From Acidithiobacillus sp. (lineage in GTDB: Bacteria > Pseudomonadota > Gammaproteobacteria > Acidithiobacillales > Acidithiobacillaceae): a stretch of 43,599 nt of DNA. The notes below the pieces were generated by a model, which was not told where the DNA came from, searched no databases, and worked only from the letters and a program-made list of their open reading frames with translations. Below, one piece after another: positions 1-43,599 of this stretch. Numbering within the stretch: the first letter of the stretch is position 1; each line of letters begins with the position of its first letter. Position numbers and translations under genes: made by a program. Location: NCBI RefSeq assembly GCF_023256195.1, contig NZ_JAGDWX010000013.1, positions 87,443 to 131,041 of the forward strand, in the 5' to 3' direction.

Positions 1-662
1 GCCAGTCCGGCGGCGATGGCGCTGGCAAGGGTACAACCGGTGCCGTGATACTCGCCTGGCCGACGGATCTGGTCCAGGTAGGTGAGGGTGCCGTCTGCGC
101 GGTAGTGGCGGTTACGCAGGCGCTGCGGGTCACGACCGTGCCCGCCACTCACGAGCAGGTGGGGCAGGCCGCTGGCGAGGAGCTGCCGTGCTGCCCGGTC
201 GAGGTCGTCACAGCCCCCGAGCCACCGCGCCTCTGGGGCGTTGGGAGTGGCGACGGTGGCGCGCGGGAAGAGCTCCTCCACCAGGACCCGAGCGAGATCG
301 GCATCGCTCAGCACCTGCCCGCCACCCGCCCGCAGGATGGGATCGAGGACGACCGGCAGATCTGGGTGGGCATCGAGGAAGCGCGCCACGACCCGACCAT
401 TGTCGGCGCTGCCCAGTAGACCTATCTTGATGGCATCGAAGGAGAAATCCGCCACCAGCACCTGCAGCTGTGCGGCCAGATCCTCGGCCGACAGGGCGGT
501 GACCCGCACTACACCGCGCGAGTCCTGAATGGTCCAGGCGGACAGCGCCGTGCAGACGTGCACACCCAGCGCCGCGCCGGTCAGCAGATCTGCCTGCAAA
601 CCGGCGCCGCTGCTGGGGTCGGCACCGGCGATGCTCAGCATCAGGGGCGGTTGTGCCGACAT
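1..662 (-). CDS. thiD: Hydroxymethylpyrimidine (phosphate) kinase, 3' end cut by window
   Basis: Ribokinase-family enzyme that phosphorylates HMP and HMP-phosphate to the pyrophosphate used in thiamine synthesis, in the cytoplasm. About 220 residues are visible; the family is usually about 260-270, so the last 40-50 residues lie beyond position 1. Reading leftward, the N-terminus MSAQPPLMLSIAGADPSSGAG carries the typical GADPSSGAG substrate loop. Further on come the KIGLLG segment, the VVLDPIL segment and, at the window edge, HGTGCTLASAIAAGL, the anion-hole/phosphate loop with the Cys seen in ThiD. The ATG at 662-660 was chosen because it places the conserved start next to the first beta strand; a GTG 18 nt upstream is also in frame. 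It is divergent from the cytochrome gene, with 97 bp between them. Family assignment is strong; the missing C-terminus cannot be checked. Confidence 0.9.
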   Translation of the reverse strand, partial: MSAQPPLMLSIAGADPSSGAGLQADLLTGAALGVHVCTALSAWTIQDSRGVVRVTALSAEDLAAQLQVLVADFSFDAIKIGLLGSADNGRVVARFLDAHPDLPVVLDPILRAGGGQVLSDADLARVLVEELFPRATVATPNAPEARWLGGCDDLDRAARQLLASGLPHLLVSGGHGRDPQRLRNRHYRADGTLTYLDQIRRPGEYHGTGCTLASAIAAGL

Positions 663-759
663 GGGTGGGAAACCGGGATCCACAAGACGCAGGCAGGGAA
701 TTTGCAAGGCATGGCTGCTGATAACATCGTAGAAGGGCCTGAACAGGGAGGGTAACCGA

Positions 760-1500
760 ATGCGGCATTTGCCGGAACTCAGTTTAGCAGAAAAATTGGT
801 ACACACCGGCTTCATTTTTTTGGTCGGTTTGGGCCTACTGGTGGCGGAAGCCTATGTTTACCTTACAGTAGGTGGTAAAAATGGGATGACAGTCCACGCC
901 GTCGTCGTCCACTATTACGGGGATCGCAGCTCCAGCACCCTGCAGTCCGTTCTACCGCAGATGATGAGCTTTGCCGGCATGTCCGCCGCCGACAAACCGA
1001 AGATGACGGCCGCAGTGGACCACTGGATCGCCAATGGCGAGAGCAAGGCCGAGTACGAGAGTCAGATCAAGCCGCTCATCGCTGCCAACTGTCTGAAATG
1101 CCACAGCGTCGCCATGAGCAAACAGCTGCACAATCCGCCCCTGGCAAGCTATGAGGATGTGAAGAAGGTGGCACAGGTGGACACGGGCATGAGTCTCACG
1201 TCCATGCTTCTCAACGGTATGGTGCACCTGACCATGCTGGGAGTGATTTTCTGGATTGCCGGCTGGATCTTCAGCAAGGCGCGATTCCCCACCGTTCCCA
1301 AGCTCATCCTCATCATCCTGCCCTTCATCGCCATGCTGGTGGATTTCTCCGGCTGGTTTCTGACCCACCACAATCCCGCCTTCGTCTGGCTGGTGCTGAT
1401 CGGCGGCGCGCTGTCCTGCCCCGTCGCGCTCCTGGAGATGTTTCTGAGCCTCATCCAGATGTGGTTCCTGAAACCGCGTCCAGAGGCATCCACCGCCTGA
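760..1500 (+). CDS. Membrane-anchored monohaem c-type cytochrome-like protein
   Basis: A 246-residue membrane protein not recognised as a named family. Seen directly: a hydrophobic helix at about residues 14-36, a hydrophilic segment of about 110 residues, then three hydrophobic helices at about 146-170, 180-200 and 207-232. The loop holds C111-L-K-C114-H115, a canonical CxxCH haem c site, within AANCLKCHS. The layout (one N-terminal and three C-terminal helices around a haem loop) implies that the loop is periplasmic, so haem can be attached by the cytochrome c maturation system. Inference: it passes electrons between periplasmic carriers and a membrane partner, in keeping with a chemolithotroph. 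The start at 760 is supported by an upstream AGGGAGGG at about 744-751. A GC-rich hairpin follows the stop, suggesting a single-gene unit. The haem motif is certain as sequence; the function is unknown. Confidence 0.72.
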   Translation: MRHLPELSLAEKLVHTGFIFLVGLGLLVAEAYVYLTVGGKNGMTVHAVVVHYYGDRSSSTLQSVLPQMMSFAGMSAADKPKMTAAVDHWIANGESKAEYESQIKPLIAANCLKCHSVAMSKQLHNPPLASYEDVKKVAQVDTGMSLTSMLLNGMVHLTMLGVIFWIAGWIFSKARFPTVPKLILIILPFIAMLVDFSGWFLTHHNPAFVWLVLIGGALSCPVALLEMFLSLIQMWFLKPRPEASTA

Positions 1501-1514
1501 GTGAGGCCCTGCGA

Positions 1515-1532
1515 CCCCCGCTCCGGCGGGGG
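1515..1532 (+). terminator. GC hairpin after cytochrome gene
   Basis: CCCCCGC (1515-1521), loop TCCG, GCGGGGG (1526-1532): a perfect 7-bp stem 14 nt after the cytochrome stop codon. There is no T-run after it, so intrinsic termination is uncertain; it may instead protect the mRNA 3' end. Confidence 0.4.
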
Positions 1533-1538
1533 CGACTC

Positions 1539-1559
1539 TGTGGATAACTTTGTGGATGA
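1539..1559. promoter_or_regulatory. DnaA-box pair (upstream cluster)
   Basis: TGTGGATAA at 1539-1547 is a perfect TTATCCACA DnaA box on the minus strand. TGTGGATGA at 1551-1559 is a one-mismatch copy in the same orientation, 12 bp away start to start. A further TGTGGAAAA lies at 1700-1708, inside the 3' end of the neighbouring dehydrogenase gene. Between them (about 1596-1652) is a markedly AT-rich patch with TTTAAAATTAATAACC and CAATTTTTTC. Together these resemble one half of a replication origin, or a DnaA-titration/regulation site. The boxes are seen; the origin role is inferred. Confidence 0.6.
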
Positions 1560-1665
1560 AACGATGGGGTCTGGGCTATCCCGCTTCAGGTCCCGTCAAA
1601 AAATCTGCTTTAAAATTAATAACCAATTTTTTCAGTGTCTTATGTTTTTATCCGAAAGTGCCAGT

Positions 1666-2526
1666 CTAACTATCGCTCTTAAGCTCGCTGTCACCGGCGT
1701 GTGGAAAACTTTTTGGACCCGGTGATTCTCCGGCCTCACAGCGGGCTTTTACCGGTACCCGCGCAAAGAAAAAATCGAAGACCGGGATGGGCAGGATCCG
1801 CAGGAGACGACCCACCCAGGCCATCTGCCACGGCACTACCAGCCAGGGTCGACCGCGATCGATGGCACGCCGCATGCGCGCCGCCGCTTGCTCGGCGGGC
1901 ATCAGCCAAGGCATGGGGTAGGCATTTTCCGCCGTCATGGGGGTGGCGATGTAGCCCGGGGCGATACAGGTGACGCGAATGCCGCGCGGGCGCAGTTCGA
2001 GGCGCAGGCTCTCGAGGTAGACGATGAGGCCGGCCTTGGACGCGCAGTAGGCACCGGCGCCGGGCAGACCGCGCAGGCCGGCAACACTGGCAACCCCGGC
2101 TACGCGTGCACCCACTGCGAGATAGGGCAGAAAGGCACTGACGGTATATTGGACACCGACCAGGTTGGTGGCCAGGATCTGGGCGAATACCGCGCGATCC
2201 GCCGGTTCGCTGCTCAGGGTGCCGTGACTGATACCGGCATTGGCGATGAGTACCGAGATCGGCCCCCATTGCGCGTGACAGCGACGGGCGAGGCGATCCA
2301 GGTGGCTAGCGTCGGTGACGTCCGCCTGGGCGACGCAGACATCCGCTCCCTGCTGGCGCGCCGCCGTCGCCGTCTGTTCCAATTCCGGCAGACGTCGACC
2401 GATGAGGAAGAGCCGCGCGGATGCTTCGGCATAGGCCAGCGCCAGAGCCCTGCCGATGCCGCTACCGGCGCCGGTGATGACGATGGTGCGCCCGGACGAA
2501 GCCGAGTGACTGTGGGACACTGCCAA
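1666..2526 (-). CDS. Short-chain dehydrogenase/reductase (SDR), substrate unknown
   Basis: Classical SDR of 286 residues (NAD(P)-dependent oxidoreductase). Motifs in order: the cofactor-binding loop TGAGSGIG near residues 18-25, the stabilising NAGI near residue 95, the active-site Ser in ASVAGLRG, and the catalytic Tyr/Lys in YCASKAG, followed by the PGYIATPM loop. The C-terminal 40-50 residues contain a hydrophobic WVGRLLRILPIPVFDFFF stretch that could dock on a membrane. The start is TTG at 2526, chosen because AGGAGG lies 6 nt upstream; a GTG two codons later is an alternative. The gene stands alone, leftward, between the upstream DnaA-box patch and dnaA, with 288 bp to dnaA. Nothing in the neighbours indicates its substrate. 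Family confident, role unknown. Confidence 0.85.
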   Translation of the reverse strand: MAVSHSHSASSGRTIVITGAGSGIGRALALAYAEASARLFLIGRRLPELEQTATAARQQGADVCVAQADVTDASHLDRLARRCHAQWGPISVLIANAGISHGTLSSEPADRAVFAQILATNLVGVQYTVSAFLPYLAVGARVAGVASVAGLRGLPGAGAYCASKAGLIVYLESLRLELRPRGIRVTCIAPGYIATPMTAENAYPMPWLMPAEQAAARMRRAIDRGRPWLVVPWQMAWVGRLLRILPIPVFDFFFARVPVKARCEAGESPGPKSFPHAGDSELKSDS

Positions 2527-2741
2527 AACGCTCCTCCTGCGCGCAAGGATACCCGATCAGCTTACTCCAGGTAGCTCCTTTCGCCCAGCCGTTGGACGGC
2601 AACCAGGTGACCGCCATGTATGGCCTAATTTTCTGAAAAAACGAAATATTCCTGGCGAGGACAGGAACTTTTGGGGGCCGCGACGACTGGCCACCGGAGG
2701 GGCGGATGGGTATACTGACCGCAGACCTTGTTCCTTGCTAT

Positions 2742-2757
2742 CGTTACACGGGAAACC
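2742..2757. promoter_or_regulatory. parS-like site upstream of dnaA
   Basis: CGTTACACGGGAAACC matches the degenerate parS consensus TGTTNCACGTGAAACA at 13 of 16 positions (mismatches at 1, 10 and 16). It lies 57 bp before the dnaA start codon. It shares the CACGGGAAAC core with the stronger copy at 14370. On its own it is weak, but three other copies occur in this window, which also encodes ParB. Confidence 0.5.
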
Positions 2758-2814
2758 CTTCCTGCACTGCAGCTTGCGGCCAGGATCGGGTCACCACGAC
2801 CAGATAGGATCATC

Positions 2815-4170
2815 ATGAGCAGTCATTCAGCGCCGACAGCGTTGCAAGATGGAGCCGCGCTGTGGTCCGCCCTATGCGTCCAGCTGGAGCTCGTCACCAG
2901 TCCGCAGCAGTTCAACACCTGGCTGCGGCCCCTGCGTGGCGAGCTGCAGGGTCGGGAGTTGCGGCTGCTCGCACCCAACCCCTTCGTGCGCGACTGGGTG
3001 CGTGAGCGTATGGCCGAGTTGGTCCGAGAACAGTTGCAGCAGATCGCGCCGGGCTTCGAGCTGGTCGTCACCCTGGACGACGCGACCGAGACGGCGTCGG
3101 CAACAACGCCAGCCACCCCGACACCCCTCGAAAGAACGGGATCGACGGGTGGCCATCGTCTCAATCCCGCCTTCAGCTTCCAGTCTTACGTCGAGGGCAA
3201 ATCCAACCAGCTGGCTTTGGCAGCAGCCCGACAGGTGGCCGAGCATCCAGGCAAGTCCTACAACCCTCTTTACATCTACGGTGGCGTCGGATTGGGCAAG
3301 ACCCACCTCATGCAGGCCGTCGGCAACGACATACTGCAGCGCCAGCCCGAGGCCAAGGTGCTCTACATCAGCTCCGAAGGCTTCATCATGGATATGGTGC
3401 GTTCGCTGCAGCACAACACCATCAACGACTTCAAACAGCGTTACCGCAAACTGGACGCACTGCTCATCGACGACATCCAGTTCTTCGCCGGCAAGGATCG
3501 TACCCAGGAGGAGTTCTTCCACACCTTCAATGCGCTCTTCGACGGCGGGCGGCAGATCATTATCACCTGCGATCGCTATCCCAAGGAGGTAGAGGGTCTG
3601 GAGGAGCGTCTGCAGTCGCGCTTCGGCTGGGGCCTTACCGTTGCCATCCAGCCCCATGACCTGGAAACCCGCATGGCCATCGTCCTGTGCAAGGCCGAGG
3701 ACCACGGTATCCAACTACCGGAAGAGGTCGCCTTTTTCATTGCCGAAAAGATTCGCTCTCACGTGCGTGAGTTGGAAGGAGCACTGCGGCGCGTCATCGC
3801 CCACGTCAACTTCACCCACAAACCCTATAGTGTGGAATCCGCCAAGGAGGCCCTGCGCGATCTCATCGATGTTCAGAAACGCATGGTCAGTCTCGAAAAT
3901 ATCCAAAAAGTGGTCGCGGATTATTACCACATCCGGGCCTCGGAGATGCAGTCCAAAAGGCGCAATCGCAATGTGGCCAGGCCGCGACAGATGGCCATGG
4001 CCCTGACCAAGGAATTGACCCGGCACAGTCTTCCGGAAATCGGTGAGGCCTTCGGTGGACGTGATCACACCACCGTCCTGCACGCCTGCCGTCAGATCGA
4101 GAAATTACGCCGGGAAAGCCCGCAACTCGAGGAAGATTATAACAATCTCATCCGGATTCTGGGCGCATGA
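2815..4170 (+). CDS. dnaA: Chromosomal replication initiator DnaA
   Basis: AAA+ initiator that binds DnaA boxes, opens the origin and helps load the replicative helicase. The protein has 451 residues, typical for a proteobacterial DnaA. Domain I covers about residues 1-85 (WLRPL...L.APN.F...W), followed by a Thr/Pro/Ala-rich domain II linker (about 90-115). The AAA+ domain starts at NPAFSFQSYVEGKSN; it has Walker A GGVGLGKT at 156-163, Walker B LLIDDIQF at about 216-223, and the sensor region RLQSRFGWG. Domain IV carries the box-binding signature GRDHTTVLHAC from residue 415. The frame stays open to 2728, but ATG 2815 gives the conserved domain I start and has AGGA upstream. It is followed by a 247-bp DnaA-box region, then dnaN. 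A parS-like site upstream hints at ParB-linked control (inference). Confidence 0.98.
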   Translation: MSSHSAPTALQDGAALWSALCVQLELVTSPQQFNTWLRPLRGELQGRELRLLAPNPFVRDWVRERMAELVREQLQQIAPGFELVVTLDDATETASATTPATPTPLERTGSTGGHRLNPAFSFQSYVEGKSNQLALAAARQVAEHPGKSYNPLYIYGGVGLGKTHLMQAVGNDILQRQPEAKVLYISSEGFIMDMVRSLQHNTINDFKQRYRKLDALLIDDIQFFAGKDRTQEEFFHTFNALFDGGRQIIITCDRYPKEVEGLEERLQSRFGWGLTVAIQPHDLETRMAIVLCKAEDHGIQLPEEVAFFIAEKIRSHVRELEGALRRVIAHVNFTHKPYSVESAKEALRDLIDVQKRMVSLENIQKVVADYYHIRASEMQSKRRNRNVARPRQMAMALTKELTRHSLPEIGEAFGGRDHTTVLHACRQIEKLRRESPQLEEDYNNLIRILGA

Positions 4171-4188
4171 GTGCAGGTTCGAAAAAGC

Positions 4189-4197
4189 TGTGGATAA
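4189..4197 (-). promoter_or_regulatory. DnaA box (perfect)
   Basis: TGTGGATAA, the reverse complement of TTATCCACA, 18 nt after the dnaA stop codon. Confidence 0.8.
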
Positions 4198-4267
4198 GCG
4201 CAGGGATAAAGTCCGTACCATTTCGGGATAAGCACGGGCAGGTCGATCCATCCCGACCCATACCAAC

Positions 4268-4276
4268 TTATCCACA
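4268..4276 (+). promoter_or_regulatory. DnaA box (perfect)
   Basis: TTATCCACA on the plus strand, about 77 bp before the start of the AT-rich patch. It faces the copy at 4189. Confidence 0.8.
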
Positions 4277-4352
4277 AGCTATACCGCGGCATACCTTGAA
4301 GAAAAAACCTGTGAAAACAAAGCATTATTACCACCACCCACAGGTGGGAATG

Positions 4353-4401
4353 CCCTTAATAATAACTACAGAAAAAAGAAGATATTTATTATATTTAGCA
4401 T
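4353..4401. other. AT-rich candidate DNA-unwinding element
   Basis: About 50 bp made almost entirely of A and T (TTAATAATAACT, GAAAAAAGAAG, TATTTATTATATTTAG) in an otherwise GC-rich region. It lies between the DnaA boxes and the dnaN ribosome-binding site (GGGGGAGAG, 4403-4411). It may also house the dnaN promoter. Confidence 0.6.
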
Positions 4402-4417
4402 CTGGGGGAGAGACGAT

Positions 4418-5515
4418 ATGAAAATCCGGGTAGAACGCGATACGCTTTTGCCCATGCTCGCCAGTATGGTCAGCGTGGCGGATCGACGGCCGATACAGCC
4501 CATACTCTCCCACCTCTTAGTCAAGGCAGAGGGAGAATCCCTAAGCTGTGTGGCCACGGATCTCGAGGTGCAACTGTACAGCCACGTAGCAGCCCAGGTA
4601 GAACAAGCGGGTGCCTGCGCGATACCGGCCCGCAAGCTCTACGACATCTGCCGCTCCCTGGCGGAAGGGAGCCAGATCGATATCAGCCGAGACAAGGAGC
4701 GCATCGCGCTGCGCTGTGGTTCTGCGCGCTTTCATCTGCAATCGCTGCCCGCAGAACAGTTTCCGGAAAGCGGTGCAGACGACTCCCTCTTTTCCGGACA
4801 CTGCAGCGGCACGGCGCTGCGGGAAGCCCTCTCGGTAGCCGCTACGGCCATGGCCCAGAACGATGCGCGTTTCTTTCTCAACGGGGTCCTTCTGGAAGTG
4901 GCGGAACAGGAACTGCGATGTATCGCTACCGACGGTCACCGCCTTGCACGTATGACCCTGCCTTTTGCCCACGCTGAGGAACTACCCACCTATCAGGGCA
5001 TCATGCCGCGCAAGGCCGTACTCGAACTCAGCCGCCTGCTGGGTGAAGAAGACGTGGAGCTGCGCTTCGGCCACAATGCCATCGTCCTTGCCAACGATAC
5101 CCTCCAGTTCCGCTGCAAGCTCATCGATGCCCGTTACCCCGACTACCGTCGGGTGATCCCCTTCGGCCATCCCGAGCGAGCGCAGTTGGATCGCCAGTCT
5201 CTGAAACAGGCCTTGACTCAGATCAACGTGCTTTCCAGCGACAAGAATCCCGCTTGCGTCCTCAATTTCCGGACAGAGACGCTGGGTCTGCGCAGCCGAA
5301 ATGAAGAGCAGGAAGAGGCCGAAGTGGAAATTCCGGTGCAGTACAGCGGTGCCGGTCTGGAAATCGCCTTCAACAGCCACTATCTGGCCGACTCGACCCA
5401 GATCTTTACCGACCCAGAGATTGCCGTGCAGCTCAAGGACAACAGCAGCAGCGTGCTGTTTACTCCCCTGGAAGGAGACAACCCGCTGTATATCGTCATG
5501 CCCATTCGCCTGTGA
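4418..5515 (+). CDS. dnaN: DNA polymerase III beta sliding clamp
   Basis: Ring-shaped dimer that tethers DNA polymerase III to DNA and docks many repair proteins. The protein has 365 residues, the usual size (366 in E. coli). It begins MKIRVERDTLLPMLASMVSV and shows the three clamp repeats, with RPIQPILSHLLV in the first and GVLLEV...ATDGHRLARM in the second. It ends in YIVMPIRL, the conserved C-terminus that forms part of the protein-binding pocket. GGGGGAGAG sits 6 nt before the ATG. It follows the candidate oriC, and recF starts one base after its stop, so dnaN-recF-gyrB are probably co-transcribed. Confidence 0.98.
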   Translation: MKIRVERDTLLPMLASMVSVADRRPIQPILSHLLVKAEGESLSCVATDLEVQLYSHVAAQVEQAGACAIPARKLYDICRSLAEGSQIDISRDKERIALRCGSARFHLQSLPAEQFPESGADDSLFSGHCSGTALREALSVAATAMAQNDARFFLNGVLLEVAEQELRCIATDGHRLARMTLPFAHAEELPTYQGIMPRKAVLELSRLLGEEDVELRFGHNAIVLANDTLQFRCKLIDARYPDYRRVIPFGHPERAQLDRQSLKQALTQINVLSSDKNPACVLNFRTETLGLRSRNEEQEEAEVEIPVQYSGAGLEIAFNSHYLADSTQIFTDPEIAVQLKDNSSSVLFTPLEGDNPLYIVMPIRL

Positions 5516-5516
5516 G

Positions 5517-8995
<3,479 letters not shown>

Positions 8996-9049
8996 GGACC
9001 ATTTTTCAGAAACATACACGGACACGGCGGCACCCAGGTGGTGTTGCCC

Positions 9050-9056
9050 AGGGGAG
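9050..9056 (+). promoter_or_regulatory. Ribosome-binding site deciding the oxidoreductase start
   Basis: AGGGGAG followed 5 nt later by GTG 9062. The frame is also open to a GTG at 9038, but that codon has no purine-rich sequence before it, so 9062 is preferred. Confidence 0.6.
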
Positions 9057-9061
9057 TCAAG

Positions 9062-12000
9062 GTGCTGACATTCACTGAGGGGAATTTTGCGGATTTTTTC
9101 ACGGCCGAGGGTCTCGCTCGTCTGGATATCGATTTCCAGGCGATGCTTTCGGCCGAGTGGCCGGATCTCGCCCGGCAGCTGGCCGATTACCGTGCCGGCA
9201 AGATAGCGGCCCAGGGTCAAGAGAGCAGCGCGCTGCTGCTGGCCCTGGCGCCCATTCTGGAAGCCTATCTCGCCCGTTTCTTTGCCATCGAGGCGGACAA
9301 TGCCGCCCTGCAGGAAAGCACGCGCGGCCACGATCCGGTCATGGCTTTCAAAAAACATTTCGTGTTGCGCCGCGCCCGCCGATATCGCGGCGAATTCCCC
9401 GAGACCTTTGCCGAGCTGGAGACCTGGCTCGACCGCGAGATCCGACAGGCCCACTTGGATCCCGGCGATCCGGAACTGGCCATTGCCCGCCTGGGCGAAG
9501 CGTGGCTCGCAGATGAGGCAAAACACGCCGAGGCCATCCTCAAGCTCACCCGCTGGTGTGCCCTTGCCCTGAACGATCGCGAAGGCCGGCAACGGGTGGC
9601 GGACTGGCCCAGCTTTCGGCTGCCGCAGCGGGTGGACCACGAGGCCTTGGTGCCCCTGCAGCGCCTTACCACCCGTCCCGATCAGCCCTGGATCGGCGAT
9701 CCGACGCAGCTGCGCCGACGCGACGGTTTCCATCTCACGGATCAGCGTATGGATGCCCGTGGTGTCCAGAGTGAGGTGCACTACTGTCTGTATTGCCACG
9801 ATCACGATGGCGATTTTTGCTCCAAGGGTTTCCCGGAAAAGAAGGGGGTGCCGGAGCTGGGCTTCAAGGTAGATCCGCTGGGTGTGACCCTCACGGGCTG
9901 TCCTCTGGAGGAAAAGATCTCGGAGATGCAGATCCTGCGCCGCGATGGTTTCAACATCGGCGCGTTGGCCATGATCATGGTGGACAACCCCATGCTTCCG
10001 GCCACGGGGCATCGTATCTGCAACGATTGCATGAAGGCCTGCGTCTATCAGAAGCAGGACCCGGTGAATATCCCGCAGGTAGAGACCCGGATCCTGAGCG
10101 ATGTGCTGTCGCTGCCCTATGGCGTCGAGATCTACGATCTCCTCTGCCGCTGGAACCCGCTGCGCCAGACCCAGTATCTGGCAAAGGATTACAATGGCCG
10201 GCGGGTACTGGTGGCGGGTATGGGGCCGGCCGGATTCACCATGGCGCATCACCTGCTCCAAGAGGGCTGTGCGGTGGTGGGCATCGACGGTCTCAAGATC
10301 GAGCCCCTGGCAGAGGACTGGCTGCATCGGCCTGTGCGTTCTTGGGCGGCGCTGCAGGAGGATCTGGACGAGCGGCTGTTGCTGGGGTTCGGGGGCGTTG
10401 CGGAATATGGCATCACCGTGCGCTGGGACAAGAATTTTCTCAAGCTCATCTATCTGAGCCTCGCGCGCCGACCGCTGTTCCAGATCTTCGGTGGCGTGCG
10501 TCTGGGTGGCACGCTGACCTTGGAGGATGCCTGGGCCAGTGGCTTCGATCACGTATGCCTGGCGACGGGTGCGGGGCTGCCCCGGGTATTGTCCTTGCCC
10601 GGCAGTCTCGCTCGCGGCATGCGTCAGGCCAGCGACTTTCTCATGGCGCTGCAGCTCACGGGGGCAGGAAAGCAGAGCAGTCTTGCCAATCTGCAGGTAC
10701 GCCTGCCGGCCGTGGTCATCGGCGGCGGCCTGACGGCCGTGGATACCGCAACGGAGGTCCAGGCTTATTACGTGCGGCAGGTGGAAAAGGTGCTGCAGCG
10801 CTATGAGACTTTGGCCGAGGCGCGCGGGGAGGAGGCGGTACGGGCCGGACTGGGGGCGGAGGATGCGGCGATTCTCGACGAGTTTCTTGAGCACGGTAGG
10901 GCCGTGCGTGCGGAGCGCGCGCGTGCCCGTGCCGCTGGGGAGATGCCCAATTTCATTCCTCTCCTGCAGGCTTGGGGCGGGGTGACTCTGGCCTATCGCA
11001 AGGGCATGCAGCAATCCCCGGCCTACACCCGCAATCACGAGGAACTCATCAAAGCCCTGCAGGAGGGGCTCTTCTACCAGGAGGGCCTCGATCCCCTGCG
11101 CGCCGAGCTGGATGGCTACGGCCACATTGCCGCCATGGTATTTCGACGGATGGAAGAGGTGGAAGGGCGTTGGCGCCCCACGGATACGGAGCTGCGCCTG
11201 CCGGCCCGAGCCGTTTTCGTCGCCGCCGGCACGGTCCCCAACACCATATACGAGCGGGAATACCCAGGTACCCTGACCCTGGATGGCGATCACTTTCAGA
11301 CCTATGTGGGGCACGCCCACAGTCTGCAAACGGTACAGGTAGCCGCAGACTGCAAGGCGCCGGATTTCGGTCCCTTCACCTCCTACCACGATGATCAACA
11401 GCATCGCGTGAGCTTCGTGGGCGATGCTCACCCCGTCTTCCACGGCAGTGTGGTCAAGGCCATCGCCTCGGCCAAGCGCAGCTACCCCGAGCTCATGGAA
11501 CACCTGCGGCAACTGCCCGAACGGCATATCTCCCTTGAGTCCTTTCAGGGGGAGATGGCGCGGCGACTCGGTATGCGTATCCGGCGCATCGATCGCAGCA
11601 ACCCGGCGGTCTGCGAACTCTGGGTGGAGGCTCCGGCGGCCGCCCAGAATTTCCGTCCGGGGCAGTTCTTCCGACTGCAGAGCTATGAGGCAAGCAGTCC
11701 TCTCACCGAGGGCACGCGGCTGCAGATCCCGGTCCTCACGGTCAGTGGCGCCGGAGTCGAGGACGACTGCATCCGTCTCATGGTGCTTCAGTGGGGTACG
11801 GCACCGCGTCTGGTGGGCCGTCTGCGCGAGGGCGATCCCATCGTGCTCATGGGTCCGACGGGAGCACCCACGGACATCCCCCAGAACAAGACCATCCTGG
11901 TGGTGGCGGGGCGCTGGGGCGCAGCCGTGATGATGGATATCGGCCCGGCCCTAAGGGCGGCGGGCAACCGCGTTCTCTACGTCGCCGCGCTGGGAGAGGC

Positions 12001-12541
12001 TCGGGAACTGGATCACCAGGAGCTCCTGGAGGCGGCCGCGGACCAGATCGTCTGGTGTGTTGCCAAGGGTCCGCAGATCGCGGCACGGCGTCCCCAGGAC
12101 CTCAGCGTCACGGCCAGCGACATGGTGCAGCTCTTGCAGGATTATGCCGCCGGACGCTTGGGACGGATCGACTCTCACATCGCCCTGGACACCGTGGACC
12201 GGCTCATGGTGATGGGCTCCACGGGACTGCTCAAGGCCTTCCAGGCCGCTTTGCGCGGAACGCTGGAGGGGTGTTTCCGGCCAGACCTAGAGGCCGTTGC
12301 GACCGTCGGCAGTCCCATGCAATGCATGCTGAAGGGAGTCTGTGCCCAGTGTCTGCAGTGGCAGGTGGATCCACAGACCGGACAACGCACGCAGGCGGTG
12401 TTCAGTTGCGCTGGCCAGGATCAGCCCCTGGCCTGGGTGGATCTGGACCACCTGGCGGCACGGCAGAGCCAGAACCGCCTGTTGGAACGCCTTTCCAGCC
12501 AGTGGCTGGATCACCTGCTCCAGGGGATGGCCAAGGCCTGA
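9062..12541 (+). CDS. Nfn-like fused flavin/Fe-S oxidoreductase (GltD/NfnB + PyrK/NfnA modules)
   Basis: A 1159-residue cytoplasmic protein (no signal peptide or membrane helix). Residues about 1-235 match no domain I recognise. Residues about 240-330 form a GltD-type Fe-S entry domain: C242-x2-C245-x7-C253, then C280 in GCPLEEKI, then C320-x2-C323-x3-C327 in [10 protein letters not shown]. Two Rossmann folds follow, AGMGPAGF near 386 and GGGLTAVD at 554-561, as in the FAD and NAD(P)H sites of the glutamate synthase small subunit. From about 836 a ferredoxin-reductase/PyrK module starts ([23 protein letters not shown]) and ends with a 2Fe-2S ligand set C1088-x5-C1094-x2-C1097...C1116. The same two modules occur as separate subunits B and A in NfnAB transhydrogenase and SudAB. 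Fusion is seen; electron bifurcation between NADH, NADPH and ferredoxin is inference. A simpler NAD(P)H:acceptor reductase is possible. Confidence 0.75.
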
Positions 12542-12548
12542 GCAGGCA

Positions 12549-12564
12549 CGGCGAGATATCGCCG
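12549..12564. terminator. Hairpin between convergent genes
   Basis: CGGCGA-GATA-TCGCCG: a perfect 6-bp stem in the 31-bp gap between the oxidoreductase stop and the minE stop. There is no T-run on either strand, so it is only a possible bidirectional terminator. Confidence 0.3.
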
Positions 12565-12572
12565 GGGAGCGC

Positions 12573-12842
12573 TCAGGGTTTCGGTGGCGAAGCCTGCTTC
12601 TCGGGGAAGAGCACGTTCAGCTCCAGTACCTCGAAGTCGCCGCGCCGCTCGAGATTGACACTGATGCGATCCCGCTCCACCGGTAGGTACTTGGCAATGA
12701 CGGCGAGCAGTTCCTCCTGCATCTGCGGCAGGAAATCCTGGGTTCCGGCGGAGCGTTCGTGGGCCAAAATCAGACGCAGACGGTCCTTGGCCACCTCCGC
12801 GCTTTTCTTGCGGGTCCCTAAAAAGTAGTCGAGAAAGGACAT
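12573..12842 (-). CDS. minE: Cell division topological specificity factor MinE
   Basis: Stimulates the MinD ATPase and drives Min oscillation, so that division is allowed only at mid-cell. The protein has 89 residues, the usual length. It starts MSFLDYFLGTRKKSAEVAKD, the amphipathic N-terminus plus the anti-MinCD helix, followed by RLRLILAHERS, the contact helix. The C-terminal topological domain contains ELLAVIAKYLPVERDRISV and LELNVLFPE. ATG 12842 was chosen although the frame runs open to 12914, because it gives the family N-terminus and lies one base after the minD stop. It is the last gene of the leftward cluster and converges on the oxidoreductase gene. Confidence 0.96.
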   Translation of the reverse strand: MSFLDYFLGTRKKSAEVAKDRLRLILAHERSAGTQDFLPQMQEELLAVIAKYLPVERDRISVNLERRGDFEVLELNVLFPEKQASPPKP

Positions 12843-12843
12843 G

Positions 12844-13653
12844 TCAGCCTCCGAAAAGCCGCTTGAAAAGGCTCTGCTTTTCCGGCTGCGTGAAACGTAG
12901 GGGGCGGTCTTCACCCAGGAATCTGGCGATGGCGTCCTCGTAGGCCTGGGCGACGTCCGTACCCTTCATGTGGATGGCCGGTATACCCTGGTTGGAGGCC
13001 TGAAGAATGGTCTCCGATTCGGGGATGACCCCGAGCAGCGGCGTGCGCAACAGCTCCTGGACATCCTCCACCGACAACATCTCGCCGCTCTGGACGCGGC
13101 GGGGCGCGTAGCGGGTGAGCAGGAGATGCTCCTTGACGGGGCTATCGCCCGTTTCGGCCCGCTTCGAACGGGCCTGGAGGATACCGATGATGCGATCCGA
13201 ATCGCGTACGGAGGAGACCTCTGGATTGGTCACGACGATGGCCTCGTCGGCGTGGTACAGAGCCCGCAGAGCGCCTGTCTCGATGCCCGCCGGCGAGTCG
13301 CAGACGATGTAATCGAAATCCTTCTGCAGCTCTTCCATGATGGCGGCCACACCCTCGGCGGTGAGGGCCTCCTTGTCGCGGGTCTGGGAGGTGGGAAGAA
13401 TGTAGAGCTGTTCCAGTTGGCGGTCCCGGATGAGAGCCTGCTGCAGCCGGGCCTCGCCCTGGATGACGTTGATGAGATCGTAGACCACCCGGCGCTCGCA
13501 GCCCATGACCAGATCCAGATTGCGCAGACCCACGTCGAAATCGATGACCACGGTGCGAAAATTGCGCAGCGCAAGGCCGCTGGCAAAGGCGGCACTGGTG
13601 GTGGTCTTGCCCACCCCGCCTTTTCCCGAGGTGACGACGATGATCCTGGCCAT
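12844..13653 (-). CDS. minD: Septum site-determining ATPase MinD
   Basis: Membrane-associated P-loop ATPase that recruits MinC and oscillates with MinE. The protein has 269 residues, typical of the family. The deviant Walker A GKGGVGKTTT is at residues 10-19, the FDVGLRNLDLVMG switch region follows, and DYIVCDSPAGIE is the Walker B/switch II segment. The C-terminal amphipathic membrane-targeting helix is visible as KQSLFKRLFGG. It lies 24 bp after minC and 1 bp before minE, in the order C-D-E as in E. coli. Confidence 0.98.
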   Translation of the reverse strand: MARIIVVTSGKGGVGKTTTSAAFASGLALRNFRTVVIDFDVGLRNLDLVMGCERRVVYDLINVIQGEARLQQALIRDRQLEQLYILPTSQTRDKEALTAEGVAAIMEELQKDFDYIVCDSPAGIETGALRALYHADEAIVVTNPEVSSVRDSDRIIGILQARSKRAETGDSPVKEHLLLTRYAPRRVQSGEMLSVEDVQELLRTPLLGVIPESETILQASNQGIPAIHMKGTDVAQAYEDAIARFLGEDRPLRFTQPEKQSLFKRLFGG

Positions 13654-13677
13654 GGTTCTTGTCTCCGGTAGGGGGTA

Positions 13678-14370
13678 CTACGTTTGTAGAGGGATTATAT
13701 GCAGCTCTTCCTCGTTCAGGTACACCTGGGCCGGGCGGCTCCACAGGGGATGCTGGGAGTCGAGGGTGCGGTAGACACCGGCGATGGCCACCAGTTCGGC
13801 CTCGAGGCTGTGGCAGAATATGCGCGCGTTGCTGGCACCGCTCACCCCGGCCATGGCACGACCGCGCAAGGCGCCGTAGACGTGTAGGTGACCATCGGCC
13901 AATACCTCGGCGCCGGCATTGACCACGCCCAGGCACACCAGACCCGTGTGTCGTGCGTAGAAGCGCTGACCGCTGCGCACGGGCTGGTCGAGGATTCGGT
14001 CGGGTACTGCGGCGGGTGCCTGCGTTGCTGCGGATGGGGGCGCGGCGCCCTGATCCCGACCGCGCAGGGTAGCAAGGCCCAGTTTCCGGGCGGCCTCCTG
14101 CAGGGCCTCAGAAGCCTGCCGTACCCCCACCACCGTGCAGCCGAGATCGCGCAGGCTCGCGACACAGGCACCCAGCTGCTCTGCCTCGGCGTCGGACCAG
14201 TGTGCCATATCCAGTACGAGACCGGCGCCGTGCAGCAGATCGGGGAGACGACCATCCGGGCCGAGGATTTCCCGGCGCAGGGTGGAGGGATCGGCATGGA
14301 AGAGCTCCAGAATGGGCAGCGTGAAAACGCCGCCAGTCAGGCGCAGGCCGCTGCGGTCGGATTCAGTCAT
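13678..14370 (-). CDS. minC: Septum site-determining protein MinC
   Basis: FtsZ polymerisation inhibitor delivered to the membrane by MinD. The protein has 230 residues. The N-terminal FtsZ-binding domain shows RLTGGVFTLPILEL and later LVLDMAHW. A Pro/Ala-rich linker (about residues 110-130) separates it from the C-terminal beta-helix domain with PVRSGQRFYARHTGLVCLG, VLADGHLHVYGALRGRAMAG and ARIFCHSLEAELVAIAGVYR. These are standard MinC signatures. The ATG at 14370 overlaps a parS-like sequence, an unusual arrangement. It lies 18 bp after fdxA. Confidence 0.95.
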   Translation of the reverse strand: MTESDRSGLRLTGGVFTLPILELFHADPSTLRREILGPDGRLPDLLHGAGLVLDMAHWSDAEAEQLGACVASLRDLGCTVVGVRQASEALQEAARKLGLATLRGRDQGAAPPSAATQAPAAVPDRILDQPVRSGQRFYARHTGLVCLGVVNAGAEVLADGHLHVYGALRGRAMAGVSGASNARIFCHSLEAELVAIAGVYRTLDSQHPLWSRPAQVYLNEEELHIIPLQT

Positions 14371-14385
14371 GTTTCACGGGAAACA
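14370..14385. promoter_or_regulatory. parS-like site at the minC start
   Basis: TGTTTCACGGGAAACA differs from the parS consensus TGTTTCACGTGAAACA only at position 10. It occupies most of the 18-bp fdxA-minC gap and includes the last base of the minC start codon. This is a strong ParB-binding candidate. Confidence 0.75.
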
Positions 14386-14388
14386 CAA

Positions 14389-14715
14389 TCATCCGCGCTT
14401 CAGTAGGGGCCGCTTGTTCGGCTTGCCATTCCACTCGTCGGCGTCCGCCGGTGCTGCCTTTTTGCGCAATATGACGGGCCAAAGCTTGCTCAGTTCGGCA
14501 TTGAGGGCAGTGAAATCCCGCTGATCCGCGGGTACTTCGTCCTCGGCAAAAATGGCATCGGCGGGGCACTCGGGGACACAGGCGGCGCAATCGATGCACT
14601 CTACAGGGTCGATGGCCAGAAAGTTGGGTCCTTCATGAAAACACTCCACGGGACAGACTTCGGCGCAATCGGTGTACTTGCACTGGATACAGTTTTCGGT
14701 GACGACGTAGGTCAT
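14389..14715 (-). CDS. fdxA: 7Fe ferredoxin (FdxA type)
   Basis: Small cytoplasmic electron carrier with one 3Fe-4S and one 4Fe-4S cluster. The protein has 108 residues, matching Azotobacter ferredoxin I/FdxA. Cysteines stand at 9, 12, 17, 21 and 25, then 40, 43, 46 and 50, reproducing the Azotobacter set shifted by one. The stretches are [18 protein letters not shown] and [12 protein letters not shown]. The C-terminal extension, including [16 protein letters not shown], is typical. It sits 3 bp after topA and 18 bp before minC in a leftward run. Its redox partner is unknown; the Fe-S oxidoreductase at 9062 is a nearby candidate (inference). Confidence 0.95.
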
Positions 14716-14718
14716 GTT

Positions 14719-17196
14719 TCACGCTTTGACGGTGGGTTTCTTGGACGTTTTGCTCTTGCTGGCGGTGGTACTGCCGCCCTTGGCCCGCACGGTCTTGGTC
14801 GAGCCGGGTGCCTTGGAGGCAGCGGCCGTCTTTTTGCCGCGCTTCGCGCCGCGGCGTGCGGCGGTGTCCTGATCGTCCTTGGGGGTCGGCGGGCTGTACT
14901 CTGCCAGGAGTTTCTGCACCTCAGCGACGTCCGCTTCGGCAGGGAAATGAAAGGCGCATTCGCCTTGCGGGCAGACCAGTTCGTCTCCTCGTCGCTTGGT
15001 CGTCTTCTGGTAGAGGATAGGCCAGGCGCACCGGGGACAGGGCCGTTGCACCGGCGGTCCCCACAGGGCGTAGCTGCATTTGGGGTAGGTGTCGCAGGAG
15101 TAGAACACTTTACCGTAGCGACTGCGCTTTTCCACCAGTTCACCAAGGCCGCACTGTGGACAGGTGATGCCGGTGCCTTTGGGTTTGTTCAGTGCTTCGA
15201 TGTGCTTGCATTGGGGATAAGCGCTGCAGGAGATGAAACGGCCGTAGCGCCCGGTCTTGTAGACCAGAGGCTGGCCACAGTCGGGGCAATCGCGGCCCAC
15301 GGGCTCCGGGGCCTCCCGCGGTCCTTCCAGAGGCCGGGAGTAATGGCACTCGGGAAAGCCGGAGCAGGCGATGAAGCGCCCGTGTCGACCGAGTTTCACC
15401 AGGAGTTTCTTGCCGCACTCCGGACAGTCTTCGTCCAGCGCCTCGCTGGTGGCTTCCTGCCGGCTGACCGTGGCCTTTTCCTCCAGCAGTTCTCGGAAGG
15501 GTCCCCAGAACTGCGCGAGCACGGGTTGCCATTGTTTCTCGCCGCGGGCGATGGCGTCCAGCTCGTCTTCCATTCCCGCAGTGAAGCCATAGTCGACGTA
15601 GCGTTCGAAGTGCTGGATCAGGAAGCGCCCGACAACGCGGCCGAGGTCCGTGGGGAAAAAGCGGCGTTGCTGGACCTCCACATACTCACGGTTCTGCAGG
15701 GTCTGAATGATGCTGGCGTAGGTGGAGGGTCGGCCAATGCCGTGCGCCTCCAGAGTCTTGACCAGGGTCGCGTCGCTGTAACGCGGTGGCGGCTCGGTGA
15801 AGTGCTGTTCGCAGAAGACCTCGTCCACGGCCACGGTCTCGCCCTCGCGCAGGGGCGGCAGCAGACGTTCCTCGTCCTCCTCCGCCGCCTCGTCGCGGCC
15901 TTCCAGGTAGACAGCCATGAAGCCGGGAAAGGTCACCGTCGAGCCGTTGGCGCGGAGATTCCAATGGCTGTCCGCGTCGAGATCTACGGCCACGAGATCC
16001 AGGCGGGCCGCCGCCATCTGGCAGGCCACGCTGCGTTTCCAGATCAGGTCGTAGAGGCGCCACAGATCCCGTTCCAACACGCCCTTGAGGCTATCGGGCG
16101 TGCGCTGCACATCCGTCGGTCGGATGGCCTCGTGGGCCTCCTGGGCATTCTTGCTCTTGGTTTGATAGCGTCGCGCCTCGGCTGGCAAGAACTCGGCCCC
16201 ATAGTGACCGGCAATGAAGCCGCGCAGGGACTGGAGCGCCTCTTCGGCGAGGTTGACGGCGTCGGTACGCATGTAGGTGATGAGGCCGACAGTTTCGCTG
16301 CCGATGCTCACGCCCTCGTAGAGTTGTTGCGCCACGCGCATGGTGCGGCTGGCGCTGAAGCCCAACTTGCGTGACGCTTCCTGCTGCAAGGTCGAGGTGG
16401 TGAAGGGCGCGGCAGGCTGGCGTTGCCGGCTCTTGCGCTCCACCTTGCGCACCCGCAGGCCGTGCGCGGCGATGTCTTGGAGCATGGCCTGGCGCAGTTC
16501 CTCGGCGCGTTCGCCATCGACGATGTCGAACTGCTCCAGCTTCTGCTGCTGCCAGTGGGTCAGGCGCGCCGCGAAAAGGTCCTCGGCGCGGCGCAGGCGC
16601 GCGCCCAGGGTCCAGTATTCCTGACGGACGAAGGCCTCGATCTCATCCTCGCGCTCGCACACGAGGCGCAGGGCGGCGCTCTGTACTCTTCCGGCAGACA
16701 GACCGGGACGGACCTTGCGCCACAGCAGGGGGGAAAGATTGAAGCCGACGAGGTAGTCCAAGGCACGCCGCGCCTGCTGCGCATTGACGAGGTCGCCGGC
16801 GATTTCGCGCGGGTGGGCAATGGCCTCCCGCACCGCCTTCTGGGTGATCTCGTGAAAAACCACGCGATGCACCGCCCGTCCCTTCAAGAGGCCCCTCTCC
16901 CGCAACAGCTCCACCAGGTGCCAGGAGATGGCCTCCCCCTCGCGATCCGGGTCGGTGGCCAGCCACAGGGCATCGGCTGAACGCAGCGCCTTGGCGATGG
17001 CCTCCACGTGTCGTTGGTTGCGCTCGATTTCGGCGTAGCGCATGGCAAAGCCGTGCTCGGGATCCACCGCGCCCTCCTTGGGCAGCAGGTCACGCACGTG
17101 CCCATAGGAAGCTAGCACCGTAAAGTCCTTGCCCAAGTACTTTTCGATGGTCTTGGCCTTGGCCGGAGATTCGACGACGACGAGTTGCTGACCCAT
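14719..17196 (-). CDS. topA: DNA topoisomerase I
   Basis: Type IA topoisomerase that relaxes negative supercoils and so balances gyrase. The protein has 825 residues. The TOPRIM domain begins VVVESPAKAKTIEKYL and contains ATDPDREGEAISWH (acidic metal ligands). The catalytic Tyr is Y308 in GLITYMRTDA, and LSAGRVQSAALRLV and GIGRPSTYASIIQTL are further family blocks. The C-terminal region has four Cys-rich ribbons (CPECG, CPDCG, CPQCG, CPRC, each with later Cys pairs) and a Lys/Ser/Thr-rich tail. The start was set at ATG 17196 (MGQQLVVVESPAK), although the frame is open another 66 codons, because those overlap smg. It lies 2 bp after smg. Confidence 0.97.
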   Translation of the reverse strand: MGQQLVVVESPAKAKTIEKYLGKDFTVLASYGHVRDLLPKEGAVDPEHGFAMRYAEIERNQRHVEAIAKALRSADALWLATDPDREGEAISWHLVELLRERGLLKGRAVHRVVFHEITQKAVREAIAHPREIAGDLVNAQQARRALDYLVGFNLSPLLWRKVRPGLSAGRVQSAALRLVCEREDEIEAFVRQEYWTLGARLRRAEDLFAARLTHWQQQKLEQFDIVDGERAEELRQAMLQDIAAHGLRVRKVERKSRQRQPAAPFTTSTLQQEASRKLGFSASRTMRVAQQLYEGVSIGSETVGLITYMRTDAVNLAEEALQSLRGFIAGHYGAEFLPAEARRYQTKSKNAQEAHEAIRPTDVQRTPDSLKGVLERDLWRLYDLIWKRSVACQMAAARLDLVAVDLDADSHWNLRANGSTVTFPGFMAVYLEGRDEAAEEDEERLLPPLREGETVAVDEVFCEQHFTEPPPRYSDATLVKTLEAHGIGRPSTYASIIQTLQNREYVEVQQRRFFPTDLGRVVGRFLIQHFERYVDYGFTAGMEDELDAIARGEKQWQPVLAQFWGPFRELLEEKATVSRQEATSEALDEDCPECGKKLLVKLGRHGRFIACSGFPECHYSRPLEGPREAPEPVGRDCPDCGQPLVYKTGRYGRFISCSAYPQCKHIEALNKPKGTGITCPQCGLGELVEKRSRYGKVFYSCDTYPKCSYALWGPPVQRPCPRCAWPILYQKTTKRRGDELVCPQGECAFHFPAEADVAEVQKLLAEYSPPTPKDDQDTAARRGAKRGKKTAAASKAPGSTKTVRAKGGSTTASKSKTSKKPTVKA

Positions 17197-17198
17197 GC

Positions 17199-17636
17199 TC
17201 AGTGCAGGATACGCTTGCCGTCGGGATCGAGTAGATTGTCCATCCACAGGGATTCCGGTCCCGGTTCGTTGGCCAGGACCAGAAAGGCGACCCAGTCGAG
17301 GGTATCGACATCGGCTTCGTCCAGTTCCAGCGCAAGCAGACGATCGATGATGCGTTCCCGCAGGACGCCGTTGATTACGCCCAGGCGCTCCCACTCCTGC
17401 AGCTGGCCTCGGGTGGCCACCGACAGGTTGCGCAGCTCCCAGGGGTGATAGGCACGGGTAGCGCGGGCATTGTCGTGCTGCTCGGAGACGGCATCAAAGC
17501 CATCCATCCAGTCCAAGGCCCGCTGGATGTCCTCCTCGGGATAGCCCACTGCCCGTAGCTGATCCTCCACCTCGAGGTCGTCCTCGTCGTCCAGATGGTC
17601 CAGGAGGTAGCTGATGATGTCGATCACGTCTTCCAT
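17199..17636 (-). CDS. smg: Smg family protein (DUF494)
   Basis: Small acidic protein of 145 residues whose biochemical role is not established. It is recognised by the N-terminus MEDVIDIISYLLDHL, a run of acidic residues, and the mid-region ATRAYHPWELRNLSV...GQLQEWERLG. The order dprA-smg-topA seen here resembles E. coli smf-smg followed by a topA-related gene. It is probably translated from the same message as its neighbours (gaps of 12 and 2 bp). No catalytic motif is visible. Confidence 0.93.
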   Translation of the reverse strand: MEDVIDIISYLLDHLDDEDDLEVEDQLRAVGYPEEDIQRALDWMDGFDAVSEQHDNARATRAYHPWELRNLSVATRGQLQEWERLGVINGVLRERIIDRLLALELDEADVDTLDWVAFLVLANEPGPESLWMDNLLDPDGKRILH

Positions 17637-17648
17637 GGGAACAACCTC

Positions 17649-18743
17649 CTAGCTGGGGCCAGAGAGGCGGCAGAAACGCCCGCCGGGACAGGGAGCGATG
17701 AAACCTTGGATTTCCATGCTCAAGAGGATGGCCGAAAGCGCCGATAGCGTCAATCCGCAACGCTCCGAGATTTCCTCGAGGCTCAGGGTATCTTGGTGCA
17801 GCGCATCCCACACCGCCCGTTCCTGCGGGTCCGGGGGCGCCTGTGTCGCCGCGGCGTCGCGCTGGAGCTCCTGGCGCGCCTGAAAGAGAGGCCCCAACTC
17901 CTCGAGGATGTCCTGGCTCGTTTCTACCAGCTTCGCACCCTGCCGGATGAGGGAGTGTGGTCCGCGCGACAGGGGTGAATGGATGGAGCCCGGGATGGCG
18001 AAGACCTCGCGGCCCTGCTCCAGAGCCAGGCGAGCGGTGATGAGGGAGCCGCTCTGCAGGGCGGCCTCGACCACCAGCACGCCGAGACTCAGACCGCTGA
18101 TGAGGCGATTGCGCCGGGGGAAGAGACCGCTGCGCGGCCCGGTTCCGGGTGCCTGCTCGCTGATGAGCAGGCCATTCTCCAGCAATCGATGGGCAAGCTC
18201 GAGGTGCTCGCGTGGGTAGATGACATCCGGGCCCGTCGCCAGGACCGCGATGGTTCCCGTGTCCAGGGCGCCTTCGTGGGCCGCACCGTCGATGCCCAGG
18301 GCCAAGCCGCTGACAATGATGAGGCCGGCCCGCCCGAGACTGGCGGCGAAGGCCTGGGCATTGGCGCGTCCGCTGGGGGTGGGACGACGACTGCCGACGA
18401 TGGCCAGTGCCGCGCGCCCCAACAATTCGCGGCGCCCGCGCAGATGCAGGTAGGCCGGGGCGTCGGGAAGGACCCGCAGCAAGGCCGGATAGTCGCTGTC
18501 CTCGAGGCTGCAGATACTGTTGTCGGGATTCGCCAGCCAGCGGCGATCCTCGGCACTCAGCAGGTCCTCGGGTGCCTTCCGCAGTGCGCCGATCTGGGCC
18601 TCGCTGAGACCTAGTCCGGCCAGCTCCGCGGACCCGTGTCCGAAGCAGGCGGCGACGCTGCCGAAGCGCTGCCACAGGGCCTTCTGCCGGACGGGACCGA
18701 GGCCTGGGACACGCCCGAAGGCAAGCCAGAGCGCATGGCTCAA
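17649..18743 (-). CDS. dprA: DNA-processing protein DprA (Smf)
   Basis: Single-strand DNA-binding protein that loads RecA on incoming DNA during natural transformation. The protein has 364 residues. An N-terminal helical domain (GRVPGLGPVRQKALWQRFGS) is followed by the Rossmann-like DprA fold with AIVGSRRPTPSGR and SGLALGIDGAAHEGAL, ISEQAPGTGPRSGLFPRRNR and the VVEAALQSGSLITARLALEQGR block. A C-terminal winged helix (LEEISERCGLTLSALSAILL) is present as in many proteobacteria. Its start overlaps the stop of the LysM gene by 4 bp (ATGA). Presence of dprA alone does not prove competence. Confidence 0.95.
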   Translation of the reverse strand: MSHALWLAFGRVPGLGPVRQKALWQRFGSVAACFGHGSAELAGLGLSEAQIGALRKAPEDLLSAEDRRWLANPDNSICSLEDSDYPALLRVLPDAPAYLHLRGRRELLGRAALAIVGSRRPTPSGRANAQAFAASLGRAGLIIVSGLALGIDGAAHEGALDTGTIAVLATGPDVIYPREHLELAHRLLENGLLISEQAPGTGPRSGLFPRRNRLISGLSLGVLVVEAALQSGSLITARLALEQGREVFAIPGSIHSPLSRGPHSLIRQGAKLVETSQDILEELGPLFQARQELQRDAAATQAPPDPQERAVWDALHQDTLSLEEISERCGLTLSALSAILLSMEIQGFIAPCPGGRFCRLSGPS

Positions 18744-19786
18744 GGAGCGATACCGAGCACTTTGGGGGCCGTGGGCGGGGGATTGCGCAGGGCGTCGCCG
18801 ACCTGGATGCCGCGCTTGGCGACGGTGACCACCGCGAAAGAGACCTCCGGGAACACCCGGAACAGCATGAGGGAGCCGATATCCCGCCCGGGCAAGGTTA
18901 GCCGCTCACCGGTCACTGCGTCACGGCTGGCATTTTCAGGACCGTCGATCTGCAGGACGTTGCCGGGGACAAGACCCGCCGCACTGCCCCGATCCACGAC
19001 CACCACCTGCCCCACCATCATCTCGGGAAAGTTGCTGAGGCTGCCGATGATGTGCCCCTGCACCGGATGGGTCGGACTGCTGGGGAAGAAGTGCGGAGAG
19101 GGTTCCGGCTCCTCGGGCACCAGGCGATCTCCCAGGCTAATCTCCTCTCGCGCGTTGGTGATCTCGATCTCGGCCAGGCTACCCGCGTGGAGCACCTTGG
19201 CGCTACCGAGATCCATCAGGGCGTGGCCCAGACTCTTGGTTTCACCGGGCCGAGTCAGGGTCGGGCCGGCGCGGACCACCCGCAGCATGGTACCGGGGGC
19301 AAGATCGCCCAATTGTTTCACATAGAGGCGATCACCGTTGCTGAAGATGGTATCGCTGTCATCGGCGGCGGCGATGTAGGGCAGTCGCTCGTAGTCGCTG
19401 CGGCTGGCGATGAGGCCCGGGCTACCCAGGAAAGGCATCATCACGCCGGTGTTATAGCTCGGGATGGGGCCTACTTGCATCTGGGGCTGCAGCTGGATCA
19501 CCTGCAGATGCGGCTGGCCCGCTGCATCGTAGCTCAGGACGATGCGATCGCCGGGATAGATGAGATTCGGATTGCGGATGGCCGGATTGCGCCGCCACAG
19601 CAGCGGCCAGTCCCACGGATTTTTGAGAAAGTGCGCCGCAATGCCCCAGAGCGTGTCACCGGGCCGAACCACGTAGACCTCGGACTGGGCAGCCGAGGCC
19701 ACGGCGGGTGTGGCCGACGCGGCCAAGGGTTCCATGGCGGCCAAGGCCAGACCAAGGCTGAGAACGACACGGGGGGCGTTGCGCAT
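18740..19786 (-). CDS. Secreted LysM-domain protein
   Basis: A 348-residue exported protein. Residues 1-24 form a signal peptide (hydrophobic core VVLSLGLALAAM, then small residues). A single LysM peptidoglycan-binding module covers about residues 37-85 (VVRPGDTLWGIAAHFL to NPNLIYPGDRIVL). The remaining 260 residues are beta-rich with repeated short GD/RxY motifs and no named catalytic site. A LysM gene upstream of dprA is common in beta/gamma-proteobacteria. The start is supported by TGGAGGAAA 6-8 nt upstream. It heads the leftward cluster lysM-dprA-smg-topA-fdxA-minCDE and is divergent from def, with 84 bp between them. Cell-wall binding is well supported; the rest is unknown. Confidence 0.9.
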   Translation of the reverse strand: MRNAPRVVLSLGLALAAMEPLAASATPAVASAAQSEVYVVRPGDTLWGIAAHFLKNPWDWPLLWRRNPAIRNPNLIYPGDRIVLSYDAAGQPHLQVIQLQPQMQVGPIPSYNTGVMMPFLGSPGLIASRSDYERLPYIAAADDSDTIFSNGDRLYVKQLGDLAPGTMLRVVRAGPTLTRPGETKSLGHALMDLGSAKVLHAGSLAEIEITNAREEISLGDRLVPEEPEPSPHFFPSSPTHPVQGHIIGSLSNFPEMMVGQVVVVDRGSAAGLVPGNVLQIDGPENASRDAVTGERLTLPGRDIGSLMLFRVFPEVSFAVVTVAKRGIQVGDALRNPPPTAPKVLGIAP

Positions 19787-19870
19787 GATGTTTTCCTCCA
19801 GACTTTCGCAGCAACTAGTATTAGTTCAAGATAAGGGATTTGGCGAGTTAGCGCAGCGCAGAGGACGATC
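19787..19870. promoter_or_regulatory. Divergent promoter region lysM / def
   Basis: 84 bp separating two outward-facing gene clusters, AT-rich in its middle (AACTAGTATTAGTTCAAGATAA, around 19812-19834). Both promoters must lie here, or the def promoter just upstream, but no convincing -35/-10 pair could be fixed by eye. Confidence 0.45.
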
Positions 19871-20377
19871 ATGGCGCTTTTGAAGATTGTCGAGTATCCC
19901 GATGTCCGCCTCAAGCAAGAGGCCAGCCCCATCACCCGTATCGATCGCGATATCGAAGCCTTGGCCAATGACATGGCGGAGACCATGTACGATGCTCCCG
20001 GTATCGGTCTCGCCGCCATTCAGGTGGCAGCGCCGCGGCGGCTCATCGTGGTCGATGTGTCGGAAGCGCGCAATGAGCTCCTGACCCTGGTCAATCCCGA
20101 GATCGTCGAAAGCTCCGGTGAGGAGGAGATGCAGGAAGGCTGTCTGTCCGTACCGGGCGTCCTGGAGACGGTACGCCGTGCCGAGCGGGTCAAGGTGCGG
20201 GCCCAGGATCTGCGCGGTAAGACCCTGGAATTGGAAGCCGATGGCCTGCTGGCTGTCTGTCTGCAGCACGAGATCGATCACCTCAATGGAACCCTCTTCG
20301 TCGATCGGCTCTCCCGACTCAAGCAGAATCTCATCCGCCGAAAGGCGGAGAAACGGCTGCGTCACCATGGTGGATAG
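19871..20377 (+). CDS. def: Peptide deformylase
   Basis: Metalloenzyme removing the N-formyl group from nascent proteins. The protein has 168 residues. All three family motifs are present: [17 protein letters not shown] with metal ligand C91, and HEIDHL with H133, E134 and H137, each one residue later than in E. coli Def. AGAGGA lies a few bases before the ATG. The last 11 bp overlap fmt, whose product adds the formyl group, so the pair is co-translated. Confidence 0.98.
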
Positions 20378-21302
20378 CCGTCGCATCGTCTTCGCGGGAA
20401 CGCCGGAGTTTGCGCGTGTCGTGCTGCAGACTCTGATGGCCGGGCCAGAACGGGTGGTGGGCGTGTTCACTCAGCCCGATAGGCCCGCCGGCCGGGGTCG
20501 GCGCCTGCAGGCAAGCCCCGTCAAGATGCTGGCCGAGGAGCATGGCCTGAGCGTGTTCCAACCGGAAAGCTGTCGCGAACCGCAGGTGATCCAGACTCTG
20601 CGGACCCTGGCCCCCGATCTGCTCATCGTCGTCGCCTACGGCCAGATCCTGCCGGAAGCCTTGCTCCACACCCCGCGCCTGGGATCCATCAACGTGCACG
20701 CCAGCCTCCTGCCCGCCTGGCGCGGCGCTGCCCCCATCGCCCGGGCCATCGCCGCCGGTGACCGTGAGACCGGCATATCCATCATGCAGATGGAGGCGGG
20801 TCTCGATTCCGGCCCGGTGCTATGGACCCGATCTCTCGCCATCGAGGCCGGCGATACCGCAGCCAGTCTGCACGATCGGCTGGCGGAGCTGGGCGCGCTG
20901 GCCCTGCGCGAGGCCTTGGACCGACTCTGGCTCGGGGCCCTGACGCCGGAGCCTCAGGATCCTGCCCGGGTCAGTTACGCCCGCAAGCTGCGTAAAGAGG
21001 AAGGACGGCTGGATTGGCAGCAGGATGCAAATTTGCTGGAACGCCTGGTGCGCGCCTTCAATCCCTTTCCCGTTGCCCACAGCAGCTGGCGTGGACAGCC
21101 CCTGCGTATCTGGTCCGCCCGCATCGGTGCGGCACGCGGTACCCCCGGTGAGGTCCTTGCCCTGCACCCCGAAGGACCTGAGGTGGCCTGTGGCGCGGGC
21201 AGCCTGATCCTTACGCGCGTCCAGCCCAGCGGCAAAGCGGCGCTGGGGGGCGGGGATTTCCTGCGCGGTTATCGGCTGCAGGTGGGAGAGCGGCTCGGTT
21301 GA
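20367..21302 (+). CDS. fmt: Methionyl-tRNA formyltransferase
   Basis: Transfers a formyl group from 10-formyl-THF to initiator Met-tRNA. The protein has 311 residues (315 in E. coli). Catalytic residues N109, H111 and D147 sit in [18 protein letters not shown] and [10 protein letters not shown], three later than in E. coli. The N-terminus [15 protein letters not shown] and the C-terminal tRNA-binding domain ([28 protein letters not shown]) are typical. The ATG at 20367 lies inside the end of def. The longer open frame upstream is the overlapping def region. Confidence 0.97.
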
Positions 21303-22633
21303 GGCCGGTGCGCCTGGATCGGGGTCTGGCCATAGCGGGCCTGCAGCGACTGTGGGTCGGTACCCGTCTCGACGATCTGCTGGCGGAACTGGCGCCGGAG
21401 CAGGCGCAGCGGGGCACCTTGCAGTGGCTGTGGAGCGGCTGTCTCCGCCAGCACGGCAGCCTGCGCCGGCTCACAGCTCTGCTGCTGCGCAAGGCTTTGC
21501 GGCCCGAAGACGGGGATCTGGAAGCCCTGCTGCACCTTGCCCTGGAGGAACTGCGCGCGGGACAGCGGCCGGACTTCGCCGTAGTCAACGACTGGGTGGA
21601 GGCCTGCGCGATCCTGCACAAGGAGTGGGCGCGCGGACTGGTGAACGCCGTACTGCGCCGCTACCTTCGGGAGCGCGAGAGCTTGGAGGCGCAGGTCCAG
21701 GGGGCGCGATGGAATCACCCCGACTGGCTGGTGCGGCGGTTGCAGCAGGTCTACCCCGAGCGGTGGTCCGATATCCTCGTTGCCAATCTCGAGGAAGCGC
21801 CTCTCTGGCTGCGGGTGAATCCCCAGGCCGTCGCGCCGGAGGTGTACGCGGAGCGACTGTCCGAGGCCGGTCTGCCCGCGCGGAGTTTTGCCGAGCTGCC
21901 GCAGGCTTTGCGTCTGGACGCCGCCGTCCCCGTGCGGGCGCTGCCGGGCTGGGACGAGGGTTGGGTGAGCATTCAGGATGGTGCGGCGCAGTGCGCGGCG
22001 CAGATCCTGGCGCCACGGCCGGGCGAGCGGGTACTGGACGCCTGTGCCGCGCCGGGGGGCAAAACGACCCACCTGCTCAGTCTCGGGGTGACCGAACTGA
22101 TGGCTCTGGACCGATCATCGCGTCGTCTGGATCGCTTGCGACAGGAGTTGCAGCGTCTGCGCCTGCGCCTGCCCCTGCTGCAGGTCGCCGACGCTGCCGA
22201 GCTCGACACCTGGTGGGATGGTACGCCCTTCGACGCCATCCTCCTGGACGCACCCTGCACGGCCACCGGGGTTATCCGTCGTCACCCCGATATTCTCCTG
22301 CGTCGCCGTGAAACGGACCTGGAAGCTGTCTGCGGCGAACAGCAGCGCCTCCTGGATACACTCTGGCCGGTGCTCAAGCCCGGTGGTCGTCTGCTCTATT
22401 GCACCTGTTCGGTGTTGCCGGAAGAAAACCAGGAACAGGTGGCTGGTTTCCTGGATCGTCACAGCGATGCCCGTGTGTTGGAGCACCCGCTGTGCGGGCA
22501 GCGGCTCCCGGGTGAGGACGGTATGGATGGCTTCTTCTATGCCCTGCTGGGCAAGATTGTGGCGCCGGCTTGTGTTTCACGTGAAACGGACGAGACGACG
22601 CGGCCGGACGTGACGGTTGAGGACTTCGCATGA
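21299..22633 (+). CDS. rsmB: 16S rRNA m5C967 methyltransferase RsmB
   Basis: NOP2/Sun-family enzyme that methylates a cytosine in 16S rRNA. The protein has 444 residues. An N-terminal NusB-like domain (about 1-140: LHLALEELRAG, NDWVEACAILHKEWARGLVNAVLRR) precedes the SAM domain with VLDACAAPGGKTTHLL at about 245-260. The two catalytic Cys are C320 in LDAPCTATG and C370 in YCTCSVLPEEN, with the same 50-residue spacing as in E. coli. The start is a TTG overlapping the fmt stop (TTGA); a GTG at 21308 is an alternative. Codons near the 3' end double as a parS-like site (22573-22588), which encodes the C-terminal CVSRET. The stop overlaps the next gene's start. Confidence 0.95.
   Translation: MRPVRLDRGLAIAGLQRLWVGTRLDDLLAELAPEQAQRGTLQWLWSGCLRQHGSLRRLTALLLRKALRPEDGDLEALLHLALEELRAGQRPDFAVVNDWVEACAILHKEWARGLVNAVLRRYLRERESLEAQVQGARWNHPDWLVRRLQQVYPERWSDILVANLEEAPLWLRVNPQAVAPEVYAERLSEAGLPARSFAELPQALRLDAAVPVRALPGWDEGWVSIQDGAAQCAAQILAPRPGERVLDACAAPGGKTTHLLSLGVTELMALDRSSRRLDRLRQELQRLRLRLPLLQVADAAELDTWWDGTPFDAILLDAPCTATGVIRRHPDILLRRRETDLEAVCGEQQRLLDTLWPVLKPGGRLLYCTCSVLPEENQEQVAGFLDRHSDARVLEHPLCGQRLPGEDGMDGFFYALLGKIVAPACVSRETDETTRPDVTVEDFA
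22573..22588. promoter_or_regulatory. parS site inside the 3' end of rsmB
   Basis: TGTTTCACGTGAAACG matches the parS consensus at 15 of 16 positions, with only the last base differing. It is the best copy in the window and includes the perfect palindromic core GTTTCACGTGAAAC. It lies about 45 bp before the rsmB stop codon. Confidence 0.88.
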
Positions 22634-24885
22634 GCAGTCCGCAGCGGCCAGAGTCTTCGCGCCGTTCCTGGCTGCGAGCCCTGCGTCGTGGGGGCGCAGA
22701 TGCGAGCGAGGGCAGCGGTCCACGTCTCGGGGCGATACTGCTGATCGTCGCCATACTCATTTTTCTGGGCGTCAATTTTGTTACCGGTGCCGGCGGTCCC
22801 CTCAGCGCCTATTTCGTCCCCATGCTGGTGGCATCGGCCATCATTCTGCTGGGACTGCTGGGGCTGGTGATCCTGTCCGTGGCTGCGCTGGTCTGGCGCC
22901 TGCGCCGCGGCGAGGTGGGCAGCCAGCTGGCGACCCGCCTCGTGGTCATCATTACCGTCCTGAGCCTGCTCCCGGCCACCGTCGTGTTCGCCTTCTCCTG
23001 GCAATATCTGGACCGCGGTGTGGACTCCTGGTTCAGTTCGGCGGTGCAGAGCGCGCTGGATCAGGCCCTGGACGTCGCCAAGGCCGGGCTCGATCGCTAC
23101 CGCAGCAACACCCTCCTCGCTGCCGAGAGCATTGCCCAGGCCCTGGTGGGAGAGTCCGACAGCAATGCCGTGCTCACCGTGATCCAGTTGCGGGATCAAT
23201 TTCGCCTGAGCAGTGTGACACTCTTCTCCAGCAACAATCGCATCATCGCCACCAGCAGCGACAGCCTCGACCTGGCCCCGCGCTTGCCGCGGCGGCAGAT
23301 GCTGGGCATGAATACGGGGCATCCGGACGCCAAGATCATCACCGAGCCGGACGGGCGCATGGTGGTGCGTGTGGTGGTGCCGGTGATGAGCCCCAACCTC
23401 GGCCAGGGCAATCGCCTGCTCTATGTGGAGCAGGCGATTCCGGAGCAGCTGAGCAAAGCGGCAGCGGCGGTACAGGTGGCCTACACCCGCTACCACCAGC
23501 TCCTGCTCATGCGCGAGCCGATGAAGACCGCCTTTCAGCTGAGCCTCGGCGTGGCGCTCCTTCTGGCGGTGCTGTCCGCCGTGTGGATGGGCCTGCACCT
23601 CGCCCGCCGCCTGACCGCCCCCATCGCCCGCCTCGCCGCCGGGACCCAGGCGGTGGCTCGGGGCGAGTTCATCCCGGTACAGACGGTGGCCAGCCAGGAT
23701 GAGCTGGGGGTGCTCATTCACTCCTTCAACAACATGACCCGGCAGCTGGCGCGTGCCAAGACCCAGGCGGCGGCCGCTCAGGAGCAGGCGGAACAGCGCC
23801 GCCTGTATCTGGAGACGGTGCTGGCGCAGATCTCCAGCGGCATCCTGACCTTTGATGGCGAGGAGCGCCTGACCGAGTGCAACGCCGCTGCCAGACAGAT
23901 CCTGCAGCAGGATCTCCAGACCGGCCGTACCCTGGCGGAGTCCGGCGACGGCGCGGTGCTCGAACCCTTCTGGCAGCTGGTGCAGGACTGGGTACGCCAA
24001 CCCCGCGCCGAGATGCACAAGGAGTTGCAGATCGAGCGCAAGGACGGCAATCAAACCCTCATCCTACACGGCGCCCGTTTCGTCGAGGAAGGCGGTCGCA
24101 GCGGTTTCGTCCTGGTCTTCGACGACATCAGCACCCTGGTGGCCGCCCAGCGCAGCGCCGCCTGGAGCGAAGTGGCCCGCCGTCTGGCCCACGAGATCAA
24201 GAATCCGCTCACGCCCATTCAGCTGTCGGCCGAGCGCCTGCGCCGCAAATATCTGGAGCGCCTGGGACCGGAGGCCGACACCCTGGATCGGGCCACTCGC
24301 ACCATCATCCATCAGGTGGATTCCCTGCGGGTGCTCGTGGACGCCTTTTCCGACTACGCCCGGGCGCCGCAGCTGGAATTGCGGCCGGTGGACCTCAACA
24401 CCTTGATACTGGACGTTCTGGAACTCTATCGCGGCCAGGACTCCGGGGTAGAACTGCAGACCGCACTGGCTGCGGATCTGCCGCCCTTGCGTGCCGACGC
24501 CAATCGTCTGCGACAGATCCTCAACAACCTGCTGCGCAATGCCCTGGACGCGCTCGCGGCGGTCGGTGACGAGCGCCCACACAAGGTCATTCGCATTGCC
24601 AGCCGGGTGGGCGTCGAGGCGGGCCAAGCCGTGTTAGAATGGGAAGTGAGCGACAACGGCCCGGGCTTTCCGGCGGAGTTGCTGGCACGGGTCTTCGAAC
24701 CCTACGTCACCAGTAAGGTCAAAGGCTCGGGCTTGGGTCTCGCCATCGTCCGTCGCATTGTCGAGGAGCATGGTGGGCAGATTCATGCGGACAATCAGGG
24801 TCTGGACGGCGGAGCACGCATCGTGATGCGTTTTCCCTTGCAGGAGTCGGAGACGGAGGAGGGAGGATGGAAGAGTCGGGCCTGA
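22630..24885 (+). CDS. ntrY: NtrY-like membrane sensor histidine kinase
   Basis: Probable sensor of a two-component pair with the next gene. The protein has 751 residues. Hydrophobic helices are at about 34-52, 60-90 and 103-124; a periplasmic-type segment of about 170 residues follows, then a fourth helix at about 297-318. A HAMP linker (RRLTAPIARLAAGTQAVARGEF), a PAS-like segment (about 385-500) and the kinase core come next. The phosphorylated His is H521 in RRLAHEIKNPLTPIQ; the N box is LRQILNNLLRNALDAL and the G boxes are DNGPGFP and GSGLGLAIV. The domain order fits NtrY. The ligand is unknown; a nitrogen-related or redox signal is only inferred from the family name. It overlaps rsmB by 4 bp and the regulator gene by 19 bp. 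Confidence 0.9.
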   Translation: MSSPQRPESSRRSWLRALRRGGADASEGSGPRLGAILLIVAILIFLGVNFVTGAGGPLSAYFVPMLVASAIILLGLLGLVILSVAALVWRLRRGEVGSQLATRLVVIITVLSLLPATVVFAFSWQYLDRGVDSWFSSAVQSALDQALDVAKAGLDRYRSNTLLAAESIAQALVGESDSNAVLTVIQLRDQFRLSSVTLFSSNNRIIATSSDSLDLAPRLPRRQMLGMNTGHPDAKIITEPDGRMVVRVVVPVMSPNLGQGNRLLYVEQAIPEQLSKAAAAVQVAYTRYHQLLLMREPMKTAFQLSLGVALLLAVLSAVWMGLHLARRLTAPIARLAAGTQAVARGEFIPVQTVASQDELGVLIHSFNNMTRQLARAKTQAAAAQEQAEQRRLYLETVLAQISSGILTFDGEERLTECNAAARQILQQDLQTGRTLAESGDGAVLEPFWQLVQDWVRQPRAEMHKELQIERKDGNQTLILHGARFVEEGGRSGFVLVFDDISTLVAAQRSAAWSEVARRLAHEIKNPLTPIQLSAERLRRKYLERLGPEADTLDRATRTIIHQVDSLRVLVDAFSDYARAPQLELRPVDLNTLILDVLELYRGQDSGVELQTALAADLPPLRADANRLRQILNNLLRNALDALAAVGDERPHKVIRIASRVGVEAGQAVLEWEVSDNGPGFPAELLARVFEPYVTSKVKGSGLGLAIVRRIVEEHGGQIHADNQGLDGGARIVMRFPLQESETEEGGWKSRA

Positions 24886-26273
24886 AGATTCTCGTGGTGG
24901 ACGACGAACCGGATATCTGCGCCACCCTGGCCGAGATTCTCGAGGACGAGGGTTATGCCGTGCAGACCGCCGCCAGTGCCGAGGCGGCGTCGGCCCTGTG
25001 CCGCGATCAGATTTTCGACCTGCTCTTGTTGGATATCTGGATGCCCGGCGAGGACGGGCTCAGCCTGCTGCGGCGCCTGGCCGAGCAGGGCCTGGAGCAG
25101 CCGGTGGTGATGATGTCCGGACACGGTACCATCGAAACGGCGGTACAGGCCACCAAGCTTGGCGCTTACGACTTCATCGAAAAGCCCCTGTCCCTGGACA
25201 AGACCCTGCTGACGGTGGCGCACGCCCTGGAGGCCAGCCGTCTGCAGCGCGAGAATCGTCTCCTGCAGAATCAGGTCGGGGTGGTCCATCGACCCTCCGG
25301 CGATAGTTTGGCCATCCGCCAGTTTCGGGAACAGTTGGAGCGCGTCGCCGCCGTGGACTCCTGGGCCTTGCTGCTGGGCGAGCCCGGCAGCGGCAAGGAA
25401 GTCGCGGCACGCTATCTGCACCAGCACAGCCGCCGTGCGCGCGGGCCCTTCGTGGATCTGCGCGCTGCCGCCATCGCCCGTCCCAATGTCGCCATCGAGC
25501 TCTTCGGCAGCGAACAGGATGGGCGCCTGGTGCGGGGACGCTTGGAGATGGCCCACGGAGGCACCCTTTATATCGATGAGATCGGCGACATGGATCTCGA
25601 GACCCAGGCGCGCCTGAGTTCGGCATTGCAGGAGCGGCGCATCATGCGGGTCGGTGGTGACAGTCCCGTGCCCGTCGATGTGCGCGTGATCGCCGGCAGC
25701 GTGCAGGATCTGGGGCAGGCCGTGCAGGCCGGGCGTTTTCGCCAAGAGCTCTTCTATCGTCTCAACGCCCTGCCACTGCGCGTACCGCCGCTGTCGGCGC
25801 GGGTGGACGACATTCCGGTGCTGGTGGAGGAGTTCATGGCCTTCTACGGTCGCCGCGATGGCCTGGCGCCGCGGCAATTCCGACCCGATGCCCTGGAGGT
25901 GCTGCGCCACTACCCTTGGCCTGGCAATGTTCGAGAACTGCAGAACCTGGTGGAACGCCTGCTGATCCTGTCCGAGGGCCCGGAGGTCAGCGCCGATGAG
26001 ATTGAAGGCGCGCTGGGGCTCGACAACCGTTCGGTCTTCGCCCAGCCCATGGGACTTGATCAGGAAGACTTTGGCGGCACCTTGAAGCGCGCTCGGGAGC
26101 GCTTTGAGCGCGCCTTTCTGGAATACCACCTGGCGCGCAATGACTGGAACATCGCCCGCACTGCCGAGACCGTGGGGCTGGAGCGCACCCACCTGTATCG
26201 TAAGCTGAAGAGCCTCGGTATCGCCCTGCGCAGTGAGCGCCGTGGGGATGGCGACGACGAGACGGGTCACTGA
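24867..26273 (+). CDS. ntrX: NtrX-like response regulator without GAFTGA motif
   Basis: A 468-residue regulator of NtrC architecture. The receiver domain has D-E at VVDDEPD, phospho-acceptor D56 in [12 protein letters not shown], and the K in IEKPL. The central AAA+ domain has Walker A GEPGSGKE at 171-178, Walker [14 protein letters not shown], and the R-finger region [18 protein letters not shown]-type helix-turn-helix closes the protein ([20 protein letters not shown]). Where sigma-54 activators carry GAFTGA after ELFG (residues 211-214), this protein reads [18 protein letters not shown], so the sigma-54-contacting loop is absent. It is therefore unlikely to activate sigma-54 promoters in the usual way and may repress or act with sigma-70 (inference). 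The gene overlaps its kinase by 19 bp. Confidence 0.9.
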
Positions 26274-26347
26274 CCCAGGCCCTGCAGCGTCGGCTTCGAA
26301 ACGCCCTCGGGGGCCAGACCGTACCAGCTAGCCGTGGAGGAATTGCC

Positions 26348-26878
26348 ATGCCCATCGATCCCAATCGTCCCTTTCACCCTCTCAGCATTGCCATCCTGAC
26401 GGCCTCCGATACCCGCACCCCGGCCACAGACAGCTCCGGCGATCTGGCCGAGAGCCTGTGCCGTGACGCCGGGCACCGCGTAGCGGCGCGGGTCATCGTC
26501 CGCGACGATCTGATGGCCTTGCGCGGGCAGTTCCAGAGCTTCATCGACGATCCCGATGTCGACGTCGTCATCGCCACGGGCGGCACCGGAGTCACTGGTC
26601 GGGATGTCTGCCCCGAGGCTATGGCGCCGTTGGTGAGCAAGGCCATCCCCGGCTTCGGTGAACTCTTTCGCCAGCTCTCTTACGCGGAGATCGGGTCGAG
26701 CACCATCCAGTCACGGGCCGAGGCGGCCGTGTGCTCCGGCACCCTGATCTTTCTTCTGCCGGGATCGCGCGGTGGCGTGCGTCTGGGCCTGCAGGAGATC
26801 GTCCTGCCGCAGCTGGACAGCCGCAATCGCCCCTGCAGTCTTGCAGAACTCTTGCCGCGCATCCGCAATGAGCACTGA
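26348..26878 (+). CDS. moaB: Molybdenum cofactor biosynthesis protein MoaB
   Basis: MoaB/MogA-family protein of 176 residues that binds or adenylylates molybdopterin. The N-terminal [19 protein letters not shown] and the substrate loop [19 protein letters not shown] are diagnostic, followed by [26 protein letters not shown]. Its length and the [10 protein letters not shown] start fit MoaB better than the longer MoeA or the MogA group. CGTGGAGGAATTGCC places GGAGG 8 nt before the ATG. It lies 74 bp after the regulator gene, so it may have its own start of transcription. No other Mo-cofactor gene is in the window. The last 11 bp overlap the methyltransferase gene. Confidence 0.93.
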
Positions 26879-27443
26879 GGGGAGCGGGCACGGCGACCCC
26901 CGCCATGCGGATCGTCAAGCCCGCTGGCAGGCGCGCTACACCGAGCTCTCCGGCAGCGCGCTGCCGCCGGTGCACGATCTGCTGCAGGCCTGGGTACGGG
27001 CACCGCAGCAGGGCACGGCTCTGGATCTTGCCTGCGGTCGGGGTCAAGATGCGTTGTATTTGGCGCGGTGCGGTTACGTGACAGAGGCCTGGGACACTGC
27101 CGAGGCGGCCATTGCAGCCCTGCGCCCCCTCGCCGACGGTGTTGCGCTCCATGCCGAGGTCCGCGACGTGCTGAGGGCACCGCCGAAGGAGCAATCCTAT
27201 GACTGCATACACGTGGCCAACTTCATGGCCCGTCCCATTTTTTCCAGGCTCGTGGCCGCGCTGCGCTCCGGCGGCCTGCTCGTTTATGCGACCTGGTGCG
27301 GCAGCTACCGCGGTCGCGGCCCGCGCGATCCGGATTTCCGCGCCGGGCCCGGGGAGCTGGCGACGGCCTTTGCCGCGTTGACCTGTCTGTACTATCAAGA
27401 GGACGAGGAGCGCGTAGCCGGCGTCTGGCGTCGTCCCCAGTGA
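26868..27443 (+). CDS. Small SAM-dependent methyltransferase (TehB-like)
   Basis: A 191-residue class I methyltransferase. Motif I is seen as [20 protein letters not shown] (about residues 50-70), the acidic strand-2 region follows ([10 protein letters not shown]), and [15 protein letters not shown] takes the place of motif IV. The pattern resembles TehB and related tellurite/thiopurine-type enzymes, but it is short and the substrate cannot be read from sequence. ATG 26868 was picked because it sits inside the moaB stop (overlap of 11 bp) and gives a compact N-terminus. Translation is thus probably coupled to moaB. mnmG begins 60 bp later. Confidence 0.75.
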
Positions 27444-27503
27444 GGGCTCGCGCGCCAAGGCGGATATCTTGCCGTGGCCGACACGGACGGGGATAATCGC
27501 CGC

Positions 27504-29378
27504 ATGGCACAAGCATATGATCTCATTGTAGTTGGTGGCGGTCATGCCGGCGTCGAGGCAGCCGCTGCGGGTGCTCGCCTTGGGGCAAGCACCCTGCTGC
27601 TCACCCAGAATCTCGACACCATCGGCCAGATGTCCTGCAATCCCGCTATCGGTGGCATTGGCAAAGGACATCTGGTCAAGGAAATCGATGCCCTGGACGG
27701 ACTCATGGGGCGCGCCATCGATGCCGCCGGGATCCAGTTTCGTACCCTGAACCGGCGCAAGGGCCCAGCGGTGCAGGCGACCCGGGCCCAAGCGGACCGC
27801 GTGCGATACCGACAGGCGATTCGCGAGTTGCTGGAGGCCCTGCCGGCGCTGCATTTGTTTCAGGGTACGGTGGCCGATCTTCTGCTGCGGGCCGGGCGCG
27901 TGGCTGGGGTACAGTTGGAGAACGGTATCGAGATCGGTGCCCGTGCCGTGGTGCTGACGACGGGCACTTTTCTGGGCGGCCAGATTCACATTGGGGACCG
28001 CCGGACGTCGGCGGGTCGGGCGGGAGATCCGCCGGCCAATGCCCTTGCCGAACGTCTGCGGGCCATGGGGTTTCCTGTGGGACGGCTCAAGACCGGAACG
28101 CCGCCGCGTATCGACGGACGCAGTATCGACTACAGCTGCCTCGAGCCTCAGCCCGGGGACACGCCGCCGCGCCCTTTTTCTTTCCTCAACAGCCAGGTGC
28201 CGCTACCCCAGCGACCCTGTTTCATCACCCACACCAACAGCCGCACCCACGAGATCATCGCCGCCAATCTGCAGCGTTCGGCACTCTTCGGCGGCTTCAT
28301 CCAGGCCGTGGGGCCGCGGTACTGCCCATCCATCGAGGACAAGATCGTTCGTTTTGCGGACAAGGCCTCGCACCAGATCTTCCTCGAGCCCGAGGGACTG
28401 GACACGCAGGAAGTCTACCCCAACGGCATCTCCACGAGTCTGCCCTTCGCGATCCAGGAGCAGCTGGTACGCAGCATCCGTGGCCTGGAGCGGGCGATCC
28501 TGCTGCGTCCTGGTTACGCCATAGAATACGATTATCTGGATCCGCGGGATCTCGATCACAGCCTGCAGAGCCGTCGTCTGCCCGGTCTTTTCTGCGCCGG
28601 GCAGATCAATGGCACCACCGGCTACGAAGAGGCGGCGGCGCAGGGGCTCCTGGCCGGAATCAACGCGGTGCGCGGCCTGCGCGGCGAGGCACCCTGGTGC
28701 CCGGCGCGACACGAAGCCTATATCGGGGTCCTCGTGGACGATCTGGTCAGCCGCGGCGTGGACGAGCCCTATCGCATGTTCACCAGCCGGGCGGAATATC
28801 GCCTGCAGTTGCGCGAGGATAATGCCGATGGACGGCTTACCCCCATCGGTCGTGGGTTGGGCGTGGTGGGTGACGAGCGCTGGCAGCGCTTCGAGGTCAA
28901 GCAGGCGCAGCTTGGTCGGGAGCGCGAGCGCCTGGCGAGCCTGCGCCTTCGTGTGGACAGTGCCGCGGCGCGCGCGTTGGGAGTGGAAATGGGCGACGGC
29001 GAACCGCGCGATCTCACGGCTCTGGAACTGCTGCGCCGACCGGAGTGGGATTATGCGGCCGTGGCTCGCTTGGTGGGAGAGAATGCCGAACTTTCCGAGG
29101 CGGTGGCCGAGCACCTGGAGATTGAGACCAAGTACGCTGGTTACATACAGCGTCAGGCCGAGGAAATCGAGCGTGCCCAGCGTTGGGCGCAGGCCCACAT
29201 CCCAGAAGACCTGGATTTCCGGCAGCTCGACAGCCTGTCGTTCGAGGTGCGTCAGCGGCTGGAGCGCCAGCGTCCGCGCACCGTGGGTGAGGCCAGCCGT
29301 ATCCCGGGCGTGACTCCGGCGGCCATTTCTCTGCTCTTGATCCACGTGAAACGTCGTCAGCTGCAGGCCGGTGTCTGA
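27504..29378 (+). CDS. mnmG: tRNA uridine 5-carboxymethylaminomethyl modification enzyme MnmG
   Basis: FAD protein (GidA) that, with MnmE, modifies the wobble uridine of several tRNAs. The protein has 624 residues (629 in E. coli). The FAD loop [12 protein letters not shown] starts near residue 9; [45 protein letters not shown] and [19 protein letters not shown] are conserved blocks. The C-terminal helical domain ends ...[18 protein letters not shown] 27504 was chosen over GTG 27474 because it gives the standard [13 protein letters not shown] start. A parS-like sequence lies in its last codons. The partner gene mnmE is not in the window. rsmG follows after 11 bp. Confidence 0.97.
29338..29353. 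promoter_or_regulatory. parS-like site near the 3' end of mnmG
   Basis: TGATCCACGTGAAACG matches parS at 13 of 16 positions, or 14 when position 5 is allowed to vary. It retains the central CACGTGAAAC. It lies within the codons for LIHVKR, about 770 bp before parA. Confidence 0.6.
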
Positions 29379-29389
29379 GCCCGCTCCCC

Positions 29390-30061
29390 ATGGTGGAATT
29401 CCCCAGAGAACTGCTGCGTCGCCAGTTGAGCGACGGGCTGAACGCCATGGGTCTGGGGGTTGCTGTGGACGCGGACGCGCTCGACACCCTGGTGCAATAT
29501 CTCGCGGAGTTGCAGCGTTGGAATCGTAGCCACAATCTCACCGCCATACGCGACCCGCAGGAGATGGTGACGCACCACCTGCTGGACAGTCTCGCTCTGC
29601 TTCCCTACACGCCCGAAGGGCGGCTCCTGGATGTGGGTAGCGGCGCCGGTCTGCCCGGTGTACCTCTGGCCATCGTCCGTCCGGCACAGGATATCGTGCT
29701 CATCGAGCCCCATGCCAAGAAGGTTGCCTTTCTCCGTCACCTGCGCAGCCACCTGGGTCTGGCCCGAGTCGAGGTCCATGCAGGACGCGTCGAGAGCTAC
29801 TGCCCCGCCGAGCCTATCGCTGCCATCCTCAGCCGGGCCACGGCCTCCCTCGCAGGTCTGGACGCCTTGACCCAGCACCTGCAGGGTAGCGGCACGCAGG
29901 TGCTGGCGGCCAAGGGCCCAGGCTGGATTGCGGAATTGCAGGAATGGCCCCGGGCGACGGAGCTTGCACCAGAGATCATCCCGTTGACGGTACCTGGGCT
30001 CCCGCCGCGGTTTCTGGTTCGCTGGCCCAAACCGCGGCTGTCCGCAGACTCCACGGGCTAG
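29390..30061 (+). CDS. rsmG: 16S rRNA m7G527 methyltransferase RsmG
   Basis: SAM enzyme (GidB) that methylates G527 in 16S rRNA. The protein has 223 residues. A helical N-terminus with LVQYLAELQRWNRSHNLTAIRDPQEMVTHH leads to HLLDSLALLP and motif I LLDVGSGAGLPGVPLAI from residue 80. IEPHAKKVAFLRHL follows, and the SRATASL block stands in for the family SRA motif. The ATG is 11 bp after the mnmG stop, in the conserved mnmG-rsmG-parA-parB order. Confidence 0.96.
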   Translation: MVEFPRELLRRQLSDGLNAMGLGVAVDADALDTLVQYLAELQRWNRSHNLTAIRDPQEMVTHHLLDSLALLPYTPEGRLLDVGSGAGLPGVPLAIVRPAQDIVLIEPHAKKVAFLRHLRSHLGLARVEVHAGRVESYCPAEPIAAILSRATASLAGLDALTQHLQGSGTQVLAAKGPGWIAELQEWPRATELAPEIIPLTVPGLPPRFLVRWPKPRLSADSTG

Positions 30062-30125
30062 CCCGGAACGTCGGTAAAAGGGTATGCTCTGCCACATCTC
30101 CTCAGACCGAGAACACGCCCTCTCG

Positions 30126-30884
30126 ATGCGCTGCATTGCCATTGCCAATCAGAAAGGTGGGGTCGGCAAGACCACGACGGCCGTCAATCTGGCGGCGGCG
30201 CTGGCCGCGGCGGGCAAGCGTGCTCTGCTCATCGATCTGGATCCCCAGGCCAACGCCACCACCGGCATGGGTCTGTCCAAGGCCCTGAATCCCAATGTCT
30301 ACCACGTCCTTCTGGAAGAGGCGGAGCTGCTGTCGGCCGTGCGGCGGGCCGCGCAGGTGGATCTGCTCCCTGCCAGTCCCGATCTGGCCGGTGCCGAGGT
30401 AGAGCTGGTGCAGCGTCCACAGCGCGAGTCGGTCCTGCGTCGCGCCCTGGAAAAGGCCCCGGACCAGTGGGATTACTGCCTGATAGACTGCCCGCCCGCT
30501 CTCAATCTACTGACCATCAATGCCCTGGTCGCGGCAGAGCGCGTGCTCATTCCCATGCAGTGCGAGTACTACGCCCTGGAAGGTCTTGCTCAACTGTTGG
30601 GCACCATCCGTCGGGTACGCAGTCGGTTGAATCCCGGGCTCGAGCTGCACGGGGTCCTGCGCACCATGTTCGATGCCCGCAACCGCTTGGCCGGTGAGGT
30701 CGGCTCGGAGCTGGAGCGGCATTTCCCTGAAAAACTTTTCCGCACGGTGGTGCCCCGCAACGTCCGCCTCGCCGAGGCCCCCAGCTACGGCAAAGCGGTC
30801 CTCGACTACGATCCCCACTGCGCCGGGGCCGAGGCCTACCGCGTCCTGGCCGCGGAGTTTCTGCAGCGGGAGTGGCGGCAGTGA
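30126..30884 (+). CDS. parA: Chromosome-partitioning ATPase ParA (Soj)
   Basis: Deviant-Walker ATPase that moves ParB-parS complexes. The protein has 252 residues, the usual Soj length. MRCIAIANQKGGVGKTTTAV opens with the KGGVGKTT P-loop at about residues 10-17; switch I LLIDLDPQANATTG and Walker B YCLIDCPPALNLLT follow. There is no N-terminal HTH, so this is the chromosomal (type Ib-like) form. The frame is open from 30084, but ATG 30126 gives the family start. The stop overlaps the parB start (GTGA). Confidence 0.96.
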   Translation: MRCIAIANQKGGVGKTTTAVNLAAALAAAGKRALLIDLDPQANATTGMGLSKALNPNVYHVLLEEAELLSAVRRAAQVDLLPASPDLAGAEVELVQRPQRESVLRRALEKAPDQWDYCLIDCPPALNLLTINALVAAERVLIPMQCEYYALEGLAQLLGTIRRVRSRLNPGLELHGVLRTMFDARNRLAGEVGSELERHFPEKLFRTVVPRNVRLAEAPSYGKAVLDYDPHCAGAEAYRVLAAEFLQREWRQ

Positions 30885-31723
30885 AGCGACCCGGGGCCTT
30901 GGGGCGGGGGCTCGACGCCCTTTTTTCTGCCCAGTCGAGCAGCGACAGCCTGCGCAGCATTCCTCTGGATCTGCTGCAGCCCGGACGCTTCCAGCCGCGC
31001 CGACATTTCCCAGAAGAAGCCCTGGAGGAGCTTGCCAGCTCCATCCGCAGCGAAGGGGTGCTACAGCCCATTCTGGTCCGAGCTCTGGCCGAAGGACGCT
31101 TCGAGATCCTGGCTGGCGAGCGCCGCTGGCGGGCGGCCCAAAGGGCCGGCCTGCGCGAGATACCGGCGCTGGTGCGAGAATGCGGCGATCAGCAAGCCCT
31201 CGCTATCGGGCTGATCGAAAACATCCAGCGGCAGGATCTGAATCCTTTGGAAGAGGCTCAGGCTCTGCAACGGCTGGTGGACGAGTTCCACCTCACCCAC
31301 GACGCCCTCGCCCAATCTCTGGGCCGCTCGCGGGCCGCTATCAGCAATCAGTTGCGACTGCTGCGTCTGGACCCAAGCCTCGCGACCCACCTGCAGAGTG
31401 GCGCCCTGTCCGCCGGACACGCGCGTGCCCTGGCGGCGCTGGAGCCCACGCAGCAACGGGAGCTGGCGATGCGCGCGGTACGCGAAGGCTTGAGTGTGCG
31501 GCAGATGGAGAAGCTCGCCGGACAGAGCCGGAAAAAACGTCGGGCACCATCCGCTGACGCCAATGTCCAGGCCCTCACCGAGCTCATTGCCGCGCAGCTG
31601 GGCCTGCCGGTGCAGGTACGGCAGCGTGGGCAGGGTGGGGAGCTACGCATCCGCTGGCGGGACGCTGCCGAGGAGGCGGAACTCTGGCAACGCCTGCAGC
31701 TCGACCTGAGCGCCCTCGATTAG
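30881..31723 (+). CDS. parB: Chromosome-partitioning protein ParB (Spo0J)
   Basis: CTP-dependent clamp that loads at parS and spreads over origin DNA. The protein has 280 residues. The N-terminus KRPGALGRGLDALF is the ParA-interacting segment. The CTPase/ParB-N domain has ILAGERRWRAAQRAG with GERRWRAA at 79-86 and ENIQRQDLNPLEEA from 113. The HTH (LAQSLGRSRAAISNQLRLLRL) and C-terminal dimerisation domain follow. GTG 30881 overlaps the parA stop and has GGGAG 8 nt upstream; GTG 30872 is an alternative. Four parS-like sites in this window are its likely targets. Confidence 0.96.
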   Translation: MKRPGALGRGLDALFSAQSSSDSLRSIPLDLLQPGRFQPRRHFPEEALEELASSIRSEGVLQPILVRALAEGRFEILAGERRWRAAQRAGLREIPALVRECGDQQALAIGLIENIQRQDLNPLEEAQALQRLVDEFHLTHDALAQSLGRSRAAISNQLRLLRLDPSLATHLQSGALSAGHARALAALEPTQQRELAMRAVREGLSVRQMEKLAGQSRKKRRAPSADANVQALTELIAAQLGLPVQVRQRGQGGELRIRWRDAAEEAELWQRLQLDLSALD

Positions 31724-31734
31724 CGTCCACACCC

Positions 31735-31763
31735 TTGACGAGCCCGATGCGCGCCTTTAGACT
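31735..31763 (+). promoter_or_regulatory. Sigma-70-type promoter for the atp operon
   Basis: TTGACG at 31735-31740, a 17-bp spacer, then TAGACT at 31758-31763. The -35 matches the consensus at 5 of 6 positions and the -10 at 4 of 6, with ideal spacing. It lies 24 bp before the atpI start, in the only gap between parB and the ATP synthase genes. Confidence 0.6.
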
Positions 31764-31787
31764 CCCAGCGAATTCAGGACCGAGCCG

Positions 31788-32183
31788 TTGAAAGAGCAAG
31801 AAAAACAAACGGCCATGGTGCGGTTCTCGTCCTTTGTGGCGCGCGTGGTGACGTGGGAGGTGACCTTGGCTCTGGTGGTCGCCGGCTTCGTCCAGTGGCG
31901 TTGGGGACGCGAAGCCGCTCTCGCGGTCCTCTACGCCGCATCGTTGAGCGTCATCAATATGCTCATACTGGGTAGTCGCCTCGTAGCGCTCCCTGTGTCC
32001 GGTCGAGGTGCGCGACGCCTCGGCGGCGCAGTGTTGCAGCGCTGGACGATCACCATCGTGGGTCTGCTGGTGGCCATCGCTTGGCTCCATCTCCCCGTGA
32101 TCGGATTGGTGGCTGGCCTGCTGCTCACACACTTTGTATTCTTGGGTTTCATGCTGCGGCAACGCAGCAGTCAAAGGAGTTGA
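31788..32183 (+). CDS. atpI: ATP synthase protein I
   Basis: Small membrane protein (131 residues) thought to help assemble the c-ring. Four hydrophobic helices are visible at about 20-38, 41-62, 84-102 and 104-122, which is the AtpI plan. The start is a TTG at 31788 close to the promoter; an in-frame ATG at 31815 is a plausible shorter alternative because the first nine residues (MKEQEKQTA) are hydrophilic and not diagnostic. It is followed 3 bp later by atpB, whose ribosome site AAGGAG lies inside the atpI end. The sequence is weakly conserved, so the call leans on context. Confidence 0.85.
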   Translation: MKEQEKQTAMVRFSSFVARVVTWEVTLALVVAGFVQWRWGREAALAVLYAASLSVINMLILGSRLVALPVSGRGARRLGGAVLQRWTITIVGLLVAIAWLHLPVIGLVAGLLLTHFVFLGFMLRQRSSQRS

Positions 32184-32186
32184 AAC

Positions 32187-32936
32187 GTGGCTCAAGGCGA
32201 TATCGCCCAGCATCTTACCAACTGGCACGTTGGCCATGGCTTCTGGACCTTCGACCTCGACACCATCCTCATGGGCTGGGTGCTTGCCGCGGTCCTGGTA
32301 ATCACCAGCATGGTGGTGGGTCGCAGACTGGTCAGTGGCGCGCCCACGGGCATGCAATCCTGGCTCGAGGGGGTCGTGGAGTTCATCGACAACCTGGTAA
32401 CCGACAGCTTCCCGGTACGGGATCCGATGATCGCACCGGTGGCTCTCACCGTTTTTCTGTGGATCCTGCTCATGAACAGCATGGACGTGATCCCCGCCTA
32501 CCTGCCCGCCATTGTGGCGCACTGGTTCGGCATCCCCGAATTTCGCATCACGCCGACGGTCAATCTCAACACGACCCTCGGTGTCGCCATTGCAGTATTC
32601 CTGCTGAGTCTGTTCACCAGCCTGCGGGTAAAGGGTTTTGCCTACTTCAAGACCTATCTCACCCATCCCTTTGGGCCGTGGCTTTTCCCGTTGAACATCG
32701 TCATGACCCTCATCGAAGAGATCACCAAGCCTCTCAGCCTCGGCCTGCGACTTTTCGGCAACATGTTCGCAGGAGAGCTCGTCTTCCTGTTGCTCGTGAT
32801 GCTGCCCTGGTGGGGGGAGGGCATTCTCGGCGTGGTGTGGTCGAGCTTCGAAAGCCTTATCATCATTTTGCAAGCCTTTATCTTCACGGTACTCACCGTA
32901 GTGTATCTGGGCATGGCCAACATGCAGGAACACTGA
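32187..32936 (+). CDS. atpB: ATP synthase Fo subunit a
   Basis: Membrane subunit forming the proton half-channels against the c-ring. The protein has 249 residues with five or six hydrophobic helices. The essential Arg is in KPLSLGLRLFGNMFAGE, and the C-terminal helix ends LQAFIFTVLTVVYLGMA with the conserved Gln. TVNLNTTLGVAIAVF is another family block. The start is GTG with AAGGAG 7 nt upstream. In the order I-B-E-F-H-A-G-D-C, it lies 55 bp before atpE. Confidence 0.97.
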   Translation: MAQGDIAQHLTNWHVGHGFWTFDLDTILMGWVLAAVLVITSMVVGRRLVSGAPTGMQSWLEGVVEFIDNLVTDSFPVRDPMIAPVALTVFLWILLMNSMDVIPAYLPAIVAHWFGIPEFRITPTVNLNTTLGVAIAVFLLSLFTSLRVKGFAYFKTYLTHPFGPWLFPLNIVMTLIEEITKPLSLGLRLFGNMFAGELVFLLLVMLPWWGEGILGVVWSSFESLIIILQAFIFTVLTVVYLGMANMQEH

Positions 32937-32991
32937 GCGCAGAGCCCAGAATTTCGGATTCTTATCACCTTTCGTCATCTCAGGAGTCATC

Positions 32992-33246
32992 ATGGACGCG
33001 CATACCATCATCGTTGCAGCTACCGCCATTGCCGTGGGTATCATTTTCGGCGCCGCTGGTCTCGGTTCCGCCATCGGCTGGGGCTTGATCACCTCCAAGA
33101 CCATCGAAGGCATCACCCGTCAGCCGGAGATGCGCCCGCAGCTCATGGTCAACACCTTCATCTTTGCGGGCCTGATGGAATCTTTCCCCTTCATCATTCT
33201 CGCCTTCGGCTTCTGGTTCCTCTTCGCCAATCCCTTCCTGGGCTGA
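32992..33246 (+). CDS. atpE: ATP synthase Fo subunit c
   Basis: Proteolipid whose ring rotates as protons pass. The protein has 84 residues forming two helices around the polar loop R43-Q44-P45. The proton-carrying residue is E63 in FAGLMESFPF, so this is a glutamate-type c subunit, as in many bacteria (E. coli uses Asp). Helix 1 has the small-residue run FGAAGLGSAIGWG. CAGGAG stands before the ATG, in a 55-nt leader that may boost translation of this high-copy subunit (inference). A GC palindrome follows in the gap to atpF. Confidence 0.97.
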   Translation: MDAHTIIVAATAIAVGIIFGAAGLGSAIGWGLITSKTIEGITRQPEMRPQLMVNTFIFAGLMESFPFIILAFGFWFLFANPFLG

Positions 33247-33253
33247 GGTCGGT

Positions 33254-33267
33254 CCGGCGCGCGCCGG
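33254..33267. repeat. Perfect 14-bp GC palindrome between atpE and atpF
   Basis: CCGGCGCGCGCCGG in the 42-bp atpE-atpF gap. As RNA it can form a 5-bp stem with a GCGC loop. It may protect the 3' end of an atpE-bearing fragment, or dampen downstream translation. Confidence 0.5.
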
Positions 33268-33288
33268 TTCTGCACATAAGAGGGAATC

Positions 33289-33768
33289 ATGAATCCAGTA
33301 GCAATCAATGGCACCTTGATCATTCAGTTGATCACCTTTGCCATCTTGGTGGTGTTGCTCTACAAGTATCTGTACGGTCCACTACGCAAGATCATGGACG
33401 ATCGGCGCGCCAAGATCAGCGATGGCCTGGCGGCGGCGGAGCGCGGTAAAGAAGAGCTGGCTCTGGCGCAGAAGCGCGCAGAGCAGATTCTTCGCGATGC
33501 CAAGGACAAGGCTGCCGAGATCATCGCCAACGCCGAGCGCCGGAGCGTGGAGATGCGCGAAGAAGCGCAGGTCAAGGCGCGGGAAGAGGCGGATCGCATC
33601 ATTGCCGGGGCCCGGGCCGAGATCGAGGTGGAGACCAATCGTGCGCGCGAGGTGCTGCGGGGCCAGGTGGTGGAACTGGTGGTGGACGGCACGCGGCGCA
33701 TTCTGCACCGGGAAATCGACAGCAATACCCATCGTGATATTCTGGACCGTGTGGTCGGGGAGCTCTGA
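33289..33768 (+). CDS. atpF: ATP synthase Fo subunit b
   Basis: Peripheral stalk subunit (159 residues). One N-terminal membrane helix (about residues 8-26, [20 protein letters not shown]) is followed by a long charged coiled coil with [20 protein letters not shown]. This is the standard b subunit plan, and the length is close to the usual 156. AGGGAA lies before the ATG. It lies 11 bp before atpH, whose product binds the far end of b. Confidence 0.96.
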
Positions 33769-33779
33769 GGCCTAGACCT

Positions 33780-34319
33780 ATGGCGGATCTGATCACGATA
33801 GCGAGGCCCTATGCCGACGCACTCTTCTCCGTAGCCAAGGCCGAGCACCAAGAAAGCGCGTGGTCCAACGCCCTTTCTGTCCTCTCGGCCTGGATCGCGG
33901 ATCCACAGGCACGCGCTTTCCTCGACGATCCCGAGCGGGCTGAGGAGGACAAGGTTCAGTTTCTGTCTTCCCTGCCCGTAGAGGTGAACGGCGAGGCTTG
34001 GCGGCGCTTCATCGCGGTGCTCCTCGAGAACGATCGCTGGGCCGCGGCTTCTGAGATCGCTGCGCATTTTCAGGCGGCGGTGCTCGCCGATCAGCGCCGG
34101 ATGGAGGTGGTCGTCCGCTCTGCGGTACCGCTGGCCGATGATCAGAAATCGGCCGTGCGCGAGGCGCTGCGGCGCCGCTTCCCGGATCACGAGGTGCAGT
34201 TGCGGGAAGAGGTGGACGAGGACATCCTCGGCGGCCTCGTCTTGCAGGCGGGCGACCTTACCATCGACGCATCCGTTCGTGGTCAGCTGGAGCAGCTGAC
34301 CCAGACCCTTCGCAATTAA
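33780..34319 (+). CDS. atpH: ATP synthase F1 subunit delta
   Basis: Connects the peripheral stalk to the top of F1. The protein has 179 residues. The N-terminal helical domain starts MADLITIARPYADALFSVA, matching the family ARPYAxAxF motif. The C-terminal segment EDILGGLVLQAGDLTIDASVRG matches the typical LIGGxxxxxGdxxxDxSvrg block. It fits between atpF and atpA with 11 and 16 bp gaps. Confidence 0.95.
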   Translation: MADLITIARPYADALFSVAKAEHQESAWSNALSVLSAWIADPQARAFLDDPERAEEDKVQFLSSLPVEVNGEAWRRFIAVLLENDRWAAASEIAAHFQAAVLADQRRMEVVVRSAVPLADDQKSAVREALRRRFPDHEVQLREEVDEDILGGLVLQAGDLTIDASVRGQLEQLTQTLRN

Positions 34320-34335
34320 GACTTGAGGAACTGGC

Positions 34336-35880
34336 ATGCAACAACTGAATCCATCGGAAATCAGTGAACTGATCCGCGAGCGGATAGCGGGCTTTCAGGG
34401 ACGGGTCGAAACCCGCTCCCAAGGCACTATCATCAGCCTGGGTGACGGTATTCTCCGCATCCACGGTCTGGAAGACGTGATGTATGGCGAGATGCTGGAG
34501 CTTCCCGGTGGCAAGTATGCGCTTGCCCTCAACCTGGAGCAGGACAACGTCGGCGCTGTCGTGCTGGGCGAGTTTACGGGTCTGGAGGAAGGAGACACCG
34601 TCAAGTGCACCGGTAAGGTGATGCAGGTTCCCATCGGCAAGGCCCTGCTGGGCCGTGTGGTGAACACGCTAGGGCAGCCGGTGGACGGCAAGGGTCCCGT
34701 GGACACCCAGGAGTTCGATGTCCTGGAGAAGATCGCACCGGGTGTGGTGGAGCGACAGAGCGTGGACGTGCCCATGCAGACAGGCATCAAGGCCATCGAC
34801 GCCATGGTACCGGTGGGCCGCGGCCAGCGTGAGCTGATCATCGGCGACCGGCAGACGGGCAAGACCGCCGTCGCCGTCGACGCCATCATCAACCAGAAAG
34901 GCAAAGACGTTTTCTGTATTTATGTGGCCGTTGGCCAGAAGGCCTCCACCGTCGCTGCGGTAGTGCGCAAGCTGGAAGAGTACGGTGCCATGGAGTACAC
35001 CATCGTGGTTGCCGCCAACGCTTCGGAGTCGGCAGCCATGCAGTACTTGGCACCCTATGCTGGCTGCACCATGGGCGAATATTTCCGCGATCGGGGTATG
35101 GACGCGCTCATTGTCTACGACGACCTGACCAAGCAGGCCTGGGCCTACCGTCAGATTTCCCTGCTGCTGCGGCGTCCGCCCGGTCGCGAAGCCTACCCCG
35201 GCGACGTCTTCTATCTGCATTCGCGTCTGCTGGAGCGCGCCTCCCGCGTCAATGCGGACTATGTGGAAAAGTTCACGAAGGGTGAGGTGAAGGGCAAGAC
35301 GGGCTCGCTGACGGCCTTGCCCATCATCGAGACCCAGGCGGGTGACGTTTCCGCCTTTGTGCCTACCAACGTCATCTCCATCACCGACGGCCAGATCTAT
35401 CTCGAGTCCGATCTCTTCAACTCCGGCATCCGTCCCGCCATCAACGCGGGCTTGTCGGTGTCGCGTGTGGGTGGTGCGGCCCAGACCAAGATCATCAAGA
35501 AGCTGGGCGGCAACATTCGTCTTGACCTCGCGCAGTATCGCGAGCTGGCCGCCTTTGCCCAGTTCGCCTCGGATCTGGACGATATTACGCGCAAGCAGAT
35601 CGAGCGCGGCAAGCGGGTGACGGAGCTTCTCAAGCAGGACCAGTATGCACCCATGTCCGTAGCCGAGCAGGCGGTATCGCTCTTCACTGCCAGTAGCGGC
35701 GCGCTGGACGATGTCGATGTGAGCAAGGTGCGGTCCTTCGAGAAGGCATTGCTCTCTTACCTGCACTCCAATCACCAGGATCTTCTGGAGGCTCTCGAGG
35801 CGAAGAAAGAGCTGACGGATGAACTCAAGCAGCAGTTGGACGCGGCGGTCAAGCAGTTCAAATCCACGTCGACCTACTAG
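34336..35880 (+). CDS. atpA: ATP synthase F1 subunit alpha
   Basis: Non-catalytic nucleotide-binding subunit of F1. The protein has 514 residues (513 in E. coli). Walker A GDRQTGKT is at 170-177; [45 protein letters not shown] is conserved throughout (quoted here only to mark the alpha-specific block near 258-302), and SRVGGAAQ appears later. The N-terminus [17 protein letters not shown] is typical. GAGGAACTGG precedes the ATG. Confidence 0.98.
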
Positions 35881-35889
35881 GAGTTCTAC

Positions 35890-36756
35890 ATGGCTAAGGC
35901 CAAGGAAATCAACGCGCAGATCAAGAGCGTTAAAAACACGCGAAAGATTACGCGGGCCATGGAGATGGTGGCAGCCAGCAAGATGCGGCGAGCCCAGGAG
36001 CGGATGCGCGCGGCTCGGCCGTACGCCGAGAAGATCCGCGAGGTCCTCGGGCATCTTGCCCAGGCGCACCCGGAGTACCGGCATCCCTTTCTGGAAGCGC
36101 GGGAAGTCAAGCGCGCGGGTTTTCTGGTGGTGACCACGGACCGCGGTCTTTGCGGTGCACTCAATGTCAACGTCCTGCGGAAGGTCGTGGACAAAATGCA
36201 CGAGCTGCACCAGCAGGGTATCGACGCCGATCTGGGCGTTTACGGCAACAAGGGTATCGCATTCATGCGCCGGCACGGCGGTCATATGGTCGCAGAGCTG
36301 AATGGCCTCGGTGACCGGCCCAACCTTGCCGATATGATCGGCCCTATTCGCGCCATGGCCGATGCCTTCCGCCGCGGTGAGGTGGATGTCGTCTATCTGG
36401 TGTCGTCGCGCTTCATCAATACCATGGTGCAGCGACCTGCCCTGGAGCAGCTGCTGCCGGTGGCCAAGCCAGAGCCGACCGAAGCCCAGAAAAAGGAGCA
36501 GTGGGACTACATTTACGAACCGGAGGCCCGTCCCGTACTGGACCGGCTGCTGGAGCGCTATGTGGAGTCGGTGGTGTATCAGGCCGTCATCGAGCACCTG
36601 GCCTGCGAGCAGAGTGCTCGCATGGTGGCCATGAAGAATGCTTCGGACAACGCCAAACGGATGGTGTCGGACCTGCAGCTGGCCTATAACAAAGCGCGTC
36701 AGGCGGCCATCACCCAGGAAATTGCCGAGATCAGCGCCGGTGCGGCGGCGGTCTAG
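35890..36756 (+). CDS. atpG: ATP synthase F1 subunit gamma
   Basis: Central rotor shaft. The protein has 288 residues (287 in E. coli). The N-terminal helix begins [21 protein letters not shown] followed by [14 protein letters not shown], the conserved shaft helix. [14 protein letters not shown] is the Rossmann-like segment, and the C-terminal helix ends [22 protein letters not shown]. It starts 9 bp after atpA. Confidence 0.98.
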
Positions 36757-36783
36757 AGTCTTCCATTTACTATCGAGGGTTAG

Positions 36784-38196
<1,413 letters not shown>

Positions 38197-38202
38197 GGCG
38201 GT

Positions 38203-38628
38203 ATGGCCATGACCATCGATGTCCAGGTTGTAAGTGCCGAGGGCAGTATCTACGAGGGCGCCGCCGACATGGTGGTGGCCCCCGGCGAAATGGGGGAGTT
38301 GGGTATCCTCCCTCTACACGCGCCCTTGCTCACGGGGCTTCGCCCTGGGGAGCTGCGTATCAAGCACGGCGCTGAGACGGAGTATCTCTTCGTCAATGGT
38401 GGCATTCTCGAGATTCAGCCGCATCTGGTGACGGTGCTGGCGGACTCTGCCGAGCGCGCCACCGATATCGACGAGGCCAAGGCCAGGGCTGCCAAGGAGG
38501 CGGCAGAGGCGCGTCTGAGTCAGCAGCTCGATGGCATGGACTACGCCGCAGCGCAGGCGGAACTCCTGGAGCAGATCGCTCGTCTCAAGACCGTCCAGAA
38601 GCTGCGGGAACAAGGTCTCTTGCGCTGA
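38203..38628 (+). CDS. atpC: ATP synthase F1 subunit epsilon
   Basis: Rotor foot and autoinhibitory subunit. The protein has 141 residues. The N-terminal beta sandwich shows TIDVQVVSAEGSIYEG and GELGILPLHAPLLTGLRPG, and the C-terminal helical hairpin contains DIDEAKARAAKEAAEARL. The first ATG (38203) is used; an ATG two codons later is also possible. The operon ends here with a strong terminator about 60 bp downstream. Confidence 0.96.
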   Translation: MAMTIDVQVVSAEGSIYEGAADMVVAPGEMGELGILPLHAPLLTGLRPGELRIKHGAETEYLFVNGGILEIQPHLVTVLADSAERATDIDEAKARAAKEAAEARLSQQLDGMDYAAAQAELLEQIARLKTVQKLREQGLLR

Positions 38629-38691
38629 GTCCGGGGCGCCGCGCGTTCAGGCGTGGAATGGTCCGGAACAGTCGCGGATAGCCGAGTACTC

Positions 38692-38733
38692 AAAAACCCC
38701 AGGTCCGGGCCCCGCGCCCACTTGGGGTTTTTT
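38692..38733 (+). terminator. Rho-independent terminator of the atp operon
   Basis: AAAAACCCCA (38692-38701) pairs with TGGGGTTTTT (38723-38732) around a GC-rich loop, and a run of six T ends at 38733. The A-run on the upstream arm also makes it work in the opposite direction. Confidence 0.9.
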
Positions 38734-38804
38734 ACGGGAGTCTTCCAGCCAAGGGCACGACCGCGTATGGGCGCGAAAAGCGCATACAGAGGAGATGTCG
38801 CTCC

Positions 38805-40181
38805 GTGATCACGGATGTCGTCGTTCTTGCTGCCGGCAAAGGCACGCGGATGTATTCACAAAGGCCCAAGGTCCTGCAGGATCTGGCCGGCCGCCCTTTG
38901 CTGCAGCACGTGCTGGAGAGTGCCGGTGCACTCTCCCATGTCCGGCATATCCACGTGGTGCTCGGCCATTGCGCCGACGCCGTGCGGGCGCATTTTGAGG
39001 GATGGAACCTGCATTGGTGGCTACAAGATGGGCAGCGCGGTACCGGCGACGCCGTCGCCGCTGCCGCCGAGGGTTTCGCGGATGCGCAGCGGATCCTGGT
39101 GCTCTACGGTGACGTACCGCTGCTGCAGGCCAAGACCTTGCAGGAGTTCCTGGATACCATCGCCGAGCGGGAACTGGGTATCCTGACCGGTGTGTTGCAG
39201 GCCCCCCAGGGTTATGGCCGGATTCTGCGCGATGGGACCGATACCATCCTCGGTATTCGCGAGGAGCGGGACTGCCGCGACGAAGACGAGCGCCGCATCA
39301 CGGAGGTGAATCTGGGCGTCATGATCCTGCCCGTAGCGGAGCTTAGGTCCTGGCTGCCGCGTCTGCAGCCGCACAACGCCCAAGGGGAAATCTATCTCAC
39401 CGATGTCGTGACACTGGCCGTGTCCGAGCGTGTCCCGGTGCGAGCCTTTTGCTTGGCCGATCCTACCGAGGCCAGCGGGGTCAACGATGCGCTTCAGCTC
39501 GAGGCCGTCGAACGCCTCTATCAGAAAAGACGATTGGAGGCGTTGATGCGCTCGGGTCTACGGGTGCGTGATCGCAGTCGCGTCGACATACGGGGAGACT
39601 TCCGGTGCGGTGAGGATTGTTCCCTCGATGTCAATGTGGTCTGCGAGGGCAGCGTACACCTTGGCAGGGGTGTGCGCGTCGGCGCCGGCGTCTACCTCAA
39701 GGATGTATCCGTCGCCGACGATGTGGAGATCCTGCCCTACTCCGTCATTGAGGGCGCGCAATTGGGTCAGGGGGCACGGGTGGGACCCTTTGCCCGGATC
39801 CGTCCCCGCAGTGTCATCGGTGCGGCGGCCCACATCGGCAATTTTGTGGAGGTCAAGGCCGTGGAGTTGGGCGCCGGCAGCAAGGCCAATCACCTCAGTT
39901 ATCTTGGCGATGCCCGTATCGGCGCTGGCGTGAACGTCGGCGCTGGCGTGATCACCTGCAACTACGACGGTGCCAACAAGCACCACACGGAAATCGGCGA
40001 CGGCGTGTTCATCGGTTCCGACAGCCAGCTCATCGCGCCGCTACAGGTCGGGGCCGGTGCGACCATTGGCGCTGGTAGCACCATCACTCGGGACGTACCG
40101 GAGGGCGGCCTCACGCTCAGTCGCAGCCCCCAACGCTACGTCGCTCACTGGCGGCGACCCACCAAGAAAACCCGGGACTAG
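38805..40181 (+). CDS. glmU: Bifunctional GlcNAc-1-P uridyltransferase / GlcN-1-P acetyltransferase
   Basis: Makes UDP-GlcNAc for peptidoglycan and lipopolysaccharide. The protein has 458 residues (456 in E. coli). The N-terminal pyrophosphorylase has [25 protein letters not shown] and LYGDVPLL follow. The C-terminal left-handed beta helix shows hexapeptide repeats ([15 protein letters not shown]) and the acetyl-CoA/active-site region [16 protein letters not shown] with the catalytic His, then [14 protein letters not shown]. The start is GTG 38805 with GGAG about 16 nt upstream, so the initiation signal is modest. glmS, which supplies GlcN-6-P, follows after 19 bp. Confidence 0.98.
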
Positions 40182-40200
40182 CAAGGAGTCGGACCACAGT

Positions 40201-42036
40201 ATGTGCGGAATTGTCGGTGGCGTGGCGGATGGCGACGTTTTACCCCATATTCTGGAGGGATTACGCCGTCTGGAGTATCGCGGCTACGATTCCGCCGGGA
40301 TTGCGCTGGTGTCTGCCAAGGGCGGGATCGTGCGGCGACGCAGCGTGGGCAGGGTGACGGAGCTCAGCGCCCTCATAGCCCAGGAGGCGCTGACGGGTAG
40401 CGTAGGTATCGGCCACACCCGCTGGGCGACCCACGGCGGCGTGGTCGAGCACAATGCCCATCCTCTGCTTTCGGGCGAGGACATCGCCGTGGTACATAAC
40501 GGTATCATCGAAAATTTCGTCGAACTGAGACGTGAGCTTCAGGATCAAGGCTATGTCTTCAGTTCGGAAACGGACACCGAAGTCATCGCCCACCTCATCC
40601 ATCGCGAACGATCTCGGCAAGCCGATCTGCGGTCCGCGTGTCGGGAGGCCATAAGACACCTGCGCGGCGCCTTTGCCGTGGCCGTATTGAGTCGTCGGGA
40701 TCCGGATCGTATCTGCGTCGCCCGAATGGGTTGCCCGCTTTTACTGGGACTCGCGGAGCATGGGCACTATTTCGCCTCCGATGTTGCGGCACTTCTGCCG
40801 GTTACGCGCCGTGTCGTCTATCTCGAAGACGGCGATCTGGCGGAAATCACCCGAGAGGATATTGCCATCGAGGATGCCGCCGGTAATCCCGTCCAGCGCA
40901 CCGAGCACTGGAGCCAGCTGAGCCCTGCGGCCATCGATCTCGGACCCTATCGGCATTTCATGCAAAAAGAGATCCACGAGCAACCGCGGGCCATTGCCGA
41001 TACCCTGGAGGGTGCCTTGCAGGGCCCCTTCTCGCTGCAGGATTTGTGGGGAGCCGATGCGCGCGAGCGCTTGGCCCAGGTGCGCAGCGTGCTCTTCCTG
41101 GCCTCCGGCACCAGCCACTACGCCAGCCTCGTTGGGCGCCAATGGATCGAAAGCATCGCCGGCATACCCGCCCATGCGGAGCTCGGGCACGAGTATCGCT
41201 ATCGCGATTCGATTCCCGACCGACACCAGCTCATCGTCACCTTGTCCCAGTCTGGAGAGACCCTGGATACCTGGGAGGCGCTGCGCCGTGCCAAGGATCT
41301 GGGACACGACGACACCCTGTCCATCTGCAACGTGGCGGAAAGCGCCATCCCGCGGGCATCCGCCCTGCGCTTCATCACCCGGGCCGGGCCGGAGATTGGG
41401 GTCGCTTCCACCAAGGCCTTCACCACCCAGCTGGTAGCGCTATATCTGCTGGCCTTGTCGCTGGCCAGCCAGCACGGTCGTCTGGACGACGCGAGTCTCG
41501 CGCATCATCTGGAGCAGCTGCGGCAGTTGCCGAGCGGTGTGCAACAGGCCTTGAATCTGGAACCACAGATTCAGCTGTGGGCGCAGCGTTTTGCCGACAA
41601 GGAGCATGCGCTTTTTCTGGGCCGTGGGCTGCACTACCCCATCGCCCTAGAGGGGGCTCTGAAGCTCAAGGAGATTTCCTATATCCACGCCGAGGCCTAC
41701 CCCGCTGGTGAGCTGAAGCACGGACCCCTGGCTCTGGTGGACCAGCACATGCCGGTGGTGGTGATTGCCCCCAACGATCGACTCCTGGAAAAACTGGCGG
41801 GCAATATGCAGGAAGTGCGGGCGCGGGGCGGAGAGCTCTACGTCTTTGCCGATCTGGATAGCCATTTCGAGGCGGCGGCAGGTATTCACGTCATCCGCCT
41901 GCCGCGCCACGCCGGCCTGCTGTCCCCGGTGTTGCACGCTATACCGGTACAATTGCTTGCCTATCATGCCGCACTGGTGAAAGGGACTGACGTCGATCGT
42001 CCGCGTAACCTTGCCAAGGCCGTCACGGTCGAGTGA
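40201..42036 (+). CDS. glmS: Glutamine-fructose-6-phosphate aminotransferase (isomerising)
   Basis: Converts fructose-6-P and glutamine to glucosamine-6-P, the first step of amino-sugar synthesis. The protein has 611 residues (609 in E. coli). Cys2 in MCGIVGG is the N-terminal glutaminase nucleophile; [22 protein letters not shown] and HNGIIENF are conserved. Two SIS domains follow, with [23 protein letters not shown] and [19 protein letters not shown]. The protein ends [11 protein letters not shown], the codons of which form the TnsD-recognised part of attTn7 in other bacteria. The longer open frame upstream overlaps glmU and is not used. AAGGAG sits 12 nt before the ATG. A transposon end begins 25 nt after the stop. 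Confidence 0.98.
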
Positions 42037-42055
42037 GATAGGCGGCCAATTGGCG

Positions 42056-42060
42056 GCGAC
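42056..42060. repeat. Candidate 5-bp target-site duplication
   Basis: GCGAC immediately before the TGT of the transposon end. Tn7-type insertion duplicates 5 bp; the second copy would lie beyond the window, next to the other end, so this is a prediction. Confidence 0.35.
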
Positions 42061-42130
42061 TGTTCGCAGGCAATAAAATTTGATTATGGGTAATATAGTT
42101 TGCGCATGGGCTACAAAGACTGATCATGAC
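42061..42130 (+). mobile_element. Tn7-like transposon right end at attTn7
   Basis: Begins TGTTCGCAGG at 42061, 25 nt after the glmS stop, the same distance as Tn7 in E. coli. Three directly adjacent 20-bp repeats follow: CAATAAAATTTGATTATGGG (42071), TAATATAGTTTGCGCATGGG (42091) and CTACAAAGACTGATCATGAC (42111). Eight positions are identical in all three, and the other twelve agree in two of three. The majority sequence starts CAATAAAGT, as the Tn7 TnsB site does. Tandem, closely packed sites are the mark of the Tn7 right end, which also faces glmS in Tn7. The spacing and repeats are seen; that a TnsB relative binds them is inferred. Confidence 0.82.
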
Positions 42131-42620
42131 GACCCTGTCCTGTCGCTTGGTTCGACGTGTGGCCCTGGTCCCTAGGCATAACCCCCGTAGCACGAGGATT
42201 GCCGATTCGTGACAGCAGGTTCCCTTGGGGGGTACTATTGATCCACTAAACGGCTGCTTGAGACTGAAAACGGACGTTGGGGCAGGACTGGTGTTGGCCA
42301 CGGTGGCCTTAAGTTTTCTCCCCGTGATTCCTAAGGTCTGATGATAGCACCCTGCTGGGATTGCCTGCCTGTAGGGGGTTCAGTACATTACGGTCAATGA
42401 GTCTCGGAGCCACCAGACACAATGAGGCATTTTGTCTGATCTAAAACCAAGATGAACATATGTGCGGAGTGTGATCAGAGGCTTACTGGTTGGAGTTATA
42501 TTGTATAGCTAATAAGCTGTTAGCTGAGTTCCGTCTGGTCGGTTTCCTCCTGTAGATCACTTCTACGAAGGTATTGGCAACCATGATAACTGACGCTGGA
42601 TTATTTTTGAGGAAACGGCC
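42131..42620. other. AT-richer spacer inside the Tn7-like element, no gene recognised
   Basis: About 490 bp with clearly lower GC than the core genes and no convincing reading frame. The only plus-strand frame near the transposon end is about 28 codons (42126-42212), too short to interpret. A small perfect hairpin GTAGA-TCACT-TCTAC lies at 42552-42566. A minus-strand frame (42023-42301) crosses the transposon end and is not credible. No tnsA-like coding sequence is visible here, although Tn7 itself has tnsA close to this end. Confidence 0.5.
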
Positions 42621-43193
42621 ATGGTTAATTATGCGGTGCTGGCAATTATCTTTATGCTGCTTATGGAGTACTATATATGGTGGCGTTACCGCAGATATGA
42701 CCAAGTCGATGTTCACAGTCGAGCATTGATTGACAGGTATTATTTCTGGTTTGTTGGTATGTCGTTATTTATAAGTTTTCTTTTGGGAACCGTTATATCT
42801 AATGCGCTTCATCTGCCCATATTTGCCACCACTCCTTGGATTGTTTTTGGTGCCACTCTATTCGTCCTGGGCTATGCCCTACGTTTTTACGCAATAGCCA
42901 TTTTGCGAGATGCTTTCTCTGTAGTGCTGCGCGTGGCAAAGAACCAACAATTGGTAGAAAAAGGCCCTTATCGTTACGTTCGTCATCCATCCTATACGGG
43001 TGGTATTATCGCGTTTCTTGGTCTGGGAGTGCTTTCCGGCAATCCTGCAGTGCTAGTTCTTCTTGCTCTAACTACTCTTTACCTGTACTTGATTCGGATC
43101 CGTCGGGAGGAATCGATCCTCATCGCTAATCTTTCAGGCTACCCAGAATATTGCAAACGTACACCGAACCGAATTATCCCTTGGATTCTTTAA
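42621..43193 (+). CDS. ICMT/phospholipid-methyltransferase family membrane protein
   Basis: A 190-residue membrane methyltransferase of the isoprenylcysteine carboxyl methyltransferase-like family. Hydrophobic helices are at about 5-20, 43-63, 72-92 and 125-155. The SAM-binding signature is GPYRYVRHPSYTGGI (near 113-128), and the C-terminal block is EESILIANLSGYPEYCKRTP followed by NRIIP, the family's E-E...G-Y-x-x-Y...R-I-P pattern. The substrate is unknown; bacterial members act on lipids, quinones or other small molecules. TGAGGAAA lies 7 nt before the ATG. Base composition and codon use are much more AT-rich than the core genes to the left, and it sits inside the Tn7-like element, reading away from the glmS-side end, so it is probable transposon cargo. 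Confidence 0.8.
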   Translation: MVNYAVLAIIFMLLMEYYIWWRYRRYDQVDVHSRALIDRYYFWFVGMSLFISFLLGTVISNALHLPIFATTPWIVFGATLFVLGYALRFYAIAILRDAFSVVLRVAKNQQLVEKGPYRYVRHPSYTGGIIAFLGLGVLSGNPAVLVLLALTTLYLYLIRIRREESILIANLSGYPEYCKRTPNRIIPWIL

Positions 43194-43599
43194 TGTCTGT
43201 ATATTCCATGTTTTCAATGAGGCAGGCAACCTGGGCCGCCATGGAACCTTATGTCTTGGAGCCAGCCCGACAAGGTTGGTACCCTTCGGCTGATCCCCGG
43301 GGCGAGGCAAGCAAGATTGCGATTCCCTTAAGGACTCGATCCTGCGAAGCAGATCAATCGGTTGCCTCACCTTTGCCAGCATGTTCGGACGGTATCCTAG
43401 TCCTGCCTTTGGCAAGAGCCTGCACAGAGTGACCCAAAGTAATAACGCCTTTACTCAAGGATGCTGCAGCTCCAGGAAGAGTGAAACCGAAAGACTCTAG
43501 CGCCAAGTATAGCTGATATAAACCAAGGTTTCCTGAACACCGCGTTTCTGGACATCTCCGGGCCTGATCAAGGCCCGGAATCCGACTAGAAACCCATCT
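43194..43599. other. Unassigned sequence to the window end
   Basis: About 400 bp with no gene I can support. Open frames of about 93 codons exist on both strands (43151-43432 plus, 43134-43415 minus), but both overlap the methyltransferase end, lack a ribosome site and show no known motif. This could be degenerate cargo or a non-coding part of a mobile element. Confidence 0.45.
43558..43578. repeat. 8-bp inverted repeat near window end
   Basis: CCGGGCCT-GATCA-AGGCCCGG: a perfect 8-bp stem with a 5-nt loop. There is no T-run on the plus strand. It may be a terminator stem or an element-end structure; the sequence stops 21 bp later. Confidence 0.45.

Follow-up and report, generated by a model that had tools for sequence, protein, structure and literature searches.

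The window analysed here is a stretch of 43,599 nt (contig C8, positions 87443-131041) of an Acidithiobacillus sp. genome of 37 contigs and 1.98 Mb. Its glmS gene, an open reading frame starting MCGIVGG, occupies positions 40201-42036 on the forward strand and closes with a TGA stop at 42034-42036; TnsD is expected to recognise the 3' coding end of the gene, and binding of TnsD to the glmS 3' end has been described (PMC2918618). On the 25th base past the stop, by direct reading, begins a TGT (42061-42063) that opens the terminus TGTTCGCAGG (42061-42070, forward strand). It is immediately preceded by GCGAC (42056-42060) and followed by three abutting 20-bp TnsB-like sites (42071-42130), all on the same strand: CAATAAAATTTGATTATGGG (42071-42090), TAATATAGTTTGCGCATGGG (42091-42110) and a decayed CTACAAAGACTGATCATGAC (42111-42130). 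Farther on, again on the forward strand, lie a gene for a 190-aa ICMT/PEMT-like methyltransferase (42621-43193; Pfam PF04140 at 2.4e-19, PF04191 at 6.4e-18) and the solo remnant of an IS110-family element (43249-43428). Because the window stops exactly at the end of C8, the DNA right of 43599 is not directly readable, and no contig-end overlaps extending C8 beyond that position were found; contig C30 and one end of C15 seem, from their overlaps, to terminate in N, as withheld or masked stretches would.

A Tn7-like right end at attTn7

A sequence-only reading of this DNA had pointed to the TGT, the GCGAC before it, three phased 20-bp repeats after it and an abrupt change of composition, and had proposed that attTn7 is occupied by a Tn7-like right end facing glmS. 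The features are all there, with two repeats good and the third decayed. The position-wise majority of the three 20-mers begins CAATAAAGT, which had been called identical to the start of the Tn7 TnsB site, and the prototype Tn7 right end, located in 65 plasmid records, indeed carries its first CAATAAAGT 10 nt inside the TGT, the same offset as in the window. Pairwise identity among the 20-mers is just 14, 12 and 10 of 20 and a general repeat finder did not report them, so that the case for three sites rests on relatives. Scored with a TnsB-like site matrix built from relatives' ends only, the sites reach 21.9, 26.4 and 6.6, the top background score being 8.6 (about 80 kb, both strands); a scan of the window tail for a left end gave no additional site exceeding background, in either orientation.

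Within the 1.98-Mb genome, a 29-nt terminus pattern matches at exactly three places when as many as 3 mismatches are allowed, namely the window end and both ends of an element on a sibling contig, C16; the pattern was drawn up after the C16 left end had been seen, and its reversed control gave 0. One match in Armatimonadetes came without further sites and was taken as chance. GC content is 63.7% ahead of 42061 and drops to 48.1% behind it, every 1,539-bp segment upstream being higher than the latter value (minimum 55.8%), and positions 42061-42130 stand at 38.6%. Rfam gave no match over 41900-43599. With the relatives' ends, the matrix scores and C16 in support, the Tn7-like right end at attTn7, oriented towards glmS, is confirmed, and it is a known kind of thing in the Acidithiobacillaceae.

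Occupied sites in related genomes

The glmS 3' region was matched in 25 of 29 family genomes, and a Tn7-like right end lies 22-28 nt behind the glmS stop in 20 of the 24 others, some of these ends having been read by eye. Nine of the 20 occupied sites have tnsA immediately after the right end, its start falling about 90-150 nt within that end, and 11 do not; in the window there is no tnsA at that place. Ends of the window type accompany complete tnsABCD sets in relatives. The terminus TGTTCGCAGG recurs away from glmS in two of them (G021:C1:2297465 and G025:C23:97484), similarity to the window beginning at 42060/42061, and the genes behind it in G021 are assigned by Pfam to TnsA, a Mu-type transposase, TniB-like and TnsD; after its glmS, G021 has a right-end remnant with one site. 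In A. ferrooxidans, Tn5468, with the gene content tnsABCDorf5, lies beside glmSU (PMC2621215).

The alignment with unoccupied sites that had been proposed as a check was made with A. caldus, which lacks an end of this kind behind glmS but whose intergenic DNA is too dissimilar to define a clean empty site. The DNA behind the C16 left end likewise gave no glmS-adjacent match in the 29 family genomes.

A complete element on a sibling contig

The first 55 nt of C16, read backwards, are exactly those of glmS at window positions 41933-41987; from there on the two contigs diverge. Exact overlaps of this length also join other contig ends in the assembly, and we therefore read C16 as a second route leaving glmS where the assembly forks. 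The right end is repeated on it at 96% identity, and at position 5098 of the reversed contig stands an inverted terminus, TGTACGCGGGTAATAGAGTTTGATCATGG, followed by GCGAC (C16:41528-41532); the two ends bound an element of 4,970 bp, GCGAC-TGTTCGCAGG ... CGCGTACA-GCGAC, with a perfect 5-bp duplication of which the window holds the glmS-side copy. Both the inverted end and the second GCGAC, which the sequence-only reading had said to look for, are therefore present, and its view of GCGAC as one copy of a target duplication is upheld. For the left end, the relatives' matrix gives two sites on the inverted strand, scoring 26.1 and 20.4 and separated by 55 bp. Taken together, the window right end and both C16 ends have TGT...ACA termini with arrays of putative TnsB-type sites that abut in the right end and stand apart in the left. 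The two C16 termini have 23 of 30 bases in common, and nowhere in about 160 kb of background strand is even 19 reached.

From position 8,553 of the reversed contig, C16 is syntenic with the A. caldus DNA downstream of glmS. We take C8 and C16 to represent haplotypes of two strains and consider a tandem duplication less likely. That all DNA right of 42061 belongs to the element, as had been supposed, is likely for the window haplotype, whose contig stops at 43599 without reaching a left end. Decay of the third TnsB-like site affects both haplotypes, and the window copy may therefore no longer move. The C16 cargo comprises two adjacent genes with GmrSD_N domains and one for a 134-aa protein without family match; the nearest PADLOC models (Orf5, HEC-06, SspE) suggest a defence-type function.

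Elements without transposition genes

No Tns homologue was found at E<1 in the C16 element or the window tail. The bin contains neither TnsB nor TniQ, as is also true of A. caldus, whereas the same searches were positive in 14 (TnsB) and 15 (TniQ) of the 29 family genomes; a TnsC_Int family search was silent everywhere, controls included, and is not counted as evidence. Thus the tnsA, tnsB, tnsC and TniQ/TnsD genes that mark an autonomous element are missing from the C16 element and from the window up to 43599, as are TnsB and TniQ from the bin, which speaks against the earlier expectation that transposition genes lie beyond the window. Since the genome looks metagenome-assembled, a helper element could sit in an unbinned contig.

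Elements of this kind occur elsewhere in the family. In Acidithiobacillus sp. YTS05 (G022), attTn7 is occupied by a tns-less element of 26,225 bp (G022:C1:69364-95588) that is flanked by CGACA duplications. The second CGACA directly adjoins the beginning of a further right end, which insertions interrupt; this end belongs to an element with tns genes, TnsB lying about 5 kb on. By eye, the cargo of the 26-kb element includes a large open reading frame resembling a nitrate reductase subunit (L038/L039). A further genome (G017) has a 16,462-bp tns-less element flanked by TCAGA, away from glmS, and holds its 16-kb cargo block twice, at 96-99% identity, with one copy inside Tn7-like ends (L192 538-16999; L197); some genes of this block look, by eye, like sulfur metabolism. 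Together with C16 this makes three tns-less elements with both ends and a perfect duplication, in three species, two of them at attTn7 and one elsewhere. From the YTS05 and G017 precedents, insertion by proteins supplied in trans is a reasonable inference. Right/left pairs with the look of mini-elements, one about 270 bp apart and enclosing little, after glmS in G017 (L191 380-720), and others in G002 and G010, are without a perfect duplication and were not counted.

A proposed cargo slot bounded by inverted repeats

Window and C16 match as far as 42267 and have nothing in common beyond, the break falling inside the motif GACTGAAAGCGGWCRTT. On the forward strand of the window this delimits a right module (42061-42261), 96% identical to C16 up to the junction motif, where the 337-nt alignment ends 5-6 nt into the motif, and a start inverted repeat, GACTGAAAACGGACGTT (42262-42278), which we propose as the cargo-slot edge on account of its junction behaviour and of an expectation of 0 in window shuffles. 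The window thus holds the right module and the start repeat, and its cargo, the methyltransferase gene, differs from that of C16 exactly from the start repeat onwards. The motif GACTGAAAGCGGWCRTT has 28 copies across the 29 family genomes (reversed pattern 0), and in five genomes it is found some 190-210 nt into a Tn7-like right end that has no tnsA behind it; several other tns-less right ends, in G002, G010, G009, G014 and G003, have no start repeat.

Two segment comparisons bear on these boundaries, in each of which matching DNA downstream of the motif is attached to different DNA upstream. Contig C35 and the window are alike from 14 nt before to 167 nt after the start motif, and the window's last positions (43519-43599, forward strand, up to the contig end) match the tail of another inverted-repeat-bounded unit on C35 at 84% over 81 nt. 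In the duplicated 16-kb segment of G017, similarity spans from 8 nt before the start motif to a second motif, GAACGACTGCTTTCGCTGC, an inverted relative of GACTGAAAGCGGWCRTT. The start repeat lies 203 nt from the right terminus in C16 and in YTS05 and 188 nt in G017, and the end repeat 186 nt from the left terminus in C16, 197 nt in G017 and, with mismatches, 1,680 nt in YTS05. End and start repeats gave 19 and 25 matches in 1.0 Mb, reversed controls 0; as the C16 sequence was known when the end-repeat pattern was drawn up, independent support for that pattern comes from the G017 duplication boundary. Outside the family the end motif is not enriched (5 matches, one of them in the genome studied here, versus 4 for the control in 114 class genomes), and a text search with the sequences found no published description of the inverted repeats. 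From the three elements and the two segment comparisons, the cargo appears to sit in a conserved inverted-repeat slot, and the three tns-less elements appear to share one scaffold: right module, inverted repeat, exchangeable cargo, inverted repeat, left module.

Discussion

Taken as a whole, the locus is probably best explained by a tns-less Tn7-like element that occupies attTn7 from 42061, was inserted in trans and carries its cargo in the inverted-repeat slot. That the element is most likely tns-less, unlike the Tn5468 precedent, is well supported, with the sibling haplotype as support. Seemingly devoid of transposition genes of its own, it was probably moved by borrowing another element's machinery: TnsABC and TnsD from a related autonomous element would act in trans, TnsD reading the glmS 3' end. 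The cargo would lie between the start and end inverted repeats, lineages differing in cargo on the same scaffold, so that the GmrSD-type pair of C16 and the methyltransferase gene of the window would be different cargo of one scaffold, and the window haplotype would be expected to finish with an end repeat and left module shortly past 43599.

Other readings of the same DNA have to be weighed against this one. That the Tn7 likeness is a chance feature of an ordinary AT-rich glmS terminator region might be argued from the three repeats, just 50-70% identical to one another, but it is already refuted by the matrix scores, by the same type of end with tnsA behind it in relatives, by the same end away from glmS and by the inverted end with its duplication on C16. 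An autonomous element of the Tn5468 type, its tns genes lying past the contig end, has precedents in the nine relatives with tnsA directly behind the right end at the glmS site and in Tn5468 itself; with tnsA missing from where it would be expected inside the right end, and with a bin devoid of TnsB and TniQ, we regard it as highly improbable.

Two further possibilities are unlikely to a lesser degree. The window could hold a solo right-end remnant that has lost its tns genes and left end, the DNA behind 42130 being an unrelated later accretion; the decayed third site, the IS110 remnant and patchwork behind the end, the one-site remnant after glmS in G021 and the 11 of 20 occupied sites without tnsA would all fit such decay. 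This remains an unlikely account, for the sibling haplotype, 96% identical in its right end, has an intact left end and a perfect duplication, and its right module and start repeat are spaced as they are in complete elements. Quite unlikely, too, is an arrangement in a single chromosome of glmS, the window element, a duplicated glmS 3' end and the C16 element in tandem, an order that would be compatible with a tns-less element. C8 and C16 are in one bin, and tandem Tn7-like elements do occur in the family, as in YTS05, but what C16 shares at its start is exactly one assembly overlap of 55 nt, glmS is not reached by any further contig end, and a duplicated glmS fragment of at least 105 nt would be needed.

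The element on which we settle, tns-less and at attTn7, resembles Tn7 in lying about 25 nt after glmS with its right end towards the gene, in its TGT and a first site of the CAATAAAGT type 10 nt inside, and in its phased right sites, spaced left sites and 5-bp duplication. It differs in having no tns genes, in its terminal sequence and cargo, and in abutting 20-bp sites where Tn7 has four partly overlapping 22-bp sites. With Tn5468 and the tns-bearing elements of G021, G025 and YTS05 it shares the bacterial family and the target, and its terminus TGTTCGCAGG is that of the tns-bearing G021/G025 type; in contrast to the tnsABCDorf5 of Tn5468, the C16 element and the bin have none of these genes. 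The tns-less 26,225-bp YTS05 element is alike in terminus type, site, start-repeat position, lack of tns genes and perfect duplication, but its 26 kb are other cargo and it lies directly beside a tns-bearing element. Like MITEs and Tn3-derived TIMEs, the element would have kept its ends, lost its transposase and been mobilised in trans; unlike them, it has Tn7-type ends, a fixed target site, the size of a cargo carrier and a proposed internal slot bounded by inverted repeats.

Tns-less elements would escape Tn7-like surveys that begin from transposition genes, and about half of the occupied attTn7 sites in the Acidithiobacillaceae have no tnsA behind the right end. The site would then be a slot for genes travelling on borrowed machinery, including the putative defence-type pair here. 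More tentatively, such elements of Acidithiobacillus relatives might be standing carriers with a fixed scaffold, in which right and left modules (about 200 and 190 bp) enclose a slot bounded by the family-specific inverted repeats GACTGAAAGCGGWCRTT and GAAYGNYYGCTTTCGCTGC. Cargo would be exchanged through the slot by recombination, transport of the carrier to attTn7 would fall to a separate Tn7 machinery, and the window and C16 would represent one carrier in two states. We hold this extension to be possible rather than probable, and the conserved inverted-repeat boundaries raise the testable question of cargo swap inside a Tn7-type carrier.

Several smaller observations concern the DNA inside and beside such slots. 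The IS110-type remnant is the upstream non-coding end of its element, without transposase, and corresponds to a repeat of about 180 nt present in many relatives (11 matches in G002), which is usually located ahead of an IS110 transposase in the loci inspected; the guide (bridge) RNA region that IS110-type elements are expected to have could be part of it. Where units adjoin, end and start repeats stand back to back with a linker of about 33 nt and form a strong palindrome (L198 376-444; L203 minus strand near 314-363). This palindrome is imperfect and ends in GAAYGAC and GTCRTTC, as against the RYYYAAC and GTTRRRY boxes of integron attC sites, and the shared unit stops before its second arm, boxes and boundaries that do not readily match those of integron cassettes. 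C35 and the window have both unit flanks in common (window 42248-42429 and 43519-43599; L008 18155-18336 and 19091-19170) with different genes between them, the methyltransferase in the window and a protein starting MKNQYVGDINDYHKYG on C35.
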